From Crocinitomicaceae bacterium (GTDB lineage: Bacteria; Bacteroidota; Bacteroidia; Flavobacteriales_D; Crocinitomicaceae), in contig JAJTCM010000002.1 in the NCBI GenBank assembly GCA_021325675.1, forward strand, positions 372,001 to 436,000: DNA of 64,000 nt. The letters are read 5' to 3'. The notes beneath the pieces were generated by a model. The model was not told where the DNA came from. It saw only the letters and a program-made list of their open reading frames with translations, and ran no database searches. Below, in pieces: positions 1 through 64,000 of the stretch. Position 1 is the stretch's first letter; each line of letters begins with the position of its first letter. A program made the position numbers and the translations under genes.

Positions 1-881
1 AACACGGCGTGAAAAAGGATGATGTAATTTTCATGATTGTCGTCGAGATTGTATTCCAGCTCTACTTTCGGGCCGTTGTTGTAGCTTTCATCTTCCCATT
101 GCCACAAGCGGTCAGGACGGTAATATTTGATGCGGTAACGCCCGTTCTTCATACCGTTCAGGGCGAGGTTGACCTCGCTCGGGAATTTGTTGATGTTTAC
201 CGGTTCGCGCTCAAACGGAGGATTTATATAGACGTCTCCCGAAGGCGGAAATTTAGAAGGGTCTGACAAAGAATCCCAAAGCACTCTTATACACGACAAA
301 TCGTAAGTGCTGTAAATGTTATACGTCTTATTCGTGATGACACCAATCGCCTGGGTTTTGTCTTTTGAGCGCAGGTACATCAGGTCAGCCTTGTTCGTTT
401 GATTGTTATTCCCTTTCCGGTATTTATCCATATCATCCGCCCAATCCTGGCGGAAAGTCCAGTTGTTACTGCCGGTTACTTCCATCGCGCCGGGATGCCA
501 GCCGCCCTGGTCGAGGTTAAACTGCGATGAAAAATTGCGCACCCACTGGTATTCCGGGTAGGTGATCCCGTTTTGGGAAGTATGCCAGGAAAGCGCTCCG
601 GCCGCACCCGAAAACAGGCTTTGCCACATAGCACGGCGCACCTCAACATGGTAGGGATCACACACTTCGAGGACCGGATCGAATTCAGACATCAGGAAGG
701 GCTTCCGGATCGAGTATTGGGCATTGCTTCCCGGGTTCGTCCACACGGTATACGTTGTAGGAGCGTCGGAAGCATCCAGCGATTGGTTGAGATATTCTTT
801 CTGGATTTGATCGATCCAGTTTTTGGCGTAGGTTTTCAGCCCAGGATACACATTGGTTGTCATCACCTCAATTCGCGGGTC
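1..881 (-). pseudogene. Downstream part of the interrupted glycoside-hydrolase-like gene, cut by the window edge
   Basis: Reading the minus strand on past the TAG in the same frame gives 293 uninterrupted codons to base 1. They begin DPRIEVMTTNVYPGLKTYAK and include FLMSEFDP (Glu codon at 684-686, a good candidate for the catalytic nucleophile), GGWHPGAMEVTGSNNWTF and a C-terminal beta-sandwich-like stretch. The composition and sense match the upstream part, so this was one protein of more than 839 residues. The far end, possibly with a T9SS sorting domain, is outside the window. The break may be a nonsense mutation (for example CAG or TGG to TAG), a sequencing error or a real early stop. No start codon with a promoter is evident for separate translation. 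Confidence 0.7.
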
Positions 882-2522
882 CTAGAACGTATCGTCGTTT
901 TTCATCTTCAGGCCGGCGTAACTCGGTGCAAGCATGTGAGTAGCCCCGTTATAGCGCTGCTTGATGTAAGTAGTCATTTCTTCCTGCCAGTCTTCTATAA
1001 CTTCATAATGGGCCGCCGAAGTTGGTGTGTGGGTGTTGTTGTTGAAAATTTCGCTGGTATTGATCTCGCTCAGCAATTCGAACAGGGCAATGTTGGTGGA
1101 ATAGCCCCAGCGCGATAAAACATAGCGCAAACGCTGCTTGTAATAGCCTTTTGCCAGGGGATTGGTGAAAAAGTCAATCGGGTGTTGTACTCCTTCCAAG
1201 TGTTTATAGCAGTAGTCGTATTGCTGCCATTCGTCTTTTTTGTTCCAGGCTTTCGTCAGTCCGCTGGGATTGACCGGCATCAGCACGTAATGCGCAAGCA
1301 GGTTCCAGTCGATGTACACATTCCGGTCTTCGCAGTATTCCAGTACTTCATCCAGTTCCTGGGCAATATAAAGCCGTTCGGTATAGTCGCCGATATGCTC
1401 ATATTCGATATCCAGCGAAACGGGGTTCATGATCAGGCGCACAAAATTGCCGCCGCCTTTTGAAATGTTGCCTATCATTTCGCGGTAATTGTCGAAAACC
1501 CTCGGGATTGGACGCAGCTGGCGGTATTCTTCTGCGAGTACGATTTCCTTTTCCTCATTGGTTTGCGGATCGGTATAGCTATATTTCAGCAGCTCCTGCA
1601 ATTCGGGGTCGGCATTATCGGGGTTATTTTTCACGTCCTGGGTCAATGGCCAGAGGATATTTCCGCCAATCGGGTAAAAACTGTGATTGCCGAGCTTAAA
1701 ATAGCGGTTTTCGTTGCCAACCCACACGTAGCCGGGATTGGAGCTTTCTACTACAGTAAAGCTGAAAGGATCGGATGAGTAGCTTTCATTCCCTAAGTAA
1801 ATATGCACACGGCAGTCCCATTTACCCGTTTTCGGAGGCGAGAAGCGCGCCAGGAAAGGATAGTCCGTGGGCAATTCATTGTATCCGCCCAACTCGTTCC
1901 AAAAGCCGTTGTAATTGTTTCCGGCAAAATTATCGAGGTATTTTCCTTCAGGAACTTCCGTGGGGATCTCATCCACCATCCAGGCTTCATACTCCTTGTT
2001 GTAAAAAGCATCGACCGTCAAATCGTATGGAATTTGCGGATGCGTAAAATCTACCGATATGCGGATTTCCCAATCCATGTATGGGTTAATCCGTTCACTG
2101 TTGGGAACTTGTTGGATGAAATTGTCGACTTTTGTTTTCACTTCGTCCGGAAGCGTAATTCCAAATTCCAGCTTTTCGAATTTTTGCGTGGAAAGCAAAT
2201 CCGTGTAATTCATGCATACGACGTCAAAACCGGCTTTATTCCCGACTTTGAAATGCAGCGATCCGTCACCGGTCGGTTTTCCGTGAAAAGTTGATTTGAT
2301 TTCGATACCGTTAATGGCTTGCAGATTTTTAACCTGGTTGCCAACGGCATTGTAATTCTGTCCCTCGAACAACAGGCAGGGCTTGTAGATTTCGACATTG
2401 TTGCCCGCAAGCTCCTGCTGGTTTACAAGGCTGTTATCGCCGGTACATTCGTATACGCTGATTTGCGCCGAAAGCGGCCCGCATAGCAAGACCGCTCCCA
2501 GAAAGAAACACCCAATTTTCAT
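882..2522 (-). CDS. Secreted glycoside-hydrolase-like TIM-barrel protein, N-terminal part ending at an internal TAG
   Basis: The product has a signal peptide (residues 1-20, ending PLSAQ), a beta-rich region of about 230 residues, then a TIM-barrel-like domain opening near YFKLGNHSFYPIGGN. FELLSEIN (Glu at about 486) sits where clan GH-A glycoside hydrolases carry the acid/base glutamate. The frame stops at a TAG (882-884), but the same frame stays open with matching protein character to the left edge. The expected nucleophile motif (FLMSEF) lies in that downstream part, so the 546-residue product would lack half of its active site. The gene starts 5 bp after the stop of the coiled-coil protein upstream, so the two are probably one operon. 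The substrate is unknown. The GH assignment rests on fold and motif resemblance only. Confidence 0.75.
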   Translation of the reverse strand: MKIGCFFLGAVLLCGPLSAQISVYECTGDNSLVNQQELAGNNVEIYKPCLLFEGQNYNAVGNQVKNLQAINGIEIKSTFHGKPTGDGSLHFKVGNKAGFDVVCMNYTDLLSTQKFEKLEFGITLPDEVKTKVDNFIQQVPNSERINPYMDWEIRISVDFTHPQIPYDLTVDAFYNKEYEAWMVDEIPTEVPEGKYLDNFAGNNYNGFWNELGGYNELPTDYPFLARFSPPKTGKWDCRVHIYLGNESYSSDPFSFTVVESSNPGYVWVGNENRYFKLGNHSFYPIGGNILWPLTQDVKNNPDNADPELQELLKYSYTDPQTNEEKEIVLAEEYRQLRPIPRVFDNYREMIGNISKGGGNFVRLIMNPVSLDIEYEHIGDYTERLYIAQELDEVLEYCEDRNVYIDWNLLAHYVLMPVNPSGLTKAWNKKDEWQQYDYCYKHLEGVQHPIDFFTNPLAKGYYKQRLRYVLSRWGYSTNIALFELLSEINTSEIFNNNTHTPTSAAHYEVIEDWQEEMTTYIKQRYNGATHMLAPSYAGLKMKNDDTF

Positions 2523-2527
2523 TACCC

Positions 2528-3427
2528 TTATTTTTGAAGTGTATCTTCTATCGCTGCAATTTGACGGCCCTGGCGCTCAATTTGTTTGTTGAGCTCAATC
2601 AGGTAAAGCGTAATTTCCTCAACTTTTTCCATCAGGATTTTATCCATTTCCGCGACGTTAAGCCCTGCTTGCTCAATGCTGTCTGCAGCCGGAACTTTAG
2701 GTAAGTGGCCGTAGCTTTCTATGTGCAGCTCTACTTCGCGCAGGCTTGGCAGTACATAACCCGGCTCAAAAACGTAATCGGGCCAATCCTGTGTATCCAG
2801 CTTGATTTCACGCGCTTGCAGCAGTCCGTTATTATCGAGCTGAAAAATTTTGCGCTCACTGTTTTCAATGATGAACAATTTTTCCGAGGCTTGTTTATTT
2901 AAAGGGGACCTCAAATAAAAAGCCGACGGGACCTGGCTGGTGTTTACATCTCCAAGCGCCAGTTTACGCGAATAGCTTGTGCCGCGAACATCCAGGCTGA
3001 ACCTCGGTTCGTTGGTAGCGATGCCCACATATACATCCGGACAGGCCGAGAAAATTTTGTTCGCGCTATTATACCAAGTTGGAGCAGTGCTTCCGCATTC
3101 TTTTTCGGTATAGATTAATTCTCCGATGCGGCCGGCCATAAATTCAGCATTGCCTTTGAATATTTTTCCATCCGGGCGAATCAGCATAAAATCCTGCTCA
3201 CCTTCACTGACAGGCTCGAGATGTGTGAACCGTACTTCTTCCTCTGCCGTCAGGCCTTTTTTAACCTTCAGCGTGGAATCAATATGCACATTTCCGTTAA
3301 CATCCAGTTTCGCGGAAGGGTTCAGGGTCCCCAGGCCTACATTTCCTTCAGCCGGGAGTGTGTTTTCCTGCTGTGAAAGGACGAATCCCGTTACGACAGT
3401 GAACGCGGTAAAAAGTATTTTTTTCAT
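2528..3427 (-). CDS. Secreted tail-fibre-like protein with C-terminal coiled coil
   Basis: The start is set at the ATG at 3427 (MKKILFTAFTVVTGF, a signal peptide), because a TACATTTG promoter box at 3451-3458 lies inside the longer reading frame. GNVGLGTLNPSAKLDVNG at residues 30-47 is the head repeat common in Bacteroidota fibre and adhesin-like proteins. The C-terminal part (YVFEPGYVLPSLREVE, SYGHLPKVPAADSIEQAG) matches a frequent Bacteroidota tail-fibre ending, followed by a predicted coiled coil (EEITLYLIELNKQIERQGRQ). Such endings usually trimerise. The role here is not known; surface or extracellular placement is inferred from the signal peptide. It is the first gene of a pair with the glycoside-hydrolase-like gene (5 bp gap). 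Confidence 0.8.
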   Translation of the reverse strand: MKKILFTAFTVVTGFVLSQQENTLPAEGNVGLGTLNPSAKLDVNGNVHIDSTLKVKKGLTAEEEVRFTHLEPVSEGEQDFMLIRPDGKIFKGNAEFMAGRIGELIYTEKECGSTAPTWYNSANKIFSACPDVYVGIATNEPRFSLDVRGTSYSRKLALGDVNTSQVPSAFYLRSPLNKQASEKLFIIENSERKIFQLDNNGLLQAREIKLDTQDWPDYVFEPGYVLPSLREVELHIESYGHLPKVPAADSIEQAGLNVAEMDKILMEKVEEITLYLIELNKQIERQGRQIAAIEDTLQK

Positions 3428-3450
3428 ACAATAGTGTGATTGATTTCTCG

Positions 3451-3482
3451 CAAATGTAAAATTATTTCTCAAAATGTGCAAA
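3451..3482 (-). promoter_or_regulatory. Promoter for the tail-fibre-like gene
   Basis: Read on the minus strand, TTTG (3479-3482) is followed after 20 bp by TACATTTG (3451-3458). This fits the Bacteroidota -33/-7 consensus (TTTG, about 19 bp, TAnnTTTG). It lies 24 bp upstream of the chosen ATG. Confidence 0.6.
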
Positions 3483-3689
3483 TTATTTCTCGTATTATTA
3501 AAATAATTTTCATTTTTGGAAATATTTCCGGTAAATCATGCGTCCTGAATTGCAATTAATCTAAGAAAAACGAAACAGCAGGAATCTACAGATTTTTTAA
3601 ACCGGACTAATTTTCCATTCTCTTCAAACTTTGTAGCTTCAGCGAAGAAGTTAATTTATTATATTTACGATCTGAACTTTTAATGCGTA

Positions 3690-5615
3690 ATGAAGGAAAC
3701 GAGGTTCATTGAACAGAACAAAAAGAAGTGGAACCGCTTTGAAAAACTCTCCGAGAGCCAGACCAAGGATCCCGAGGAGCTGAGTTCTTTATATATGGAT
3801 ATCACTGATGATCTCAGCTATGCACAGACTTTTTATAACCGGCGAACGGTAAAGGTCTACCTCAACCAGCTCGCCCAGCGGGTCTACACCGGGCTGCACA
3901 TCCAGAAAGGCGAATCCTTCAAAAAAGTGCTCCAGGTCTGGAAAATTTCCCTGCCCCTCGAGATCTACCGCGCCCGCAAAAACCTCCTCTTCGCTTTGAT
4001 CGTGTTTATGGTCTGGGCAACGCTTGGTGCTGTTTCAACGCATTACAATGCCGATTTTCCGCGCATCGTTTTGGGTGATATGTACGTCGACATCACCAAC
4101 GAGAACATTGCCAAAGGCAAGCCCCTTGATATTTACCAGGACGAAAGCAACCTCGGGATGTTCATCGATATCGCCACCAACAACCTGCGCGTGGCCTTTC
4201 TCTGTTTCATCTTCGGGATTTTCTTTACCATCGGCACCCATATTTTTCTCTTCCAGAATGCTGTCATGGTAGGCACTTTCCAGTATTTTTTTGCTACCAA
4301 AGGCCTGCTCATCACTTCTTTTTTGGGCATCTGGATCCACGGCGCCTTTGAGATTTCAGCCATAGTGCTCGCCGCTGGCGCAGGCATTACGATGGGCAAC
4401 GGCTGGCTCTTCCCCGGGAACTACACCCGCATGCAATCCCTGCAGCTTTCTGCTAAGCGGGGGCTGAAGATCATGCTCAGCCTCGTGCCTTTTATCATCA
4501 TTGCAGGTTTTCTCGAAAGCTACGTAACCGCCAATTACCTCAGCCTGCCCGAATGGTCCAAATGGGCGCTCATCCTCTTTTCCTTCGGGATCATCCTCTT
4601 TTATTATGTGATTTATCCAGCCATCGTTGCCCGCAAATACCCGGAGCTCGTCAACGCCGAGGAAACAGTGAATACCTTCCCCAACAAGGGCTTCGACCTG
4701 CTGAAGCTGCGCAGCCTGGGTGAGATCATCGCCGATACCTTTCGTTTTTACCGGCTCAATTTCGGCAAAATGGCCCGCATCAACCTCTGCTTCACTTTTC
4801 CGCTGGCCCTCGTTCTGGTTTACCTGCAGGATGTGCACCACAGCGACCTGCTGGCAACCAACCACTGGTTCGACTGGTCCAAACAGCTGGAAATCATGCT
4901 GGGCTTCGGTTATACCGGTTTGCAGGACTACCTCGTGAATTTCGGCTGGAGCATCCTCACTGCCCTCGTTTTCGTTTCGGTTTCCTATACCTTCAGCAGC
5001 TTAGGCCAGCCTTACCGCACCAAAGATTTTTTCCACTTTGCCCGTTCCCGGTTTATTGGGGTCTGGCTCGGTATCCTGCTCCTTTTTTATGCCCTTTCCA
5101 TTCCGAGCTGGTGGTGGTATTACCTCATCCTTTTCATTTTGCCGCTGTTTTACATCAACGGGGCTGTGGCCGGTATCGTAAGTGGCAGCTTTAGCGAACG
5201 CTTCCGCCTTTCCTGGAAATACAGCGTGCGTTCCTATGGAAACGGCCTCCTTACGATCATGCTCTTTACGGTCATCATGGCCCTTTTTGCCCAGCCTATC
5301 GCCTTTGTCGGCAGTATCCACGACGGCACGCTTTTGCAGGACCCGCTTTATCCCGATCTGCTCGACATGGCCTGTGAGTTTATCCGCAATATTTGCTACA
5401 AGCTTGAATGGGACGCCTGGGTGATCAGCAACATTTTCAGGCAGCTGGTTTACCTCTCCTTCCTCTTTTTTGTGCTGCCTTTATGGATTGTGGCCATTCA
5501 TTTTATGGCTTATAACGAGCACGAAAAAGAAACCGCTTCCGGGCTGCGCAGGGCCTTTGCCTTGTTCGGGAAACGAAGCCGTGTTAAAGAAAACGAAGCC
5601 GATTATGAAGCATAA
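3690..5615 (+). CDS. SpoIIM-family (stage II sporulation protein M-like) membrane protein with an extra C-terminal membrane domain
   Basis: The first 320 or so residues match the SpoIIM/DUF95 membrane family: a soluble helical N-terminus (LSYAQTFYNRRTVKVYLNQL), a first membrane segment near residue 105, then several more with GTFQYFFATKGLL and IWIHGAFEISAIVLAAGAG. Residues from about 335 to 641 form a second polytopic region (GEIIADTFRFYRLNFGKM onward) that is not part of ordinary SpoIIM proteins of about 325 residues, so this looks like a fusion. The gene overlaps the next one by 11 bp and opens a SpoIIM / DUF4129 / DUF4350 / MoxR / DUF58 operon, an arrangement common in Bacteroidota. The organism need not sporulate; the family name is historical. 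The exact role is unknown; a cell-envelope function is inferred. Confidence 0.85.
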   Translation: MKETRFIEQNKKKWNRFEKLSESQTKDPEELSSLYMDITDDLSYAQTFYNRRTVKVYLNQLAQRVYTGLHIQKGESFKKVLQVWKISLPLEIYRARKNLLFALIVFMVWATLGAVSTHYNADFPRIVLGDMYVDITNENIAKGKPLDIYQDESNLGMFIDIATNNLRVAFLCFIFGIFFTIGTHIFLFQNAVMVGTFQYFFATKGLLITSFLGIWIHGAFEISAIVLAAGAGITMGNGWLFPGNYTRMQSLQLSAKRGLKIMLSLVPFIIIAGFLESYVTANYLSLPEWSKWALILFSFGIILFYYVIYPAIVARKYPELVNAEETVNTFPNKGFDLLKLRSLGEIIADTFRFYRLNFGKMARINLCFTFPLALVLVYLQDVHHSDLLATNHWFDWSKQLEIMLGFGYTGLQDYLVNFGWSILTALVFVSVSYTFSSLGQPYRTKDFFHFARSRFIGVWLGILLLFYALSIPSWWWYYLILFILPLFYINGAVAGIVSGSFSERFRLSWKYSVRSYGNGLLTIMLFTVIMALFAQPIAFVGSIHDGTLLQDPLYPDLLDMACEFIRNICYKLEWDAWVISNIFRQLVYLSFLFFVLPLWIVAIHFMAYNEHEKETASGLRRAFALFGKRSRVKENEADYEA

Positions 5616-6540
5616 GCTCTTGTTTTTCATAGCGTTGATTATTGCCCCCGTTCTTTGGTCGCAAACCAAAAAGCCGGAGCCCAGCCTGGAGAATTTCAAG
5701 CGCAAATACCGCTATGTCAAAGAGAAGGGTTACAAAGGACCGGCAAACACCTATCACAGCCCGGCGAGCATGCAGGAGCAGGGTGAAGAAATGAAGCAGT
5801 CCGATCCGGCAACAAGCTCCAACGGCGGTACGATCCAGTATTCGCCCGAAGAAATCGACCGGATCCGGGAACGCAGGGCGCAGCAGCAACAACAGCAGCA
5901 GGAATACCAGGATAACGAAGGAAATGGCGGCGGTCCGGGCAACGGGCAGGGAAATGGCCGGGGCGAAGGAGGAAACAAGCCGCGTAACCCGGAAATGGGC
6001 AAGCCCCAGCCGATAGAATTTGATCCCCCGGATATTGATACGCCTGACATGGACCTGGATATTGATCCGCCCTCCTTTTCGGCTTCTATTGGCAAAATTG
6101 TGCTCATCGTCCTGGCAGCACTTGCTCTTTTGCTTATCCTTTACCTCATCATTAAAAATTACCGCCCGCGGAACAAGCGTGTCAAATCGCAGCTGTCGCA
6201 GGAAGAATGGAACCCCGAAACGATCAGCAAAACGGAATTGGAGCTGCGTTTGGAACAGGCAATGCTTGAAAACGATTACCGCGAATGTGTCCGCATTTAC
6301 TTCACCTTTATCCTCAAGGAAATGATCCGCCTGCGCCTGATCCGCTGGAAAAAAGAGCTTACTAACTTCGATTATCTCCTCCAGGCGCAAGCTACGCCAA
6401 ACTACCGCGAATTTGAAGAAAGCGTGCGCATTTACGACCTTGTGTGGTACGGCGATTACAACATCAGCAAGCAAGATTACCAGGCGCTCGAACGTCACCT
6501 GGACCGGCATTATAAACTTTTAAACACACAAAATGCCTAG
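5605..6540 (+). CDS. DUF4129-domain membrane protein
   Basis: The start is taken at the ATG at 5605, which gives a clear signal peptide (MKHKLLFFIALIIAPVLWSQ); the open frame upstream is the shadow of the SpoIIM gene. Features in order are a basic region (SLENFKRKYRYVKEKGYKG), a glutamine run with Gly/Asn-rich linker (residues about 95-135), acidic proline repeats (DIDTPDMDLDIDPP), one transmembrane helix (IGKIVLIVLAALALLLILYL) and a cytoplasmic DUF4129-type domain (ELRLEQAMLENDYRECVRIY to the end). The 311-residue protein overlaps the upstream gene by 11 bp and the downstream gene by 8 bp, so translation is probably coupled. DUF4129 proteins regularly accompany MoxR and DUF58 genes; the molecular function is not established. 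Confidence 0.82.
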   Translation: MKHKLLFFIALIIAPVLWSQTKKPEPSLENFKRKYRYVKEKGYKGPANTYHSPASMQEQGEEMKQSDPATSSNGGTIQYSPEEIDRIRERRAQQQQQQQEYQDNEGNGGGPGNGQGNGRGEGGNKPRNPEMGKPQPIEFDPPDIDTPDMDLDIDPPSFSASIGKIVLIVLAALALLLILYLIIKNYRPRNKRVKSQLSQEEWNPETISKTELELRLEQAMLENDYRECVRIYFTFILKEMIRLRLIRWKKELTNFDYLLQAQATPNYREFEESVRIYDLVWYGDYNISKQDYQALERHLDRHYKLLNTQNA

Positions 6541-8233
6541 ACGGACGCTCCTCTTATTCGGTCTCGGCATCGCCTTGTTCACCATCCTGGCGATTTACCT
6601 CTTCAGCGGTGGGAAAACCACAGCGCGCGGCACATACGCTGCTGCCGAAGTGTTCGACAACTGGGAGGAAAGCTTTAAGATCGAGGAAGAAAAGGCCCAG
6701 GGCATCTCGCTGTTCAATGAGCTGCTCGAATACCGCACGAAGCATACAAGCGTTCTCATCGATGACAAGCTGGATTCTGCCGACCTGGCAGGGAATAAAA
6801 CAACGTATATTTTTATCGGGAAAGATTTTCAGCTCAAAACGGAAGAGTTCGATTCCATCATGGCGCGTGTGAGGGCCGGCTCAAACCTTTTTCTTGCCTA
6901 CAAAGGGCTTTCAGACAATATTTACGATTATTTCTTCGAATCCTCCGGTTATCTCTGGGATTATTCCGAATTCATCGATGTGTATGCCGATAAGAAAAGC
7001 TACCGCCTCAATGCTGTTTTCCAGGAAGATACCATTGCCATTGCCTGGAATTTGTTCCCTTTGGATAAAATCAAGCTGGAAGAAAATTACGATTTGCAGC
7101 AGTTACGGACCTTAAGTGAGGTCAAAGAATACAGCAATTTCCTGGAATTCACGATCGGGGAAGGCCATGTTTTCCTCCACAGCAATCCCGAAGTGTTTCA
7201 GAATTACCAGCTCCTGAGCAAAAACGGCTACGCCTACAGCAAATTTGTGAGTGAACAGGTTCCGGAAGACCACCAGGTCAAATGGCTGGAAATCGGGCGC
7301 TTTACTTACGATGACACCTATTCGGACCAGTATGGCGACGAAGGTTCCGGCGGCCGCGACACCAGCTACCTACAGTTTATTTTTGATAACCGGGCGCTGA
7401 CCCTCGCTTTGCTGATTACGCTGCTGGGGATTGTGCTGTTCCTGGTTTTCCGTACCAAGCGCAGCCAGCCGGTAATTCCTTACATCCCGAAAAAAGGCAA
7501 CCAATCGCTTACTTTTGCTGAAACCATTAAAGAGATTTACTACAAGCAGCAAACGCCTTACAGTATTTTGCTCGTCATGCGGCGCAATTTCTACCTTGCC
7601 GTCAACAAGCAGTTTTTCGTGGATATTTCCAAAGAAGACAACGAGAAAGAAGTGAAGATCCTGGCCGATAAATCCGGTGTAAGCATGGCGCATTTGCAGG
7701 AACTGCTGAAATTGCTCCGCACCAAAGTGGCTTCCCAGGTGGATTACGCCTACCTCGAAAACGCTTCCGGCCTGCAGCAGAAATTTTACCTCGAAACAGG
7801 CATTATCAAACACCGTTTGCAGCAAAAAATTGAAGCCCGTGAGCGCGTATTCAACCGCAAAATGCTCCTGCCGGTATTGCTCATTTCAGCCGGAATCGCC
7901 ATTTTGTTGTACGGGTTCTATCTCCTGCATAAAGCTGAAGGGGTTGGTATTTCGCTCTGGCCTGTCGGGATCCTCGTTACTGCTGTCGGGATCCGCATGT
8001 TCCGTACGCCCTTACTGAAGGTGGAAGCCGGCAATTTGATATTCTACAGGCTTCTCGGAAGAAAGCATATTGTAAAAGCTGATGAGATCGACCGCGTTTA
8101 CCTGGAAGGCAACCAAAGTGTTTTCCTGGCAGACGGCAAGCGCAGGTTTACGGTTTCACACAGCGACCTGAGCGCCTACGACAAGCAGGCCTATGAACAG
8201 TTTATTTATCCATTTATCAATAAAAGATTATGA
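6533..8233 (+). CDS. DUF4350-type membrane protein of the MoxR operon
   Basis: The 566-residue protein has an N-terminal membrane anchor (TLLLFGLGIALFTILAIYLF), a globular domain of about 260 residues resembling DUF4350 (GTYAAAEVFDNWEESFKI, SNLFLAYKGLSDN, GHVFLHSNPEVFQNY), a second membrane helix (ALTLALLITLLGIVLFLVF, about 285-305), a cytoplasmic stretch and two further helices (about 440-485), then a small PH-like tail. This layout is usual for the DUF4350 member of MoxR clusters. It overlaps the DUF4129 gene by 8 bp and its stop overlaps the MoxR start (ATGA). A role with the MoxR ATPase in envelope assembly or stress is inferred from context only. Confidence 0.78.
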   Translation: MPRRTLLLFGLGIALFTILAIYLFSGGKTTARGTYAAAEVFDNWEESFKIEEEKAQGISLFNELLEYRTKHTSVLIDDKLDSADLAGNKTTYIFIGKDFQLKTEEFDSIMARVRAGSNLFLAYKGLSDNIYDYFFESSGYLWDYSEFIDVYADKKSYRLNAVFQEDTIAIAWNLFPLDKIKLEENYDLQQLRTLSEVKEYSNFLEFTIGEGHVFLHSNPEVFQNYQLLSKNGYAYSKFVSEQVPEDHQVKWLEIGRFTYDDTYSDQYGDEGSGGRDTSYLQFIFDNRALTLALLITLLGIVLFLVFRTKRSQPVIPYIPKKGNQSLTFAETIKEIYYKQQTPYSILLVMRRNFYLAVNKQFFVDISKEDNEKEVKILADKSGVSMAHLQELLKLLRTKVASQVDYAYLENASGLQQKFYLETGIIKHRLQQKIEARERVFNRKMLLPVLLISAGIAILLYGFYLLHKAEGVGISLWPVGILVTAVGIRMFRTPLLKVEAGNLIFYRLLGRKHIVKADEIDRVYLEGNQSVFLADGKRRFTVSHSDLSAYDKQAYEQFIYPFINKRL

Positions 8234-9348
8234 TGAACGAAGAAAATGAAAATCCGCAGGGCGGTGAGGAACAAAACACACCGAACCACGATGCTTACAT
8301 GCCGAAAGACACGCCGGCCGAACATATCATTCCGTCGGAAGGCGCTGAAACACCGGCTGCACACCCGAATTCGGGCTATGGCTTTGAGCGTCGCAACGAC
8401 AACCTGATCTGGGTTGCCCAGAAAGTAAACCAGGTGCGTGGCGAGCTGCGCAAATTCATTATCGGGCAGGAACAGATGGTGGAGCTGATGATGACGGGCG
8501 TTTTTTGCAACGGCCACGTGCTGCTCGAAGGTGTACCGGGAGTTGCAAAAACACTTTCCTCCAAAGTAATGGCGAAGGCCCTGGCAATTGATTTTTCACG
8601 TATCCAGTTTACGCCCGACCTCATGCCGTCGGACGTTATCGGAACTTCGATTTTCAATATGAAAGATGCGTCTTTTAACTTCAAAAAAGGCCCGATTTTC
8701 AGTAATATTGTACTGATCGATGAAATCAACCGCGCCCCGGCAAAAACACAGGCTGCTTTGTTTGAGGTCATGGAAGAGCGCCAGATCACGTACGACGGAA
8801 CGCTTTACCCGATGGAGTTTCCTTTCCTCGTTGTCGCTACGATGAACCCGATCGAGCAGGAAGGAACATATTCACTTCCGGAAGCCCAGCTGGACCGTTT
8901 TCTTTTCAAGATCAAGGTGAAGCATCCTGAGCTAGACCAGGAAACCGAAATTCTCCGCCGTTATAAAAACAACATCAAAACCCCGGATTTAACGAGTATC
9001 GTGCCGGTTTTTACAGCCAGTGAGATCCGCAAAATCCAGGATGCCATCGAAGCAATCATTATTGAAGACCATTTGCTGTCTTACATTGCCGCGATTACCA
9101 ATAAAACACGGAACCACGGCAAGATTTACCTCGGGGGCTCGCCGCGTGCGTCGCTTTCCATGCTCAAAGCTTCCAAAGCCATAGCAGCGATCCGCGGACG
9201 TGATTTCGTGACGCCGGAAGACATCCAGTTTGTTGCAGTTCACGTGCTCAACCACCGCATCATTCTCACGCCGGAAGCCGAAATGGAAGGCACCAGCATT
9301 GAAGATGTGATCCAGGAAATCATCCAGACAATCGAAGTACCGAGATAA
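8230..9348 (+). CDS. MoxR-family AAA+ ATPase
   Basis: This is a chaperone-like AAA+ ATPase of the MoxR family. The first 60 residues are an acidic, probably disordered extension. The ATPase core follows: Walker A GVPGVAKT (101-108), Walker B VLIDEINR (Asp164, Glu165), sensor region VVATMNPIEQEGTYSLPEAQ, arginine finger region LDRFLFKIKV, and a lid with GGSPRASL. The length (372) fits the family plus the N-terminal extension. The start ATG at 8230 overlaps the upstream TGA; a second ATG at 8233 is equally possible. MoxR proteins usually act on VWA or DUF58 proteins encoded beside them, and a DUF58 gene follows after 1 bp. Confidence 0.95.
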   Translation: MMNEENENPQGGEEQNTPNHDAYMPKDTPAEHIIPSEGAETPAAHPNSGYGFERRNDNLIWVAQKVNQVRGELRKFIIGQEQMVELMMTGVFCNGHVLLEGVPGVAKTLSSKVMAKALAIDFSRIQFTPDLMPSDVIGTSIFNMKDASFNFKKGPIFSNIVLIDEINRAPAKTQAALFEVMEERQITYDGTLYPMEFPFLVVATMNPIEQEGTYSLPEAQLDRFLFKIKVKHPELDQETEILRRYKNNIKTPDLTSIVPVFTASEIRKIQDAIEAIIIEDHLLSYIAAITNKTRNHGKIYLGGSPRASLSMLKASKAIAAIRGRDFVTPEDIQFVAVHVLNHRIILTPEAEMEGTSIEDVIQEIIQTIEVPR

Positions 9349-9349
9349 G

Positions 9350-10681
9350 ATGAAGTTGTTCCAATCCCTGCATATCACCCGTTTCTTTTTCATCCTGCTT
9401 GCAGCGGTGGTGATCCTGTTTGTGGCGGCTGCGGCCTGGGATTGGCTATTTTACATTGCGCTGGTTGCTGCAGCCTGCTTCTGCGGTTTTTTCATCCTGG
9501 ATGTGATCCTCACCTTCAGTATCCGCAAGCCGGTAGAAGTGAGCCGTCACATGGCGCGCATCCTCAATCTCGGCGACGAAAACACGGTTGACCTGACGAT
9601 TGAAAACACCACCAACCAACCGATAAACCTCTTGTTTTACGAAGGTTTCCCGGTGGAAATGCAAATGCGCAATGCAGAACGGCATTTTTTCCTGCTTCCG
9701 GGTGAGAAAAAGCATTTCAGCTACGTGTTCAGGCCCAAAACACGGGGAGATTTCCGCTTCGGGAACGTCGAAATTTTCATTTCTTCCCTGCTTTTTCTCT
9801 GCAAGCGCAAAATGATTTTTGAATTGGAACAAACGGTACAGGTTTACCCGTCGATTCTCCAGATGAAGCAGTATGAGCTAAAGGTTTTCCACCAGCAAAC
9901 GCGGGCGCAGGGTATCAAAAAGATCCGCCGGATCGGGCACAACAACGAATTCGAGCAGATCAAGAATTACGTGCAGGGCGACGACGTGCGCACCGTCAAC
10001 TGGAAAGCCACAAGTAAAAAAAGTGAGCTGATGGTCAACCAATACCAGGAAGAACGCTCGCAGTCCGTCTATTCTGTGATAGACAAAAGCCGCAACATGC
10101 AAATGGAGTTTGAAGGCATGACCATGCTGGATTACGCCATCAATTCGACGCTCGTTTTTTCCAACATTGCAATCAAAAAAGGCGACCGTGCCGGGCTGAT
10201 CACTTTTTCCGACAAGATCGGCACCCAGCTGCAGGCAGAACGCAATGCCGGGCAGTTACGCCGCATCCTGAACCTGTTGTACAATCAAAAAACACATTTC
10301 AGGGAAGCCAGCTACGAATTGCTTTATGAATCGATCCATCAAACGGTTAAAACGCGTTCCCTGCTGATGTTGTACACCAATTTCGAAAGTGAATTTGCTA
10401 TGCGGCGTGCGCTTCCAACCTTGCGCAGGCTGAACCAGAAGCACGTTTTGGTGCTCGTATTTTTCCAGAACAACGAAATGGAAGAGCTCGCTTACCAGCG
10501 CATTGACAATGTAGAAAACATTTACCAGTCAGCCGTGGCCGAAAAGCTCATCAACCTCAAGGTAAGCATCGCCCGCGAATTAAAGCAGCACGGCATCCAA
10601 ACCCTGCTCACGCGACCGGAAGACCTAAACGTTTCTACGATCAATAAATACCTGGAGCTGAAAGCAAAAGGAGTGATTTAA
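9350..10681 (+). CDS. DUF58 domain protein, partner of MoxR
   Basis: The 443-residue protein begins with two adjacent membrane helices (residues about 10-55), followed by a beta-rich extracytoplasmic-type region (VDLTIENTTNQPINLLFYEG, PKTRGDFRFG). The DUF58 signature NYVQGDDVRTVNWKATSK is at about 207-224. Next comes a VWA-like fold (VYSVIDKSRNMQMEFEG, RAGLITFSDK) in which the usual DxSxS metal site reads DKSRN, so metal binding is uncertain. It is the last gene of the five-gene operon. DUF58 proteins are the usual MoxR partners; the client or complex is not known. Confidence 0.92.
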   Translation: MKLFQSLHITRFFFILLAAVVILFVAAAAWDWLFYIALVAAACFCGFFILDVILTFSIRKPVEVSRHMARILNLGDENTVDLTIENTTNQPINLLFYEGFPVEMQMRNAERHFFLLPGEKKHFSYVFRPKTRGDFRFGNVEIFISSLLFLCKRKMIFELEQTVQVYPSILQMKQYELKVFHQQTRAQGIKKIRRIGHNNEFEQIKNYVQGDDVRTVNWKATSKKSELMVNQYQEERSQSVYSVIDKSRNMQMEFEGMTMLDYAINSTLVFSNIAIKKGDRAGLITFSDKIGTQLQAERNAGQLRRILNLLYNQKTHFREASYELLYESIHQTVKTRSLLMLYTNFESEFAMRRALPTLRRLNQKHVLVLVFFQNNEMEELAYQRIDNVENIYQSAVAEKLINLKVSIARELKQHGIQTLLTRPEDLNVSTINKYLELKAKGVI

Positions 10682-10691
10682 TTTAACTAAG

Positions 10692-10829
10692 TTGCTGCTG
10701 CGTAGTCCCGCAGATTATGCAAAGCTATGTGCTGTTTTACGCAGAAAAGAATATCTGCGCAAACTTATTATACCTCTCACGCTTAAGGGAATCCGCGCCG
10801 TAATCCGCGAGGATCAGCGGGAAAAATCC
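10692..10829. repeat. Intergenic TCTGCG-type dispersed repeat, copy 1
   Basis: The gap after the DUF58 gene holds clustered CGCAGATT / AATCTGCG / ATCAGCGGGAAAAA words in both orientations (for example CCCGCAGATTATGC near 10707 and GGATCAGCGGGAAAAATCC at 10811-10829). The same words recur at 18459-18609, 27451-27545 and 31695-31732. No reading frame is seen. This copy is degenerate. Confidence 0.5.
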
Positions 10830-10848
10830 AAAAACGCTTAATTTTAGA

Positions 10849-10877
10849 TTGAAACATAACTAAAAATATTATCTTTG
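10849..10877 (+). promoter_or_regulatory. Promoter for the LysE-family gene
   Basis: TTG (10849-10851) is followed after 18 bp by TATCTTTG (10870-10877), a full match to TAnnTTTG. The GTG start at 10894 lies 16 bp downstream, so the leader is very short. Confidence 0.6.
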
Positions 10878-10893
10878 TCCAAACACGCAATCC

Positions 10894-11544
10894 GTGGGAG
10901 AAGTCATCATTAAAGCAGTAATTACCGGGTTTATCCTGAGCATCATGATCGGGCCGGTATTTTTCGTTTTGCTGGAAACAAGTATCCGCAAAGGGATCCG
11001 GGCTGCTCTTGCCTTCGATCTCGGTGTGCTGGTTTCGGATATCATCTACATTCTCATTGCTTACATTTTCTATTCGGAAGTGGCGGATCTCACCAAAGGG
11101 GACAACAAGGACTTGCTTAAAATTGTGGGCGGCATTTTCCTGATGGTATACGGGATCATTACTTTTTTCAGAAAACCGAAAGAACAGGCCATGGATGATA
11201 CCGGCAAGATTTCGCACACCACCCGTGATTATATTACACTCTTTATCAAGGGACTAATCCTGAATTTCGCCAACCCGATGGTCATTTTTTACTGGTTCAG
11301 TGTGATGGGCCTCGGCGCAAAAAACAACACGGATGTCGATTTTTCCACTCAAATGCTCATTTACATCAGTATACTGCTGGCAGTCTTTTTCTCGATTGAT
11401 GTACTTAAAATTATCGGCGCTAAAAAACTCCGCCCGTTCATCAATGACCGTGTGCTCCGCCTGATGAACCACTTCACCGGTGTGATCCTCTTCCTTTTTG
11501 GTGTGGTGCTCCTCCTCCAGGGCCTCTTCCCGGAAGCTTTGTAA
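10894..11544 (+). CDS. LysE/RhtB-family amino-acid exporter
   Basis: The protein (216 residues) is polytopic and starts with the family's N-terminal helix (ITGFILSIMIGPVFFVLLET, containing the conserved G-P) and SIRKGIRAALAFDLGVLVSD. Later helices include KIVGGIFLMVYGIITFF, ILNFANPMVIFYWFSVMGLG (conserved NP) and GVILFLFGVVLLLQGLF. LysE/RhtB proteins export amino acids or related metabolites through the inner membrane; the substrate here is unknown. The start is GTG at 10894, supported by a TATCTTTG box 16 bp upstream and by the lack of a suitable ATG. The gene appears to stand alone between the MoxR operon and the YwqK-repeat gene. Confidence 0.88.
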   Translation: MGEVIIKAVITGFILSIMIGPVFFVLLETSIRKGIRAALAFDLGVLVSDIIYILIAYIFYSEVADLTKGDNKDLLKIVGGIFLMVYGIITFFRKPKEQAMDDTGKISHTTRDYITLFIKGLILNFANPMVIFYWFSVMGLGAKNNTDVDFSTQMLIYISILLAVFFSIDVLKIIGAKKLRPFINDRVLRLMNHFTGVILFLFGVVLLLQGLFPEAL

Positions 11545-11674
11545 CAAAATCATCTTTCCTGCGTTATTCAAGGGCTTTAGCCGATTTTAGGTTAAAAATT
11601 TGCCCGGTTTGTGTACCGGATTTTTATAATCGCTCCGCTATCGCTATTTTTGTACAACTTTAAAGCACGTATAT

Positions 11675-13381
11675 ATGTTGAAGATCACAAGTTTGTTTTT
11701 TTGCCTTTCGCTCACGATGGTATTCTCACAGGAAATCCTGAAAGAAAACCTGACCAAAAAACATTCTTTTTACTGGGATTTTAACAAAATCAAATTGCAG
11801 TCCATTGGTTCGTATTACAAAGATCCGCTGGGCGAAACGACATTGAAACACGGGAAATGGGAATATTTTGACGAAGACGGAAACCCCATTGAAACCCGGA
11901 TTTATTACAAGGACAAGCTGAACGGCAAGGTAACGCTCAAATTTCCCAACGGATCGCTCCGGAGCGAAGGTTTTTTCCGCATGGATAAGCAGGACAGCGT
12001 TTACAGGGAATGGTTCGAAACCGGGAAGCTGGCGGCAGAAGCTTTTTACAAAGACGATCAGCTTTTCGGCTTCAAAAAAATCTATTACCCGGACGGACGC
12101 CAGCAGGCGTTGGAAGAATATATTGATTCCACCAAATACCTGCAGCAGTTCTGGCTCCCGGATTCACTGCACACCCAGACAGTGATCAACGGAAATGGAC
12201 TGGCAACGCATTTTTACAATACCGGCACGCTCAAAAGCTATTACAATTACAAAAACGGCTTGCCCGACGGTGAATTTGTTGAGCGCAGCATCTACGGCTA
12301 CGATTTGCTTACCGGATCTTTCAAAGAAGGCAAGAAACAAGGCGAATGGAAGTATTTCTATTACACCGGCGATCTGGAAAAAATCAGCCACTACGAGAAT
12401 AACCAGCTCAACGGGAAATACGAGTATTATTACGACAAAAACCGCCTCAATGTTGAAGGATATTTCAAGGACGGGGAGAAAAACGGAGTCTGGACCTGGT
12501 ACACCAACCAGGGAAACCGCGACATGTCAGGGACATTTAAAGAAGGCAAGCAGGAAGGAACCTGGACTTACTGGTATCCTACCGGCGAATTGTCGTATAC
12601 GGCGCAGTATAAAAATGACCTGAAGCACGGAAGCTGGAATTATTATTACAAAGACGGCTCCAAATTCAAAACCGGCGAATACAAGGACGACCTGAAGCAC
12701 GGCAAATGGGAAACCTGGTATGAAAACGGCAAGCTCCTGATGAGCGGAAATTATGTCAACGGCAAGGAGGAAGGCGAATGGCTCAATTACTGGGACAATG
12801 GCAAGCTGAAAAACCAAACGACTTTCAAAAATGGCGAGCTCCACGGGCAATGGCTTTCGTTTTACCCGAACGGCAAGCAAAAACTGACAGGGGTTTACAA
12901 AAATGGCATGAAAGACAAGGTCTGGACGGATTATTTTGAAAACGGCAGCCCGAAAGATATTGTGACCTATAAAGTGATCAAGAAAAAAACGAAGATGAAG
13001 CACGATGGCAATTTCAAAGGCCATTATTTATATGAAAGCGTGAAAAACGGTCATTCCGAATCGTATTCCGACAAGGATTTCAAGAAAACAGCCGAAGGTG
13101 ATTACAAAAACGGTGAAAAAGACGGCGTCTGGACAGCTTACTACCCCGGGGCGAAAATCACTGCCAATACGCAAAGTTATAAAAACGGCCAGCTGGACGG
13201 TAAATCCAAAGAGTATGACCGCAAAGGCGTTATCATTTCCGAAGTTGATTACAAGGAGGGCCTCAAGCACGGTAAAATGAAAATTTATGACAAAAAAGGC
13301 AAGCTCCTCGTAGAGAAAAAATTCGAATTCGGAATGGAAGTCATCGAAGGCTCGGGCGGCGTGTTTATGCCGGGGAAGTAA
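11675..13381 (+). CDS. Secreted YwqK/MORN-like repeat protein
   Basis: A signal peptide (MLKITSLFFCLSLTMVFSQ) is followed by a long series of about 22-residue repeats of the YwqK / MORN-2 type. Examples are HGKWEYFDEDGNPIETRIYY, HGSWNYYYKDGSKFKTGEYK and HGKWETWYENGKLLMSGNY. The repeats fill nearly the whole 568-residue protein and form a beta-strand solenoid in known members. Databases often label such proteins YwqK antitoxins, but there is no toxin gene beside it and the protein is exported, so that label is not supported. A TATTTTTG box at 11645-11652 lies 22 bp before the ATG. A surface or periplasmic scaffold role is a guess. Confidence 0.85.
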   Translation: MLKITSLFFCLSLTMVFSQEILKENLTKKHSFYWDFNKIKLQSIGSYYKDPLGETTLKHGKWEYFDEDGNPIETRIYYKDKLNGKVTLKFPNGSLRSEGFFRMDKQDSVYREWFETGKLAAEAFYKDDQLFGFKKIYYPDGRQQALEEYIDSTKYLQQFWLPDSLHTQTVINGNGLATHFYNTGTLKSYYNYKNGLPDGEFVERSIYGYDLLTGSFKEGKKQGEWKYFYYTGDLEKISHYENNQLNGKYEYYYDKNRLNVEGYFKDGEKNGVWTWYTNQGNRDMSGTFKEGKQEGTWTYWYPTGELSYTAQYKNDLKHGSWNYYYKDGSKFKTGEYKDDLKHGKWETWYENGKLLMSGNYVNGKEEGEWLNYWDNGKLKNQTTFKNGELHGQWLSFYPNGKQKLTGVYKNGMKDKVWTDYFENGSPKDIVTYKVIKKKTKMKHDGNFKGHYLYESVKNGHSESYSDKDFKKTAEGDYKNGEKDGVWTAYYPGAKITANTQSYKNGQLDGKSKEYDRKGVIISEVDYKEGLKHGKMKIYDKKGKLLVEKKFEFGMEVIEGSGGVFMPGK

Positions 13382-13390
13382 TACAATTAA

Positions 13391-13498
13391 AGTGAATACA
13401 CGAAGTATAATTCGCAAGGTGAATTAGTTACATTTGTGAAATTTTAAGTATCAATTGATCATGAACAAATTAAAATGAGTGCATTCGTGGCCGTTAAT
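13391..13498. repeat. Intergenic CACGAATT-type dispersed repeat, copy 1
   Basis: This gap holds ACACGAAGTATAATTCG near its left end and GCATTCGTGGCC near its right end. They are degenerate versions of the inverted CACGAATT / AATTCGTGGC words seen at 20924-21059 and 22131-22213. No gene is visible. Confidence 0.45.
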
Positions 13499-13536
13499 TT
13501 ATTCTGGATCCTGCTTACGCAATTAAAATTAAACTA

Positions 13537-14010
13537 GTGCCCAAATACAGATATTTAAGTGACGGGGAATTGAAACACCTCGAGGAAGAATTCAAGCAGT
13601 TCCTGGTGATAAACCAGGTGTATAAGGAAGAATGGGAGCAGATCAACCGGGACGAGCCTGACAAAGCGCTTGAGCTGGTCGGTTTGTTCAGCGACAATGT
13701 ACTGCAAACAGTGTATGAAAAAATCCGGTTCCTGGAAAAGCGTACACCTGACAGCTGTTTTGTTTTCTATTATACCCCGGACGAAATCCAGCTGCGTGTT
13801 TTGCAGGTAGAAAACGCCGGGAAAGCCGATTTATCCACCCCGGAAAGCATCCACGAAGCGCTGAAGAACCACGCCGGTGACCTTTCCTTTTTTAAAAGCT
13901 CTAAAAAATACAGCCTTTCCCGTGAAAGCGAAATCCACCAAACCCTGGAGCAGGGCGCAGTGGTTTCGACAGCGGATTTCTGGGAAATGCTCGAGAAACT
14001 TATCCCATGA
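13537..14010 (+). CDS. DUF6495-like conserved protein
   Basis: This is a soluble 157-residue protein with no signal peptide or membrane segment. It starts at GTG (13537), giving MPKYRYLSDGELKHLEEEFK. The pattern of an N-terminal helical region with EEWEQINRDEPDKALELVGL, then FSDNVLQTVYEKIRFLEKR, resembles a short conserved family of Bacteroidota (DUF6495 as I recall it). Its stop overlaps the start of the SUFU-domain gene by 4 bp (ATGA), so the two are probably made together. No function can be assigned from the sequence. The family call is from memory of the pattern and should be treated as tentative. Confidence 0.7.
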   Translation: MPKYRYLSDGELKHLEEEFKQFLVINQVYKEEWEQINRDEPDKALELVGLFSDNVLQTVYEKIRFLEKRTPDSCFVFYYTPDEIQLRVLQVENAGKADLSTPESIHEALKNHAGDLSFFKSSKKYSLSRESEIHQTLEQGAVVSTADFWEMLEKLIP

Positions 14011-14645
14011 CAAACCTGAAAGAATCTTTGATTGAGCGTTTTGGCTCAGAAAACGTGCACGAAACCCGTTTCAATCACCCCGAAAAACCGGAATTATCGG
14101 CTTACCCGTTTTTAGTAATCAGCATCCAGGCCCGTTCGCCGATTAAAATCCTGATGACCCAGGGACTGAGCGATTACCGCATGCCTGTTATGGAAAAATT
14201 TACCGGCAAAGAGCACAATGAGCTGTATTTCTGTCTGCCTAGCTACTGGGATCTGGACGATCACACCAACCCGGAAATGAACTGGGTTTTCGATTCGCTC
14301 TTCCGCTTGCAGAAACACGTGCTGGATAAGCAAAGCTGGTTTGGCGCCGGCCACACAATCCCTTTTGCCAACCCGCTCACCACGATTTCGGCGAACATGA
14401 AGCAAATGTATTTTTTCCTGGATGATCCCAACTTCGTGAAAGAACAGCTGAAACCGCTGGAACTCGCCGGTAAAACGGTGCATTTCCTGGGTGTCATTCC
14501 TATTTTCGAAGACGAGCTCGACTATAAAATCGGCAAGGGAACCTACAAATTCCGTAAGAAGCTTGCCCACCAGGATGTTACTGAATTGCTCGACAATTAC
14601 CGCTCGACGGTGCTGAAAAGCAAGTGGCGCTTTTTTGAACGTTGA
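14007..14645 (+). CDS. Suppressor-of-fused (SUFU) domain protein
   Basis: The 212-residue protein matches the bacterial SUFU-like family (PF05076 type). Characteristic stretches are ILMTQGLSDYRMPVME (about 50-65), ELYFCLPSYWDLDD (about 73-86), WFGAGHTIPFANP (about 112-124) and VHFLGVIPIFEDELDYK (about 159-175). In animals SUFU regulates Hedgehog signalling; bacterial members are of unknown function and are often near contact-dependent or immunity genes. None of those is seen here. It overlaps the upstream DUF6495-like gene by 4 bp. No membrane segments are present, so it is presumably cytoplasmic. Confidence 0.85.
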   Translation: MTNLKESLIERFGSENVHETRFNHPEKPELSAYPFLVISIQARSPIKILMTQGLSDYRMPVMEKFTGKEHNELYFCLPSYWDLDDHTNPEMNWVFDSLFRLQKHVLDKQSWFGAGHTIPFANPLTTISANMKQMYFFLDDPNFVKEQLKPLELAGKTVHFLGVIPIFEDELDYKIGKGTYKFRKKLAHQDVTELLDNYRSTVLKSKWRFFER

Positions 14646-14722
14646 ATGATGAGCCTTGAATGATGAATATTTTGCTGGCGTATTCAATAATAACTGCCTC
14701 GCCGTCATAACTCATAATTCAT

Positions 14723-14730
14723 TATTTTTG
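14723..14730 (+). promoter_or_regulatory. -7 box directly before lpxL-like ATG
   Basis: TATTTTTG fits TAnnTTTG exactly and ends four bases before the ATG at 14735. In Bacteroidota transcription starts a few bases after this box, so the mRNA would be leaderless or nearly so. No good TTTG -33 element is seen. Confidence 0.5.
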
Positions 14731-14734
14731 CACC

Positions 14735-15661
14735 ATGGCCTTCATCGCATATTACCTGTTCGTTTTGCCAATTTCCTATCTCCCGATGTGGATGATTTAC
14801 GGTATCTCGAACTTTTTATATGTCCTTTTGCGCTTCGTTTACCCGTACCGCAAAGAAGTTATTACCGACAACCTGCGGAAGTGTTTCCCGGAGAAAAATG
14901 AGAGTGAAATCCGCGAATTGCTGCACAAATTTTACCGTCATTTTACAGATATTTTAGCGGAAGGCATTAAAAACCTGAGTATTTCTGAAAAAGAGCTGCG
15001 CCGGCGCATGAAGATCAAAAACCCGGAGCTGATGCAGGAGCTGTATGCCGAAGGAAAAGACGTTCTGCTGGTTTCCGGGCATTTCAACAATTGGGAATGG
15101 CTCATTACTTCGCAGAATTTCCTGCTGCCCCAGCAAGCCGTCGGGCTTGGGATGCCGATGTCGAGCAAGTTCTGGGACAAAAAAATCAACGAGCGCCGCA
15201 GCCGAAATGGCATGATCATCGAACATTCGAAGAGCATCCGCGGTTTTTTTCAAAAAAAACATGATCAGCCGCTGGCAACACTGATGCTCGCCGACCAAAG
15301 CCCGGGCAATTCTGCTAAATCCTACTGGATGCCTTTTTTGGGACGTTTGACAGCCGTTCAGTTCGGCAGTGAAATGCTGGCCCACAACCACGGTCAGGCC
15401 GTCGTTTTCTTTGCTACACGCAAGGTCAAACGCGGATTTTATGAAATCGAATTTGAGCTGATCACGAAAGACCCCGCCGAAATGCAGTGGGGCGAGATCA
15501 CCGAAAAACATACGCGCCTGCTCGAAGCGGAAATACTGCTCCACCCCGAACAATGGATGTGGTCGCACAAACGCTGGAAACGCGAATTGCCTGAGAACCT
15601 CGAATTACTGCGCGAACAGCAGCGGGCATCCTTCAATAAATTGTACCAAAAAACCGAATGA
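14735..15661 (+). CDS. LpxL/HtrB-family lipid A acyltransferase
   Basis: This enzyme family transfers a fatty acyl chain to lipid A precursors at the inner membrane. The 308-residue protein has an N-terminal membrane anchor (AYYLFVLPISYLPMWMIYGI), a helical region with ITDNLRKCFPEKNESEIREL, and the acyltransferase motif SGHFNNWEW with His116 and Glu121 in the H-x4-E arrangement. MLADQSPG and EQWMWSHKRWKR are further family hallmarks. The start ATG lies four bases after a TATTTTTG promoter box. The BNR lipoprotein gene follows 1 bp after the stop, so the two probably share a transcript. Which acyl group or position it modifies cannot be read from the sequence. Confidence 0.9.
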   Translation: MAFIAYYLFVLPISYLPMWMIYGISNFLYVLLRFVYPYRKEVITDNLRKCFPEKNESEIRELLHKFYRHFTDILAEGIKNLSISEKELRRRMKIKNPELMQELYAEGKDVLLVSGHFNNWEWLITSQNFLLPQQAVGLGMPMSSKFWDKKINERRSRNGMIIEHSKSIRGFFQKKHDQPLATLMLADQSPGNSAKSYWMPFLGRLTAVQFGSEMLAHNHGQAVVFFATRKVKRGFYEIEFELITKDPAEMQWGEITEKHTRLLEAEILLHPEQWMWSHKRWKRELPENLELLREQQRASFNKLYQKTE

Positions 15662-15662
15662 T

Positions 15663-16685
15663 ATGACCAGACTGCTGCTTTTTACACTCTTGCTCACCGG
15701 TTTAGCTTCCTGTGCACCGGTTTCCACCCCGCAAAGTTTTCGCGATAAAACCGCAAGCCGCATTTTACAGTACGGTCCCGACACAGTTCACGCCCGCGGG
15801 ATCGCCGTGAAAGACAACTTTATCTATACGGCCAACGACAACGGCTTCGTCTACCAATATGATTTTTCGAAAAACAGCTACAGGCAGCTCACCCAATTGG
15901 CGCAGCCCGAATTGCGCGACATCCACGTGATCTCTGAAGATTATTTCCTCGCCCTGCAATCCAACGACCGCAGCTCGCTTCTGCTTTCCAAAGGCCTCGT
16001 GGAGCAGCTCGTTGACCCTTTCCTGCGCCGCACGTTCCTGGATGGGCTGGACATCACCGCCAACGGCCACGGTATCGTTATGGGCGACCCGATCAGCAGC
16101 CGGCTGCAGGTTGCGGTGACAAGCGATTACGGTAAAAACTGGGAACCCTGCATGTCAGATGTCCTTAAATGTGATGATGGTGAAGCCGGTTTCGCAGCCA
16201 GCGGCTCCAATGTGCAGGCGCTCAACGATTCGGTTTTTGTCTTTGTTTCCGGCGGTAAGATCTCGCGCTTCTTCAAAACAACGGACGCCGGCCAAAGCTG
16301 GATGTCTGTTCAGCTGCCCTTTTTATCCTCCGAAGCTTCCGGGCCGTTTTCCGTGCATTTCTCCGATCTCAATTTCGGGATAGCTGTCGGGGGGAATTAC
16401 CTTGCACCAAACGACACGGTCCAAAACTGTTTTATCACATCTGACGGCGGTTACAACTGGCACCAACCGCTCAAAACAACTTCCGGCTACAAATCTTCCG
16501 TGTTGGAGCACAACGGGACCTGGTACGCCTGCGGATCAAACGGCATCGATTTTTCACTTGACAAAGGCCAGCACTGGTATGTATTGAACGGTGAAAACTT
16601 CTTCGCCCTGGCGGCAGATAATGGTAAAATCTTCGCTACCATGACGAAGGGCAGGGTGATGGAAATCACGCCCCCGAAGCGATAA
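15663..16685 (+). CDS. BNR/Ycf48-like repeat lipoprotein
   Basis: The N-terminus MTRLLLFTLLLTGLASC is a lipoprotein signal with the lipobox LASC (Cys17). The rest is a beta-propeller-like protein with Asp-box motifs: TSDYGKNWEPC, KTTDAGQSWMSV, ITSDGGYNWHQ and SLDKGQHWYVL. Proteins of this make-up (340 residues) are found across Bacteroidota, sometimes labelled oxidoreductase without evidence. It begins 1 bp after the LpxL-like gene, which suggests an envelope setting. The lipid anchor places it in the inner or outer membrane facing the periplasm or outside. The ligand is unknown. Confidence 0.8.
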   Translation: MTRLLLFTLLLTGLASCAPVSTPQSFRDKTASRILQYGPDTVHARGIAVKDNFIYTANDNGFVYQYDFSKNSYRQLTQLAQPELRDIHVISEDYFLALQSNDRSSLLLSKGLVEQLVDPFLRRTFLDGLDITANGHGIVMGDPISSRLQVAVTSDYGKNWEPCMSDVLKCDDGEAGFAASGSNVQALNDSVFVFVSGGKISRFFKTTDAGQSWMSVQLPFLSSEASGPFSVHFSDLNFGIAVGGNYLAPNDTVQNCFITSDGGYNWHQPLKTTSGYKSSVLEHNGTWYACGSNGIDFSLDKGQHWYVLNGENFFALAADNGKIFATMTKGRVMEITPPKR

Positions 16686-16750
16686 ATCTGCTTCCCCTTT
16701 GGAGCTAATCTTTATACAACTCAGATAAGCCACATATTTTCATGAATTTA

Positions 16751-16840
16751 TGATGCCATAGGTATCAAATATTTGTAACGTCGGACTATGTCCAACGTGT
16801 GAAAGTGGAGTTGAGCTTGTTTTTGGCGTGTGTTTTTGTT
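16751..16840. repeat. Hairpin-bearing dispersed element, copy A
   Basis: The element runs ATGCCATAGGTATCAAATA, then a hairpin ACGTCGGAC-TAT-GTCCAACGT (16778-16798), then after about 22 bases TTTTTGGCGTGTGTTTTT. Copy B at 24051-24140 has the same parts in the same order and spacing. It lies between the BNR lipoprotein and DUF488 genes. Confidence 0.6.
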
Positions 16841-16918
16841 TCAAAAACCATGACAAAAACCACCCCGCATCAAATAAAACCTATGGCTCCTATGTTCCTA
16901 TGTGGTTCCAATTTTCCT

Positions 16919-16926
16919 TAACTTTG
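16919..16926 (+). promoter_or_regulatory. -7 box directly before the DUF488 gene
   Basis: TAACTTTG matches TAnnTTTG and ends four bases before the ATG at 16931. This predicts a leaderless transcript. There is no convincing -33 element. Confidence 0.5.
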
Positions 16927-16930
16927 TATT

Positions 16931-17449
16931 ATGGCGGAAACAACGATATACACCATCGGCCATGGCCGTAAAAAGACAGAAGATTTTCTCCGGGAATTAA
17001 AGGCTTTCGGGATTCAATATTTGATGGACGTGCGATCCAAGCCTTTTTCGAGGTGGAACCCGCAATTCAACCGGAACCAACTGGAGCTAACGCTCCATGA
17101 AAACGGGATCCGCTACGTTTTTGCCGGTGACAGCCTGGGCGGACGTCCCGAAGACCGGGGCTTTTACGACGCTGAAGGCAAAGTACGCTATGACTTGCTC
17201 AAAGAACAGGAGTTTTTTAAAGCAGGACTGCAAAGGCTCATCGACGCCAGCGCAAAAAAGATCCCCCTCGCTATCATGTGCAGCGAAACCAAACCGGAAA
17301 TGTGCCACCGCTGCCGGCTCATCGGCCAGGAGCTTCTCAAACACCATATTTCTGTGCAGCATATTGTTTCCGATAAATTAGTCAAATCTCAGGAAACAGT
17401 GATGCTCGAAGCCAATAAAGGAAAGGGCGGGGAATTGTTTGATTTTTGA
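16931..17449 (+). CDS. DUF488 domain protein
   Basis: The 172-residue soluble protein opens with TIYTIGHGRKKTEDFLREL, continues with LMDVRSKPFSRWNPQFN, and has the C-terminal cysteine cluster MCSETKPEMCHRCRLIGQE (about 116-134). These are the defining parts of DUF488. The function of the family is not established. The gene stands alone; the ATG is four bases after a TAACTTTG promoter box. Confidence 0.92.
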   Translation: MAETTIYTIGHGRKKTEDFLRELKAFGIQYLMDVRSKPFSRWNPQFNRNQLELTLHENGIRYVFAGDSLGGRPEDRGFYDAEGKVRYDLLKEQEFFKAGLQRLIDASAKKIPLAIMCSETKPEMCHRCRLIGQELLKHHISVQHIVSDKLVKSQETVMLEANKGKGGELFDF

Positions 17450-17583
17450 CCCCATAAGTACATAGAATTTACTTTGCGACCTCCGCGCAAACTTTGGAGA
17501 CTTTACGTTCCAAAAAAATCCTTATTCCTCACATTTTCGCAAAATTCAACAAAATCGGGCTAAAATTACCCCGTTTCCGGGGG

Positions 17584-17614
17584 TTGTTTGGTGTTGGATC
17601 AATTCTTAAATTTG
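17584..17614 (+). promoter_or_regulatory. Promoter for the small membrane protein gene
   Basis: TTG (17584-17586), a 20 bp spacer and TAAATTTG (17607-17614) match the Bacteroidota consensus. The box ends four bases before the ATG at 17619, so the mRNA would be leaderless. Confidence 0.55.
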
Positions 17615-17618
17615 AATT

Positions 17619-18035
17619 ATGATTTCATTATTTCCCAACGAACACATAATAACCCAAGCTGATGATAATTCTTTTATTTTGACCAGTCATAGGGTTTACC
17701 AAGAAGAAAGATCATTTTCAAGAACGACAACAAAAAGTGTTATGCTGGAACAAATTACGTCTTGTGAGAGCTTGAATGAACAAAATTTTACATGGATAGT
17801 TTTAGCAATAATATCGTTAATTGGATTGTTTGAACAACAAACACAGGAACTTTCCCTGATCGGCTTTGTGGTTTTTTTAGCCATCTTTTTTCTAATGCGA
17901 AAATCATATATTAAGGTCTCTTCACCAACATCAGAGATTAAGATTTTTGTTCATCGGACTTCTCAGAATAAAATGTATAGGATAGTCGAAAAAATTGAAC
18001 ACGCAAAAGTTAAGCGATTAGATAGCTTGAAATAA
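17619..18035 (+). CDS. Small membrane protein of unknown function
   Basis: The 138-residue product has an N-terminal soluble part (IITQADDNSFILTSHRVYQE), two membrane helices (TWIVLAIISLIGLF and LSLIGFVVFLAIFFLM, about 58-93) and a basic C-terminal tail. The N-terminal FILTSHRVYQE resembles the start of bacterial PH-like domains ("...L T ... R V"), but this is weak. Its DNA is clearly more AT-rich than neighbouring genes (many AAT, TTA and ATA codons), which may mean recent acquisition. It has its own promoter and sits apart from DUF488 and yraN. I do not recognise a family. Confidence 0.6.
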   Translation: MISLFPNEHIITQADDNSFILTSHRVYQEERSFSRTTTKSVMLEQITSCESLNEQNFTWIVLAIISLIGLFEQQTQELSLIGFVVFLAIFFLMRKSYIKVSSPTSEIKIFVHRTSQNKMYRIVEKIEHAKVKRLDSLK

Positions 18036-18099
18036 AAACTTCTCCCTCCATTTATTCCAATTCCTCTTACTAGTTTCATATAAACCAATTTACCATCCA

Positions 18100-18453
18100 A
18101 TGACCCAACAAGAACTCGGCATTTGGGGCGAATCCCACGCCCGCGACTTCCTGGCAGCGAAAGGCTATAAAATCCTGGCGAGTAATTTTCGTTTCGGGAA
18201 GCTGGAGCTGGATTTGGTGTGTGAGTTCAATAACAAACTGGTGGTCGTAGAGGTCAAAACGCGGCAAACGGCAGAGATCGGTGAGCCGTGGCGGGCAGTA
18301 ACGCGCGGTAAGCAGCGGCAGATCATCAAAGCGAGCAATTTCTATATTGAGCAGCACGATGTGCACCTGGAAACGCAGTTTGATGTGGTTTCGATCGTGC
18401 ATAACAGCTTTCGTACGGAGCTGGAACATATCGAAGATGCCTTTGGGCCGTGA
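18100..18453 (+). CDS. YraN/UPF0102 family nuclease-like protein
   Basis: The protein is 117 residues, the normal length for UPF0102. It has GIWGESHARDFLAAKGYKIL, NFRFGKLELDLVCEFNNKLV and VVEVKTR, which together give the D...ExK pattern of the restriction-endonuclease-like fold, and a C-terminal FDVVSIV. A role in DNA processing is often proposed for the family but its activity is not settled. The gene begins about 60 bp after the small membrane protein and is followed by a dispersed repeat. Confidence 0.88.
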   Translation: MTQQELGIWGESHARDFLAAKGYKILASNFRFGKLELDLVCEFNNKLVVVEVKTRQTAEIGEPWRAVTRGKQRQIIKASNFYIEQHDVHLETQFDVVSIVHNSFRTELEHIEDAFGP

Positions 18454-18458
18454 GAGAA

Positions 18459-18609
18459 TTTTCCCCCAGATGGACGCAGATCTTTACGCGTAGATTCTGC
18501 AAATGTTTATTGTATTAATTACTGAATAAATTTCTTCCAATTTACGATCTGCTGTCGTCTGATAAGACATAAGCATGCTCCACAATAATCTGCGTTTTCT
18601 GCGGGAAAA
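18459..18609. repeat. TCTGCG-type dispersed repeat with terminal inverted repeats, copy 2
   Basis: The left end (18459-18481, TTTTCCCCCAGATGGACGCA and on) and the right end (18587-18609, AATCTGCGTTTTCTGCGGGA and on) are imperfect inverted repeats about 23 bp long. The interior has no reading frame. The element fills most of the gap between yraN and the convergent oxidoreductase gene. Confidence 0.6.
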
Positions 18610-18665
18610 AATAGCACGAATTAAGTGACTATTATACGCTTCTGCGGAATTCGCGGAAAACTTTT

Positions 18666-20156
18666 TTACAGCCTTTCCAGCGGTGTTTTCACGCCATCTA
18701 CCAATGAGTAGCACGCAAGCTTATCCTTGAAGACCGAAGATTTGAAGATGGACTTGTTGAGCAGCATCCGCACGCATTCCTGGATCCCTTCCACGATAGA
18801 CGGGTGCGGGTGGACCAATTCCGAAAGCACTTTAATGCCCACGTTCATTTTGATGAGCAAGCCAACAGCCTGGATAGTGGAAGAAGCATGTTCGCCCACG
18901 GCGCGCATTCCCAGGATTTTCATATCGCTGTCATTGCTGACGATGATCTTGAAGAAACCATCCGATTTACGCATAGCAACGGCGCGGGCCACAACGGAAT
19001 AATCGATTTTTACGATTTTCACGGGGATGTTTTTAGCAATGCAATCCTGCTCGTTCAGGCCAACAGCTGCCACTTCCGGGTTGAAGAACATGATGGTGCA
19101 AATGTTATCGTAGCTCAGCATTTCGCGGTTGCTGCCAAAGATTTTCTCTACGGCGTGGCGTCCTTCGATTTCTCCCATGTTTACCAGGGCAATCCGGCCG
19201 GAAACGTCGCCTACAGCGTAAATGTGCGGCACATTCGTCTGCGTATCCTCGTCGCCGATGTGGATCCCGCGCTTTGACATGGCAACACCTGCTTTTTCAA
19301 GGCCGATATTTTCTACGTTCGGTACGCGGCCAACGGAGAGCAGCGCCCTTTCCACGCGGATCACTTCGCGTTTGCCGTCAGGATATGAAAGCTCGTATTC
19401 AACTTCGCCGTCTTTGCGTTCCAGGCGCTCAAGCTGTGCGCTGTGGTGTACGATAATTCCTTTTTGCTCCATTTTGCGGTCAATCAGGCTGGCAATATCG
19501 CTGTCCTCAAAAGGAAGGATGCGGTCCTGGCGGTCGATGATATGTACTTTCGTCATACCGAAGTTGGCAAAGATTGTAGCATATTCACAACCGATGACCC
19601 CGGCCCCGACGATCACAAGGCTTTTCGGAAAGTCGTCCAGGTGCTCGATGCCGTTGCTGGTCATAATGTATTTCTCATCGACCTCAATGTTCCGGATCAT
19701 GCGCGGCCTGGAACCCGTAGCGATGATGATGTTTTCGCCGTAAACGGTTTCGGTTACACCTTCGTGGGTGATTTCGATCTCATGCGGGCTGGTAAAGGCA
19801 GCGTCACCGCGAAGAAAAGTAAATTGGGTATTGAAAGTCTCCGTCTGGAGCAGCTTGATGTGGCAGGAGTATTGGAATTTACGCTCAAAAATCGCTTCTT
19901 CCAGCGTTTTTTTGACTTGCTCCCAGGTGATGGCAAAGGGTTTTGTTCCGTTAGAAAGGATCGTGTCGTTGACGTTGGCTACTTTCTGAGAAAGCTCCCA
20001 CAGGGTTTTGGAAGACATTGCGCCGTTGTATAAGCCGGCCCCGCCTACCCGGTCACGTTCGATCAGGCACACGCTTTTTCCAAAATCCACCCCACGCATG
20101 GCAGCAGCATAACCCGCCGGCCCTCCGCCCATCACAATCAGATCAAATTTTTTCAT
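18666..20156 (-). CDS. Pyridine-nucleotide-disulfide-oxidoreductase-like flavoprotein lacking the redox cysteines
   Basis: By length (496) and domains it belongs with dihydrolipoyl dehydrogenase and soluble transhydrogenase: FAD site GGGPAG (10-15), FAD-proximal IIIATGSRPR, NAD(P) site VGAGVIGCEYA (183-193), AVGDVSGRIALV and the dimerisation domain with HPHPSIVEG (His451, Glu456 keep the active-site dyad pattern). The redox-active motif, normally GGTCLNVGCIPSK, reads GGAGLYNGAMSSK (38-50), so both cysteines are replaced (Gly41, Ala46). It therefore cannot do classical lipoamide or disulfide reduction. Transfer between NAD(P) and FAD or another acceptor remains possible. It stands alone with no dehydrogenase-complex genes nearby. 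Confidence 0.88.
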   Translation of the reverse strand: MKKFDLIVMGGGPAGYAAAMRGVDFGKSVCLIERDRVGGAGLYNGAMSSKTLWELSQKVANVNDTILSNGTKPFAITWEQVKKTLEEAIFERKFQYSCHIKLLQTETFNTQFTFLRGDAAFTSPHEIEITHEGVTETVYGENIIIATGSRPRMIRNIEVDEKYIMTSNGIEHLDDFPKSLVIVGAGVIGCEYATIFANFGMTKVHIIDRQDRILPFEDSDIASLIDRKMEQKGIIVHHSAQLERLERKDGEVEYELSYPDGKREVIRVERALLSVGRVPNVENIGLEKAGVAMSKRGIHIGDEDTQTNVPHIYAVGDVSGRIALVNMGEIEGRHAVEKIFGSNREMLSYDNICTIMFFNPEVAAVGLNEQDCIAKNIPVKIVKIDYSVVARAVAMRKSDGFFKIIVSNDSDMKILGMRAVGEHASSTIQAVGLLIKMNVGIKVLSELVHPHPSIVEGIQECVRMLLNKSIFKSSVFKDKLACYSLVDGVKTPLERL

Positions 20157-20361
20157 TATTTAGTAATTCGTAAGCAAAGATTTGGGCTAAATTACCTAAA
20201 ATTTATTTAATGATGAATTATGCGTGTTGAATAATGAATGGAAATGAATCAACATTGACGCAGGACAAGGATGTTTCCTGCCGGCAGTAATTTTTATGTA
20301 AACTATGCGCCTGTGTGGTTAATATTTCTCACGCTCCAGGCTTAGATACTGGTTTTTGGCG

Positions 20362-20369
20362 TAATTTTG
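20362..20369 (+). promoter_or_regulatory. -7 box for the YkgJ-family gene
   Basis: TAATTTTG matches TAnnTTTG and ends 20 bases before the ATG at 20390. It lies inside the longer frame that would start at 20315, which argues for the later start. Confidence 0.5.
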
Positions 20370-20389
20370 CTAAAATTTTTGAATTCCGG

Positions 20390-20878
20390 ATGAAATATCA
20401 CAATGAAATTGAGATCGCTAAACAGCAGCTGGCACAGACGAAGAAGAACCTGGCGAAGCTGGCGAAAGGCAACCGGAAGAAACTGGATGAAGTTTTTCAC
20501 CCGGAACATGAAAGGATTTTTAAAAAGCTGGATTGCCTGGCCTGTGCAAATTGCTGCAAAACCACCAGCCCGATTTTCCGGGATGTCGATATCAAACGGA
20601 TTTCGAAGCGCCTGCGCCTGAGCGAGAAAGAATTTGTTTCGGCCAATCTCCGCCTGGACGAGGATGGCGATTACGTCCTGAAAAGCTCGCCCTGCCTTTT
20701 CCTGGATGATGACAACACCTGCCGGATTTACGAAGACAGGCCGCTTGCCTGCCGGGAATACCCGCATACTGACCGCAAGAACATGTACCAGATTATGGAT
20801 TTAACGATCCTGAATTCAATGGTTTGCCCGGCGGTTTCTTTGATTGTCCAGAAAATCAATGCCGCATCCGAGAAATAA
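20390..20878 (+). CDS. YkgJ-family cysteine-cluster protein
   Basis: The 162-residue soluble protein has the CxxCxxCC cluster (Cys49, 52, 55, 56 in CLACANCC), then SSPCLFLDDDNTCRIYEDRP and LACREYP, the pattern of the YkgJ/UPF0153 family thought to bind zinc or an iron-sulfur cluster. The N-terminal 45 residues are a basic helix (KQQLAQTKKNLAKLAKGNRK). The ATG at 20390 was chosen because a promoter box (20362-20369) lies upstream and the extra 25 residues of the longer frame look non-coding. Function is unknown. Flanking gaps carry dispersed repeats. Confidence 0.85.
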   Translation: MKYHNEIEIAKQQLAQTKKNLAKLAKGNRKKLDEVFHPEHERIFKKLDCLACANCCKTTSPIFRDVDIKRISKRLRLSEKEFVSANLRLDEDGDYVLKSSPCLFLDDDNTCRIYEDRPLACREYPHTDRKNMYQIMDLTILNSMVCPAVSLIVQKINAASEK

Positions 20879-20912
20879 TGTGCTAATGATTTAATGTGCT
20901 AATTTGTATAGA
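20877..20912. repeat. Short TGTGCTAAT-type repeat
   Basis: Two direct copies of AATGTGCTAAT lie just after the YkgJ stop. They match the words in the inverted repeat at 29119-29201. Confidence 0.4.
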
Positions 20913-20923
20913 TAAAAATTAAC

Positions 20924-21059
20924 TGCCACGAATTTATAATGGCTCGTTATCAATTAATCTTAAAAATGGCGCAAATCTTATAATTCACGAATTATAATTC
21001 GGATAATTTATTTTTTTCCAACTCAATTCGTGACCGCGGAGCAGAAACAATTCGTGGCA
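20924..21059. repeat. CACGAATT-type dispersed repeat with terminal inverted repeats, copy 2
   Basis: TGCCACGAATT at 20924-20934 and AATTCGTGGCA at 21049-21059 are perfect 11 bp inverted ends. Between them are further AATTCACGAATTATAATTCG and CAATTCGTGACCGCGG words. No gene is seen between. Confidence 0.6.
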
Positions 21060-21119
21060 AAAAAACATCTGGCTTATCACCTATTTTTAAGAACATTACC
21101 TGTATATAAAAAAAAAGAA

Positions 21120-21127
21120 TAACTTTG
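21120..21127 (+). promoter_or_regulatory. -7 box for the SiaB-like kinase gene
   Basis: TAACTTTG matches TAnnTTTG, 23 bases before the ATG at 21151. The -33 region is AT-rich without a clear TTTG. Confidence 0.5.
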
Positions 21128-21150
21128 TTTCCTCCCAATCAAGAGATTGA

Positions 21151-21735
21151 ATGATTGATTTTCAAACACTGACTGTTTCCGAACGATGTAAGGAAGTATT
21201 CGATCTTCAGAAAAGCTACATCAAAATTGAACGGCAACTAGCTGTTATGGTTTCGCATTTCGGTTATTTTTCCCAGGACCTCGTGAACGGATTCAGCGAA
21301 AGCTCGGAAGAAATCCTGATTTCCGCCGGGGAGAAAAAACAGCTCATCAAACGTATTTTTTCCATCCTGATCGAAGGCCTGCAGAATATCCGCGTTCACG
21401 GCGAACGGGACGACAACGGTGATCATTACGGCTCCTTCATCCTCGCTAAAGATGCAGAGAAATATATCATTCTTTTCGGGAGCTTAGTCAAAAAAGACAA
21501 CAAGGAAGGACTGGAAGCACGCATTGCGCACCTCAACGGCCTGAATGATGATGACCTGAAAGAACATTATATGACCGTTCTTTCCAACGGGATTGTTTCC
21601 GTTAAAGGAAACGCCGGGCTGGGTTTCATCACGATGCGCTCCAAGTCTAAAATGCCTTTGCACATTAAATTTTATCCCGTTTCCGATCAGTTCTACTTTT
21701 TTACGACGGAAATTACCTTAATGAAAGAAAAGTAA
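21151..21735 (+). CDS. SiaB-like (DUF6272) protein kinase
   Basis: The 194-residue soluble protein fits the SiaB/DUF6272 family, GHKL-type kinases that phosphorylate a small partner protein. The ATP-binding N-box is EGLQNIRVHG (Glu75, Asn79) and a glycine-rich element GNAGLGFITMRSKS comes later, with FYFFTTEITL at the end. In Pseudomonas SiaB works with SiaC and a phosphatase SiaA; no such partner genes are in this window. The stop codon shares one base with the start of the ArsC-like gene, so the two are co-translated. Confidence 0.78.
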   Translation: MIDFQTLTVSERCKEVFDLQKSYIKIERQLAVMVSHFGYFSQDLVNGFSESSEEILISAGEKKQLIKRIFSILIEGLQNIRVHGERDDNGDHYGSFILAKDAEKYIILFGSLVKKDNKEGLEARIAHLNGLNDDDLKEHYMTVLSNGIVSVKGNAGLGFITMRSKSKMPLHIKFYPVSDQFYFFTTEITLMKEK

Positions 21736-22094
21736 TGTCTTCCGCAACACCCAAAACAACTTTATTTTATAATCCCGATTGCTCCAAATGCCAGGAAGCG
21801 ATGTGCCTGCTTGACGATTCAAAAGTGGAATATGAAATTGTGGAATACCTCACGGACGTTCCAACGGTGGATGATTTACGCCGGATCAGCGAAGCGCTGA
21901 AACTACCGCCTATGGCTTTCATGCGTACCGGCGAGCCTGAATTTCAGCAGTTTTATGCAGGAAAAGAATTAAGCGATGAAGAATGCTACGAAGCAATGAC
22001 GCGCTATCCGAAACTGATCGAACGGCCAATTCTCGTTCAGGGAAACAAAGCGATCATCGGGCGTCCGCCGTCCCGTATTTTGGATTTGATTTAA
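21735..22094 (+). CDS. ArsC/Spx-family thioredoxin-fold protein
   Basis: The 119-residue protein has the thioredoxin-like ArsC fold: TLFYNPDCSKCQ with Cys16 and Cys19, EIVEYLTDVPTVDDLRRI, and the C-terminal RPILVQGNKAIIGRPPSRI. This is the arsenate reductase / glutaredoxin-like group common in Bacteroidota. Arsenate reduction is possible, but the CxxC and the absence of arsenic genes make a general thiol or regulatory role as likely. Its ATG overlaps the TAA of the SiaB-like gene by one base. Confidence 0.87.
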   Translation: MSSATPKTTLFYNPDCSKCQEAMCLLDDSKVEYEIVEYLTDVPTVDDLRRISEALKLPPMAFMRTGEPEFQQFYAGKELSDEECYEAMTRYPKLIERPILVQGNKAIIGRPPSRILDLI

Positions 22095-22130
22095 TCTTCA
22101 CTTATATCTAGGGAACGAACCAGCTTTTTA

Positions 22131-22213
22131 GTCACGAATTTCATCATCCGCAGAGTGAATTATTTGAGGGAAATTAAACTTTAATTATTCAAAAATTCGT
22201 GTAATTCGTGGCC
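22131..22213. repeat. CACGAATT-type dispersed repeat, copy 3
   Basis: GTCACGAATTTCATC at the left and AAATTCGTGTAATTCGTGGC at the right form an imperfect inverted pair. The element lies between the ArsC-like gene and the convergent lipoprotein gene. Confidence 0.55.
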
Positions 22214-22234
22214 AGGAACTCAGGTAATCAAGCC

Positions 22235-22459
22235 TTAATCCTTGAGCTTACAGTTTTGATAATCCTGCCAGCCGAGGTTGTAAGAACTGGAGTTGCACAG
22301 CGCTTTTGCATCCTTTTTATTGCGGGCTTCAACCGGGAGGTTGGTGATCATCGGGTTCCAGCTTTCGCCGTTAACAACACGGGTACATTCGCATTGGTAA
22401 ATTCTTTTACAAGAGGCAGCGCCTAAGGCGATTAAAACGAAGATGGCAACTTTTTTCAT
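22235..22459 (-). CDS. Small lipoprotein
   Basis: The start is the ATG at 22459, giving MKKVAIFVLIALGAASC with a lipobox-like AASC (Cys17). The mature part is about 58 residues with CECTRVVNGESW and a C-terminal WQDYQNCKLKD; several cysteines may pair. It stands alone, convergent with the ArsC-like gene and divergent from metK. I do not recognise the family. Similar tiny lipoproteins are frequent in Flavobacteriales, and no function is implied. Confidence 0.7.
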   Translation of the reverse strand: MKKVAIFVLIALGAASCKRIYQCECTRVVNGESWNPMITNLPVEARNKKDAKALCNSSSYNLGWQDYQNCKLKD

Positions 22460-22554
22460 AAGATGTCGGATTAACAACAAGCACAAATCTAAGTATTTTT
22501 TCAGATAGGGCCTTTGATTTTTTCGGATGAGCTAAAAATTGCCGGTTTTTTTAT

Positions 22555-22562
22555 TATTTTTG
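22555..22562 (+). promoter_or_regulatory. -7 box for metK
   Basis: TATTTTTG matches TAnnTTTG, 26 bases before the metK ATG. The leader is too short for a SAM riboswitch. Confidence 0.5.
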
Positions 22563-22588
22563 CGCTTTAATTTAAAAAACACTGTTTA

Positions 22589-23869
22589 ATGTCATATTTA
22601 TTTACCTCGGAATCTGTTTCGGAAGGTCACCCGGATAAAGTTGCCGACCAGATTTCAGATGCGCTTATTGATAACTTCATGGCTTTCGACCCGTCTTCGA
22701 AAGTAGCGTGTGAGACTTTGGTAACAACCGGTCAGGTAGTGCTGGCAGGGGAAGTAAAAACAAACACTTACCTGGATGTTCAGAAAATTGCCCGTGAAGT
22801 AATCACGCGCATCGGGTACACCAAGTCGGAGTATATGTTTGAAGCCCAGTCCTGCGGTATCCTTTCTGCGATCCACGATCAGTCGGAAGACATCAACCAG
22901 GGTGTTGACCGCAAGGTAGAAAACAACGACTTTGAAGGAAAAGCCAACGCACAAGGTGCCGGCGACCAGGGAATGATGTTCGGTTACGCAACCCGCGAAA
23001 CGGACAATTACATGCCTTTGGCGCTTGACCTCGCTCATAAAATTTTACAGGAATTGTCCTGGATCCGCAACAACGAGCCGGAGCTAATCGGTTACCTGCG
23101 CCCGGATGCGAAATCACAGGTTACGATCGAGTATTCTGACGACAACATTCCGCAGCGTATTGATTCCATCGTGGTTTCAACTCAGCACGATGATTTCGGA
23201 ATGGAAGCGGACATGCTGAAAAAAATTAAGGAAGATGTGATCAACATCGTTATTCCACGCGTTAAAGCGAAGCTTAAGCCGGAGCTGCAGCCTTTGTTTA
23301 CAGACCAGATCACTTACCATATCAATCCAACCGGGAAGTTCGTTATCGGCGGCCCGCACGGAGATACCGGTTTGACAGGCCGTAAAATCATCGTAGATAC
23401 TTACGGAGGCAAAGGCGCTCACGGAGGTGGTGCTTTCTCCGGAAAAGATCCATCCAAAGTAGACCGTTCCGCTGCTTACGCTACACGTCACATCGCCAAA
23501 AACCTGGTTGCTGCCGGTTTATGTGATGAGGTGCTTGTTCAGGTTTCTTACGCGATTGGTGTTGCCAAGCCTTGTGGTGTGTACATCAACACTTACGGAA
23601 CTGCAAAAGTAAACATGACCGACGGCGAAATCGCACGCATTGCAGAGGGAATCTTCGATTTGCGTCCGTATGCTATCGAGCAGCGCCTGAAGCTGCGCAA
23701 CCCGATTTACTCCGAAACGGCTGCTTACGGTCACATGGGACGTAAAAACGAAGTGGTAACAAAACGCTTTACTTCCCCTGACGGAAACGTGATCGAAAAA
23801 CAAGTGGAGCTTTTCACCTGGGAAAAACTGGATTACGTAGACGCAGTTAAAAAAGCGTTCAGCTTATAA
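22589..23869 (+). CDS. metK: S-adenosylmethionine synthetase
   Basis: MetK makes S-adenosylmethionine from methionine and ATP in the cytoplasm. The protein is 426 residues with the ATP/Mg site HPDK (14-17), signature [12 protein letters not shown] (123-134) and the glycine-rich [19 protein letters not shown]. Length and all three domains are complete. A clear rho-independent terminator follows at 23892-23923, so it is transcribed alone. Codon use is more regular than neighbouring genes, as expected for a highly expressed enzyme. Confidence 0.98.
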
Positions 23870-23891
23870 GAAAATATCAAATAGAATATAG

Positions 23892-23923
23892 AAAAATCCC
23901 GCTTGAAAAAGTGGGATTTTTTT
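23892..23923 (+). terminator. Rho-independent terminator of metK
   Basis: AAAAATCCCGCTT, loop GAAA, AAGTGGGATTTTT, with one G-T pair and a run of seven T. It lies 23 bp after the metK stop. Confidence 0.85.
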
Positions 23924-24050
23924 GTTTACGATTATTGGAGCTCACCCCTCCCTATCTCCCTGCACACCGTTGGTCTTCCAAAGCAATGCTTTTCCTGCTC
24001 AGGAGAAGGTTTCGTTTTCGCTTTATTTTCCTTGCGGGGAATTTTCCAAT

Positions 24051-24140
24051 AATGTCATAGGCATGAAATATTTTTGCGGCGGATGCAGTCCGCCGTGAAA
24101 ATGAGATAACCCAATAATTTTGGCGCGTGTTTTGGTAAAA
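24051..24140. repeat. Hairpin-bearing dispersed element, copy B
   Basis: It has ATGTCATAGGCATGAAATA, then the hairpin GCGGCGGAT-GCA-GTCCGCCGT (24076-24096), then TTTTGGCGCGTGTTTTGG. Parts and spacing match copy A at 16751-16840. The rest of this 297 bp gap (from 23931) holds only C- and T-rich non-coding sequence. Confidence 0.6.
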
Positions 24141-24166
24141 ACCGTGCCTAAATTACTCCCAAGCGA

Positions 24167-25672
24167 TCATTTCATCATCACAACCATCCCGTTCACAATA
24201 TAATTCGCTTTGTCCGTTTTGAGATTGAACACGCGCTCAACGGCTGCGGATTGTCGGATGGAGATCACTCTCCTGGCTTCGAAGCTTTGCTCGCTGCTGT
24301 TCCAGCCGTAAATCAGCTCATTTTCCTGAACCTCAGCCGCCGCTTTAATGCCATTAGCTGTCAAAACCGGGTGATTAGGCGTGACAGACAGTTTGCTTTC
24401 AGCAGAAATCAGCTTTGCGTCTAAAGAAGCGTAAGTATGGTTCACCGTTTCGTAAACAATTTCCAGCAAGCCGTAAGTTCCTTCATGAATTTGCAATTCC
24501 TTCACTTTGTTACCTTCGTATTGACCATTTTCAGCATTATAGCTCAAAATTTCGTCACCGCGCCGGAGGTCAGAGATTTTCTTTTGGGAAAAATCGGCCA
24601 TGGTTACCCGGGCGTGTTCCGGAAAGCAGGAATAATACGGCTGGCCTGTCCAGATGATTTTGCCTGTTTTGTCAATGTATGCTTCGCGTACGCCGCCCCA
24701 GTCGCGGATCAGCTCGTTTTTGGATTTGGGGTCGTTGTAGCTCAGGTGTACATATGAAAGCTCATTGCGAAAACCGATATCGCCAATATCATCGTAATAC
24801 AATTCCGGCATTTTTTTAACGAGCTTTGCCCGGCTGTCAAACAGGGCATAATCCAGGAAGATCATTTCATCTCCTGAGTTGTGGATTTCGCGGTAAATGG
24901 CTTCGGTTACCTTATTACCGCTGCGATCAATCAAACCGAATTTTTCCGTTCGCGAATCGTAATATTTGGCATAATTTCCTTTGAAATCGTAAGCATATTG
25001 AAATTGGTGGGGGATTACCAGCTCCAGCTTATTGTTCACATAACCCCAAAGATCATTTTCATTTCTAACAGCCATCAGACCGCTGCTGAATGGCCCTGCT
25101 TCTGTATAAGGAAGCTTGCTTTCATTGCCTTGCGGATCGAGCAGGAAATACTCACGCCCTTTTTTCGCTACAGAATACCCGTCCGAAAAGTAGGTCAGAT
25201 CGTGGTAATCCGCCGGCACAACCAATTCATTTTTCAGATTGGAAAAGCCTTTTCTTCCGGCAACGCTGATCAGTACCAGGCCATTGGTAACTTTGACCGG
25301 TTTCTGGTATTCAGGGATAAAAACGTTATCCACTTCGTATTTGTTCCCCGACTTATCAATGAAGAAGCTGAAGCCGCCCTGTGAAACCCAGGCATAGCCA
25401 TTATAGAACGATTCGGCGCTTTCATATACAAAAGGGACAGCTTCCCTGCCCGATGCATCGATATACCCGTAGTAGCCGTTTTTGTAGCAGCGCGCCAGTC
25501 CATCCGAAAAATCATACGCTTCACTGTAAATGTAAGGTACCACGAGCTTTCCTTTATTGTCAATAAAACCTTTTCCTTCCCCGGTTTGCGGGTTCGTTAC
25601 GGGATACAGGTTTTGGCCGGAAGCCAGCTGGCACATGAAAAGTGCCAGGCAAATGTGAATTATTCTTTTCAT
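24167..25672 (-). CDS. Secreted WG-repeat protein with C-terminal Hint domain
   Basis: The protein has a signal peptide (MKRIIHICLALFMCQLASGQ) and then about 325 residues of WG-type beta repeats (KGFIDNKGKLVVPYIYSEAY, YGYIDASGREAVPFVYE, LWGYVNNKLELVIPHQF, KFGLIDRSGNKV). From Cys349 (CFPEHARVTMADFSQKKISD) to the end is a Hint (hedgehog/intein) domain with block B TPNHPVLTANG (431-441) and a C-terminal NYIVNGMVV. The last block lacks the His-Asn end of splicing inteins and has no C-extein. Known Hint domains of this form can cleave or transfer their N-terminal partner by thioester chemistry. It follows the FISUMP gene by 4 bp in one operon. Confidence 0.85.
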   Translation of the reverse strand: MKRIIHICLALFMCQLASGQNLYPVTNPQTGEGKGFIDNKGKLVVPYIYSEAYDFSDGLARCYKNGYYGYIDASGREAVPFVYESAESFYNGYAWVSQGGFSFFIDKSGNKYEVDNVFIPEYQKPVKVTNGLVLISVAGRKGFSNLKNELVVPADYHDLTYFSDGYSVAKKGREYFLLDPQGNESKLPYTEAGPFSSGLMAVRNENDLWGYVNNKLELVIPHQFQYAYDFKGNYAKYYDSRTEKFGLIDRSGNKVTEAIYREIHNSGDEMIFLDYALFDSRAKLVKKMPELYYDDIGDIGFRNELSYVHLSYNDPKSKNELIRDWGGVREAYIDKTGKIIWTGQPYYSCFPEHARVTMADFSQKKISDLRRGDEILSYNAENGQYEGNKVKELQIHEGTYGLLEIVYETVNHTYASLDAKLISAESKLSVTPNHPVLTANGIKAAAEVQENELIYGWNSSEQSFEARRVISIRQSAAVERVFNLKTDKANYIVNGMVVMMK

Positions 25673-25676
25673 ATTT

Positions 25677-27371
25677 TTATTCTTTAATGCAGCGCACGTA
25701 GCAACCGGTTGAAGTGGCCGTTGTCAGGCCGTTGTTATAGCTGTCGTCAGCATGGCGTGTAATGAAAATAAAGCGCTTTGGCTTCGTCGGATGAAGCATC
25801 CACCACTGGCTGTTTTCTTTTTCAAACACATCTTTCATTCCCATGGAACCGCCGGTTTGCGCGTTCAGGCTTGCCAGTACTGCGGGATCTTCGATGAGCT
25901 TTCCGTAATCGTCTTTTGTCATCAGCCTCCATCCTTCCGGGGCGAGCCCGCGCGGATCTTTCAAGGCATGACCGTTGTAAATGCGGCCGTATTTAGCTCC
26001 GTTGGCCGGGTCAAAATCCAGGTAGCACCACGCACCTTTTCCTGCCAGGTCGAAAGCTTTCCATTCTTCCGCGCTTTTTGCTTCCGGGATTGCATCGCCG
26101 TTGCGGTAAGCTGCCACATCCAGGTTTTTATCCATCAGGGACAAACCTGAGCTTTGAATACTGTAAAACGGGTTCATCGCCCGGTCGAAATAAGCTTTAT
26201 CCATTACGCAGCGCACATGATGACCGTTCCCGGTGTATGTTTGGGAAAGCTGGAAATGATCGTAGCCACTCACCAGCCGAAAAGTATAGACATCGGCTGT
26301 TTTGGATTCGGGGCTGATCCAGAAATCGGAAGTCCGGCCGTAATCATAGCCGAAGCCGCCATAGGACTCGTAATAACCGCTTGGAAGGGCGCCAAAGCCA
26401 ATTTCGTCAGCCGGCGGCTCAGTACAATAATCCTTACGCGGCCAGGCTGCCGGGTCTTTGAGCTTTTTTCCGGCACAGTAAACCGGTGAATCGCCCTTCA
26501 GGAAATCCGCCAGCTCTTTCCAGTCAGCCTGCTTGGGAATGTTGTAATTCTCCGGCGCAAGCCCGCGATCATCGATCAGTGCAAAATAATTGTAAACAAG
26601 GCCGAATTTTGGCGTAAAACGCTCATCAAAATTATAATGCGCATATGCCGGAACACGGTCTTCCATTGCTTTGTCCCATTCTTCCTTGCTGTTGCAGCGG
26701 CGCAGCTCATCTCCGTTACGCAAGCGGGTCACAGCCAGGTTTTTGGAATGCCAGGCCTGGTTGCCGAGCTTTAACAGTTGGTTTTCGGCCTTTGTGGAAG
26801 TGAGCTTGTCCTGGACAAAACGAATGGAAGCTTCCTGTGCTTCACTGAGACTATAACGGTCACCGTGCGGCAACTGGTAAACCCAGGCTTCATCCCGGTA
26901 ATTGGAGGAAATGGTCCAGAAATTGGCGCTTGACATCTCCAGCTCAACATCGATCACAGGTATCGCATTGAAGCCACAGGCAGAAGCTTGATTTTTCATC
27001 AGGCGGTAACCACCCATATTTCCTGCATGGTAAGCTTTAAGCTTGCGGAAATCAGTATCTGTTGGGACACGCCAGCCATCCGGGGCAAAACCACGGGCAT
27101 CCGTCAGCACAAAATGGTTATACTGGATACCGAGCGCCGCCTCATTTTTGGCGTTAAAATCAACGTGGCACCAGGCGGGCTGCTTGTTTTCTCCCGCTTT
27201 TTTGAATTCTGCTTTCGTGGCGGCAAAAGGAATGGCATCCCCGTTCCGGAAAGTTTTGATTACGGCGTTTTCGGTAGTCCAGACCATACCGCCAACCTCG
27301 TATGTTTTGGATTGGGCAAGGCCGGCTAAAGCAGCAGTAATAAGGAAAAAACAAAGCGCCGTTCGAAGCAT
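25677..27371 (-). CDS. Secreted protein with three FISUMP-like domains
   Basis: A signal peptide (MLRTALCFFLITAALAGLAQ) precedes three copies of a domain of about 180 residues. Their equivalent cores are DARGFAPDGWRVPTDTDF, DDRGLAPENYNIPKQADW and DPRGLAPEGWRLMTKDDY. Each copy also has a start of the type W...N..V..FRNGDAIP and an end with RCVMDK or RCIKE. This is the FISUMP (Fibrobacter succinogenes major paralogous) domain pattern found in many Bacteroidota surface proteins. No T9SS sorting domain is seen. The gene is first in an operon with the WG-Hint gene. Function is unknown. Confidence 0.82.
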   Translation of the reverse strand: MLRTALCFFLITAALAGLAQSKTYEVGGMVWTTENAVIKTFRNGDAIPFAATKAEFKKAGENKQPAWCHVDFNAKNEAALGIQYNHFVLTDARGFAPDGWRVPTDTDFRKLKAYHAGNMGGYRLMKNQASACGFNAIPVIDVELEMSSANFWTISSNYRDEAWVYQLPHGDRYSLSEAQEASIRFVQDKLTSTKAENQLLKLGNQAWHSKNLAVTRLRNGDELRRCNSKEEWDKAMEDRVPAYAHYNFDERFTPKFGLVYNYFALIDDRGLAPENYNIPKQADWKELADFLKGDSPVYCAGKKLKDPAAWPRKDYCTEPPADEIGFGALPSGYYESYGGFGYDYGRTSDFWISPESKTADVYTFRLVSGYDHFQLSQTYTGNGHHVRCVMDKAYFDRAMNPFYSIQSSGLSLMDKNLDVAAYRNGDAIPEAKSAEEWKAFDLAGKGAWCYLDFDPANGAKYGRIYNGHALKDPRGLAPEGWRLMTKDDYGKLIEDPAVLASLNAQTGGSMGMKDVFEKENSQWWMLHPTKPKRFIFITRHADDSYNNGLTTATSTGCYVRCIKE

Positions 27372-27400
27372 GACAATAGAGTTAATCGATTCGTAATGAG

Positions 27401-27408
27401 CAAATGTA
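27401..27408 (-). promoter_or_regulatory. -7 box for the FISUMP / WG-Hint operon
   Basis: On the minus strand TACATTTG matches TAnnTTTG, 29 bases upstream of the ATG at 27371. No good -33 element is seen. Confidence 0.45.
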
Positions 27409-27450
27409 ACAGAAAATTTTAATTCCCTTGCTACGTTGTTTGGCGTATTA

Positions 27451-27545
27451 TTTTCCCGCTGATGTTCGCAGATTTACGAACTCAGATAATTAAATATATA
27501 TCTGCAAATATCAGCGGGGGAATCAGCCAGGTCAGCGGGAGAAAA
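27451..27545. repeat. TCTGCG-type dispersed repeat with terminal inverted repeats, copy 3
   Basis: The left end TTTTCCCGCTGA (27451-27462) and right end TCAGCGGGAGAAAA (27532-27545) are inverted, with GTTCGCAGATTTACG and ATATCTGCAAATATCAGCGG inside. It sits between two divergent genes. Confidence 0.6.
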
Positions 27546-27556
27546 GGAATAATCCT

Positions 27557-27564
27557 TATTTTTG
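27557..27564 (+). promoter_or_regulatory. -7 box for the FAD dehydrogenase gene
   Basis: TATTTTTG matches TAnnTTTG, 17 bases before the ATG at 27582. Confidence 0.45.
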
Positions 27565-27581
27565 CTCTTTAAAACGAAGAA

Positions 27582-29135
27582 ATGCCCCAAATCCTCAATT
27601 TCCAGGTAACACCCGAACAGGCACAGGACAACGATTTCCTGCGTAGCCTGATTGCCCGGGAATTGCGCTGCCAGCCGGGGGAAGTGGATTTTGTATGGCG
27701 GAAACGCTCCATTGACGCCCGCAAGCGCCAAATTAAGATCAATGCGAGCTTCGAGGTTTTTGAGAAAGGAGAAAAACGCCTGGAAACAGCGCCGTTTTTT
27801 AAGGCACAAGACGTTAGTAAATCCAAAAAGGTAGCCATTATTGGTGCAGGTCCGGCGGGCTTGTTTGCTGCCTTGCAGGCTATCGAAATGGGATTGAAAC
27901 CTGTTGTTTTTGAACGCGGAAAAGATGTACGCTCCCGCCGCCGTGACCTGGCGAAGCTCAACAAGGAGGGCATCGTTAACCCGGAATCGAATTACTGCTT
28001 TGGCGAAGGTGGCGCCGGAACTTACTCCGACGGAAAACTATACACCCGTTCCAAAAAGCGCGGCGATGTGCAGAAGGCGATGCAATGGCTCGTGCATTTC
28101 GGTGCCGAACAAGATATTTTAGTGGATGCCCATCCGCACATTGGAACGAATAAATTACCCCAGGTAATTGTCAATATCCGCGAAGAAATTTTACGCTGCG
28201 GCGGAGAAATCCGTTTTGATTCCAGGCTGACTGACCTGAGGGTTGAAAATCAGCAAATCAAAGGCCTGACGATCAATGACAGCCAGCAATTTGACTGTGA
28301 TCAGCTGATTTTGGCCACCGGTCATTCTGCGCGCGACATTTTTTATTTACTGCACCAAAAAGGAATTAAAATAGAAGCGAAAGGCTTTGCCCTTGGCGTA
28401 CGGATCGAACACCGCCAGGAACTGATCGACCAGGTCCAGTATCACGGTCAGCTGAGCAACGATTTACTGCCGCCGGCTTCGTATGCGCTCGTAACCCAGG
28501 TGGACGGAAAAGGCGTGTATTCCTTTTGCATGTGCCCCGGTGGGATCATCGCGCCGTGCGCTACGGAACAGGAAGAAGTGGTTACTAACGGCTGGTCGCC
28601 TTCCAAGCGCAACAACCCGTATTCCAACTCAGGTATTGTGGTTTCGCTCGAACCAACGGATTTTGAAGGGTACGAAAATAATCCTTTCGTTTGCCTTGAT
28701 TTTCAGAAAGAAGTAGAAAAAAGCTGCTGGGAAGCGACCGGAAGAACGCAGCGTGTGCCGGTACAGCGCATGGTGGATTTCATTGATGGCAAAGTTTCTG
28801 CCGATATCCCGCGCTCCTCTTACCAGCCGGGAACAGTCTGCGTTGACCTGAATAAAGTCCTCCCGCCGATGATCAGCAAACGCCTGCGCCAGGCTTTCAT
28901 TGATTTCGGTAAAAAAATGCCGCGCTACCTGACGAATGCCGCCGTGCTTCACGCCCCGGAATCCCGTACTTCATCGCCCGTAAAAATCCCGCGCAATCCT
29001 GAAACGCTCGAACATATCGAAATCAAAGGTTTGTACCCCTGTGCTGAAGGCGCCGGTTATGCCGGGGGAATTATCTCTGCGGCGGTGGATGGAATGAATT
29101 GTGTGGAAAAAATCTCTAATGTGTTAATGGTTTAA
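27582..29135 (+). CDS. COG2509-type FAD-dependent dehydrogenase
   Basis: The 517-residue protein has an N-terminal domain of about 85 residues (LRCQPGEVDFVWRKRSIDAR) typical of COG2509 proteins, then the FAD-binding motif AIIGAGPAGLFAAL (about 89-102), NYCFGEGGAGTYSDGKLYTR, LILATGHSARDIFYLLHQKG and the C-terminal FAD region GLYPCAEGAGYAGGIISAA. The family is widespread and its reaction is not established. It is transcribed alone; an inverted repeat at 29119-29201 overlaps its stop and may act as a transcript end. Confidence 0.88.
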   Translation: MPQILNFQVTPEQAQDNDFLRSLIARELRCQPGEVDFVWRKRSIDARKRQIKINASFEVFEKGEKRLETAPFFKAQDVSKSKKVAIIGAGPAGLFAALQAIEMGLKPVVFERGKDVRSRRRDLAKLNKEGIVNPESNYCFGEGGAGTYSDGKLYTRSKKRGDVQKAMQWLVHFGAEQDILVDAHPHIGTNKLPQVIVNIREEILRCGGEIRFDSRLTDLRVENQQIKGLTINDSQQFDCDQLILATGHSARDIFYLLHQKGIKIEAKGFALGVRIEHRQELIDQVQYHGQLSNDLLPPASYALVTQVDGKGVYSFCMCPGGIIAPCATEQEEVVTNGWSPSKRNNPYSNSGIVVSLEPTDFEGYENNPFVCLDFQKEVEKSCWEATGRTQRVPVQRMVDFIDGKVSADIPRSSYQPGTVCVDLNKVLPPMISKRLRQAFIDFGKKMPRYLTNAAVLHAPESRTSSPVKIPRNPETLEHIEIKGLYPCAEGAGYAGGIISAAVDGMNCVEKISNVLMV

Positions 29136-29201
29136 TATGCGAATGTGCTAATAAATTTAGGGCGTTAATTAGCACATTAACTCATTAGCATATTATCACA
29201 T
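29119..29201. repeat. TTAGCACATTA-type inverted repeat
   Basis: The left arm (about 29119-29152, ATGTGTTAATGG ... GAATGTGCTAAT) and right arm (about 29168-29201, ATTAGCACATTAACTCATTA and on) are imperfect inverted repeats of about 34 bp. The left arm overlaps the stop of the FAD dehydrogenase gene. Confidence 0.55.
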
Positions 29202-29271
29202 AAAATGGTATGTCAGCCGCGCTAACGCTTCACTTCGTGGCTGCTGTGCGGTGCTGTTATCGATAGCTTCG

Positions 29272-31623
29272 CTATTTCTTCTTCGGAGCTGCTTTTTTAG
29301 CCGGTGCTTTTTTCGCTGCCGGCGCTTTGCGTTTTCCTTTGGAAGTTGGCTGGGATTCGGCGATCTGCAAGCATTCTTCTAAGGTCAGGTTGGCAGCTTC
29401 TGTTCCTTTGGGCAGTTTAAAATTGTCTTTCCCGATTTTCAGGTAAGCGCCATAACGTCCGTTGAGCAGCTGTACATCCGGGTTTTCCGGGAAGGATTTG
29501 ATGAGGCGGTTCGCGTCTTCCAGGCGTTTTTCCTGGATCAGCTCAATGGCGCGGTCTAAAGTAACAGTCATCGGATCGTCTTCTTTTTTCAGGGAAATGA
29601 AGGATTTTCCGTGCTGCACATAAGGCCCGAAACGGCCTACGTTTGCTCTCACTTCAAGCTCTTCGAACTCACCTAGGGCGCGCGGTAATTTGAACAATTC
29701 CAACGCTTCTTCCAGCGTGATGGAGTTAATCGACTGTTCCTTGCGGAGGGAAGCAAACTGCGCTTTTTCGCCGTCTTCGCGTTCGTCGCCAATCTGGACC
29801 ATAGGCCCGAAACGCCCGATGCGCACAATGATCTTTTTGCCTGAAACCGGGTGGTGCCCCAATTCCCGTTCGCCGGTAGCGCGCTCCGAGTGCTCAAGTG
29901 TATCTTCGACGCTGTGATGGAACGGCCCGTAGAAATCGTGGATCATCTTCGTCCATTCGGTCAGCCCCTGTGCGATTTCGTCAAATTGCTCCTCGACTTT
30001 CGCCGTAAAATGATAATCCAGGATGCGGTCGAAATGCTCCATGAGGAATTCCGTCACCACAATACCGATGTCGGTCGGCGATAATTTATTTTTGTCCTTT
30101 CCCGTTGTTTCTGAGCGGGTTTCGGTAGTAATATTATCGTTTTTAAGCTCGAGGTAATCGTACTCGCGCACTTCACCTTCACGTTCCATTTTCTCGACAT
30201 AACCGCGTTTCTGGATCGTGGAAATCGTTGGTGCATACGTGGACGGACGACCAATCCCCAGCTCTTCCAGCTTTTTCACGAGAGAAGCTTCCACATAGCG
30301 TGCCGCCGCCCTTGTAAAACGCTGCGTAGCTTTGATCAGCTGCCTGTCCAGGTTGTCTCCTGTTTTTACGTCCGGCAGGATTTCGGAGTTTTCCTCCTCT
30401 TCATCGTCAAGCGAAGACTCGAGGTATACTTTCAAAAATCCGTCAAATTTGATCACTTCGCCTTTCGCCTGGAAATATTCGCCCAGGCCGGAAGCCCCGA
30501 TTTTCACAGTGGTCCGCTCAAGCTGCGCATGTGACATCTGGGAAGCGATGGAACGTTTCCAGATCAGCTCATACAATTTGACTTCGTCGCTTTCCGCATT
30601 GATGGAATGCGCGCTGAAATCCGTCGGGCGGATCGCTTCGTGCGCTTCCTGTGCGCTGGCGTTTTTGGTCTGGTATTTCGTTGGCTTGGAATATTGTTCG
30701 CCGTAAGCCCGCAGGATCTCGCTTTTTGCCCCGTCCAGTGCAGTCTGTGACAAGTTCACGGAATCGGTACGCATGTAGGTGATTTTCCCTGCTTCATACA
30801 AGCGCTGAGCCACAGACATTGTCCGCGTTACTGAAAAGCCGAGCTTCAAACTCGCTTCCTGCTGCAACGTGGAAGTTGTAAAAGGAGAAGCCGGCGTTTT
30901 GGTGGCCGGTTTTTGCTGTACATCCGTTACTTTAAAATCTGCGGATTTGCATCTTTCTAAAAAAGCATTGGTTTCTTCTTTGGACGAAAACTGTGTGTTC
31001 AGGTCAGCCTGGAGTTTATCCTTACCCTTAGTAAATGTTCCCTGTACCCTATAATATGATTCGCTTTTGAAAGCGAGAATTTCTTTTTCACGCTCCACGA
31101 TCAGCCTTACCGCTACGGATTGTACACGTCCTGCAGACAAGCTCGGGCGTACTTTTTTCCAGAGTACAGGTGAAAGCTCAAAACCTACGATGCGGTCCAA
31201 AACACGGCGTGCCTGCTGTGCATTTACCAGCTTCACGTTGATTTCACGCGGCTTTTCGATGGCGCTCAGGATAGCGGTTTTGGTGATTTCGTTAAATGTG
31301 ATGCGTTTTGTTACTTTTTTCTCCAAACCCAATGTTTCATACAAATGCCACGAAATAGCTTCTCCCTCGCGGTCCTCATCCGTTGCGAGCCAAACCACTT
31401 CGGCTTCCTTCGCTAATTTTTTGAGCTCGCTGACAATCGCTTTCTTGTCCGCTGAAACCTCATATTGGGGTTGAAAATTGTTCTCAATATCGATAGCCAG
31501 CCCTTTGGAAGATAGGTCTCGTACGTGCCCGAAGCTTGATTTTACAACGAAATCCTTCCCCAGGTACCCTTCGATTGTCTTTGCCTTTGCAGGAGACTCT
31601 ACGATTACTAAGTTCTTGGCCAT
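29272..31623 (-). CDS. topA: DNA topoisomerase I
   Basis: TopA relaxes negatively supercoiled DNA through a single-strand break. The 783-residue protein has the TOPRIM domain (VIVESPAKAKTI at 6-17, DEDREGE at 83-89), LSAGRVQSVAVRLI, and the active-site tyrosine in YMRTDS (Tyr283). The C-terminal half has topoisomerase repeats (IGRFGPMVQIGDERE, VGRFGPYVQHGKSFISLK, NGRYGAYLKIG) in place of zinc fingers, as is usual in Bacteroidota. It ends in a Lys/Ala-rich tail (APAAKKAPAKKAAPKKK) that probably binds DNA. The ATG at 31623 follows a candidate TTAATTTG box about 40 bp upstream on the minus strand. Confidence 0.98.
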   Translation of the reverse strand: MAKNLVIVESPAKAKTIEGYLGKDFVVKSSFGHVRDLSSKGLAIDIENNFQPQYEVSADKKAIVSELKKLAKEAEVVWLATDEDREGEAISWHLYETLGLEKKVTKRITFNEITKTAILSAIEKPREINVKLVNAQQARRVLDRIVGFELSPVLWKKVRPSLSAGRVQSVAVRLIVEREKEILAFKSESYYRVQGTFTKGKDKLQADLNTQFSSKEETNAFLERCKSADFKVTDVQQKPATKTPASPFTTSTLQQEASLKLGFSVTRTMSVAQRLYEAGKITYMRTDSVNLSQTALDGAKSEILRAYGEQYSKPTKYQTKNASAQEAHEAIRPTDFSAHSINAESDEVKLYELIWKRSIASQMSHAQLERTTVKIGASGLGEYFQAKGEVIKFDGFLKVYLESSLDDEEEENSEILPDVKTGDNLDRQLIKATQRFTRAAARYVEASLVKKLEELGIGRPSTYAPTISTIQKRGYVEKMEREGEVREYDYLELKNDNITTETRSETTGKDKNKLSPTDIGIVVTEFLMEHFDRILDYHFTAKVEEQFDEIAQGLTEWTKMIHDFYGPFHHSVEDTLEHSERATGERELGHHPVSGKKIIVRIGRFGPMVQIGDEREDGEKAQFASLRKEQSINSITLEEALELFKLPRALGEFEELEVRANVGRFGPYVQHGKSFISLKKEDDPMTVTLDRAIELIQEKRLEDANRLIKSFPENPDVQLLNGRYGAYLKIGKDNFKLPKGTEAANLTLEECLQIAESQPTSKGKRKAPAAKKAPAKKAAPKKK

Positions 31624-31694
31624 GGTTTTGAAAATTTTAGATAAAAGAGGTGCAAATTAACTATTTTTAATTCCAAAAAGCAAAAAACTATTTT

Positions 31695-31732
31695 TTTTCC
31701 CGCTGATGACCGCAGATTTGCTGCGCAGATAA
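31695..31732. repeat. TCTGCG-type dispersed repeat, copy 4 (one arm)
   Basis: TTTTCCCGCTGATGACCGCA and GCTGCGCAGATAAC match the left arm of the copies at 18459 and 27451. The right arm is missing or too decayed to see. Confidence 0.5.
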
Positions 31733-31904
31733 CACAGTTTTTTGGAACCTGCCTGTCGGCTGTCGGCAGACACGGCGCTAAGTTAGCGAAAAGTATACGC
31801 GAAGGACTCCACGTGTTTTTGATTTACATAAACTTAGCGGGCTTTGCGAAAACTCAGCTTTACTTTGTGATACCCTATATTAACGAAAATTCACAACCTG
31901 CCAT

Positions 31905-31935
31905 TTTGACAGTTCTGAAATAATCCTTATTTTTG
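31905..31935 (+). promoter_or_regulatory. Promoter of miaB
   Basis: TTTG (31905-31908), exactly 19 bp, then TATTTTTG (31928-31935): the textbook Bacteroidota -33/-7 pair. The leader to the ATG at 31959 is about 20 bases. Confidence 0.75.
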
Positions 31936-31958
31936 TCCTTTCATTTTTAAAGCGGATA

Positions 31959-33395
31959 ATGGGCGATATTGATTTCGGACACAACAAAACAATAGACGAA
32001 TCGAGACAGGGGGAAGCTATCACGGTAGAAACGATCACACCTAACGGCAAAAAGCTGTACCTGGAAAGTTATGGCTGTGCGATGAACTTTTCCGATAGTG
32101 AGGTTGTTGCGTCTATCCTTGCGAACCAGGGATACGAAACGACCCGGAATGTGGACGAAGCCGACGTGGTTTTGCTCAATACCTGTTCGATCCGTGAAAA
32201 TGCCGAAACGCGTGTCCGCACCCGTCTCCACGACTTTAAAAAACGTAAAAAAGCACAACCCGGCCTGGTTGTCGGGATTTTAGGCTGCATGGCCGAACGT
32301 CTCAAACAGTCCCTGCTCGACGAAGAAAAGCTGGTGGATCTTGTGGCCGGACCGGATTCTTACCGCGATTTGCCAAACCTGATCATGGATGTGAACGGCG
32401 GCCAAAAAGCGGTGAACGTTTTACTTTCCCGCGAGGAAACGTATGGCGACATCAGCCCGGTGCGCCTGGATAACAGCGGGATTTCCGCCTTTGTATCGAT
32501 TACCCGCGGCTGCGACAACATGTGCTCGTTCTGCGTGGTGCCGTTTACCCGCGGACGTGAACGATCACGTGACCCGCAAACGATCCTGCAGGAATGCCAG
32601 ACCTTATTTGAAGCCGGCTACCGCGAAGTGACACTGCTTGGACAAAACGTTGACAGTTACCGCTGGAACATGACTTCTAAAGGCGAAGTTAAAGACGCGC
32701 AGCTCGGAACAGTTAATTTTCCCCAGCTGCTTGAAATGTCGGCGCAGGTAAACCCGGATTTACGCATCCGCTTTTCAACTTCCCACCCGAAGGACATGAC
32801 GGATGAAGTCATCCACATCATGAAAAAATACGATAACATCTGTGCGCATATCCACTTGCCTGTGCAGTCCGGAAATACGGAAATACTCACGAAAATGAAC
32901 CGTGGTTATACTAGGGAATGGTACATGGAACGCATCGATTCGATCCGCAAAATTTACCCGGAATGCGTGATTTCTTCAGATTTCATTACAGGCTTCTGCG
33001 GCGAAACCGAAGAGCAGCACCAGGATTCCCTGAGCCTGATGGATTACTGCGAATTCAGCTTTTCCTATATGTATACTTACTCGGAACGACCGAAAACTCT
33101 CGCTGAGCGTAAATACGAGGATGATGTTCCGGAAGAGGTGAAAAACCGCCGTTTGACAGAAATCATTGCCAAGCAGCGCCATTATGCGATGGTGACGAAC
33201 CAGCGCCATTTGGGACAAATACAAAAAGTCCTGGTGGAAGGCGTTTCCAAAAAATCACAGGAAGAGCTTGTAGGACGGAATACTTATAACACGAAAGTCG
33301 TTTTCCCGAAAGGTGATTACGAAAAAGGAACCTACGTCAACGTAAAAATAACCGATTGCACTTCTGCTACGCTTATCGGAGTAGTGATAGAGTAA
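31959..33395 (+). CDS. miaB: tRNA-2-methylthio-N6-isopentenyladenosine synthase
   Basis: MiaB is a radical-SAM enzyme that adds a methylthio group to i6A37 of tRNAs reading UNN codons. The 478-residue protein has the N-terminal cluster cysteines (Cys40 in ESYGC, Cys76 in NTCSIRE, Cys110 in GILGCMAER), the radical-SAM CxxxCxxC in [10 protein letters not shown] (Cys185, 189, 192), the [11 protein letters not shown] motif that separates MiaB from RimO, and a C-terminal TRAM domain. It has a consensus promoter. The sigma-54 regulator gene follows after 77 bp, so it may or may not share the transcript. Confidence 0.97.
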
Positions 33396-33472
33396 ATAGT
33401 TTTCAGTCAATGTCATTATTTGGTCACAACAAATTAATGGCTATTAACTGCTGACTAACAACTAAAAAAAGA

Positions 33473-34717
33473 ATGAACGTACAACAAATAAAACAACGCT
33501 TCGGGATTATCGGCAACTCAGTGCACCTTAACCGGGCGCTGGAAGTAGCCGCGCAGGTTGCCCCAACGGATATTTCCGTGCTGGTGACAGGAGAAAGCGG
33601 TACAGGAAAAGAAATTATCCCCCAGGTGATCCACCAGCTGAGCTCACGCAAGCACGGCGAATATATTGCTGTGAACTGCGGCGCCATTCCGGAAGGAACG
33701 ATTGACTCAGAGCTTTTCGGACACGAGAAAGGGTCGTTTACAGGCGCGACGGGTGGACGGGACGGGTATTTCCAGGTGGCAAACGGCGGAACGATTTTCC
33801 TCGATGAAGTGGCAGAATTACCGATGCAGACCCAGGTCCGGCTGCTACGCGTGTTGGAGACCGGTGAATTCATTAAGGTCGGTTCTTCGAAGGTCATCAA
33901 AACAAATGTACGCGTTGTTGCAGCAACCAATGAAAATATGCAGCGTGCGATCCAGAGCGGCAAGTTCCGGGAAGATTTATTTTATCGTCTCAGCACCGTT
34001 CCGATTACCCTGCCCTCTCTTAAGCAGCGAAAAGAAGACATTCACTTGCTTTTCCGTAAATTTTCAAGTGATTTTGCCGATAAATACCGGATGCCGGCCA
34101 TTCGCCTGGCTGACGATGCCGTGCAGTTGATCGAAGCTTATACCTGGCCGGGGAACATCCGCCAGCTGAAAAACCTCGTGGAACAATTGTCCGTGATTGA
34201 GAGCAAACGTGAAATTGACAGCCAAACGCTTGCCAGCTACATTCCAAAACGGGAAGAACCGGGCTCAGGCCTTGTGAAAGCCAGTACCGTGCAGGAAAAT
34301 TTCTCTGAACGCGAGCTGATGTACAAGTTCCTCTTCGACATGAAAAATGACCTCAATGACCTCAAAAAACTGGTGGCCGAGCTTATTTCAAAAGGCGGCG
34401 ATATGCAGCTGAACCCTGATCAGGCAGCGATGATGAACCGCATGTACAATGATGTGATCGTTCCCGGCGAAACGGCCACAAACCTGCTTCCCCCCGGAAA
34501 AGAAGAGAGTTTCCCGCTCGCTGAAGAGCAATATGCCCAGGATTTCCAGGAACATGAAGAAGTGGAAGAATCGCTTTCACTGGAAGACCGTGAAAAGGAG
34601 CTGATCCAGAAAGCTCTGGAAAAGCACCGCGGAAAACGCAAATATGCCGCCGAAGAGCTGGGGATTTCCGAACGGACGCTTTACCGTAAGATCAAAGAAT
34701 TCAACCTGCCGAACTGA
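33473..34717 (+). CDS. Sigma-54-dependent transcriptional activator
   Basis: The 414-residue protein is an AAA+ enhancer-binding activator: Walker A GESGTGKE (40-47), the sigma-54 contact loop GSFTGA (87-92, a common variant of GAFTGA), Walker [11 protein letters not shown] (Asp111, Glu112), and a C-terminal Fis-type helix-turn-helix ([20 protein letters not shown]). There is no N-terminal receiver or sensor domain, so activity must be controlled in trans or by amount. A glutamate-rich linker precedes the HTH. The gene shares one base with the lptE start. This gene order (activator, LptE, TPR protein, SecG) recurs in Bacteroidota. Confidence 0.95.
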
Positions 34718-35226
34718 TGCGTATTTTCCTGTATATCGTTTTATTCCTGGGATTAACTTCCTGCTGGCCGACAAGCGTTTCTTTCGTGGATAAGGGCTCA
34801 ATGCCAGAGGAATGGAAAACTTTTTCCGTCAAAACCCTGGAGAACAATGCAGCCAACGCACCTTTGAGCTACGCTGCGCAATTATCCGAGGACATCAAAG
34901 ACGGGGTGCAGAACAACACGCGCCTGAAGCTAAACCCAACGCCTAACTCCGGTGAAGTACAGATTGAGGGCGTTATTACCAATTACATGGTTTCTCCGGT
35001 AGCGATCCAGGAAGGTGACCTTGCGGCCAAAAACCGCCTGACGATCTCCGTTAATTTCAAGATTTTCACCAAAGCGCCCCAGGAAGACGAAATGAGCCTC
35101 ACCGCAACGCGCTTTTACGATTACGACAGCAACCAGGACCTGACAAGCGTGGAACAGCTGCTGATTTCGGAAATCAACAAGCAGATTGTGCAGGACGTTA
35201 TTAATAAATTACTTTCAAACTGGTAA
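34717..35226 (+). CDS. lptE: LptE-like LPS-assembly lipoprotein
   Basis: The N-terminus [16 protein letters not shown] is a lipoprotein signal (lipobox LTSC, Cys16). The body (169 residues in all) has ...VSFVDKGSMPEEWKTFSVKT, QIEGVITNYMVSPVAI and a C-terminal LISEINKQIVQDVINKLLSN, matching the Bacteroidota LptE family. LptE plugs the LptD pore that puts LPS in the outer membrane. Position between the sigma-54 activator (1 bp overlap) and the TPR gene (2 bp gap) supports the call. Sequence similarity to E. coli LptE is too low to see directly. Confidence 0.82.
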   Translation: MRIFLYIVLFLGLTSCWPTSVSFVDKGSMPEEWKTFSVKTLENNAANAPLSYAAQLSEDIKDGVQNNTRLKLNPTPNSGEVQIEGVITNYMVSPVAIQEGDLAAKNRLTISVNFKIFTKAPQEDEMSLTATRFYDYDSNQDLTSVEQLLISEINKQIVQDVINKLLSNW

Positions 35227-35228
35227 GC

Positions 35229-36224
35229 ATGAACCTCGAAAGCCTTTATCAGAAAATCCGGCAGCCGGAAACACTGGATTCTGCGGATCTCCCGGCCTTG
35301 AAAGATTTATGCGCCAAATATCCGTACGCGCAGCTGTTTTCTGTGCTTTACCTCAAAGCCCTGGCCCAAAGCAAGGATTTGCATTTCGAGGATGAATTGC
35401 AGCAGCACGCCTATAAAATCACGGACCGTGCCAAGCTTTACGAGCTCATTCATGAAAATTCCGGATCGGATCAGGAAATAACCGCTCTTCCGATGGAGGA
35501 AGATTTCAATAAAGAAAGCGTACAGCCGCAACATGAAGAAACTGCCGCAGATGAACATCCAATAATCGGGGAAACCGCACAGGCGCAGCAATTGACGCCT
35601 CAGCCTGGTGAAAATCAGGAATCCGAAGCATTTGAACAGACGAAGCATGCTGTCTCTCAATCTGCCGAAGATCAGGAAATCCCTTCGGAAGAAGAAAAGC
35701 CTGCTGCAGCCGGCATCCGTGAAATCGACGAGCTGGATAAAGAAATCCTTTCAAGCGTGATGGCGACGGCTTACTCCCTGGAGCTGGAAGAAAAGCAGCA
35801 TGAGGATCAACAGAATAAAGATGTGGCAAAGCCGGAATCTATTCCAACTCCTCCGGATGAAGATCCTAAAAGAGATCTCAATCAATCCCGCAGCTTTACG
35901 TCCTGGCTGAAACTGGCTTCGGAAACAACACAAGATCAGCCCAAAGCGGAAAAGGAAAGCGATAAGATCATTGAAAAATTTATCCGCGAAGAGCCGGAAC
36001 GCTTCAAACCGAAAACCGAATTCTATTCCGCTCCCAAAAAAGCAAAAGAAAGCATCAGTGAAGGGAAGCTCATTTATACGGAAACTTTAGCGAATATTTA
36101 TGCCTTGCAGGGGAATTATCCGAAGGCAATTACAGCTTTTCAACAATTAATGTTGACAATTCCGGAAAAAAAGCTTTACTTTGCACAAAAAATTGAAGAA
36201 TTAAACAAAAAAATAAATTCATAA
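35229..36224 (+). CDS. TPR-containing protein upstream of secG
   Basis: The 331-residue protein is soluble. The N-terminal 80 residues are helical (LKDLCAKYPYAQLFSVLYLK), a long acidic, glutamine- and proline-rich linker follows (residues about 85-230), and the last 50 residues form a TPR-like pair (TETLANIYALQGNYPKAITA, FQQLMLTIPEKKLYFAQKI). Bacteroidota genomes carry a similar gene between lptE and secG. The stop is immediately followed by the secG ATG, so it belongs to the operon. The function is not known. Confidence 0.78.
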   Translation: MNLESLYQKIRQPETLDSADLPALKDLCAKYPYAQLFSVLYLKALAQSKDLHFEDELQQHAYKITDRAKLYELIHENSGSDQEITALPMEEDFNKESVQPQHEETAADEHPIIGETAQAQQLTPQPGENQESEAFEQTKHAVSQSAEDQEIPSEEEKPAAAGIREIDELDKEILSSVMATAYSLELEEKQHEDQQNKDVAKPESIPTPPDEDPKRDLNQSRSFTSWLKLASETTQDQPKAEKESDKIIEKFIREEPERFKPKTEFYSAPKKAKESISEGKLIYTETLANIYALQGNYPKAITAFQQLMLTIPEKKLYFAQKIEELNKKINS

Positions 36225-36551
36225 ATGGCAACTCTTTTATCCATCATTATCATTTTAGCTAGTATTTTACTGGTGTTTATCGTTTTTATACAAAACCCGA
36301 AGGGAGGAGGCTTGTCTTCTGATTTTGGCGCTGCCCACCAGTTAGGCGGTGTTCAGAAAACCAATGATTTTGTAGAGAAAGCTACCTGGTCGCTCGCAGC
36401 GATTATCGCAGTGGTAAGTATCGTTTTAACTTTAAAAAGCACTCCGGAAACACCGAAAATGCCTGAACAGCAACAACAGGAGCAAGGTCAGGGCGGACAA
36501 GGCCAACAAGGCCAGGGTGGTCAGCAGCAAGGCGCAGGTCAGCCGCAGTAA
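36225..36551 (+). CDS. secG: Preprotein translocase subunit SecG
   Basis: SecG is the small non-essential subunit of the SecYEG channel. The 108-residue protein has two membrane helices (LSIIIILASILLVFIVFIQN and WSLAAIIAVVSIVLTL) flanking the family motif NPKGGGLSSDFG, then an unusual tail rich in glutamine and glycine (residues about 83-108). It begins directly after the TPR gene stop and is followed by a strong terminator, so it ends the operon. Confidence 0.95.
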   Translation: MATLLSIIIILASILLVFIVFIQNPKGGGLSSDFGAAHQLGGVQKTNDFVEKATWSLAAIIAVVSIVLTLKSTPETPKMPEQQQQEQGQGGQGQQGQGGQQQGAGQPQ

Positions 36552-36573
36552 TCCCCGGAACAAAATATTCAGG

Positions 36574-36606
36574 AGCCACTTGTCAATGACGGGTGGCTTT
36601 TTTGTT
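36574..36606 (+). terminator. Rho-independent terminator after secG
   Basis: The stem AGCCACTTGTCA / TGACGGGTGGCT pairs along 12 positions with two G-T pairs and is followed by a T-rich run (CTTTTTTGTTTTT). Confidence 0.85.
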
Positions 36607-36703
36607 TTTATTGGCTTTTGCGATATTAAGACCTTTCCCTGACATCTTAGCATCTTTTAACAACAGGAAAAAACCAAAACGCCTTTTATTTCGTTAATTG
36701 AAT

Positions 36704-37744
36704 ATGAAAACAGTGACAACCATTTTTAGTTTTGTTTGTTTTTCTATATTTGGCTGCTCGGATGCACACCCGGATACAGTAAAAAACAAAAGCTTCGGTA
36801 TGGCCGGAAAAGTAGTGAAATCAGAAAAAGAGTGGAAAATGGAATTAGACGACGAAACATATCGCATTACGCGCCAGAAAGGAACAGAACGGGCTTTCAC
36901 AGGAAAATACTGGAACCATCATGAAAAAGGCGAATATCGCTGCGTATGCTGCGGGAACCCTTTGTTTGAAAGCAAAACGAAATTTGATTCAAGAACAGGA
37001 TGGCCGAGCTTTTATGATGTAGTGGCACATAAAAATATAGGTGAAGTTAAAGATAACAGCCTGGGAATAGCCCGCACGGAAGTGGTTTGCGCGAAATGCG
37101 ATGCCCATTTGGGCCACGTGTTCGATGACGGCCCGAAACCAACAGGTTTGCGTTATTGCATCAATTCCGCTTCCCTGAATTTTGTGGGAGAAAAGGAACT
37201 GGAGGAGGAAAACCGCCGCAAAGAAGCTACGTTTGGCGCTGGATGTTTCTGGTGTATCGAAGCTTGTTTTAAAGAGCTGGAAGGCGTTGTTTCGGTACAA
37301 TCCGGTTATTCCGGCGGTGCGAAGGTCAACCCGACTTACGAAGAAGTATGCGGCGGTAAAACCGGTCACGCGGAGGTGGCCCGCATTGTTTACGATCCGG
37401 CCGTGATTTCTTTCGATGAGCTGCTTGAAGCCTTCTGGTTTGTTCATGATCCGACACAGCTCAATCGCCAAGGCAACGATATCGGAACACAATACCGCTC
37501 GGTGATTTTTTACCACGATGAGGAACAGCGGGAAATTGCCGAAAAATACAAGCAGCGACTCACCGAAGAGAAAGTGTGGGACAAGCCTATTGTAACGGAA
37601 ATCTCAAAGCTGACGAATTTCTACCCGGCAGAGGATTATCACAACAATTACCTGGAGCTTAACCCGGAAAATGCGTATTGCCAGGCGATTGTAAGACCTA
37701 AAGTAGATAAATTCAAAAAGGTTTTTGCAAAAAAGTTAAAGTAA
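36704..37744 (+). CDS. msrBA: Lipidated MsrB-MsrA methionine sulfoxide reductase fusion
   Basis: The start is the ATG at 36704; the frame open from a TTG 6 bp earlier is less likely. [18 protein letters not shown] is a lipoprotein signal (Cys18). MsrB comes first: zinc cysteines Cys80/83 and Cys129/132, and catalytic [11 protein letters not shown] (Cys152). MsrA follows with GAGCFWCIE (Cys181) and [20 protein letters not shown]. The two domains reduce the R and S forms of methionine sulfoxide in proteins. The lipid anchor places the enzyme outside the cytoplasm, so it would repair envelope or surface proteins and needs an external source of reductant. Confidence 0.93.
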
Positions 37745-37775
37745 AGCCTAAATTAATATGTTGATTAGTAATTGC

Positions 37776-38384
37776 TTAGCGCTTGCGTTTCGAGCGGATA
37801 TTATTTGAAAACAGCCACAACAATAAAGCAAAAGCAAGCACCAAAATAGCCCCGGCGAAGCAGCTGATTGCCAGCACAAAGAAAAGGGCATTAACCGCTG
37901 AGGCTACGTTCAGGCCGATGAGGAGGAAAATAGTGGCCAGCAAGAGGAGCATACCGGCAATAGCAACATACAATAAAGCAAAATCATCCAATAAATTACG
38001 CCTGGCGCCCGTGTGTTTTCGTTCGCCCTCTTTTTGATTTTCTTCCTGACTGATGCTCGTTTTTCGTTCAGGCTTTAGTTCGGCTTTTTCAGTGTGTAGT
38101 GAAGGTGTATCAACCGAATACGCATTTACTTCAGCGGGTTTTATCTGATTTACAAACTTTTCTTGATCGACAATAGCAATTTCGTCAGCTATTTTTTCCT
38201 CATCCGGAGCTGTGAGCGAATAACTCTCCTGTGGTTCAGCTTCCACTTTTTCAGAAGGATTAACCGCTTTTTTCTGCCAATGCCACTGAACGAAATAGCC
38301 TTTGTTAACGGTACGTTTTTGAATTGTACACGCAGAAGCTGCGGCCAGGATACAAAACAGGAAAAAGAGTTGTCGGAGCTTCAT
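37776..38384 (-). CDS. Lipoprotein of the tandem QKRTVNxGYFVQW pair, second gene
   Basis: MKLRQLFFLFCILAAASAC is a lipoprotein signal (Cys19). Immediately after the cysteine comes TIQKRTVNKGYFVQWHW, almost the same as in the gene upstream. A charged linker of about 90 residues follows, then three close membrane helices (FALLYVAIAGMLLLLATIFL and on to the end) and a basic tail NIRSKRKR. A lipid-anchored N-terminus plus C-terminal membrane helices implies that the linker faces the periplasm. It starts 2 bp after the stop of its paralogue. The family is not recognised. Confidence 0.7.
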   Translation of the reverse strand: MKLRQLFFLFCILAAASACTIQKRTVNKGYFVQWHWQKKAVNPSEKVEAEPQESYSLTAPDEEKIADEIAIVDQEKFVNQIKPAEVNAYSVDTPSLHTEKAELKPERKTSISQEENQKEGERKHTGARRNLLDDFALLYVAIAGMLLLLATIFLLIGLNVASAVNALFFVLAISCFAGAILVLAFALLLWLFSNNIRSKRKR

Positions 38385-38386
38385 CG

Positions 38387-39112
38387 TTATTTGTTAAGTA
38401 AAATAATAAAATAAACAAAGAACAAAATGTATGAAATAAGGAACAGGAGGTGTATGATCTGTTTGCCGCGTTTTATTTTCTGATTCTGCTGTTTAGAGCT
38501 CACCCCGGTATAACCTTCTTCCTGCTCCCGTTTTAAAATATGTGACATTTTAAAGAAGGCCAATGTCTTAAAAAAGCTCATCACCAAAACGTGGGCAATG
38601 GGGAATAATAAAATCACAATGGCAATATCACCGGTAGATAAAAGGAAAACGGCCAGGGCCCATCCCAGGAAAAGCGTAAGTAGACAAACGGCCAGGTTTC
38701 CTATTCCCATCGCAATATAATACTCCCGGCCCCTTTCCTTTTTTTCTTTTGGCGCCTGCGGAATACTTACTGATTGGTGAAACGTTTTGGATTGCTTTAT
38801 CTTCTGGGGAAAAAAACCCATACGCGCTTGCTTCAGCCTGTTCCCTTCTTCCGGATAAACAGCTGCTTCGGGACTACTTTCTACGTGTGCCGTTTCGATG
38901 CTTGAAACAGAGTCTGTGGAAATAAGCGCAATACGCTTTTCCTCTTGTGGATCGCTCCGGATGATGTTTGCTGTTCCGGGATCATTGCCGGTCTTTGCTT
39001 TGAAGTGCCATTGCACGAAATAACCCCGGTTTACAGTCCTTTTCTGAACTGTGCAAGCCGTGAACATCCAAAAGAACAGGAGAAAATAAGCAAAGGAAGG
39101 CATCTTTTTCAT
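38387..39112 (-). CDS. Lipoprotein of the tandem QKRTVNxGYFVQW pair, first gene
   Basis: The start at 39112 (MKKMPSFAYFLLFFWMFTAC, Cys20) gives a normal lipoprotein signal; the open frame upstream adds 18 unlikely residues. TVQKRTVNRGYFVQWHF follows the cysteine. After a linker with EEGNRLKQARMGFFPQK come hydrophobic helices (NLAVCLLTLFLGWALAVFLL, IAIVILLFPIAHVLVMSFF) and a last one (LFLISYILFFVYFIILL). Outside the motif it resembles its neighbour in layout but little in sequence, so the duplication is old or the motif is the functional part. Function is unknown. Confidence 0.7.
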   Translation of the reverse strand: MKKMPSFAYFLLFFWMFTACTVQKRTVNRGYFVQWHFKAKTGNDPGTANIIRSDPQEEKRIALISTDSVSSIETAHVESSPEAAVYPEEGNRLKQARMGFFPQKIKQSKTFHQSVSIPQAPKEKKERGREYYIAMGIGNLAVCLLTLFLGWALAVFLLSTGDIAIVILLFPIAHVLVMSFFKTLAFFKMSHILKREQEEGYTGVSSKQQNQKIKRGKQIIHLLFLISYILFFVYFIILLNK

Positions 39113-39204
39113 AAGATGGCGGCTGAATGAGTTAACCGGAACTAAGATAAAAATAAAAAGCCACAAATGTATTTATAAGGGAAAAAAATGCAAACTTTGC
39201 CGCC

Positions 39205-39777
39205 ATGGCAGCCAATTTTATTTCCGACCGGCATTTTGAAAAATGTAATTTTTCTACAGATCCGCCCGAAAGGGGAACGTATGAAAATTGCACCTTTGAG
39301 GACTGTGACTTTTCCGGCGGAAATTTATCACTGCTTTCCTTTGAAGAATGCGAATTCCGGAACTGCAACCTGAGCCTGGTGAAAATGGGTGAAACGGCTT
39401 TGAAGAACGTGCAGTTTTCAGATTGTAAAATGATCGGGATCCATTTTGAACACTGCAATCCTTTTTTGCTGGCTTTCACTTTCGAAAACTGCAAGCTCGA
39501 CCTGTCATCGTTTTACGGCTTAAAAATCAAAAAAACGACGTTCGAAAACTGTTCGCTCCACGAGGTTGATTTGTCGTCCTGCGATCTTGAAGGAGCTTCG
39601 TTCATTAACTGCGATTTGCTCGGCAGCCGTTTTGACCGTACGAACCTCGAAAAAGCGGATTTACGCTCAGCTTTCAATTACAGCATCGACCCGGAAAACA
39701 ATAAGCTCCGCAAAGCGAAATTTTCCCTCTCAGGCGTGAAAGGCTTATTACATAAATACGAGATCTCAATCAGCTAA
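39205..39777 (+). CDS. Pentapeptide-repeat protein
   Basis: The 190-residue protein has an A(N/D)LxF-type five-residue periodicity over nearly its whole length: YENCTFEDCDFSGGNLS, FEECEFRNCNLS, FENCKLDLSSF, LSSCDLEGASFINCDLLGSR and DRTNLEKADLRS. This folds as a right-handed beta helix. There is no signal peptide or membrane helix. Some such proteins mimic DNA and inhibit gyrase, but most have no known role. Its last 12 bases overlap the end of the convergent hydrolase gene. Confidence 0.88.
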   Translation: MAANFISDRHFEKCNFSTDPPERGTYENCTFEDCDFSGGNLSLLSFEECEFRNCNLSLVKMGETALKNVQFSDCKMIGIHFEHCNPFLLAFTFENCKLDLSSFYGLKIKKTTFENCSLHEVDLSSCDLEGASFINCDLLGSRFDRTNLEKADLRSAFNYSIDPENNKLRKAKFSLSGVKGLLHKYEISIS

Positions 39778-40644
39778 GCGTTCTAACGGCCGCGTGAGAC
39801 AAGTGGGCCCGCCGCCGCCTTTGACACTGATTTCATTCCCGGTATATTCGTGCACGGTACACCCTGCATCCAGCAAACGCTGCTTGGTAACGGGATTTCC
39901 TTTCACCATAAGACAAACAGAATCTTCGAGCGCGAGCACGTTGCAACCCATCGAATCGTATTCTTCTTCGGGAACTTCCACCAGGCGGTAACCACGCTTC
40001 AGCAGCTCGTTCCGGAAGGAAATCGGCATCAGCGGCGAATAAACAACGGCTATATTTTTAGCAACCGGACTGAATATCGACATCAGGTGAAATACATCGC
40101 TTTGCCCCCGGAAATGCGGCAGGGAATAAGATACAACACTGACACCGTGCGGCTCGAGTAAATTTCTCAGCTGGGCAATTCCTTCTTCATTGGTGCGGTA
40201 CGTATGCCCCACTGCCAGCGTCTTTTCGTCCAGCCAGGCCACATCGCCGCCTTCTACCGTTCCGGGCGCAGTAATTTCACCCAGGATTTGAATTCCCAGG
40301 CTTTCATATAATTTACGGGCTTCAGCGGGTTCGTCCAGGCGGTTTTCTTTTCCCATCGTACAGAGGATCATCCCGAAATCCGTAGCGATGGAAGCATCCC
40401 GGCAATAAATGGAATCAATGGAAATCTCGGCTTGCGGCAGGTAATCAATCTGTGCCCCGCTTTGACGGATATACGCTTCAAAATCCCGGTATTCGGAAAG
40501 GGCGCCTCCAAAATCCGGTTTTCCGAGAAAGTTGAGGTTTTTCCACTCCCGTTCAAGTCTCGAATCGCTGTCAAAAGCGTTTTCAGCCGGCTTTATAATG
40601 ATGCGTTTGATTTTCCCCGTTTCAGAGTGACACGTATATTTCAT
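39766..40644 (-). CDS. Dimethylarginine-hydrolase-like amidinotransferase-fold enzyme
   Basis: The start is the ATG at 40644 (a TTG lies 6 bp earlier). The 292-residue protein has the guanidine-modifying fold: SIYCRDASIATDFG (about 78-91), TVEGGDVAW (catalytic Glu131 by analogy), SDVFHLMSIF (His186) and GGGGPTCLTRPL (Cys282, the nucleophile). The ...RTNEEGIAQLR segment resembles dimethylarginine dimethylaminohydrolase (DDAH), while the C-terminal cysteine loop resembles arginine deiminase. The likely reaction is hydrolysis of a (methyl)guanidino group to a ureido group plus an amine. It closes the four-gene operon, 9 bp after the transporter gene. Confidence 0.85.
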   Translation of the reverse strand: MKYTCHSETGKIKRIIIKPAENAFDSDSRLEREWKNLNFLGKPDFGGALSEYRDFEAYIRQSGAQIDYLPQAEISIDSIYCRDASIATDFGMILCTMGKENRLDEPAEARKLYESLGIQILGEITAPGTVEGGDVAWLDEKTLAVGHTYRTNEEGIAQLRNLLEPHGVSVVSYSLPHFRGQSDVFHLMSIFSPVAKNIAVVYSPLMPISFRNELLKRGYRLVEVPEEEYDSMGCNVLALEDSVCLMVKGNPVTKQRLLDAGCTVHEYTGNEISVKGGGGPTCLTRPLERLAD

Positions 40645-40653
40645 GTTCAATTT

Positions 40654-41934
40654 TTAAGTGCGTTTAAATAGAAAATATCCGGGTATTCCGGCGACAAGAA
40701 GTGCCAGTCCCCAGTAAATTGATTCAGCGCCCGAACCGATAATGGCCCAGGCAACAAAAATAATGGCTAAAACCGTAAGCGTAATTTTCAGGATATTTTT
40801 TTCCCCGCGAAGCAATAGCAGCAGGAAAGCCGAAGCGGTAAACAAATAAGGCAGCAGCGCCATGAGTGTCGAAAGCAGTAAAATAAACTGGAAAGTACTG
40901 ACGAAATTTTCAGTGAAGTTCAGGGCAACCATGATGGAAACCAAAACACTTGAGATCATCAATCCTGCTGTTGGCATTCCGTGACGGTTTTTGCGGGCAA
41001 AGATCTTGGGAAAAACACCGTCTTCCGCAGCTGCAGCCGGAACTTGCCCCTGCATGAGGATCCAGCCGTTCAACGCCCCAAAAGCCGAAATCAGCGCCCC
41101 GGTTGCAACGAGATAAGCCGCTGGCTGGCCCCAGAGTATAGACGCAGCCGCTGCAAAAGGAGAGGAAGAATTTTTCAGCTCGGCGGGTGGGATCAAGCCC
41201 ATCAGTACGGCGGAGCTCAGGATATAAATCACGATCGCTGCGGACGTGCCGAACAGCGTTGCGCGCGGGATCGTTTTTCCCGAATTTTCAATCCCAGCGG
41301 AAGGAATGGTGGCGCTTTCGAGCCCCAGGAAAGCAAAGAGCGCGAGCGTTAGGGCTGAAGTCATGGCCGGGAAAAAGGAAGTACCAGCCGGAAGATCAGC
41401 CTTAAAATAATCGAAATTGAGAAAAAACAAACCGTAAATCCCGATCGCCAGCAAGGGAATTATTTTGATAATTGTTGTAATCAATTGCAAGCTTCCGGAA
41501 ACAGTAATTTCGCGGGTATTAACCCAGGTGAGCAGCCAGACTGCAGCTAGCCCGGCAAGGACCGGGTAAAGCGAATTTTCATGCAAAACCGGGAAAAATA
41601 CGCTCAAGTAGCTCACAAAAGCAACAGCGATAGCGGCATTTGTCGTCCAGATAGAAATCCAATAACCCCAGGCTACAAGATATGCCGGAAAATCACCGAA
41701 TGCAACGCGGGTATAAGCGTAAGGCCCGCCCTGAAGCCCGGGATACAAAGCCGCCATACTTTTAAATACAAAAGCTAATACCAATGCCCCCAAAGCTGCC
41801 ATCCCCCATGCAGGCAAACTGATCCAGCCAAATGCGGCCATGCTTGCAGGCAGTAAAAAAATACCCGAGCCGATCATATTTCCCAATACGAGCGAGCTTG
41901 CACTCCAAAAACCGAGTTTGCCGTTTTGTTCCAT
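40654..41934 (-). CDS. APC-family amino-acid permease
   Basis: The start at 41934 (MEQNGKLGFWSASSLVLGNM) lies 1 bp after the stop of the CtlX-like gene; the longer frame is a shadow of that gene. The 426-residue protein has about 12 membrane helices and the APC motifs LGNMIGSGIFLLPAS in the first helix (backbone binding of the amino group) and FAFLGLESATIPSAGIEN in the sixth. It is nearest in style to the AdiC/YjeH branch (arginine/agmatine or related substrates). Placed between two guanidino/ureido-group hydrolases, it probably imports or exchanges their substrate or product. Confidence 0.9.
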   Translation of the reverse strand: MEQNGKLGFWSASSLVLGNMIGSGIFLLPASMAAFGWISLPAWGMAALGALVLAFVFKSMAALYPGLQGGPYAYTRVAFGDFPAYLVAWGYWISIWTTNAAIAVAFVSYLSVFFPVLHENSLYPVLAGLAAVWLLTWVNTREITVSGSLQLITTIIKIIPLLAIGIYGLFFLNFDYFKADLPAGTSFFPAMTSALTLALFAFLGLESATIPSAGIENSGKTIPRATLFGTSAAIVIYILSSAVLMGLIPPAELKNSSSPFAAAASILWGQPAAYLVATGALISAFGALNGWILMQGQVPAAAAEDGVFPKIFARKNRHGMPTAGLMISSVLVSIMVALNFTENFVSTFQFILLLSTLMALLPYLFTASAFLLLLLRGEKNILKITLTVLAIIFVAWAIIGSGAESIYWGLALLVAGIPGYFLFKRT

Positions 41935-41935
41935 A

Positions 41936-42847
41936 TCAGAAAATTTCGGCCAGCATGCAGCGCGCGCTTCCGCCGCCAATGGTTTCAATGGTTTCGAGAT
42001 CGGGTGCCAGGATGAGGTTATTATGCCGCGCGATCTGTTCAAGCTGTATTTGCGTGAGCGAGCTTTTTGCTTTTTGCGACATCACCAGGAATTTTTCGCC
42101 CTGCTTGTTTTGCAGCTGAAGTGCATTCCCGGTAAAGTGCCGATAAATTTGTTCGTTTGAGAGTAAAATCAGTTCCTTGCCGAGCGATTCCAGCTTGTTT
42201 TTCACTCTTTCCCGGTCGTTTGGCGCAATAGTATCCAAGCCGATGAGCACAAAACTGTCAGCGATGCACAACATCACGTTTGTGTGATAAATCAGCTCGC
42301 CGGCTGGCCCCAAAGCTTGAAAGGCAACGATTTCGTTCCCGCTTTTCTGACTGTAAATTTCCAGCACATCAAAATTAGTTCGGGGTGAAAGTGCAGCAAA
42401 AGCCACGTTTTTTTCGTGGTCAATGATCAAGCTTCCCGTGCCTTCGAGGTAACGGCCGGATTTTTCGTAATCTTCTAAAAGACGGTCAACGCGGTACTTA
42501 TATTCTTGTTCAAGAAAAGAAATAATTTTCAGATCGCGTTCCGCACGCCGGTTTTCGGCCGCCATCGGGAAGGTGAGCAATACACCGTGTTGATCCGTGC
42601 AAAACCAATTGTTCGGGAAAATAGAATCGGGTGTTTGATCCGAATGGGCCTGGAAATCAAGCACGGTAATCCCATGATCTCTTAATAATTGTACAAAAGC
42701 CCGGAATTCTTGCAATGCTTTTTGCTGGATTTCTTCCGCGGAAAATCCGTGTTCTTTCTGCTGGAAGGAATTGCTCGCTTCCGTTTGCTGGTTGAAACCG
42801 AAATTCACCGGCTCAACCAGGAGGACTGTGTCGCAAATGCGCGCCAT
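41936..42847 (-). CDS. ctlX: CtlX-like citrulline hydrolase
   Basis: The 303-residue protein belongs to the amidinotransferase fold and has the opening VLLVEPVNFGFNQQTEASN seen in CtlX proteins, SIFPNNWFCTD (about 72-82), YLEGTGSLIIDHE (about 132-144), YHTNVMLCI and the C-terminal GGGSARCMLAEIF (Cys297, the nucleophile). In Francisella CtlX converts citrulline to ornithine. The gene shares one base with the stop of the Rieske gene and is followed 1 bp later by the permease gene, so all are translated together. The substrate may be citrulline or a related ureido compound. Confidence 0.85.
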   Translation of the reverse strand: MARICDTVLLVEPVNFGFNQQTEASNSFQQKEHGFSAEEIQQKALQEFRAFVQLLRDHGITVLDFQAHSDQTPDSIFPNNWFCTDQHGVLLTFPMAAENRRAERDLKIISFLEQEYKYRVDRLLEDYEKSGRYLEGTGSLIIDHEKNVAFAALSPRTNFDVLEIYSQKSGNEIVAFQALGPAGELIYHTNVMLCIADSFVLIGLDTIAPNDRERVKNKLESLGKELILLSNEQIYRHFTGNALQLQNKQGEKFLVMSQKAKSSLTQIQLEQIARHNNLILAPDLETIETIGGGSARCMLAEIF

Positions 42848-43926
42848 CAGGGAATAAATTTAGCCAGGAGGGAGTGAAAATGGTGTGTCCCCTGCTCGCG
42901 GGTCACGGAATAGCGTCCATGCGTATAAAAACGGGAGCGGATGCCTTTTTGCACCTGTTCCACGACTTCTTCGTCTTCCATTTCTACTGTTTCCAGGTCG
43001 GCGCCTGCCCCGTGACCGAATTTTTCTTCATCGAGAACGAAAGAATAAAAGCTAACTTTCGTTTCTTCCGGCGAAATAGGCTGGATAATGTTCAATGACA
43101 ATCCCCAGGGATAAAAATTAAACATCATGTTCGGGAAAACCCAGAAATAATATGCGGCGATATTTTTCCCGTTGTCTGGCGACGTGAACGGCAAATCAAA
43201 GCTCGGTTCGCCTTCCTTCGCAATCCCGATCTGCAGGTTCGAAAAGCGGAACAGTTCGGTTGTGTATTTATTAAAATCAAGGATTTCGTTCAGGCCTTTA
43301 TGTACGAATGGAATGTGAAAGCCTTCGAGGTAATTTTCGCAGTAAAGCGCCCAATTGGCGTTTACCGTAAATTCTTTGGATAAATCCGGGCGAAATTCCA
43401 GCTCGTCCATCGGGTACCACGCCATCCGCTCCTGCATTTCACCGAAAAAGTCATCCGGATTGGCGTCACAGCTCAGGCTGGTAAATAAAAGCTTGCCAAA
43501 CTGGAAAACAGGCAATTGCGGAAGGTTATCGGCTTCCGTCGGAAAATTTTCCACTTCCTGGAATTGCGGCATCATCATAAATTTTCCGCTGAGATCGAAC
43601 TGGCGGCCGTGGTAGCGACAGGTCAGCCGTTTCAGCTTACAGAGATCATTGACCAGGATATTTCCCCGGTGGGTGCAAACATTGCTCAGGCAGTGGATTT
43701 TTCCTTCTGCATCGCGTGTCAGGAGCAATGGCTCATCGAGGTAGTTTTCCAGCAGGGTAAAAGGCAGGGCGGAGCCGTTCTCAGGCAGCATGTCCGAAGT
43801 TCCGATATATTGAAAGCTTTTCGCAAAGATTTTTTCCTTGGAGCGTTCAAAAATTTCGGGGTTTAAATAAAAATCGGTTGAAATGGTTTTGGCGAAAGCG
43901 ATATCCGGGTCAATAACGAATTCCAT
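42847..43926 (-). CDS. Rieske non-heme iron oxygenase, alpha subunit
   Basis: The 359-residue protein has the Rieske [2Fe-2S] ligands CTH (Cys84, His86) and CRYH (Cys103, His106), and the mononuclear iron site in CENYLEGFHIPFVH (His204, His209). The C-terminus (GRYSVTREQGTHHFH) matches the group that includes choline and glycine-betaine monooxygenases. Such enzymes often N-demethylate or hydroxylate quaternary or methylated amines. No reductase gene is next to it, so electrons must come from elsewhere. It is the first gene of the operon; the methyltransferase gene is divergent 86 bp away. The substrate is unknown. Confidence 0.92.
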   Translation of the reverse strand: MEFVIDPDIAFAKTISTDFYLNPEIFERSKEKIFAKSFQYIGTSDMLPENGSALPFTLLENYLDEPLLLTRDAEGKIHCLSNVCTHRGNILVNDLCKLKRLTCRYHGRQFDLSGKFMMMPQFQEVENFPTEADNLPQLPVFQFGKLLFTSLSCDANPDDFFGEMQERMAWYPMDELEFRPDLSKEFTVNANWALYCENYLEGFHIPFVHKGLNEILDFNKYTTELFRFSNLQIGIAKEGEPSFDLPFTSPDNGKNIAAYYFWVFPNMMFNFYPWGLSLNIIQPISPEETKVSFYSFVLDEEKFGHGAGADLETVEMEDEEVVEQVQKGIRSRFYTHGRYSVTREQGTHHFHSLLAKFIP

Positions 43927-43996
43927 AGTGTTATTTTTTCAACGAAAATACAAAATAAAACCGAACAGGATGTAAGTGGCCGCAATTCAAATATGC

Positions 43997-44004
43997 TAAC
44001 TTTG
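43997..44004 (+). promoter_or_regulatory. -7 box for the methyltransferase gene
   Basis: TAACTTTG matches TAnnTTTG, 8 bases before the ATG at 44013. Confidence 0.45.
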
Positions 44005-44012
44005 TAAGGCTT

Positions 44013-44750
44013 ATGAAAGACAATTTTTCTACACATTCTGCCGATTATGCGCGTTACAGGCCTACTTATCCGGACGCTTTTTACACCTGGCTTGGAGCCG
44101 TGCTGACTGAACGCGGACGCGCCTGGGATTGCGGTACCGGGAACGGACAGGTGGCCGGGAAACTTGCGGAGCTTTTCCGGGAAGTATGTGCCACTGACCT
44201 GAGCCAGAAACAGCTTGATGAAGCCGTGCAGCGGGAAAATATTCAGTATTCCTGTCAAACCGCCGAGCAAACCAATTTTCCCGTAAACTTTTTTGATCTC
44301 GTTGTGGTGGCCCAGGCGATCCATTGGTTTGATTTTGACCGGTTTTATGCTGAAGTGCGCCGTACAGCCAAAAAAGACGCTTTGCTTATCGTGCTCGGTT
44401 ACGGTCTCCTCAGGATCAGCCCGGAAGTGGATGCCGTTGTGCGCCGTTTTCACGATAAATCCCTCGCTCCCTACTGGGATCCCGAGCGCCGTTACATCGA
44501 CGAAAATTACCAGACAATTCCCTTTCCTTTTGAGGAAATTCCGGCGCCTGCCTTCACCCATGAACTGGACTGGACGGTGGAGCAGCTTATCGCCTACATC
44601 CAAACCTGGTCGGCGGTGAAACATTATGCCGAAAAACAGGGTTCCGATCCTGTGGAGCTGATCAGGGATGAATTGAAGCAAGCCTGGGGAGAGGACGATC
44701 ATAAAAAGGTGAGCTTTCCAATATTATTGCGGGTGGGGAAGGTTGATTAA
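44013..44750 (+). CDS. Class I SAM-dependent methyltransferase
   Basis: The 245-residue protein has motif I WDCGTGNGQVAGKLAE (about 32-47), the acidic strand EVCATDLSQKQLDEA, FDLVVVAQAIHWFDFDRFY (motif II region) and KDALLIVLGYG. The opening HSADYARYRPTYP is typical of a group of methyltransferases of about 250 residues whose substrates are unknown. It is divergent from the Rieske operon and convergent with rarA, and has its own promoter box 8 bp upstream. Confidence 0.9.
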   Translation: MKDNFSTHSADYARYRPTYPDAFYTWLGAVLTERGRAWDCGTGNGQVAGKLAELFREVCATDLSQKQLDEAVQRENIQYSCQTAEQTNFPVNFFDLVVVAQAIHWFDFDRFYAEVRRTAKKDALLIVLGYGLLRISPEVDAVVRRFHDKSLAPYWDPERRYIDENYQTIPFPFEEIPAPAFTHELDWTVEQLIAYIQTWSAVKHYAEKQGSDPVELIRDELKQAWGEDDHKKVSFPILLRVGKVD

Positions 44751-44806
44751 ATAGTGTCTGCCCGTTTAATAAATTCTTACGCTGCTTCCGCCGGAGCTTA
44801 CTCGTT

Positions 44807-46084
44807 TCAAATCTTATACTTTCCGCCCCAGAGCCGGGTGATCAGCTCGCCGATTTCCTGTTCTTTTTTGCTGCTTCCCGGGTGGAAAAAATTGGAGCCT
44901 GAAATGGCTTCGGGTAAAAACTCGATGTTGACAAAATTGCCTGCGTGCTGGTGGGCGTATTCGTAGTTGTCGCCATAGCCGAGGTCTTTCATCAGTTTTG
45001 TCGGGGCGTTGCGGAGGTGAAGTGGCACGGGCAGATCGCCGGTTTGGCGCACCAATGCCGTGGCTTCGTCAATCGCAAGGTAAGAAGCGTTGCCCTTGGG
45101 TGAAGTAGCGAGGTAAACGGCACACTGGGAAAGGATGATGCGGCCTTCGGGCCAGCCTATTTTTTCGATTGCCTGGAAAGTATTGTTCGCCAGGATCATC
45201 GCTGTTGGGTTTGCCATCCCGATGTCCTCACTGGCGAGGATCAGCATGCGGCGGGCAATGAACTTAGGGTCTTCGCCACCTTCGATCAGGCGTGCCAGCC
45301 AGTAAACAGCTCCGTTCGGATCACTCCCGCGCATCGATTTGATGAAGGCTGAGATAATGTCGTAATGCATTTCTCCATCCTTGTCATACATCGCCAGGCT
45401 TTTCTGCGCAGATTGCTGCACGAGCTCGTCCGTGAGCACCAATTCCTTGTCAGCGCTATGCATGTTGACAATGATCTCAAAGAGGTTAAGCAGCTTACGC
45501 GCATCACCGCCCGAAAGGGCCACGAGCCGGTTTGTTTCCTTGAGTTTTATTTTGCGCTTTTTGAGCTCGACATCTTCTTTAATGGCGCGCTTCAGCAGGG
45601 CTTCGAGGTCGCTTTTATTATGGGATTCGAGCACAAAGACCTGGCAGCGGGAAAGGAGGGCGGAGATCACTTCAAAAGAAGGGTTTTCCGTCGTTGCGCC
45701 GATGAGCGTTACAATTCCCTTTTCAACGGCACCGAGCAAAGAATCCTGCTGGGCTTTCGAGAAGCGGTGGATCTCATCAATAAACAGAATAGTTCGTTTG
45801 GTGTTGAACATGCCCTGGTTCTGTACCGACTGGATCACGTCGCGCACATCTTTCACGCCTGAGGAAATCGCCGAGAGAATGTGAATGTTGACATCCATTT
45901 CTTTCGCCATGAGGTTTGCCAGGGTGGTTTTCCCTACCCCGGGCGGCCCCCAAAGGATCATGGAGGGGATCATGCCGTTTTCGATAGCCCTCCGCAAAGG
46001 TTTTCCGGCACCCAAAATGTGTTCCTGGCCAATATAATCGGCTAGTTTGACGGGACGGAGACGCTCTGCTAAAGGTTCGAACAT
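44807..46084 (-). CDS. rarA: Replication-associated recombination protein A
   Basis: RarA (MgsA) is a AAA+ ATPase related to clamp loaders that acts at stalled replication forks. The 425-residue protein has RPVKLADYIGQEHILGAGKP, Walker A GPPGVGKT (46-53), Walker B LFIDEIHRF (Asp103, Glu104), GATTENPSFEVISALLSRC and the C-terminal tetramerisation domain (RGSDPNGAVYWLARLIEGG, ASEDIGMANP). Length and motifs are complete. It is followed by convergent DNA from the methyltransferase gene and preceded by a repeat-containing gap. Confidence 0.96.
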   Translation of the reverse strand: MFEPLAERLRPVKLADYIGQEHILGAGKPLRRAIENGMIPSMILWGPPGVGKTTLANLMAKEMDVNIHILSAISSGVKDVRDVIQSVQNQGMFNTKRTILFIDEIHRFSKAQQDSLLGAVEKGIVTLIGATTENPSFEVISALLSRCQVFVLESHNKSDLEALLKRAIKEDVELKKRKIKLKETNRLVALSGGDARKLLNLFEIIVNMHSADKELVLTDELVQQSAQKSLAMYDKDGEMHYDIISAFIKSMRGSDPNGAVYWLARLIEGGEDPKFIARRMLILASEDIGMANPTAMILANNTFQAIEKIGWPEGRIILSQCAVYLATSPKGNASYLAIDEATALVRQTGDLPVPLHLRNAPTKLMKDLGYGDNYEYAHQHAGNFVNIEFLPEAISGSNFFHPGSSKKEQEIGELITRLWGGKYKI

Positions 46085-46159
46085 GAAATTTTTCTATAAA
46101 ATTACGGAATCCGGTCGATACTTTCGGCGATCAGGTGAAAAAATGCTTATTCAGCGGCC

Positions 46160-46235
46160 TGAACCATATAAGGCATATCAGTTTTTGAAAGGATATTAGA
46201 GGGCACATAAGCCCGGAGTTCTTATATGTCCTGAG
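46160..46235. repeat. Possible CATATAAG-type intergenic repeat
   Basis: GAACCATATAAGGCATAT and GTTCTTATATGTCC form a loose inverted pair in the gap between rnc and rarA. Only one copy is seen in the window. Confidence 0.3.
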
Positions 46236-46245
46236 AAAACAGGTG

Positions 46246-46971
46246 CTAATCAATCTCCCCAACGAGGATGAGCGTTTCTTTCGAAGCGGCTTGCTCAGCG
46301 CCCTTCTTGGAATTGCCCATGCCGCGGCCGTAGGATTTTTCGTTGATGTAAACCTCAATTTCATACTGCCAGTTGCCCTGGATATTTTCTTCCTTGAGGA
46401 CAACGAACTCCAGCTGCAGGCGTGATTTCTGGCACCAGATGAAGAGACGTGACTTGAAATCGATTTCTTCTTCGAGGATTTTGTTCAGGTCGGCGTATTT
46501 ACGGAAAATGTGGTGATTGATCGTTTTTTTCACCGCGTCAAACCCACCGTCGAGGTAGATGGCACCGATCAGGGCTTCAAAAGCGTTGCCTTCGAGTGTT
46601 GAAATGTTGATGGTGCGCCCTTTATGGTAGCGGATCATGGATTTCAAATCGAGGGCTTCGGCAATTTCGGAAAGCGTTTTGCGGCTTACGACCTTGGATT
46701 TAATTTTGGTAAGATAGCCTTCGTCTTCGTTCGGGAAACGCAGGTAAAGCAATTCGGCAATCACTGCATCCAGGATGGCGTCACCGAGATATTCGAGCCG
46801 TTCATTGGAATAAGAGATATCGTCCTGGTTTGACAGGGAACGGTGCGTGAGCGCTTCTAAGAAATAGGATAAATTCTGCGGGCGGTAAGCAAACTTTTTA
46901 AGGACAAAGGAAATCAGTTCGAGTTCATCTTTCGAACGAGGCTCTTCTTTCTTAAAAAATCGTTTAAACAA
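46246..46971 (-). CDS. rnc: Ribonuclease III
   Basis: RNase III cleaves double-stranded RNA in rRNA processing and mRNA turnover. The 241-residue protein has the signature NERLEYLGDAILDAVIAELL (57-76) with the metal-binding Glu/Asp, a second acidic site in GNAFEALIGAIYLDGGF, and a C-terminal dsRNA-binding domain (FKSRLFIWCQKSRLQLEFVV to KKGAEQAASKETL). It lies 3 bp after fabF in the conserved acpP-fabF-rnc operon. Confidence 0.97.
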   Translation of the reverse strand: MFKRFFKKEEPRSKDELELISFVLKKFAYRPQNLSYFLEALTHRSLSNQDDISYSNERLEYLGDAILDAVIAELLYLRFPNEDEGYLTKIKSKVVSRKTLSEIAEALDLKSMIRYHKGRTINISTLEGNAFEALIGAIYLDGGFDAVKKTINHHIFRKYADLNKILEEEIDFKSRLFIWCQKSRLQLEFVVLKEENIQGNWQYEIEVYINEKSYGRGMGNSKKGAEQAASKETLILVGEID

Positions 46972-46974
46972 ATG

Positions 46975-48228
46975 CTAGGATTTGAATTTTTTCACAATTA
47001 CCGAGGTGTTGTGCCCACCGAATCCAAAGGTATTGGAAAGGGCTACATTCACGGTCCGCTTCTGGGCTTTGTTAAAGGTAAAATTAAGCTTGTTGTCCAG
47101 CTCGGGATCATCCGTAAAATGGTTGATCGTCGGAGGAACGATATCGTTCTTCACAGACAGGATACAGGCAATTGCTTCAATCGCACCGGCTGCGCCCAGC
47201 AAATGGCCGGTCATAGACTTGGTGGAGCTGATATTCAGCTTGTAAGCGTGATCACCGAAAACCTGCAGAATAGCTTTTGTTTCTGCAATATCGCCCAGCG
47301 GTGTCGATGTTCCGTGAACGTTCACGTAGTCGATCTCGTTTGGCTCCATTTCAGCGTCTTCCAGCGCGGCGATCATCACATTGCGTGCCCCGATCCCTTC
47401 CGGGTGAGGTGCGGTCATGTGGTAAGCATCCCCTGACATTCCTCCGCCGGCGATCTCCGCATAAATCTTCGCACCACGTTTAACAGCGTGCTCGTATTCT
47501 TCGAGGATCAGCGCACCGGAACCTTCACCGAGCACAAAACCGTCACGGTCAACGTCGAAAGGCCGGGAAGCCGTTTCAGGTGAGTCATTGCGTGTGGAAA
47601 GCGCTTTCAGGGCGTTGAAGCCCCCTACTCCCATTTCGTTGACACAGGCTTCGGATCCACCGGTAACGATTGCGTCAGCCTTGCCCAAACGGATCAGGTT
47701 GAAGGAATCGATAATCGCATTGGTGGAGGAAGCGCAGGCAGAAACAGTTACGTAGTTTGGTCCGCGCAGCCCGAATTTAATGGAGATATGCCCTGCGGCG
47801 ATATCAGCGATCATTTTCGGGATAAAGAACGGGTTGAAACGCGGGGTTCCGTCACCCGCAAAGAAATTCTGGGACTCGTCCTGGAAGGTTTTTAACCCGC
47901 CAATTCCCGATCCCCAGATAACACCGATCCTGTCTAAATTAGGATTGGCGTCCATCAGGCCCGAATCTGCCATGGCTTCAGAAGAAGAAACCATAGCATA
48001 TTGGGCAAATTGATCTAATTTACGTGCTTCTTTTTTGTCAATAAAATCTTCAACATTGAAGTTCTTGACCTCGCAGGCAAATTGTGTTTTAAACAAAGAG
48101 GCGTCAAATTGCTTGATAGGTGCTGCACCGCTTTTCCCGTTGATCAAACTTTCCCAGAATTCAGGGAGAGTATTTCCGATAGGCGTCAGTGCACCCAAAC
48201 CTGTTACAACAACACGCTTTAACTCCAT
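46975..48228 (-). CDS. fabF: Beta-ketoacyl-ACP synthase II
   Basis: FabF condenses malonyl-ACP with acyl-ACP in fatty-acid elongation. The 417-residue protein carries the full Cys-His-His triad: Cys165 in TVSACASSTN, His305 in NVHGTSTPLGD and His342 in KSMTGHLLGAAGA. Length is normal for the family. It follows acpP by 36 bp and precedes rnc by 3 bp. Confidence 0.97.
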   Translation of the reverse strand: MELKRVVVTGLGALTPIGNTLPEFWESLINGKSGAAPIKQFDASLFKTQFACEVKNFNVEDFIDKKEARKLDQFAQYAMVSSSEAMADSGLMDANPNLDRIGVIWGSGIGGLKTFQDESQNFFAGDGTPRFNPFFIPKMIADIAAGHISIKFGLRGPNYVTVSACASSTNAIIDSFNLIRLGKADAIVTGGSEACVNEMGVGGFNALKALSTRNDSPETASRPFDVDRDGFVLGEGSGALILEEYEHAVKRGAKIYAEIAGGGMSGDAYHMTAPHPEGIGARNVMIAALEDAEMEPNEIDYVNVHGTSTPLGDIAETKAILQVFGDHAYKLNISSTKSMTGHLLGAAGAIEAIACILSVKNDIVPPTINHFTDDPELDNKLNFTFNKAQKRTVNVALSNTFGFGGHNTSVIVKKFKS

Positions 48229-48264
48229 AAAGAAACCTTTGTTTGAATAATAAGTTTGTAACTC

Positions 48265-48501
48265 TTAGTTCGCGTTTTTCTCGATATAAGATACAGCGTC
48301 ACCAACAGTTTGAATTGTTTCAGCTTGATCGTCCGGAATTGCAATATTGAATTCTTTTTCGAATTCCATAATCAATTCTACTGTATCCAAAGAGTCAGCT
48401 CCCAGATCATTTGTGAAGCTTGCTTCGTTAGTTACTTCACTCTCTTCAACTCCCAATTTATCAACGATAATTGCGATAACTTTTGATTTGATATCAGACA
48501 T
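48265..48501 (-). CDS. acpP: Acyl carrier protein
   Basis: The 78-residue acidic protein has the 4'-phosphopantetheine attachment site [10 protein letters not shown] (Ser37) and the usual helices ([33 protein letters not shown]). It is the first gene of the acpP-fabF-rnc operon and has a promoter at 48535-48565. Confidence 0.98.
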
Positions 48502-48534
48502 TTTTTAATTTTTTTAAATTAGTAATTCAGCCTG

Positions 48535-48565
48535 CAAAGAAAAAACATTCGTTTGAAAAAACAAA
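48535..48565 (-). promoter_or_regulatory. Promoter of the acpP-fabF-rnc operon
   Basis: On the minus strand TTTG (48562-48565) is followed after 19 bp by TTTCTTTG (48535-48542), one mismatch from TAnnTTTG. The leader to the acpP ATG is about 30 bases and AT-rich. Confidence 0.5.
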
Positions 48566-48758
48566 ATATTTTACGAATTATATTCCCCTTGCCTTATGCG
48601 GTCATAGCGCCGGATTTCCCGGGAGTACTGCTTTCAGGGCTTTGGCGTCCCTGAGAGCGCTGAAAATTTAACCTTTGCAGCCATTTTTTTCCTGCTGATT
48701 TTGCCGGGATTCCTGTGAATTTCCATCATTTTCGGCCCTGAAATTGAATTTAGTTGCT

Positions 48759-48766
48759 TAATTTTG
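48759..48766 (+). promoter_or_regulatory. -7 box directly before purN
   Basis: TAATTTTG matches TAnnTTTG and ends four bases before the ATG at 48771, predicting a leaderless mRNA. Confidence 0.5.
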
Positions 48767-48770
48767 CCCC

Positions 48771-49346
48771 ATGGTCCGTCAAAAAATTGCCGTTTTTGCC
48801 TCCGGCACAGGGTCAAATGCCCTGAATATCATTTCTTATTTTGAAAACCACCCCCAGATCGAAGTTGCTTTTGTACTGAGCAACAAAGCCGACGCGCCCG
48901 TTGTGGACGCCGCGCGTAAACTGGGCATAGAAACGGTGATCGTACCGAATGAGCGGATCGAGACTCCCGGCGTATTAATTGACATTTGTAAGGAAAGAAA
49001 GGTTAACGGCATCATCCTGGCCGGCTTCCTGCGCAAGATCCCGATGGATTTCGTAGAACATTATGAAAATCGTATCCTGAACATCCACCCTTCCCTCCTG
49101 CCGAAATATGGCGGAGCAGGCATGTACGGGAAGCTCGTGCACGAGGCTGTGAGGGCCGCCGGAGAAGTAGAAACAGGCATTACGATCCACTACGTTAATT
49201 CCGAATACGATAAGGGTGAAATCATAGCGCAGTTCAGCTGCCCGCTCGAAGCCGGAGAACCGCTGGAAAGCATCCTGGAAAAAATCCACCGCCTGGAAAT
49301 GGAGCATTTCCCAAGGGTCATCGAAGAGCTGTTTACACGCTCCTGA
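48771..49346 (+). CDS. purN: Phosphoribosylglycinamide formyltransferase
   Basis: PurN transfers a formyl group from 10-formyl-tetrahydrofolate to GAR in purine synthesis. The 191-residue protein has the nucleotide-binding FASGTGSNA (9-17) and the catalytic Asn104 and His106 in LNIHPSLLP and Asp147 in YDKGEIIAQ. All catalytic residues are present and the length is normal. It is divergent from the acpP operon and is transcribed alone. Confidence 0.96.
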   Translation: MVRQKIAVFASGTGSNALNIISYFENHPQIEVAFVLSNKADAPVVDAARKLGIETVIVPNERIETPGVLIDICKERKVNGIILAGFLRKIPMDFVEHYENRILNIHPSLLPKYGGAGMYGKLVHEAVRAAGEVETGITIHYVNSEYDKGEIIAQFSCPLEAGEPLESILEKIHRLEMEHFPRVIEELFTRS

Positions 49347-49486
49347 TATTTTTATCCTGGCAATAAAACTGCGGATAATAAAACTTATTTTGTCAATTAC
49401 CTCCCAAAAGTGACCAGTTATCTAAAAAACCCTGGGATTGCAGGCCTGTGTTTTACTTTTACGCCAACTACAAACTTATAATAATC

Positions 49487-51028
49487 ATGAAGCATAACTA
49501 TTCATTTATCCTGCTGGCTTTTTGCCTTTTCTTTTCAGTTAATTTATTTGCACAATGGACACAGGCAACCGTTACGGGGAATACAGGTGACGATATCCAG
49601 TGCGTAGCATTCAGTGACGATAATACCGCTTTTGCGACAGGCTGGGCAGGTGTCGTTTACAAATCCACTGATGGTGGTGCAACCTGGAACATCCAAACCA
49701 CGACTATTCCTTCCGTAGACATGTATTCAGTAGCTTTTGCTGATGCCAGCACCGGTTTCATTACAGGTGACCAGGGAAGGATCTACAAAACAACTGACGG
49801 AGGCTCCACATGGACCCAAAAAACGAGCGGAACAACACAAAGCTTATATAGCATCGCGATTTTGAGTAATGGCACAACCATTTTTGTTGCAGGTAGCAAC
49901 GGGGTCATTTTAAAAAGTACGGACACCGGTGAAAGCTGGGCCACACAAACTTCCCCGACTGCTGAAATCAACCGCAAGATCAAATTCGCGGATGATAACG
50001 AAAACATTGCTTACCTTGTAGGAGACAATGCGGGCGGTGCAACTTCAGTTTACAAGTCCACTGATGGCGGGGCATCCTGGGCACCACACACTGTTCCGGC
50101 AGCATCTGACGGAGACCCTGTAAATTTATTCGGCCTTTCAGTTGTAGATGCCGGCAATGCATTTGTTTGCGGGGGATCAAAAAGAATCTCTAAAACAGGA
50201 GATGGGGCAACATGGTCTAACATTAACAGCAACCTGGCGAACTTCTATAGGGACTGCCATTTTGTTTCCGCAACCAGTGGTTATGTAGTCGGGGCAAACG
50301 GAAAAATTATCTCTACAAGCAACGGTTCAACTTTCACTTCCGAAACGACGGGGGTTACTTCCATCCTGAACACGATTGCAGAAAACTCAACGGGTACATT
50401 ACTTGTTGCGGGTGCAGGAGGCACAATCCTCAGAAAAGCTGCAGCTGTAAACCAGGCGCCGGTTGCTAACGACGATAACGGCGGAACAATCCAGGAAAAT
50501 GGCATTGACGGTACAGTCAACGTTCTGACAAATGATTCAGACCCAGACGGAAACCCGGGCGCTTCTTCCGGCCACACTGTTGACCTGAACATCCTGACAC
50601 CTGGGGTCCAAACTTCAGTTACAAGCCCGGTTGACCAGAGTGTATGGACTTACAATACAACGACAAGTGTTGTCACCTGCAACCCTGCTGCCGATTTCGA
50701 CGGTGTAACAGCAATGGTTTACACTTTGTGTGACTCTGACGGCCTGTGCGATAATGCAACTATCACATTTACGGTCCAGAACACAACAGGGATCAAGGAG
50801 AATGTACTTTTAACTCAGGTTTATCCCAACCCGGTTAAAGATGTGCTGACAATCAAAACCGAGCAGCCGGTTAAATCTATCCGCGTTATGAGCCTGAACG
50901 GTAAAGAGCTTGCCTCTTACAAAGGCGCATCAGAAGTGAATGTAGAAAAGATCAGCAAAGGATCTTACCTGCTGGAAGTTGTATTTGAAAACGGTACAAG
51001 CGCTCAAAGCAAGTTCATCAAAGACTAA
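49487..51028 (+). CDS. T9SS-exported Asp-box/Ycf48-like protein with cadherin-like domain
   Basis: The start at 49487 gives the signal peptide MKHNYSFILLAFCLFFSVNL...FAQ; the frame open from a GTG at 49448 is too long for it. The next 310 or so residues are a beta-propeller-like region with Asp-box repeats (KSTDGGATWNIQ, KTTDGGSTWTQK, KSTDTGESWATQ, KSTDGGASWAPH). A cadherin/VCBS-like unit follows (VLTNDSDPDG). The last 80 residues are a type A T9SS sorting domain (TQVYPNPVKDVLTIKTEQ ... GSYLLEVVFENG), so the protein is sent to the cell surface or medium. A bidirectional terminator follows. Confidence 0.9.
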   Translation: MKHNYSFILLAFCLFFSVNLFAQWTQATVTGNTGDDIQCVAFSDDNTAFATGWAGVVYKSTDGGATWNIQTTTIPSVDMYSVAFADASTGFITGDQGRIYKTTDGGSTWTQKTSGTTQSLYSIAILSNGTTIFVAGSNGVILKSTDTGESWATQTSPTAEINRKIKFADDNENIAYLVGDNAGGATSVYKSTDGGASWAPHTVPAASDGDPVNLFGLSVVDAGNAFVCGGSKRISKTGDGATWSNINSNLANFYRDCHFVSATSGYVVGANGKIISTSNGSTFTSETTGVTSILNTIAENSTGTLLVAGAGGTILRKAAAVNQAPVANDDNGGTIQENGIDGTVNVLTNDSDPDGNPGASSGHTVDLNILTPGVQTSVTSPVDQSVWTYNTTTSVVTCNPAADFDGVTAMVYTLCDSDGLCDNATITFTVQNTTGIKENVLLTQVYPNPVKDVLTIKTEQPVKSIRVMSLNGKELASYKGASEVNVEKISKGSYLLEVVFENGTSAQSKFIKD

Positions 51029-51044
51029 GAACAAAACTCTATAT

Positions 51045-51081
51045 AAAAATCCCATCAATTTGTTTTGGTGGGATTTTTCGT
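51045..51081. terminator. Bidirectional terminator
   Basis: AAAAATCCCATCAA (51045-51058) pairs with TTGGTGGGATTTTT (51065-51078) with one G-T pair. It has an A run on the left and a T run on the right, so it can end transcripts of both convergent genes. Confidence 0.8.
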
Positions 51082-51087
51082 TTGGGA

Positions 51088-52722
51088 TTAGCGGAACAAA
51101 CTTTGTCCCAGCCCCAACATTTGGTTAGAAACCGCCTGTCTCATAGAATGTCTCCATTCATAAATAGCATTACTGTTCAGTAATTCAAGCCGCGGCTTAT
51201 CATCCGTAAGCACTTCAATTCCTGTTAAATCCGGCACAAAATTACTAATGTTTTTTTGCTCAATATCCTGCATGTTTTTCGCACGGCGGCAGCATTCATT
51301 CAAATCAGCCAGTTTGACCTTACTGTAATCCGGGTTCCCGTGGGAAAGTACGAAAACAATATCACCGAAGCGGTGCTGCTCCTTGCTTTTGAAATTAACG
51401 GTAAAGCCTGCTTCCCGGAAAGTTTTATATAATGTCCTGAAGGCCAGGTCACCTTCCCCCTCCACAATACCCTGGTAATTCACGATCACAAGAGCGTCCT
51501 TGTTAAGCCTTTTTTTCATTTCCGTCAGAGCCTCCCGGGTAAAAACATAATTCGGCTGGGTTTCACCCGTGAGCAGGTCGTATACTACAAGATCGTATTT
51601 TTTCCTGCATTTCCGGAGATAAGTACGCGCATCGTCATTAAAGAATTTCAGCTTATTGGAGCTGAGATAAAAATATTCGTTCGCTACAGTGATAATACGT
51701 TTGTCAAGCTCTACGACATCAATATCTGGGAATTTGGAGTTCAGCTCTTTCACTACCGATCCGCCGCCTAGCCCCAACACCAGGGTTTGGCTTTCAGCAG
51801 GTTTTATGCGGGCAAAAAAATTGATCAGGTGCGGATAATTCCAGAAAGTGTATGCTTCCGGGATATTCATGATCTTAGACTGATGGATCCCGTTGATTGC
51901 CAGGGAACGCAAGGAGAACTTAGCATCCAGGCGTGTATCGATTACCTTGATCTGGCCCATGACGCCCTCGCTTTCGTAAACAACCGTCATCCCGCCTTCA
52001 TTTTTCTGGTTGATCCGGTTGTACGAAATCAGGTTTATAAAAATAAGAAAGCCAAGCAATATCCCACCCGTTTTGGTAATCTTCCCGTAAAGGCTGTAAA
52101 GTGCACCGTAAAGCAGCAGTGAAACCAGGATATAATTAATGGTAATCCCAAAAGCATCGAGCAGGAAATACCCGAGGAGTAAAGCTCCCAGAATTCCACC
52201 GGCTGTAGAAACAAAATAAACGCGTCCTGAGCTGTACACGACGTCTTCCTGCTTGTCATTGAAAAGACGCACCAGCAACGGTGAAATACAGCCAAAAAGG
52301 AACAGCTGAGGCCCTAGCAAGAAAATCGCGGTAATGATCAGCGCGGTGAAAAACTCCATTCCGGCAACAATTCCGAACAAAGCGTTGGAAAAAATCAGTG
52401 TGAGACAAACCGCTATAGAAGAAAATGCCAATACGCGTGATAAGTTCCGCAATCGGTTTTCGTTCGCCAGCTTACCCCCGTAAAAATAGCCAAGTGCCAG
52501 AAAGAGCAGCGTTAATGATAAAACGACGGTCCACACTTTCATGGAAGATCCAAAATAAGCATTGAGAATTTTGGCGCTCAGAATTTCCACAAAGATCAGT
52601 GAAAAGCCTTCAATGAGAGCAATCAGCAAGATAGTCCGGGTGTCGGGAGCAAGCAGATCGGGCGCTTTTACAGCTTCCGGTTTTTGTTTGATCCTATTTT
52701 TATTTTCCGTTTTCTTATTCAT
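51088..52722 (-). CDS. Membrane protein with spermidine-synthase-like domain (protein B)
   Basis: The 544-residue protein has a hydrophilic start, then 6 or so membrane helices with FVEILSAKILNAYFGSSMKV, LTLLFLALGYFYGGKLA and SSGRVYFVSTAGGILGALLL, and a cytoplasmic aminopropyltransferase-like domain: SQTLVLGLGGGSVVKEL, DIDVVELDKRIITVA, NDDARTYLRK and LVVYDLLTGETQPNYVF. The last motif keeps the first aspartate of the spermidine synthase DSSDP-type motif but not the second. The helices correspond to half of an MFS/spermidine-synthase fusion. The gene overlaps protein A's gene by 8 bp. Polyamine chemistry is possible but not shown; it could be a methyltransferase. Confidence 0.8.
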   Translation of the reverse strand: MNKKTENKNRIKQKPEAVKAPDLLAPDTRTILLIALIEGFSLIFVEILSAKILNAYFGSSMKVWTVVLSLTLLFLALGYFYGGKLANENRLRNLSRVLAFSSIAVCLTLIFSNALFGIVAGMEFFTALIITAIFLLGPQLFLFGCISPLLVRLFNDKQEDVVYSSGRVYFVSTAGGILGALLLGYFLLDAFGITINYILVSLLLYGALYSLYGKITKTGGILLGFLIFINLISYNRINQKNEGGMTVVYESEGVMGQIKVIDTRLDAKFSLRSLAINGIHQSKIMNIPEAYTFWNYPHLINFFARIKPAESQTLVLGLGGGSVVKELNSKFPDIDVVELDKRIITVANEYFYLSSNKLKFFNDDARTYLRKCRKKYDLVVYDLLTGETQPNYVFTREALTEMKKRLNKDALVIVNYQGIVEGEGDLAFRTLYKTFREAGFTVNFKSKEQHRFGDIVFVLSHGNPDYSKVKLADLNECCRRAKNMQDIEQKNISNFVPDLTGIEVLTDDKPRLELLNSNAIYEWRHSMRQAVSNQMLGLGQSLFR

Positions 52723-53308
52723 TCGGCCTGGATGAATTGTTATACAGTAATACCAGCAGGAATCCCAGTAATAAAAGAATTGCTATCAGCATAAAGCTGA
52801 ATTTGATTCCCAGGTAAGGTAGCGTATATAAACCAAAGATGATGCAGGCAAGTATCCCCCCGATTGTTGATATGGAAAAAATCGTACCGGCGCTTTTTCC
52901 CGAGCTTTCGGAATTCTCATTTATGAGACCAATCAGGCTTGGAGAAACCGAACCAAGAAAAAGAAGGTTGGGTACCAGTAAAACAAAGGAACACAAGAAA
53001 ATCACCATCTTGATTCCCGATCCTTCCAGCATCCCGAAAAGGCCTTGGAAGATTTGTGGGCTGAAAAAGCTCAACATAAGGCTTCCGGCAAGCGGCAGGG
53101 CCACTCTGTATTGCTTAAAACGGGCAAATTTTGGACTTAGATAGTATCCAAGCGCCAAACCCAACATTGTAAAAGCAATAATTGATGACCAAAGGGTAAT
53201 GGAATATCCTACCCTGGGCTCAAACATTTTCGCCATGGAGACTTCAATTGCCATAATAGCAGCGCCGCTAAGCAATGAAACAGCCAGGCATAGCTTATTT
53301 ATCTTCAT
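52715..53308 (-). CDS. Membrane-only homologue of the MFS/spermidine-synthase family (protein A)
   Basis: The 197-residue protein is almost entirely membrane helices. Shared positions with protein B are IEVSMAKMFEPRVGYSITLW (cf. VEILSAKILNAYFGSSMKVW), TMLGLALGYYLSP, LLFLGSVSPSLI and SSGKSAGTIFSISTIGGILA. It lacks the synthase domain. With its 8 bp overlap with protein B, the two probably form one 12-helix unit that other bacteria encode as a single MFS/spermidine-synthase protein. The function is unknown. Confidence 0.78.
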   Translation of the reverse strand: MKINKLCLAVSLLSGAAIMAIEVSMAKMFEPRVGYSITLWSSIIAFTMLGLALGYYLSPKFARFKQYRVALPLAGSLMLSFFSPQIFQGLFGMLEGSGIKMVIFLCSFVLLVPNLLFLGSVSPSLIGLINENSESSGKSAGTIFSISTIGGILACIIFGLYTLPYLGIKFSFMLIAILLLLGFLLVLLYNNSSRPNE

Positions 53309-53327
53309 ATCGGAAAAATCCAGATAA

Positions 53328-53362
53328 AAAGAAAGCCAGGTGCTTGCCTGACTTTCTTTTTT
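53328..53362 (-). terminator. Terminator of the choice-of-anchor gene
   Basis: AAAGAAAGCCAGG, loop TGCTTG, CCTGACTTTCTTT gives a 13-position stem with one wobble. It is flanked by T runs on both strands and lies just after the stop of the minus-strand gene at 53369. Confidence 0.8.
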
Positions 53363-53368
53363 TAATTA

Positions 53369-54439
53369 TTATTTTTTGTGCAATTTGCTTCGGGAAACGG
53401 AATCGTTTGCGTACTTGATCTCAACAAGGTAAATACCAGGCTTTAGAGAAGACACATCGATGGACTTGCCCGGGTTAAGGGAAGTAAATTCGATTTTGCC
53501 GCTTAAGTCAGCTACTGAAATACTTTTAACTGAACCTGTGAGGTTAAGCTTACCTGTTGTTGGGTTTGGATAAATACCATTTTGCTCCAGGCTATTTTCG
53601 TTTACACCTACATTGTCGCTGTAATTGACAACTGTTGTACAAGTCTGTGTGTTACCGCAATTATCCGTTGCTGTAACAGTTACTGTATTCGCACCGTTTG
53701 CCATAATAGTTCCTGCAACCGGGGATTGAGCCAGGGTAACCGCACCTCCTGCACATGTTGTAGAGGCAGTAGCTGATGCTGTTACATCCGGAAGCTGGTT
53801 CCCGTTAGCGGTATACGTAAGTGACTGGGCTGGACCGCACTGAAGGGTAATTGCAGTTGCTGCTGTACCTGAAACATTTACGTCATCCAGGAAAATAGCA
53901 GACTCATCTGTACAATTGTGGTGACGGAAAACAATTTTGATTGTCTGTCCTGCAAAAGAGTTTAAGTTAACTGTGTATGTCAACATTGTACGACCAGCAG
54001 TCAGTGTTTCAGAGAGAACCGGTGTAGCAGCCAGGATTTCTGGTAATGTAGATCCGGTTACGGCGTATACTGTGATGTGCTCCTGGTAGCTTCCGCTTGC
54101 AGTAGACATATCACTTCCTGCTTTAAACGTCAGCTGAGCTGTATTTCCTCCGGTAATAGCTGATAAGTCAATGTTCGGGGTGATGATCATGTTGTCCGGC
54201 GTATAGCCTGGTGTACCCGGGATAAGTGAAGCGGATAAAGCTACACCGCCCTGGGAATCAAAACCTGTGTTAAAGCCTGTGATATCCATCACCTGCCACT
54301 GCATTCCGTCATTGTCAGCATCAATAACTGTCCAACCGGCAGCAAAAGGATTTCCTGAGAAATTTTCAGTGAAAATAATCTGTGAATTCAGATTTGTTAA
54401 AGCGAAAAGTGTGAAAATTGAAAGTAAAGTTTTTTTCAT
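53369..54439 (-). CDS. T9SS-exported protein with choice-of-anchor-type domain and HYR-like domain
   Basis: The product has a signal peptide (MKKTLLSIFTLFALTNLNSQ), a jelly-roll domain of the cleaved-adhesin/choice-of-anchor J type (FTENFSGNPFAAGWTVIDAD, PDNMIITPNIDLSAITGGN, IFLDDVNVSG), an HYR-like domain (TVTVTATDNCGNTQTCTTVV), then a T9SS sorting domain (NGIYPNPTTGKLNLTGSVKS ... PGIYLVEIKYAND). It is 356 residues. A promoter box (54455-54462) and terminators on both sides show that it is its own transcript. It is probably a cell-surface or secreted binding protein. Confidence 0.9.
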   Translation of the reverse strand: MKKTLLSIFTLFALTNLNSQIIFTENFSGNPFAAGWTVIDADNDGMQWQVMDITGFNTGFDSQGGVALSASLIPGTPGYTPDNMIITPNIDLSAITGGNTAQLTFKAGSDMSTASGSYQEHITVYAVTGSTLPEILAATPVLSETLTAGRTMLTYTVNLNSFAGQTIKIVFRHHNCTDESAIFLDDVNVSGTAATAITLQCGPAQSLTYTANGNQLPDVTASATASTTCAGGAVTLAQSPVAGTIMANGANTVTVTATDNCGNTQTCTTVVNYSDNVGVNENSLEQNGIYPNPTTGKLNLTGSVKSISVADLSGKIEFTSLNPGKSIDVSSLKPGIYLVEIKYANDSVSRSKLHKK

Positions 54440-54454
54440 GATTTTTATTTTTTA

Positions 54455-54462
54455 CAAATATA
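54455..54462 (-). promoter_or_regulatory. -7 box for the choice-of-anchor gene
   Basis: On the minus strand TATATTTG matches TAnnTTTG, 15 bases upstream of the ATG at 54439. It touches the terminator of the gene upstream. Confidence 0.5.
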
Positions 54463-54491
54463 AAAAGCGCTTTCGATCAAAAGCGCTTTTT
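54462..54491 (-). terminator. Terminator of the GA-tract T9SS gene
   Basis: AAAAAGCGCTTT, loop CGATC, AAAAGCGCTTTTT. It lies 18 bp after the stop of the minus-strand gene at 54510 and has a T run. Confidence 0.8.
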
Positions 54492-54509
54492 AATGTTATT
54501 TAAACGAAA

Positions 54510-56174
54510 TTATTTAACGATTTTTACTTGTTTTGAGTCATTGGCAGTAACAACCATTACAGTGTAAACTCCTGCATTCAGGTTGGCTGTGTTAATATCC
54601 AGCTCGTTTACTCCTTTTGCTGCGTAGTAGCTGTAAGTGCTCACTACTTTTCCGGAAGCATCAATGAGGGAGATATTCGCCATTCCTTCAGACTTAGACG
54701 CAAACTTAAGGTTCATCGCGTCGGAAACCGGGTTTGGCGCCACAACGATTTTTGCATTTTCATTCGTAACAGAAACCGGCGCAAAATCCGTACGCTGACC
54801 ATTCATATCAACCTGCGTAAGTACATAATATGTAGTACCCATGCTTGCATCCTGGTCAATGTACTCGTAAGATACTTCCGTAGGAATTGTACCCTGACCA
54901 TCAATTTCAGCGATTGTCTCGTAACCGTTCTCAGGATTGGTTGAGCGCTGAAGGATGTATTTGTCACAATCACGCTCGGAAGCCACTTTCCAGGAAAGCT
55001 TGTTACCAACCATTGAAACGGAAGCATTGATACTTAAGAGTTCGACAGGCAAGGTAACCCCAACGGTGATAAAATCCCAAACGCAGACGTCACCCGCAAA
55101 CCCGTCGACGACAAGTATGTAATTTGAGCCGGGGGTCAGTGACGCCAGGCTTATAGTTCCTGTTCCCACGGCGCACGATCGGAAACAGGCCGCTGTATAG
55201 GTCCCGACACAGGCACAACTGTTAAAGACCCCAAACTGGGCATTACCGGCGGTGCCGTCGTTACATATGACATTGTCCATATCAACGGAGCCCGTAGTCG
55301 AGTTGGCCGTTATCTGGAAATATAGTGTGTTTTCATTCGATCCCCAGTTACCCCCGGTACAGGCCCTGCCTGCAGCTCCCGGTGTAGTAAATGTTCCGGG
55401 TGCAGCACCCAGGTTACAGCCTCCTGAAGCTCCCGAAGAAGCTCCGGCACATGTTGTATTGGATGGCTCAGGACCGGAACCGATTACTTCAAATTCAAGG
55501 TTAAAAGCTTTACTTGCATCATCCCAGATATATGCCCAAACATCTTGTGAAGGGTTCACGTTATCCACATAAACCGGGTCAACATAAGTTGCTCCCATGT
55601 CAAACTCAAGAATCGGCATACAGTCGATAGCAGTCAATGCACCACAGCCTGTACCCTGAAAAAATTGTGCGTATGCAACGTGACTACCAGTACCAGCCGC
55701 TCCTGTCTGGAAGCTGAAAGTAAGTGTTTCGACACCTGCAGCAGGGTTCAAACGCACCCATGTACCGGCAGCACTATAACCTGTTGCCCCTGCACAGGTT
55801 TCAGCTGTTGAACCCGAATTGGTCGGGGCTGTAACCACAGCATTGGTGAAGTTTAAGTTTGTACCGGTAGTATAGAAGCCCGCAGTACCTACGTCATCAC
55901 AATCCTGTAAAGAAACATTCACGGCTGTAGCTCCGGCACAGGTCGTAGCATTCTTGATATCATAGGTGTTCATCTGATTGATCTCCTCTTGCTTGTTCAT
56001 CATGCGAACTTTAGAAGAAACATCATACATTTCTTTGCCGTTTCTAACGACAGGAATGCCTTTGCCTGTTTTACCCGATGAAGAAGATGAGGAAACCTGT
56101 GCATAAGACAGGGAACCTACAACAAACTGAATCAGGAATAGGGAGAGAGAGAGAGAGAGAAGTTTTTTATTCAT
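54510..56174 (-). CDS. T9SS-exported cysteine-rich surface protein with a GA repeat in its signal-peptide codons
   Basis: The signal peptide MNKKLLSLSLSLFLIQFVVG is encoded by a (GA)9 tract read on the minus strand as CTT CTC TCT CTC. The mature part (554 residues in all) is rich in Ser/Thr/Gly/Cys with repeated TCAGA motifs (TTCAGATAVNVSLQDCDDVG, ETCAGATGYSAAGTWVRLNP, TTCAGASSGASGGCNLGAAP), resembling Ig-like or pre-peptidase C-terminal type units. A fibronectin-like unit precedes the sorting domain (VAPNPVSDAMNLKFASKSEG ... GVYTVMVVTAND). The current repeat length leaves the frame open. The ligand is unknown. Confidence 0.85.
   Translation of the reverse strand: MNKKLLSLSLSLFLIQFVVGSLSYAQVSSSSSSGKTGKGIPVVRNGKEMYDVSSKVRMMNKQEEINQMNTYDIKNATTCAGATAVNVSLQDCDDVGTAGFYTTGTNLNFTNAVVTAPTNSGSTAETCAGATGYSAAGTWVRLNPAAGVETLTFSFQTGAAGTGSHVAYAQFFQGTGCGALTAIDCMPILEFDMGATYVDPVYVDNVNPSQDVWAYIWDDASKAFNLEFEVIGSGPEPSNTTCAGASSGASGGCNLGAAPGTFTTPGAAGRACTGGNWGSNENTLYFQITANSTTGSVDMDNVICNDGTAGNAQFGVFNSCACVGTYTAACFRSCAVGTGTISLASLTPGSNYILVVDGFAGDVCVWDFITVGVTLPVELLSINASVSMVGNKLSWKVASERDCDKYILQRSTNPENGYETIAEIDGQGTIPTEVSYEYIDQDASMGTTYYVLTQVDMNGQRTDFAPVSVTNENAKIVVAPNPVSDAMNLKFASKSEGMANISLIDASGKVVSTYSYYAAKGVNELDINTANLNAGVYTVMVVTANDSKQVKIVK
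56143..56160. repeat. (GA)9 dinucleotide tract in coding sequence
   Basis: Nine GA units lie within codons 5-10 of the minus-strand T9SS gene. Gain or loss of one unit shifts the frame by two bases and would switch the protein off. Confidence 0.9.
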
Positions 56175-56210
56175 TATTTTAGCATTAATTACGATTAAGC
56201 AATTTTTTTA

Positions 56211-56239
56211 CAAATTTACGTCTTTTTTTTACAAATTTA
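56211..56239 (-). promoter_or_regulatory. Two TAAATTTG boxes before the GA-tract gene
   Basis: TAAATTTG occurs twice on the minus strand (56211-56218 and 56232-56239), 13 bp apart. Either could be the -7 element. No clear -33 element. Confidence 0.4.
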
Positions 56240-56476
56240 ATGTTAAAAACTCTCAACCCTTGTAAACAAGATCAATTAATTAGGATAAATATTCAATGAA
56301 AAATCGATTTAGTTTCGATGAGAAGCCAATTTTGATAATTGAAAGTTTATTTTTGCAAATTTTATTTTGGGAGTAATATTCATTTAAAACCATGAAATGT
56401 TCATTCATAGGGCGGTTTTAGTCAAAAGCATGATTGTCTGTTATTTTTAACCCGAAAAAAAGAAAACATAAAGTCT

Positions 56477-56484
56477 TAAATTTG
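56477..56484 (+). promoter_or_regulatory. -7 box for protein C
   Basis: TAAATTTG matches TAnnTTTG, 10 bases before the ATG at 56495. Confidence 0.45.
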
Positions 56485-56494
56485 GGCTTTGAAT

Positions 56495-58006
56495 ATGAAA
56501 ATTAACGAAAAATACATCCTTCTGGCCGGTATAATCGCGGAAGGCTTCCTTGTAACTGGTATAGAAATCAGCTCTTCCCTGCTTTTTAAACCCTATTTTG
56601 GCAGCTCGTCTGAAATATGGACTTATATTCTCGGAATTACCATGCTTGCCCTGGCGGCCGGCTATTTTTTTGGCTCAAAGCTCAGCGGAAAAAACAACAG
56701 TGAGCGCAAGCTCGTTTTCCTGTTCCTTGCGCTTAGTATTAACATCCTGCTGCTCCCTTTCATTTCAAAAGGCCTGAACCGTTCCATGCTGGAGTTTGAC
56801 CTCGTAGGGATCCTATTTTTATCAGTGAGCTGCGTGCTTTTCCCACCGCTTTTTTTACTGGGAGCAATTTCTACCCTGATCGTTAAGGTTTATAAAGAAA
56901 AATTTAACGACAGCTCGGGAAAATCGGCTTCTGTAATTTATACGCTTTCAACTCTTGCCGGTGTGCTTTCCATGCTTTTGCTAAGCTTTATGATTCTCCC
57001 CTCTTTAGCAATAAACAAAGTGTTTTTCCTGCTTTCAGTGATGGCAGCCCTGGTGGCGGTATTTTTACTGAATACATACGCCGTCAAAAAAGTGCTTCTG
57101 CCTTTCGCAGCAGCTTTTTTTATATTTACCATTTACGCTTTTAATAAAGGTTTCGACAAACTGCAGGATAGTTATTCGCGCTCGGTAAAACAAGAATATT
57201 ATAACGACGGGCTACTGGGCAATGTCGCTGTACTGAAGGACTTTGCGCGCCGTACTAAATTGCTGATGGTAAACAACAGTATCCAAACAACCACTGACTT
57301 TCAGGATAACGGAAATTTTTTCCATATCAAAGACATTACGGGATATATTGACCAGTCAGGGGTTAAAGGCAACATTCTCCTTGCAGGTTTAGGCGCGGGA
57401 AGCTTACCAAAGGAGTTGCTTAAAAATCCCGGAAATACGATAGATATAGTGGAAATCGACGAGCGCATGATTGAAGTCTGCGAAAATCACTTTTCCCTCA
57501 GGCCCGACAAACGAATGAGCTTTTTTGTGGATGATGCGCGCCATTTTATTAATACAGCCCCTCAAAAAAAACAATATAAAATCATTATCCTGGACCTGAG
57601 CATCGGTGAAACGGTTCCTTCAAATGTATATACAGTGGAGGCTTTTCGCAAATTAAACGGGATGCTTGCCCCGGACGGCCTTATTTTCCTGAATTTCTTT
57701 ACTTCTAAAGATGCAAATGGAATGTTCTGCCTGAACAGCATTGCCAAAACCCTGGAAAGCGCAGGGATCAACACTTCGGTAATCCGGCGGGAAAATGTTA
57801 AATCCTCCCATTCAACCTATGTGATTGCCGGAAGTCCGTCTTCCCGCTATAATGCATTAAACAAACAACTGTGCTATGAGCTGAACCTGAAAGGTGCGAA
57901 AATACTTACAGATGACAATTCCGTTCTTGAATTCAAACACCGCGATGTTGTCCGTTTTCAGCGCAGCAATTTCATCACCGCTTACCAGAAACGATTTAAT
58001 TTTTGA
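56495..58006 (+). CDS. Membrane protein with spermidine-synthase-like domain (protein C)
   Basis: The ATG at 56495 is chosen over the TTG 6 bp earlier. The 503-residue protein repeats the layout of protein B: helices with GIEISSSLLFKPYFGSSSEI, TMLALAAGYFFGSKLSG and SSGKSASVIYTLSTLAGVLS, then a Rossmann-like synthase domain (NILLAGLGAGSLPKELLKN, TIDIVEIDERMIEVCENHF, FFVDDARHFIN, IIILDLSIGETVPSNVYTVE). GLGAGS replaces the usual GGGDG, so polyamine binding is doubtful. Its last 11 bases overlap the end of the convergent protein D gene. Confidence 0.8.
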   Translation: MKINEKYILLAGIIAEGFLVTGIEISSSLLFKPYFGSSSEIWTYILGITMLALAAGYFFGSKLSGKNNSERKLVFLFLALSINILLLPFISKGLNRSMLEFDLVGILFLSVSCVLFPPLFLLGAISTLIVKVYKEKFNDSSGKSASVIYTLSTLAGVLSMLLLSFMILPSLAINKVFFLLSVMAALVAVFLLNTYAVKKVLLPFAAAFFIFTIYAFNKGFDKLQDSYSRSVKQEYYNDGLLGNVAVLKDFARRTKLLMVNNSIQTTTDFQDNGNFFHIKDITGYIDQSGVKGNILLAGLGAGSLPKELLKNPGNTIDIVEIDERMIEVCENHFSLRPDKRMSFFVDDARHFINTAPQKKQYKIIILDLSIGETVPSNVYTVEAFRKLNGMLAPDGLIFLNFFTSKDANGMFCLNSIAKTLESAGINTSVIRRENVKSSHSTYVIAGSPSSRYNALNKQLCYELNLKGAKILTDDNSVLEFKHRDVVRFQRSNFITAYQKRFNF

Positions 58007-58610
58007 GTCGCTTTTGATTCAAAGCCGCGAGCAAAAGTATCAGGAGATTAATACTGATCATTCCAAGAAGTAAATTGTTGGTGTAGGTTACACCACGAAG
58101 GGGCAGAATACTTAAGCCGATAATAAACGTGGCAGCTACACCTCCAAGGGTCGAAATTCCATAAACGCGGCCTGCCACTTCACCTGCATTTTGAGAAGAA
58201 TGGCCCGCGATGAGCTCAATTGTCAAAGGTGAGTTCGCTCCCAGGAAAAGCGCCAGCGGAAAAATTAGCAAGGCAGTAAATAACGTCATTCCGACTGTGA
58301 AACCCATTTCAAGAAAAATGCCTGAAAATTTCTCCCCGTTAAGAGTCAGCAAAAACTGGAACAGCAGTAGCCCGCCATTGATAAACAGCGATTTCTTCAG
58401 GATGCGCTCCCTGTTTTTAAGCAGCGCTCCTCCGAAGTAATATCCGGCAGCCAACGAAAGCAAGGTAACAGAAAGCAGGATAGCCCAGGATTGAATGGAG
58501 TTCCCAAAAGAAGTTGCTATAATTTTGGAAACCAGCAATTCATTTGCCATCAGCAAACCACCGGAAAATATCATAAAGAGATACAGGCTGATCAAAATTG
58601 TTCTTTGCAT
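57996..58610 (-). CDS. Membrane-only homologue of the MFS/spermidine-synthase family (protein D)
   Basis: The start at 58610 (MQRTILISLYLFMIFSGGLL) is preferred because a TATATTTG box (58635-58642) lies between it and the ATG at 58673. The 204-residue protein is all helices with NELLVSKIIATSFGNSIQSW, TLLSLAAGYYFGG and AGRVYGISTLGGVAATFIIG, matching proteins A, B and C. It lacks a synthase domain. It probably pairs with protein C as A does with B, though here the two genes are convergent and not in one operon. Confidence 0.75.
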   Translation of the reverse strand: MQRTILISLYLFMIFSGGLLMANELLVSKIIATSFGNSIQSWAILLSVTLLSLAAGYYFGGALLKNRERILKKSLFINGGLLLFQFLLTLNGEKFSGIFLEMGFTVGMTLFTALLIFPLALFLGANSPLTIELIAGHSSQNAGEVAGRVYGISTLGGVAATFIIGLSILPLRGVTYTNNLLLGMISINLLILLLAALNQKRLKN

Positions 58611-58634
58611 ACTAGCGAAAGTAAAATAGAAAGG

Positions 58635-58642
58635 CAAATATA
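58635..58642 (-). promoter_or_regulatory. -7 box for protein D
   Basis: On the minus strand TATATTTG matches TAnnTTTG, 24 bases upstream of the ATG at 58610. Confidence 0.5.
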
Positions 58643-58689
58643 ACAAAAAACATTTATCCCGCTTTTTCATCACGGTTACAGTAAATCAG

Positions 58690-59145
58690 TTATTTAAGGC
58701 TCTTCATCACGAACATGCTTTGTACATTGCTGATGTGCGGAATGGTCGCAAGCTTTTCTTTCAAAAAGGCAGAATAGGCTTCCATATCACGTACTTCGAT
58801 ATGAAGCAGATAATCGTGGTTTCCGGCAATGTGATAGCAAGCGCTCACCTCATCGAGCTCAACGATAGCCATTTCAAAATTTTCGAGCAGCTCCTTGGCA
58901 TGCGACTTGAGTGAAAGCTGGCACATGACTTTTAAGCCTTTCCCGATTTTCTGCTTATCTACATGAGCTTTATAGCCGGTAATCACTCCGCGCTGTTCCA
59001 GGCGTTTCACACGTTCATACGTAGGCGTGATTGTCAGCCCAACCAAAGCAGCCAATTCTTTGTGGTTGATTTTTCCGTTTTCCTGTAAAATGGTAATGAT
59101 TTGGCGGTCGATGGCATCCAGGCCGGAAAAATTTTCTGTTTGCAT
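58690..59145 (-). CDS. Lrp/AsnC-family transcriptional regulator
   Basis: The 151-residue protein has an N-terminal helix-turn-helix (LDAIDRQIITILQENGKINH, KELAALVGLTITPTYERVKR) and a C-terminal RAM domain (CYHIAGNHDYLLHIEVRDME). Lrp/AsnC proteins bind amino acids and form octamers on DNA. It is divergent from the Cys/Met PLP-enzyme gene with a 217 bp shared upstream region, so that gene is the obvious target, along with its own promoter. Confidence 0.95.
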   Translation of the reverse strand: MQTENFSGLDAIDRQIITILQENGKINHKELAALVGLTITPTYERVKRLEQRGVITGYKAHVDKQKIGKGLKVMCQLSLKSHAKELLENFEMAIVELDEVSACYHIAGNHDYLLHIEVRDMEAYSAFLKEKLATIPHISNVQSMFVMKSLK

Positions 59146-59362
59146 GGGATTTATGTTTAATTATCAGGACAAAACATGCTATTTTTTCTCAATAACAGTT
59201 TATTTTTCCTTTTGAAACACAATGATAGAAATTTTTTCTTTAATTTGATTTAAAAGCAGATTATTAACACCTCCTTTGAAGGATTAAGATTGAGCTTCCG
59301 ATTTTGAAGATTGGAGTATCCTCCCCCTTAATCGCTCTCCAAAGGGGAAAAACATATATACC

Positions 59363-60619
59363 ATGGATTTTAAGAAAATGCGCCCGGAAAGTTTAATGAT
59401 GAGCCACGGCTATAAACCCAGCTTATCGGAAGGAGCTATCAAATGCCCGATTTTTCAAACGTCGACCTTTGTTTTTAATAAAGCAGAGGAAGGAAAACAC
59501 TTTTTCGAAGTGGCCTACGGCCTGAAAGAACAGGAGGAAGGGGAAGAGCTGGGACTGATCTACAGCCGTTTGAACAACCCGGACCTCGAAATCCTGGAAA
59601 ACCGCCTGTGCCTGTGGGACAATGCAGAGGATTGTGCTGTGTTTGAAAGCGGGATGTCAGCTATCTCTACGGCCATGCTGGAGTTTTTGGCTCCCGGCGA
59701 CCTCTTGCTGTACAGCCGTCCTGTATATGGGGGTACGGACCATTTCATCAACCATTTCCTGAAAAAGCTGGGGATCCACTCGATCGGTTTCCTGGCAGGA
59801 GAAAGCAAAGAAGAGATTATCCGCCGCATTGACGAAAGTGGCCTGGGTCACCGCCTGGCTATGATCCACATTGAAACGCCGGCCAATCCAACCAATGCAC
59901 TCATCGACATTGAGCTTTGCGCTGAGATCAAAAAACATTATACAACGGACGAAAAGCCGGTTGTGCTTTCGGTAGACAATACTTATATGGGGCCGCTCTG
60001 GCAGCATCCACTGAAACATGGCGCCGATCTCGTTTTATATTCCGCGACCAAATACATCGGCGGCCACTCGGACGTCATTGCCGGGGCCTGCCTGGGCTCA
60101 AAAGCTTCTATCGGGCGGATCAAAGGCCTGCGTACTTTCCTGGGGAACATGTGCGGCCCGTGGACAGGCTGGCTGCTTATGCGAAGCCTTGAAACACTGA
60201 AAGTCCGGATGGAAGAGCAAGCCAGGAACGCCGTAGAGGTTGCTAATTACCTCAAAAAACACCCGAAGGTGGAGCGCGTCTACTTCCTGGGATTGATCCC
60301 GGAATCAGGTACCGCCATCGAAAAAGAAATTTACGAACGCCAGTATTTATCGCCGGGAGCGATGATTTCCTTTGATGTGAAAGGCGGCGAAAAAGAAGCG
60401 TTTACTTTCCTGAACAACCTCAAGCTGATTAAGCTCGCCGTTTCACTCGGAAGTACGGAAAGCCTCGCTGAGCACCCGTGCACAATGACCCACGTGGATA
60501 TTGCACCGGAATTCAAAGCTGCCCTGAATATTTCTGAAAAGCTGGTGCGCCTGTCCGTTGGTGTAGAGTATTACGGGGATATTATTACCGATATTGAACA
60601 AGCTTTAGATAAAATCTGA
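59363..60619 (+). CDS. Cys/Met-metabolism PLP-dependent enzyme (methionine gamma-lyase / cystathionine gamma-synthase group)
   Basis: The 418-residue protein has the fold-type I PLP motifs of the family: YSRLNNPDLEILENRLCLWD, FESGMSAISTAML, ETPANPTNALIDI, SVDNTYMGPLWQ and SATKYIGGHSDVIAGA (PLP lysine Lys230), and ends AVSLGSTESLAEHPCTMTH. The small insert EQEEGEELG near residue 58 is seen in a subgroup annotated as cystathionine gamma-synthase family. The exact reaction (gamma-elimination of methionine or gamma-replacement) cannot be settled from sequence. Control by the divergent AsnC/Lrp gene suggests amino-acid catabolism. A terminator follows. Confidence 0.9.
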   Translation: MDFKKMRPESLMMSHGYKPSLSEGAIKCPIFQTSTFVFNKAEEGKHFFEVAYGLKEQEEGEELGLIYSRLNNPDLEILENRLCLWDNAEDCAVFESGMSAISTAMLEFLAPGDLLLYSRPVYGGTDHFINHFLKKLGIHSIGFLAGESKEEIIRRIDESGLGHRLAMIHIETPANPTNALIDIELCAEIKKHYTTDEKPVVLSVDNTYMGPLWQHPLKHGADLVLYSATKYIGGHSDVIAGACLGSKASIGRIKGLRTFLGNMCGPWTGWLLMRSLETLKVRMEEQARNAVEVANYLKKHPKVERVYFLGLIPESGTAIEKEIYERQYLSPGAMISFDVKGGEKEAFTFLNNLKLIKLAVSLGSTESLAEHPCTMTHVDIAPEFKAALNISEKLVRLSVGVEYYGDIITDIEQALDKI

Positions 60620-60646
60620 TCCGCCAACACGATTCACTTTTCACTC

Positions 60647-60676
60647 AGCCGGTTTCTTCGTGGAACCGGCTTTTTT
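60647..60676 (+). terminator. Terminator after the PLP-enzyme gene
   Basis: AGCCGGTT (60647-60654) pairs with AACCGGCT (60664-60671), followed by a T run. Confidence 0.85.
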
Positions 60677-60688
60677 AAAATTAATTGC

Positions 60689-60696
60689 TAAGTTTG
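60689..60696 (+). promoter_or_regulatory. -7 box for the exported 205-residue protein
   Basis: TAAGTTTG matches TAnnTTTG, 22 bases before the ATG at 60719 and just after a terminator. Confidence 0.45.
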
Positions 60697-60718
60697 ACCC
60701 ATTATTTTAACTATTTAC

Positions 60719-61336
60719 ATGAAAAAGATTACCCTATTCCTGACAATTGTTTGTTTTACTAAACTCTTATGGGCACAGGTCGATACAGCCGGGGTTAAAC
60801 TTGACGCTGATGTCAAAAACAAATTGATTTATACCGTTATTTTGGATGAAGTCAGGACCGAAACCTTCGTCTCTCCGAACGGAAGCACTAAAGCAAAAAA
60901 GTTCCGGGTGATTGATATTTCTTTCAAGCAAGGTATTACTGGCGATTTCAATACCATGGAAAAAAACGGGGGTAACCTGCTTCAGGCCTTGCAATCCGAC
61001 CAGGAAGCGGCCGATGAGCTTAAAACAGCTATTAGCTATCGCAAAAAAGCCCGGCTCAGCAAAAGCTTAACAGTTGTTAGTGCAGCAGGAGCCCTGGGCC
61101 TGACCGCTGCTTTTTTCCTGAGGTATTCATTTGAAAAAACTTTTGCACAGGCATCCGGCCTGGAGCCTAAACCTTCCCCGTTGACCATCGCATTAGGGGC
61201 TGGCGCTTTGGCCGGTTTTGGAGGAGTCATTTATTTTCCGATTCACGAAAAAAAGATGTTGGACAAATTTGTCGCCTCAACCAGAAAATCCGTTGAAATT
61301 TACAACCAGCATATCCTGAAAGAAGCAGACAATTAA
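60719..61336 (+). CDS. Exported protein with C-terminal membrane helices
   Basis: The 205-residue product has a signal peptide (MKKITLFLTIVCFTKLLWAQ), a soluble part (KLDADVKNKLIYTVILDEVR, QGITGDFNTMEKNGGNLLQA), and two membrane segments (LTVVSAAGALGLTAAFFLRY and PLTIALGAGALAGFGGVIYF) before a basic-acidic tail. Pairs of glycine-rich helices like these are found in small Bacteroidota envelope proteins. The function is not recognised. It has its own promoter box and is separate from the PLP-enzyme gene. Confidence 0.7.
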   Translation: MKKITLFLTIVCFTKLLWAQVDTAGVKLDADVKNKLIYTVILDEVRTETFVSPNGSTKAKKFRVIDISFKQGITGDFNTMEKNGGNLLQALQSDQEAADELKTAISYRKKARLSKSLTVVSAAGALGLTAAFFLRYSFEKTFAQASGLEPKPSPLTIALGAGALAGFGGVIYFPIHEKKMLDKFVASTRKSVEIYNQHILKEADN

Positions 61337-61472
61337 AAAACCATACTTTTTTAGTCTTTCCGGAAAACCTGATTTTTTGCTGGCTTTCAGCTCATTGGTG
61401 AAAATTTACTGTTAAAAAATTTGGAAAAATCATTTCCTTTTTTTAACTTCACTCCACCTTATAACTTTAACG

Positions 61473-61556
61473 ATGGATAACACACGCATGTTTCAGCGCA
61501 CAATGATTTCGATCATGGTTTTGGCTAACCTGCTGGTTTTATTGCTCAAGCTTTAA
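61473..61556 (+). CDS. Candidate 27-residue membrane microprotein
   Basis: ATG at 61473 opens MDNTRMFQRTMISIMVLANL followed by LVLLLKL and TAA, a short basic N-terminus and one hydrophobic helix. TAACTTTA (one mismatch from TAnnTTTG) at 61462-61469 ends three bases before the ATG, as in the leaderless genes elsewhere in the window. No homologue is known to me and chance cannot be excluded. Confidence 0.35.
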   Translation: MDNTRMFQRTMISIMVLANLLVLLLKL

Positions 61557-61678
61557 TCCCGCTTTCAAGGTTAACTATTACTACCGGGATCACGATTCAA
61601 ACCTGTCCGAATCAGCGATCAGGATTCCGTTTTCAATCCAACAGGGGTTTCCAGGTGTTATTTGCCTGATTGTTCCTG

Positions 61679-64000
61679 TTAGTGTACCACGTCCGTTCCC
61701 GATGATGTTACGCGCAGGAAACGGCCGTCAACAAGAACTTTGTAGAAAAAGCTTTCAAATTGGTTGATGCCGTCGTCTTCCACATGATATTTGTTCCACA
61801 CCTTGCCTTTTTTGCCTACCAGGAAAAGCGTTTCACCGATCATAACAAAATCGATTGCTTCCAGGCGCACTATTTCCAAGGCGTCTTCGTCTTTCATTGG
61901 ATCATGATATTCCAACACATACTCGTTTCCTTCCATGTGTAAATTGTATTTATGCAGGCGGGCAAACTCTACCGGGGACATCGCGCTCACCAGCTTAAGG
62001 TGCAGCAAATCGTACTGTTCGATTTTATTCGTATTGCAATTCAGTCGGTAAGCCATGCGGTCATCCATAAAATCAAAACGCAGATACGTTGTCTCTCTTT
62101 TGGAAGGGTCGCGCTTATTGTCCTGGACTGTCATGTAAGTATCAAACCCCGTTTGTCCGGAAATCATCGTATTGAAATAATTACTGCGTGACTGGATTGT
62201 TGACTGGTCAAAAACCGGTTCCAGCAAAACTTTACCGTCAATTGTATTGATCCCGTATACGAATTTGTCACCTGCTTTTTTGGTGATTTGCAATACAATC
62301 CCATAGTTATCTGAAAAATCAAAGGTGTGCTCATCCAGCTTTGTCAGCCAGCCGGATTTTGTGCTGAACAGTGCCGTTTTTTTGCCTTTGCTAACAGTAA
62401 AAAGCTTTCCTTCTACATTTTGCTGCAAGCCCTGGCTGGCCGATGTGAAATCCATAATCCAATCGTATTCGAACGGGATCAGCGTATCTCCGTAAAGATC
62501 GATCAAGCCCGTTTTTCCTTTTTTGTTCTTTGCAATAAACGTGTAACCGTAAATCACGGGATCCATATAATGATAACGGGGCTCAACAAGCGTAACAAAC
62601 TCAGCATCGTTCATTTGCTTGTGCTCAACAATCCCGTATTTATTTTTACCGAACATGTACACTGCAAAATTACCTTGGGAAACATGCTCCTTCCCCTGTG
62701 AATCGTAATAAAAAGTTTCGCCGTTTTTCGTGAAAGCCTGTGTAAACCACAAGTTCCCGTGCATCGCTGTCACCCGGTTTGTTTCGAAAACAACGGGCTC
62801 ATCAAATACAGCGGGAATAAGCGTTTTTCCGTCCGTTAAACCAAATTTTCCGTTTTCTTCGAATGTGTACCACGAACCTGTTTCGTGCGGATAAAGTGTG
62901 TCATACAATTTCCCGTCGGTTGTGTTTTCCAAATTAACAACGCCATATTTCCCATGCAATTTATAGAGCAGGCCATCAGCATAATAATCCATGTATTCAG
63001 AATAAACCCGCCCGTGAATAAGCATTTCATATTCCGTGATCAATTTGGGTTCTTTTCCCGGGGACGCCGCATACAGCATCCGGTTCACTTTTCCCGGCTG
63101 CGCCACACTGACATAATCCAGCAATTCAGTCAGGAAATAATAGTCTTCGAAAGCACAGGCAAGCCCCTTCCCCATCTGGGAATTGTAATATCCTTTCAAA
63201 CCGTTATCCGTGTATTCAACTTCTATCATAACCAGCTGGTCTTCGAGCTCGGCCGGGCGCACGGCAATCTGCATGAAGCTTCCCTGCGGACTGATTTTAG
63301 GAGTGACGAACTGCTGTTTCGCAATGCTGTATATTTGTTTAAACCCGGCGTTATCGGTCACATACAAATACGGAATATCCGTTTGCATATAGCCGATTTC
63401 GTAGCTTTCCAGTGATAAATTATATGTCGCTGAATCGTGGTAAGGCTCGATTTTTTTCGCTTCCACCAGGATTTCCTTGCTTCCGTTCAGCAAAGCCTGG
63501 CTCCCGTCTGTTTTGGTGGCGATCCAAAGACCGTAGTCCATTTGTTTTTTGAAATCCGTGTAATCTGCTTCGTAAAATTCAAAGCCCGGTTCAAGCAAGG
63601 TACATTTCCCGTTTTTATAAAGCTTCATGGCTTGCAGGTCACTGAAAACAGTGTAGTTCTCATCCATGTAGTGACTGAAAACCAGCTCGTACCCGTCAAA
63701 CCCGGTTGCGTTAACAGGCTCGCCGTTTACTTTACACATTTTGAAAGGGACACCTGAAGCTTTTTTGTGCAGCTCAGTTTGATTGACCGGCATTTTTTCG
63801 AACAGTACAAAAAGCGCGTAGCCTTTCGTCATTTCCGTTTGCCGGTGTTTCGGGATCCCGTATTGAAAGCTGTTGATAAGCACAATCGTATCGTAAATTG
63901 GGTCAACAATCCACGCGCTGTTGGAATCGCCCTGTTTGATGCCCCACTTATTGCCGGCTTTTTCAGCAAAGCTGCCGTAATCGTTATAGCCTTTGTAGTT
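61679..64000 (-). CDS. WG-repeat protein, cut by the right window edge
   Basis: The frame is open past the GTG at 63883 to base 64000 (NYKGYNDYGSFAEKAGNKWG at the edge), so the start lies outside the window and the 774 codons seen are the C-terminal part. WG-type repeats occur throughout: NKWGIKQGD, GKYGVVNLENTTDGKLYD, NGKFGLTDGKTLIPAVFDEP, NKYGIVEHKQMND, GKTGLIDLYGDTLIPFEYDW. The last 150 residues are less regular (KYNLHMEGNEYVLEYHDPMK). No sorting domain is at the C-terminus. WG-repeat proteins are often envelope-associated in Bacteroidota; the function is unknown. Confidence 0.8.
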   Translation of the reverse strand, partial: NYKGYNDYGSFAEKAGNKWGIKQGDSNSAWIVDPIYDTIVLINSFQYGIPKHRQTEMTKGYALFVLFEKMPVNQTELHKKASGVPFKMCKVNGEPVNATGFDGYELVFSHYMDENYTVFSDLQAMKLYKNGKCTLLEPGFEFYEADYTDFKKQMDYGLWIATKTDGSQALLNGSKEILVEAKKIEPYHDSATYNLSLESYEIGYMQTDIPYLYVTDNAGFKQIYSIAKQQFVTPKISPQGSFMQIAVRPAELEDQLVMIEVEYTDNGLKGYYNSQMGKGLACAFEDYYFLTELLDYVSVAQPGKVNRMLYAASPGKEPKLITEYEMLIHGRVYSEYMDYYADGLLYKLHGKYGVVNLENTTDGKLYDTLYPHETGSWYTFEENGKFGLTDGKTLIPAVFDEPVVFETNRVTAMHGNLWFTQAFTKNGETFYYDSQGKEHVSQGNFAVYMFGKNKYGIVEHKQMNDAEFVTLVEPRYHYMDPVIYGYTFIAKNKKGKTGLIDLYGDTLIPFEYDWIMDFTSASQGLQQNVEGKLFTVSKGKKTALFSTKSGWLTKLDEHTFDFSDNYGIVLQITKKAGDKFVYGINTIDGKVLLEPVFDQSTIQSRSNYFNTMISGQTGFDTYMTVQDNKRDPSKRETTYLRFDFMDDRMAYRLNCNTNKIEQYDLLHLKLVSAMSPVEFARLHKYNLHMEGNEYVLEYHDPMKDEDALEIVRLEAIDFVMIGETLFLVGKKGKVWNKYHVEDDGINQFESFFYKVLVDGRFLRVTSSGTDVVH

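Follow-up and report, generated by a model that had tools for sequence, protein, structure and literature searches.

A Bacteroidota operon encoding a Rieske oxygenase, CtlX, an AdiC-like permease and a DDAH-like hydrolase, with a probable role in the use of modified arginine-type amino acids

Gene content and organisation of the operon

Four complete open reading frames, encoding a Rieske oxygenase, CtlX, a permease and a DDAH-like enzyme (here termed ddahL), lie on the minus strand of the window, the 64,000-nucleotide stretch of a Crocinitomicaceae genome that was analysed (Table 1). Family matches among them were to Rieske and Ring_hydroxyl_A, DDAH_eukar, AA_permease_2 and ADI/DDAH. The Rieske and CtlX genes overlap by 1 bp, one base being common to both in the sequence TGATG, and use of the ATG starts given in Table 1 leaves gaps of 1 and 9 bp before the permease and ddahL genes. 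This arrangement, which had been described in the first-pass annotation and was confirmed when the coordinates were re-read, suggests that the four genes form one transcription unit. The ORF listing also gives TTG starts that lie further out, at 42042 and 40650.

Table 1. Genes of the operon, their positions in the window and the main basis of their assignment
Product	Position	Strand	Basis
Rieske non-heme iron oxygenase, group V-like	42847..43926	-	Rieske and Ring_hydroxyl_A; nearest solved structure is carnitine monooxygenase CntA
CtlX, putative citrullinase (citrulline to ornithine)	41936..42847	-	NF046062 score; FPNN, HTN, Cys297
APC-family permease, AdiC-like (relative of the arginine/agmatine antiporter)	40654..41934	-	AA_permease_2; ATG at 41934
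ddahL, hydrolase of the guanidino-group-modifying kind, intermediate between DDAH and ADI	39766..40644	-	HLM replaces HLD/HLK; ATG at 40644

Scanning of the operon for promoters (sigma-70-type sites only) found six promoter-like sequences against 7.2 expected from shuffles, and nine terminator-like sequences were found against 9.9 expected. Base composition shows no sharp break at the operon. Searches of two genomes of the same genus for the Rieske, ddahL and CtlX genes gave no match and, as the genes surrounding rarA differ in order among same-genus genomes, no clean insertion site can be drawn.

The hydrolases ddahL and CtlX

The catalytic residues previously listed for the Rieske oxygenase, CtlX and the DDAH-like enzyme were all read back in place. 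For ddahL these are E131, H186 and C282 (292-aa numbering); in its close family, with residues numbered from the TTG start, the Glu/His/Cys triad (E133, H188 and C284) is present in 86 of 86 rows, as are D79, R84, D85, R104, R152 and M190. The protein model possesses a full-length DDAH/ADI fold, for which ADI is the highest match by Z (31.8) while Foldseek places DDAH first; P. aeruginosa DDAH (1h70) follows with Z 28.9, and ArgZ, AgrE and NnhA give 27.9, 27.4 and 27.9, respectively. Curated models of both enzymes are failed by ddahL, with 85.8 of 340 and 76.1 of 450 bits for DDAH (dimethylargininase) and 69.7 of 414 and 57.5 of 489.1 bits for ADI.

Similar to the DDAH of P. aeruginosa type, ddahL combines this fold and triad with the lack of an Asp after the catalytic His-Leu, and its Arg pair and Asp align with those of DDAH that presumably bind the amino-acid part of the substrate. 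It differs from DDAH in showing only 25-28% identity in structural alignments, in having HLM rather than HLK and in having CRD rather than VED. With ADI, ArgZ, AgrE and NnhA it shares the fold across the whole protein and a motif resembling FTRD (R84-D85), whereas it is shorter than ADI (292 versus about 405 residues) and lacks the Asp of HLD. The guanidine-binding Asp pair of ADI is located in FTRD and HLD, according to passages of PMC9007349; at these positions ddahL retains CRD and, in 86/86 rows, carries HLM. We infer that Met, standing where ADI has its second guanidine-binding Asp, suits an N-substituted guanidine. These comparisons support the retention of arginine-type binding residues, and ddahL may release methylamines from methylarginines as DDAH does.

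CtlX passes the NCBIfam equivalog cut-off NF046062 (352.1 bits versus 334) and, like the citrulline utilisation hydrolase of PMC9007349, possesses the motifs FPNN (at 77) and HTN (at 188) and a catalytic Cys297. As set out in parts of that paper, FPNN and HTN stand where ADI has FTRD and HLD, hydrolysis of citrulline by CtlX is called putative, and the neighbouring genes are ocd or aruG, whereas here the gene shares an operon with the Rieske, permease and ddahL genes. The motifs support a fit to a substrate of the amide or citrulline type.

The permease

The permease resembles AdiC (E 1e-76) and scores below every antiporter equivalog cut-off, reaching 322.1 of 574 bits with the AdiC model. 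Seven site residues of AdiC (N22, S26, N101, E208, W293, F350 and S357) are kept in the window's permease, and the position of W202 is occupied by F. Among the 95 rows of its clade, N101 and E208 are each invariant (95/95) and the positions of three AdiC aromatics whose roles are described in passages of PMC4970712 are always aromatic, being F/Y at W202, W/Y/F at W293 and F/Y at F350; Ala stands at the position of S26 in 63 of the 95. This conservation indicates that the aromatic and polar site of the arginine transporter AdiC is largely retained. Unlike that of the antiporter, the present operon has no decarboxylase gene.

An AdiC-like permease would also suit plain arginine use, in which arginine is imported, ddahL acts as a small ADI-like enzyme yielding citrulline and ammonia, CtlX forms ornithine and the Rieske oxygenase is a loosely attached extra. 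The Z-score ranking of the ddahL model and the ADI-like R84-D85 agree with such a scheme, but the invariant Met, together with scores far under the ADI cut-offs, argues against it, and it leaves the co-occurrence of Rieske and ddahL genes described below unexplained; we consider it quite unlikely.

The Rieske oxygenase

The Rieske oxygenase possesses C84, H86, C103, H106, H204 and H209, with D318 as the likely third iron ligand, and its nearest solved structure is that of CntA (6y8j, E 7.7e-30). E201, H209 and D318 occur in 75 of 75 family rows and H204 in 74, the remaining row having X, so that the bridging Glu (E205 in CntA) and 2-His-1-Asp iron site are present. Further positions shared with CntA, with roles described in parts of PMC7948474, are Y/F199 (Y203; Tyr in 70 and Phe in 5 of the 75 rows), Y221 (Y225) and N270 (N270). 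The cysteine pair C206/C209 next to the CntA iron site, a group V feature in the sections of PMC10952381 that deal with it, is replaced in all 75 rows by G202 and I/V205. Other differences from CntA are Ala/Gly for F258, Val/Thr for F319 and variation at the Y295 position across the family. A dedicated reductase gene adjoining the oxygenase gene is known for CntB/GbcB, whereas the operon contains none beside the window's Rieske gene; two PaaE/GbcB-like FAD/NAD/2Fe-2S reductases are encoded elsewhere in the genome. A structure model of the oxygenase was set aside (mean pLDDT 30.7, from an alignment of six sequences).

It has been described, in the portion of PMC7948474 concerned, that known group Va enzymes, which have an aromatic residue at the CntA Y203 position, carry out C-N cleavage or alcohol oxidation, and that group Vb betaine demethylases have Asn there. 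As the Rieske oxygenase has the group Va aromatic and not the group Vb Asn, N-demethylation is only one option; the betaine-type demethylation originally proposed for it is disfavoured to that extent and retained as such an option.

Distribution among Bacteroidota

In Bacteroidota, genes for the permease, ddahL and the Rieske oxygenase form a recurring association. Of 359 related stretches, eighty named ddahL loci were examined, and a permease gene precedes ddahL on the same strand within 400 bp at 71 of these, lies further off at 3 and was not found at 6. In the phylum sample a Rieske gene is present in 7/7 ddahL genomes versus 28/388 others (Fisher p 2.4e-8) and, at the genus level, in 6/6 ddahL genera versus 26/171 in all (hypergeometric p 7e-6); these p values ignore descent, and the seven genomes span five families. 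Among 50 further ddahL genomes (50 of the 80, mostly MAGs), 36 encode a Rieske match and 14 do not, and 28 phylum genomes encode Rieske without a close ddahL; neither gene therefore strictly needs the other. The culturable Lutimonas halocynthiae is one example with the two genes in one genome. Where Rieske and ddahL genes are neighbours they occur in two orders, on the same strand (as in the window) or divergent elsewhere, and in the Rieske tree the window and the other such neighbours fall in different main parts. One clade of permeases pairs with Rieske alone, with ddahL alone or with both, and Rieske with permease is seen in genomes lacking a ddahL match, as is ddahL with permease in some lacking a Rieske match.

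These patterns bear on the linear route of the first-pass annotation, whereby the Rieske oxygenase would demethylate an N-alpha-methylated arginine (arginine betaine) before ddahL and CtlX yield ornithine. The CntA/GbcA type of the oxygenase and its presence in every ddahL genome of the phylum sample, the reverse not being so, would accord with this order of events, but Tyr or Phe (75/75) in place of the group Vb Asn and the 14 ddahL genomes without a Rieske match make such a route very unlikely. Nor is a single linear pathway shown, permease occurring in some genomes with only one of the two enzymes.

The expectation of a four-gene neighbourhood conserved across Bacteroidota held for three genes (Rieske, permease and ddahL), linked by neighbourhood and co-occurrence, and failed for CtlX, which was found beside ddahL at 0/80 named loci (E up to 1e-12, flanks of up to 8 kb); at 31 of these loci a contig end leaves under 5 kb on one side. 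In an order sample of 199 genomes, compared by eye and with many genomes split into many contigs, only the window's genome carries the Rieske and CtlX genes on the same contig. The association of CtlX with ddahL across genomes is not significant (4/7 ddahL genomes versus 97/388 others, p 0.07), CtlX being missing from 3/7. It is present in 26/36 further ddahL genomes, a figure that may be high because these 36 were chosen from the 50 and the 14 omitted are mostly small genomes. Many genomes of the window's class encode CtlX in any case, and whether it is present seems to track lineage.

Neighbours of Rieske genes elsewhere include a fusion of APH and phospholyase domains (4/36 loci), an NhaC-type antiporter (13/36) and an acyl-CoA dehydrogenase (3/32), with none of the partners sought at 10/36, 18/32 and 17/20 loci. 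The acyl-CoA dehydrogenase is similar to glutaryl-CoA dehydrogenase (276.5 of 470 bits, against 278.8 of 640 for acryloyl-CoA reductase) and is below every cut-off. The PLP half of the fusion is closest to ETNPPL; hydroxylysine kinase and phospholyase serve here as labels for its halves. These neighbours point to other substrates for the Rieske oxygenase.

The dehydrogenase and fusion neighbours would fit a parallel salvage of several modified basic amino acids brought in by the permease, with ddahL acting on the arginine type and the Rieske oxygenase on a lysine-type or quaternary amine, for example cleaving trimethyllysine to trimethylamine and 2-aminoadipate semialdehyde, so that the genes have importer and diet in common and no linear route. 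The separate pairing of each enzyme with permease genes and the group Va cation-pi residue (as treated in parts of PMC7948474) also favour this reading. Against it, these neighbours are confined to certain lineages and may reflect synteny alone, the dehydrogenase assignment lies under every cut-off, the fusion could equally serve phosphoethanolamine, and the tight operon with CtlX in the window argues for ornithine-type chemistry. We judge it somewhat unlikely.

Proposed function

The operon probably allows the bacterium to use chemically modified arginine-type amino acids. The explanation to which we give the most weight, at a probability of roughly 0.4, is that it takes up arginine-type amino acids bearing an N-substituent, most likely a methyl group, and degrades them to citrulline and then ornithine, these substrates being proposals. 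The source might be, for example, modified amino acids freed when methylated proteins are digested. The AdiC-like permease would import the cationic amino acid; Cys282 of ddahL, with His186 and Glu131, would attack the guanidine carbon, releasing a substituted amine (such as methylamine or dimethylamine) and leaving citrulline, which CtlX would convert to ornithine and carbamate. CtlX would be a local addition in the window's genome, pulling citrulline towards ornithine. The Rieske oxygenase, perhaps fed by one of the two PaaE/GbcB-like reductases, would oxidise a C-N bond in a cationic compound that this permease also imports, whether to trim the molecule on which ddahL acts or to open another modified basic amino acid (e.g. 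trimethyllysine); it may act in parallel with ddahL. Of the earlier proposal that a methylated guanidino compound is converted to ornithine, the overall conversion is favoured by the AdiC-like site, the substituted-guanidine fit and the CtlX motifs, and the linear route is not.

Methylarginines, trimethyllysine and similar residues are freed by protein digestion, and to our knowledge few bacterial routes are known for them. Within the open-licence literature searched, we found no Rieske and dimethylarginine dimethylaminohydrolase operon, nothing on bacterial arginine betaine catabolism or on DDAH residue roles, nothing related by title on Rieske enzymes and methylarginine, no Rieske and trimethyllysine demethylation pathway (by title and abstract start), only aminotransferase work by title on methylarginine as sole nitrogen source via dimethylaminohydrolase in bacteria, and no assigned function for the permease-hydrolase pair with linked oxygenase that is singled out here. 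A wider and unlikely proposal is that these genes represent a salvage system, undescribed and widespread in Bacteroidota, for basic amino acids that carry post-translational modifications, with a shared AdiC-like importer, the HLM hydrolase, a Rieske clade and CtlX as drain. If so, ddahL would represent a new class of substituted-guanidine hydrolase for methylarginines with an HLM signature, the Rieske proteins would form a new clade that uses C-N cleavage to open basic amino acids bearing methyl groups, and citrulline, itself a modified amino acid, would be drained by CtlX in the window's genome. In the operon, a recurring, undescribed three-gene Bacteroidota set of oxygenase, arginine-type transporter and arginine-like hydrolase is joined to a putative citrulline-breaking enzyme.

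Organization of the operon and the DDAH-like hydrolase

The operon lies in a 3.57 Mb genome that is 99.8% complete, and its four genes are all open frames on the minus strand. The layout claimed in the first-pass annotation was confirmed: one base, within a TGATG, is common to the Rieske and CtlX genes, and the ATG starts of the permease and DDAH-like (ddahL) genes follow spacers of 1 and 9 bp. Every catalytic residue that it had named for the enzymes was present on re-reading, and D318 of the Rieske protein is likely to be the third iron ligand.

Features of the operon and its flank (window positions)
Feature	Position	Strand	Remark
Rieske gene	42847-43926	-	open frame
CtlX gene	41936-42847	-	open frame
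Permease gene	40654-41934	-	open frame, ATG start
DDAH-like gene (ddahL)	39766-40644	-	open frame, ATG start
Pentapeptide-repeat protein gene	39205-39777	+	convergent with ddahL, 3' ends overlap by 12 bp
Small protein gene	38387-39166	-	adjoins the next
Small protein gene	37776-38384	-
Long frame	36698-37744	+	by its sequence, resembles a B-A fusion of methionine sulfoxide reductases

The two small proteins are 30% identical to each other over about 90-110 residues and have the motif CT[IV]QKRTVN[KR]GYFVQWH in common; neither had a family hit in Pfam or NCBIfam (E 0.001).

The product of ddahL scores far under every DDAH and arginine deiminase (ADI) equivalog cut-off. Its structure model (28-sequence alignment, pLDDT 90.2) matched, in order of Z, ADI (31.8, 283 residues) and DDAH (28.9, 254 residues), then ArgZ, NnhA and AgrE, while Foldseek puts DDAH first; as a discriminator, the fold favours neither ADI nor DDAH. 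Residues D79, Y82-C83-R84-D85, R104, E133, D136, R152, H188-L189-M190 and C284 are invariant in the close family (86 rows; numbered from a TTG start, the ATG start giving numbers lower by 2). D79, R104 and R152 align with residues by which P. aeruginosa DDAH binds its substrate's amino and carboxyl groups. M190 is kept in all six members of a second clade (HLM in five, HVM in one), where R84 is His in five of six; these loci (L134-L139; genomes G552, G379, G489, G521, G528 and G438), 39-43% identical and from one family of the phylum, had no permease or Rieske match within the fetched stretch. According to the available text of PMC9007349, arginine deiminases and related enzymes possess two substrate-binding aspartates (in FTRD and HLD), both of which are Asn in CtlX. 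In ddahL the first is kept, whereas the second is Met, at a position where the aligned P. aeruginosa DDAH has Lys. This combination leads us to infer a substrate of the arginine type with a substituted guanidine.

The permease retains N22, S26, N101, E208, W293, F350 and S357 of AdiC, differing in that W202 is Phe. Across its family (95 rows) an aromatic residue occupies positions 202, 293 and 350 throughout and neither N101 nor E208 varies, with S26 being Ala in 63 and S357 Thr in 54; aromatic residues of AdiC are tied to cationic substrates in the accessible part of PMC4970712. The CtlX protein passes its own curated cut-off and has the amide-type motifs, its biochemical role being still putative in the available text of the naming paper (PMC9007349).

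Distribution of ddahL and its partners

Scanning the ddahL alignment against named genomes gave 359 relatives, the best 80 of which (61-67% identical) were kept; nearly all of their contigs are labelled Bacteroidota, one being Comamonas sp. Among these best 80 of 359, a permease of the window type precedes ddahL on the same strand at 74 loci (within 400 bp at 71, farther at L198, L204 and L215) and was not found at 6. A Rieske gene is present at seven, on the opposite strand adjoining the permease-ddahL pair in six and adjoining ddahL with no permease detected in one. CtlX was found at none of these 80; at 31 of them the contig stops within 5 kb on one side, where a more distant partner could escape detection.

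Two genomes of the same genus had no match for Rieske, ddahL or CtlX, and the other 198 order-sample genomes gave no close ddahL relative and one remote match (31%). In the phylum sample (n=395), which may overlap in genomes with the ddahL loci (L148 and G342 lie on contigs of equal length), ddahL matched at E 1e-10 in 26 genomes: 7 of the close family (57-100%), 6 of the second clade and 13 distant (26-31%). All seven close-family genomes, spanning five families, possess the Rieske gene, against 35 of 395 overall (p 2.4e-8 with genomes as units and 7e-6 with genera, descent being ignored). It also occurs in 36 of 50 further ddahL genomes from the 80, a set with no matched control, in which absence is weak evidence because most are metagenome-assembled. 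The association of permease, ddahL and Rieske is a more general finding than the four-gene arrangement, and no published description of it was found in the literature searched. Methylated guanidino compounds, as first proposed, stay the best guess for the substrate class; the expectation that the four genes form a conserved neighbourhood did not hold, the arrangement being seen in this genome only.

At one locus (L101, G041 C221, 4093-5773), CtlX directly adjoins a gene of the ADI/DDAH type that is only remotely related to ddahL (about 28-31%), a further citrulline-type pairing.

The Rieske oxygenase and its neighbours

The nearest solved protein to the Rieske enzyme is the carnitine monooxygenase CntA (E about 7.6e-30), whose alignment supplied the residue positions. 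All 75 family rows have the bridging Glu of group V and the aromatic residue of group Va at the CntA Y203 position, as these groups are described in the available text of PMC7948474, and keep Y225 and N270 of CntA. Unlike in CntA, Y295 is variable, F258 is Ala or Gly and F319 is Val or Thr; judged from the alignment, the loss of bulk at these positions suggests a pocket with more space than the one for carnitine. The cysteine pair described in the accessible part of PMC10952381 is not present in the family. Outside the operon, the genome encodes two reductases that combine FAD, NAD and 2Fe-2S domains, one passing the PaaE cut-off of 420.8 bits (457.5) and the other failing it (341.9); that either serves the Rieske enzyme is a guess.

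Rieske loci were compared in the order sample (n=36), the phylum sample (n=32) and a set of 20 of our own selection from the 36 Rieske-positive ddahL genomes; the genome itself and fragmentary loci were left out of the counts (G096 and G162 for the order; G514 and G443 for the phylum). An AdiC-like permease lies within 400 bp of the Rieske gene in 12/36 order and 11/32 phylum loci (4 of these 11 with ddahL), and another APC-type permease is nearby in 3/32 phylum and 3/20 chosen loci. No sought partner was detected in 10/36, 18/32 and 17/20 loci, respectively. An NhaC-type antiporter, which also matches ArcD below cut-off, adjoins the Rieske gene in 13/36 order loci. In 4/36 (L091, L092, L095, L098) the neighbour encodes a phosphotransferase (APH) fused to a class III PLP protein, similar to ethanolamine-phosphate phospho-lyase (ETNPPL; family search on L095). 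In 3/32 phylum loci, and in ddahL loci of the Flavobacteriaceae type, the Rieske gene adjoins one for an acyl-CoA dehydrogenase that resembles glutaryl-CoA dehydrogenase, though under the cut-off (family search on L132); loci with this neighbour are L132, L164, L184, L189, L207, L213, L214, L233 and L236.

One pathway or two

The first-pass annotation had the operon take up a methylated arginine or guanidino betaine and convert it to ornithine. The only direct pointer to a citrulline intermediate is the CtlX gene, found in the operon in this genome alone among those examined. Rieske and permease genes occur together in genomes where ddahL was not found, and ddahL with the permease where Rieske was not found (14/50 ddahL genomes had no Rieske match); both patterns count against a single linear pathway. 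At locus L173 the Flavobacteriaceae arrangement lacks its Rieske gene but retains those for the acyl-CoA dehydrogenase, permease and ddahL, and searching the whole genome (G613) gave no Rieske match. The main rival reading is a parallel one, in which the importer would be shared, ddahL acting on the arginine-type compound and the Rieske enzyme on a substrate of its own. The antiporter, APH-PLP fusion and acyl-CoA dehydrogenase neighbours favour such a separate substrate for the Rieske enzyme, which would be a basic or amino-alcohol compound.

Origin of the linkage

On the Rieske tree, adjacency to ddahL needs at least three changes (gains or losses) on well-supported branches. The window gene lies in one main part, among Rieske genes that are not linked to the ddahL of their genomes, and the remaining 11 ddahL-adjoining Rieske genes lie in the other. 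Gene order differs as well: here the genes share a strand, with CtlX in between, whereas elsewhere Rieske is divergent. Given these different tree positions and gene orders, Rieske and ddahL probably came to adjoin each other on at least two occasions. One clade of the permease tree serves three contexts, which are interleaved within it: 17 rows adjoin Rieske alone, 25 (of 63, sampled) ddahL alone, and 10 both; five more Rieske-adjoining permeases belong to another APC subfamily.
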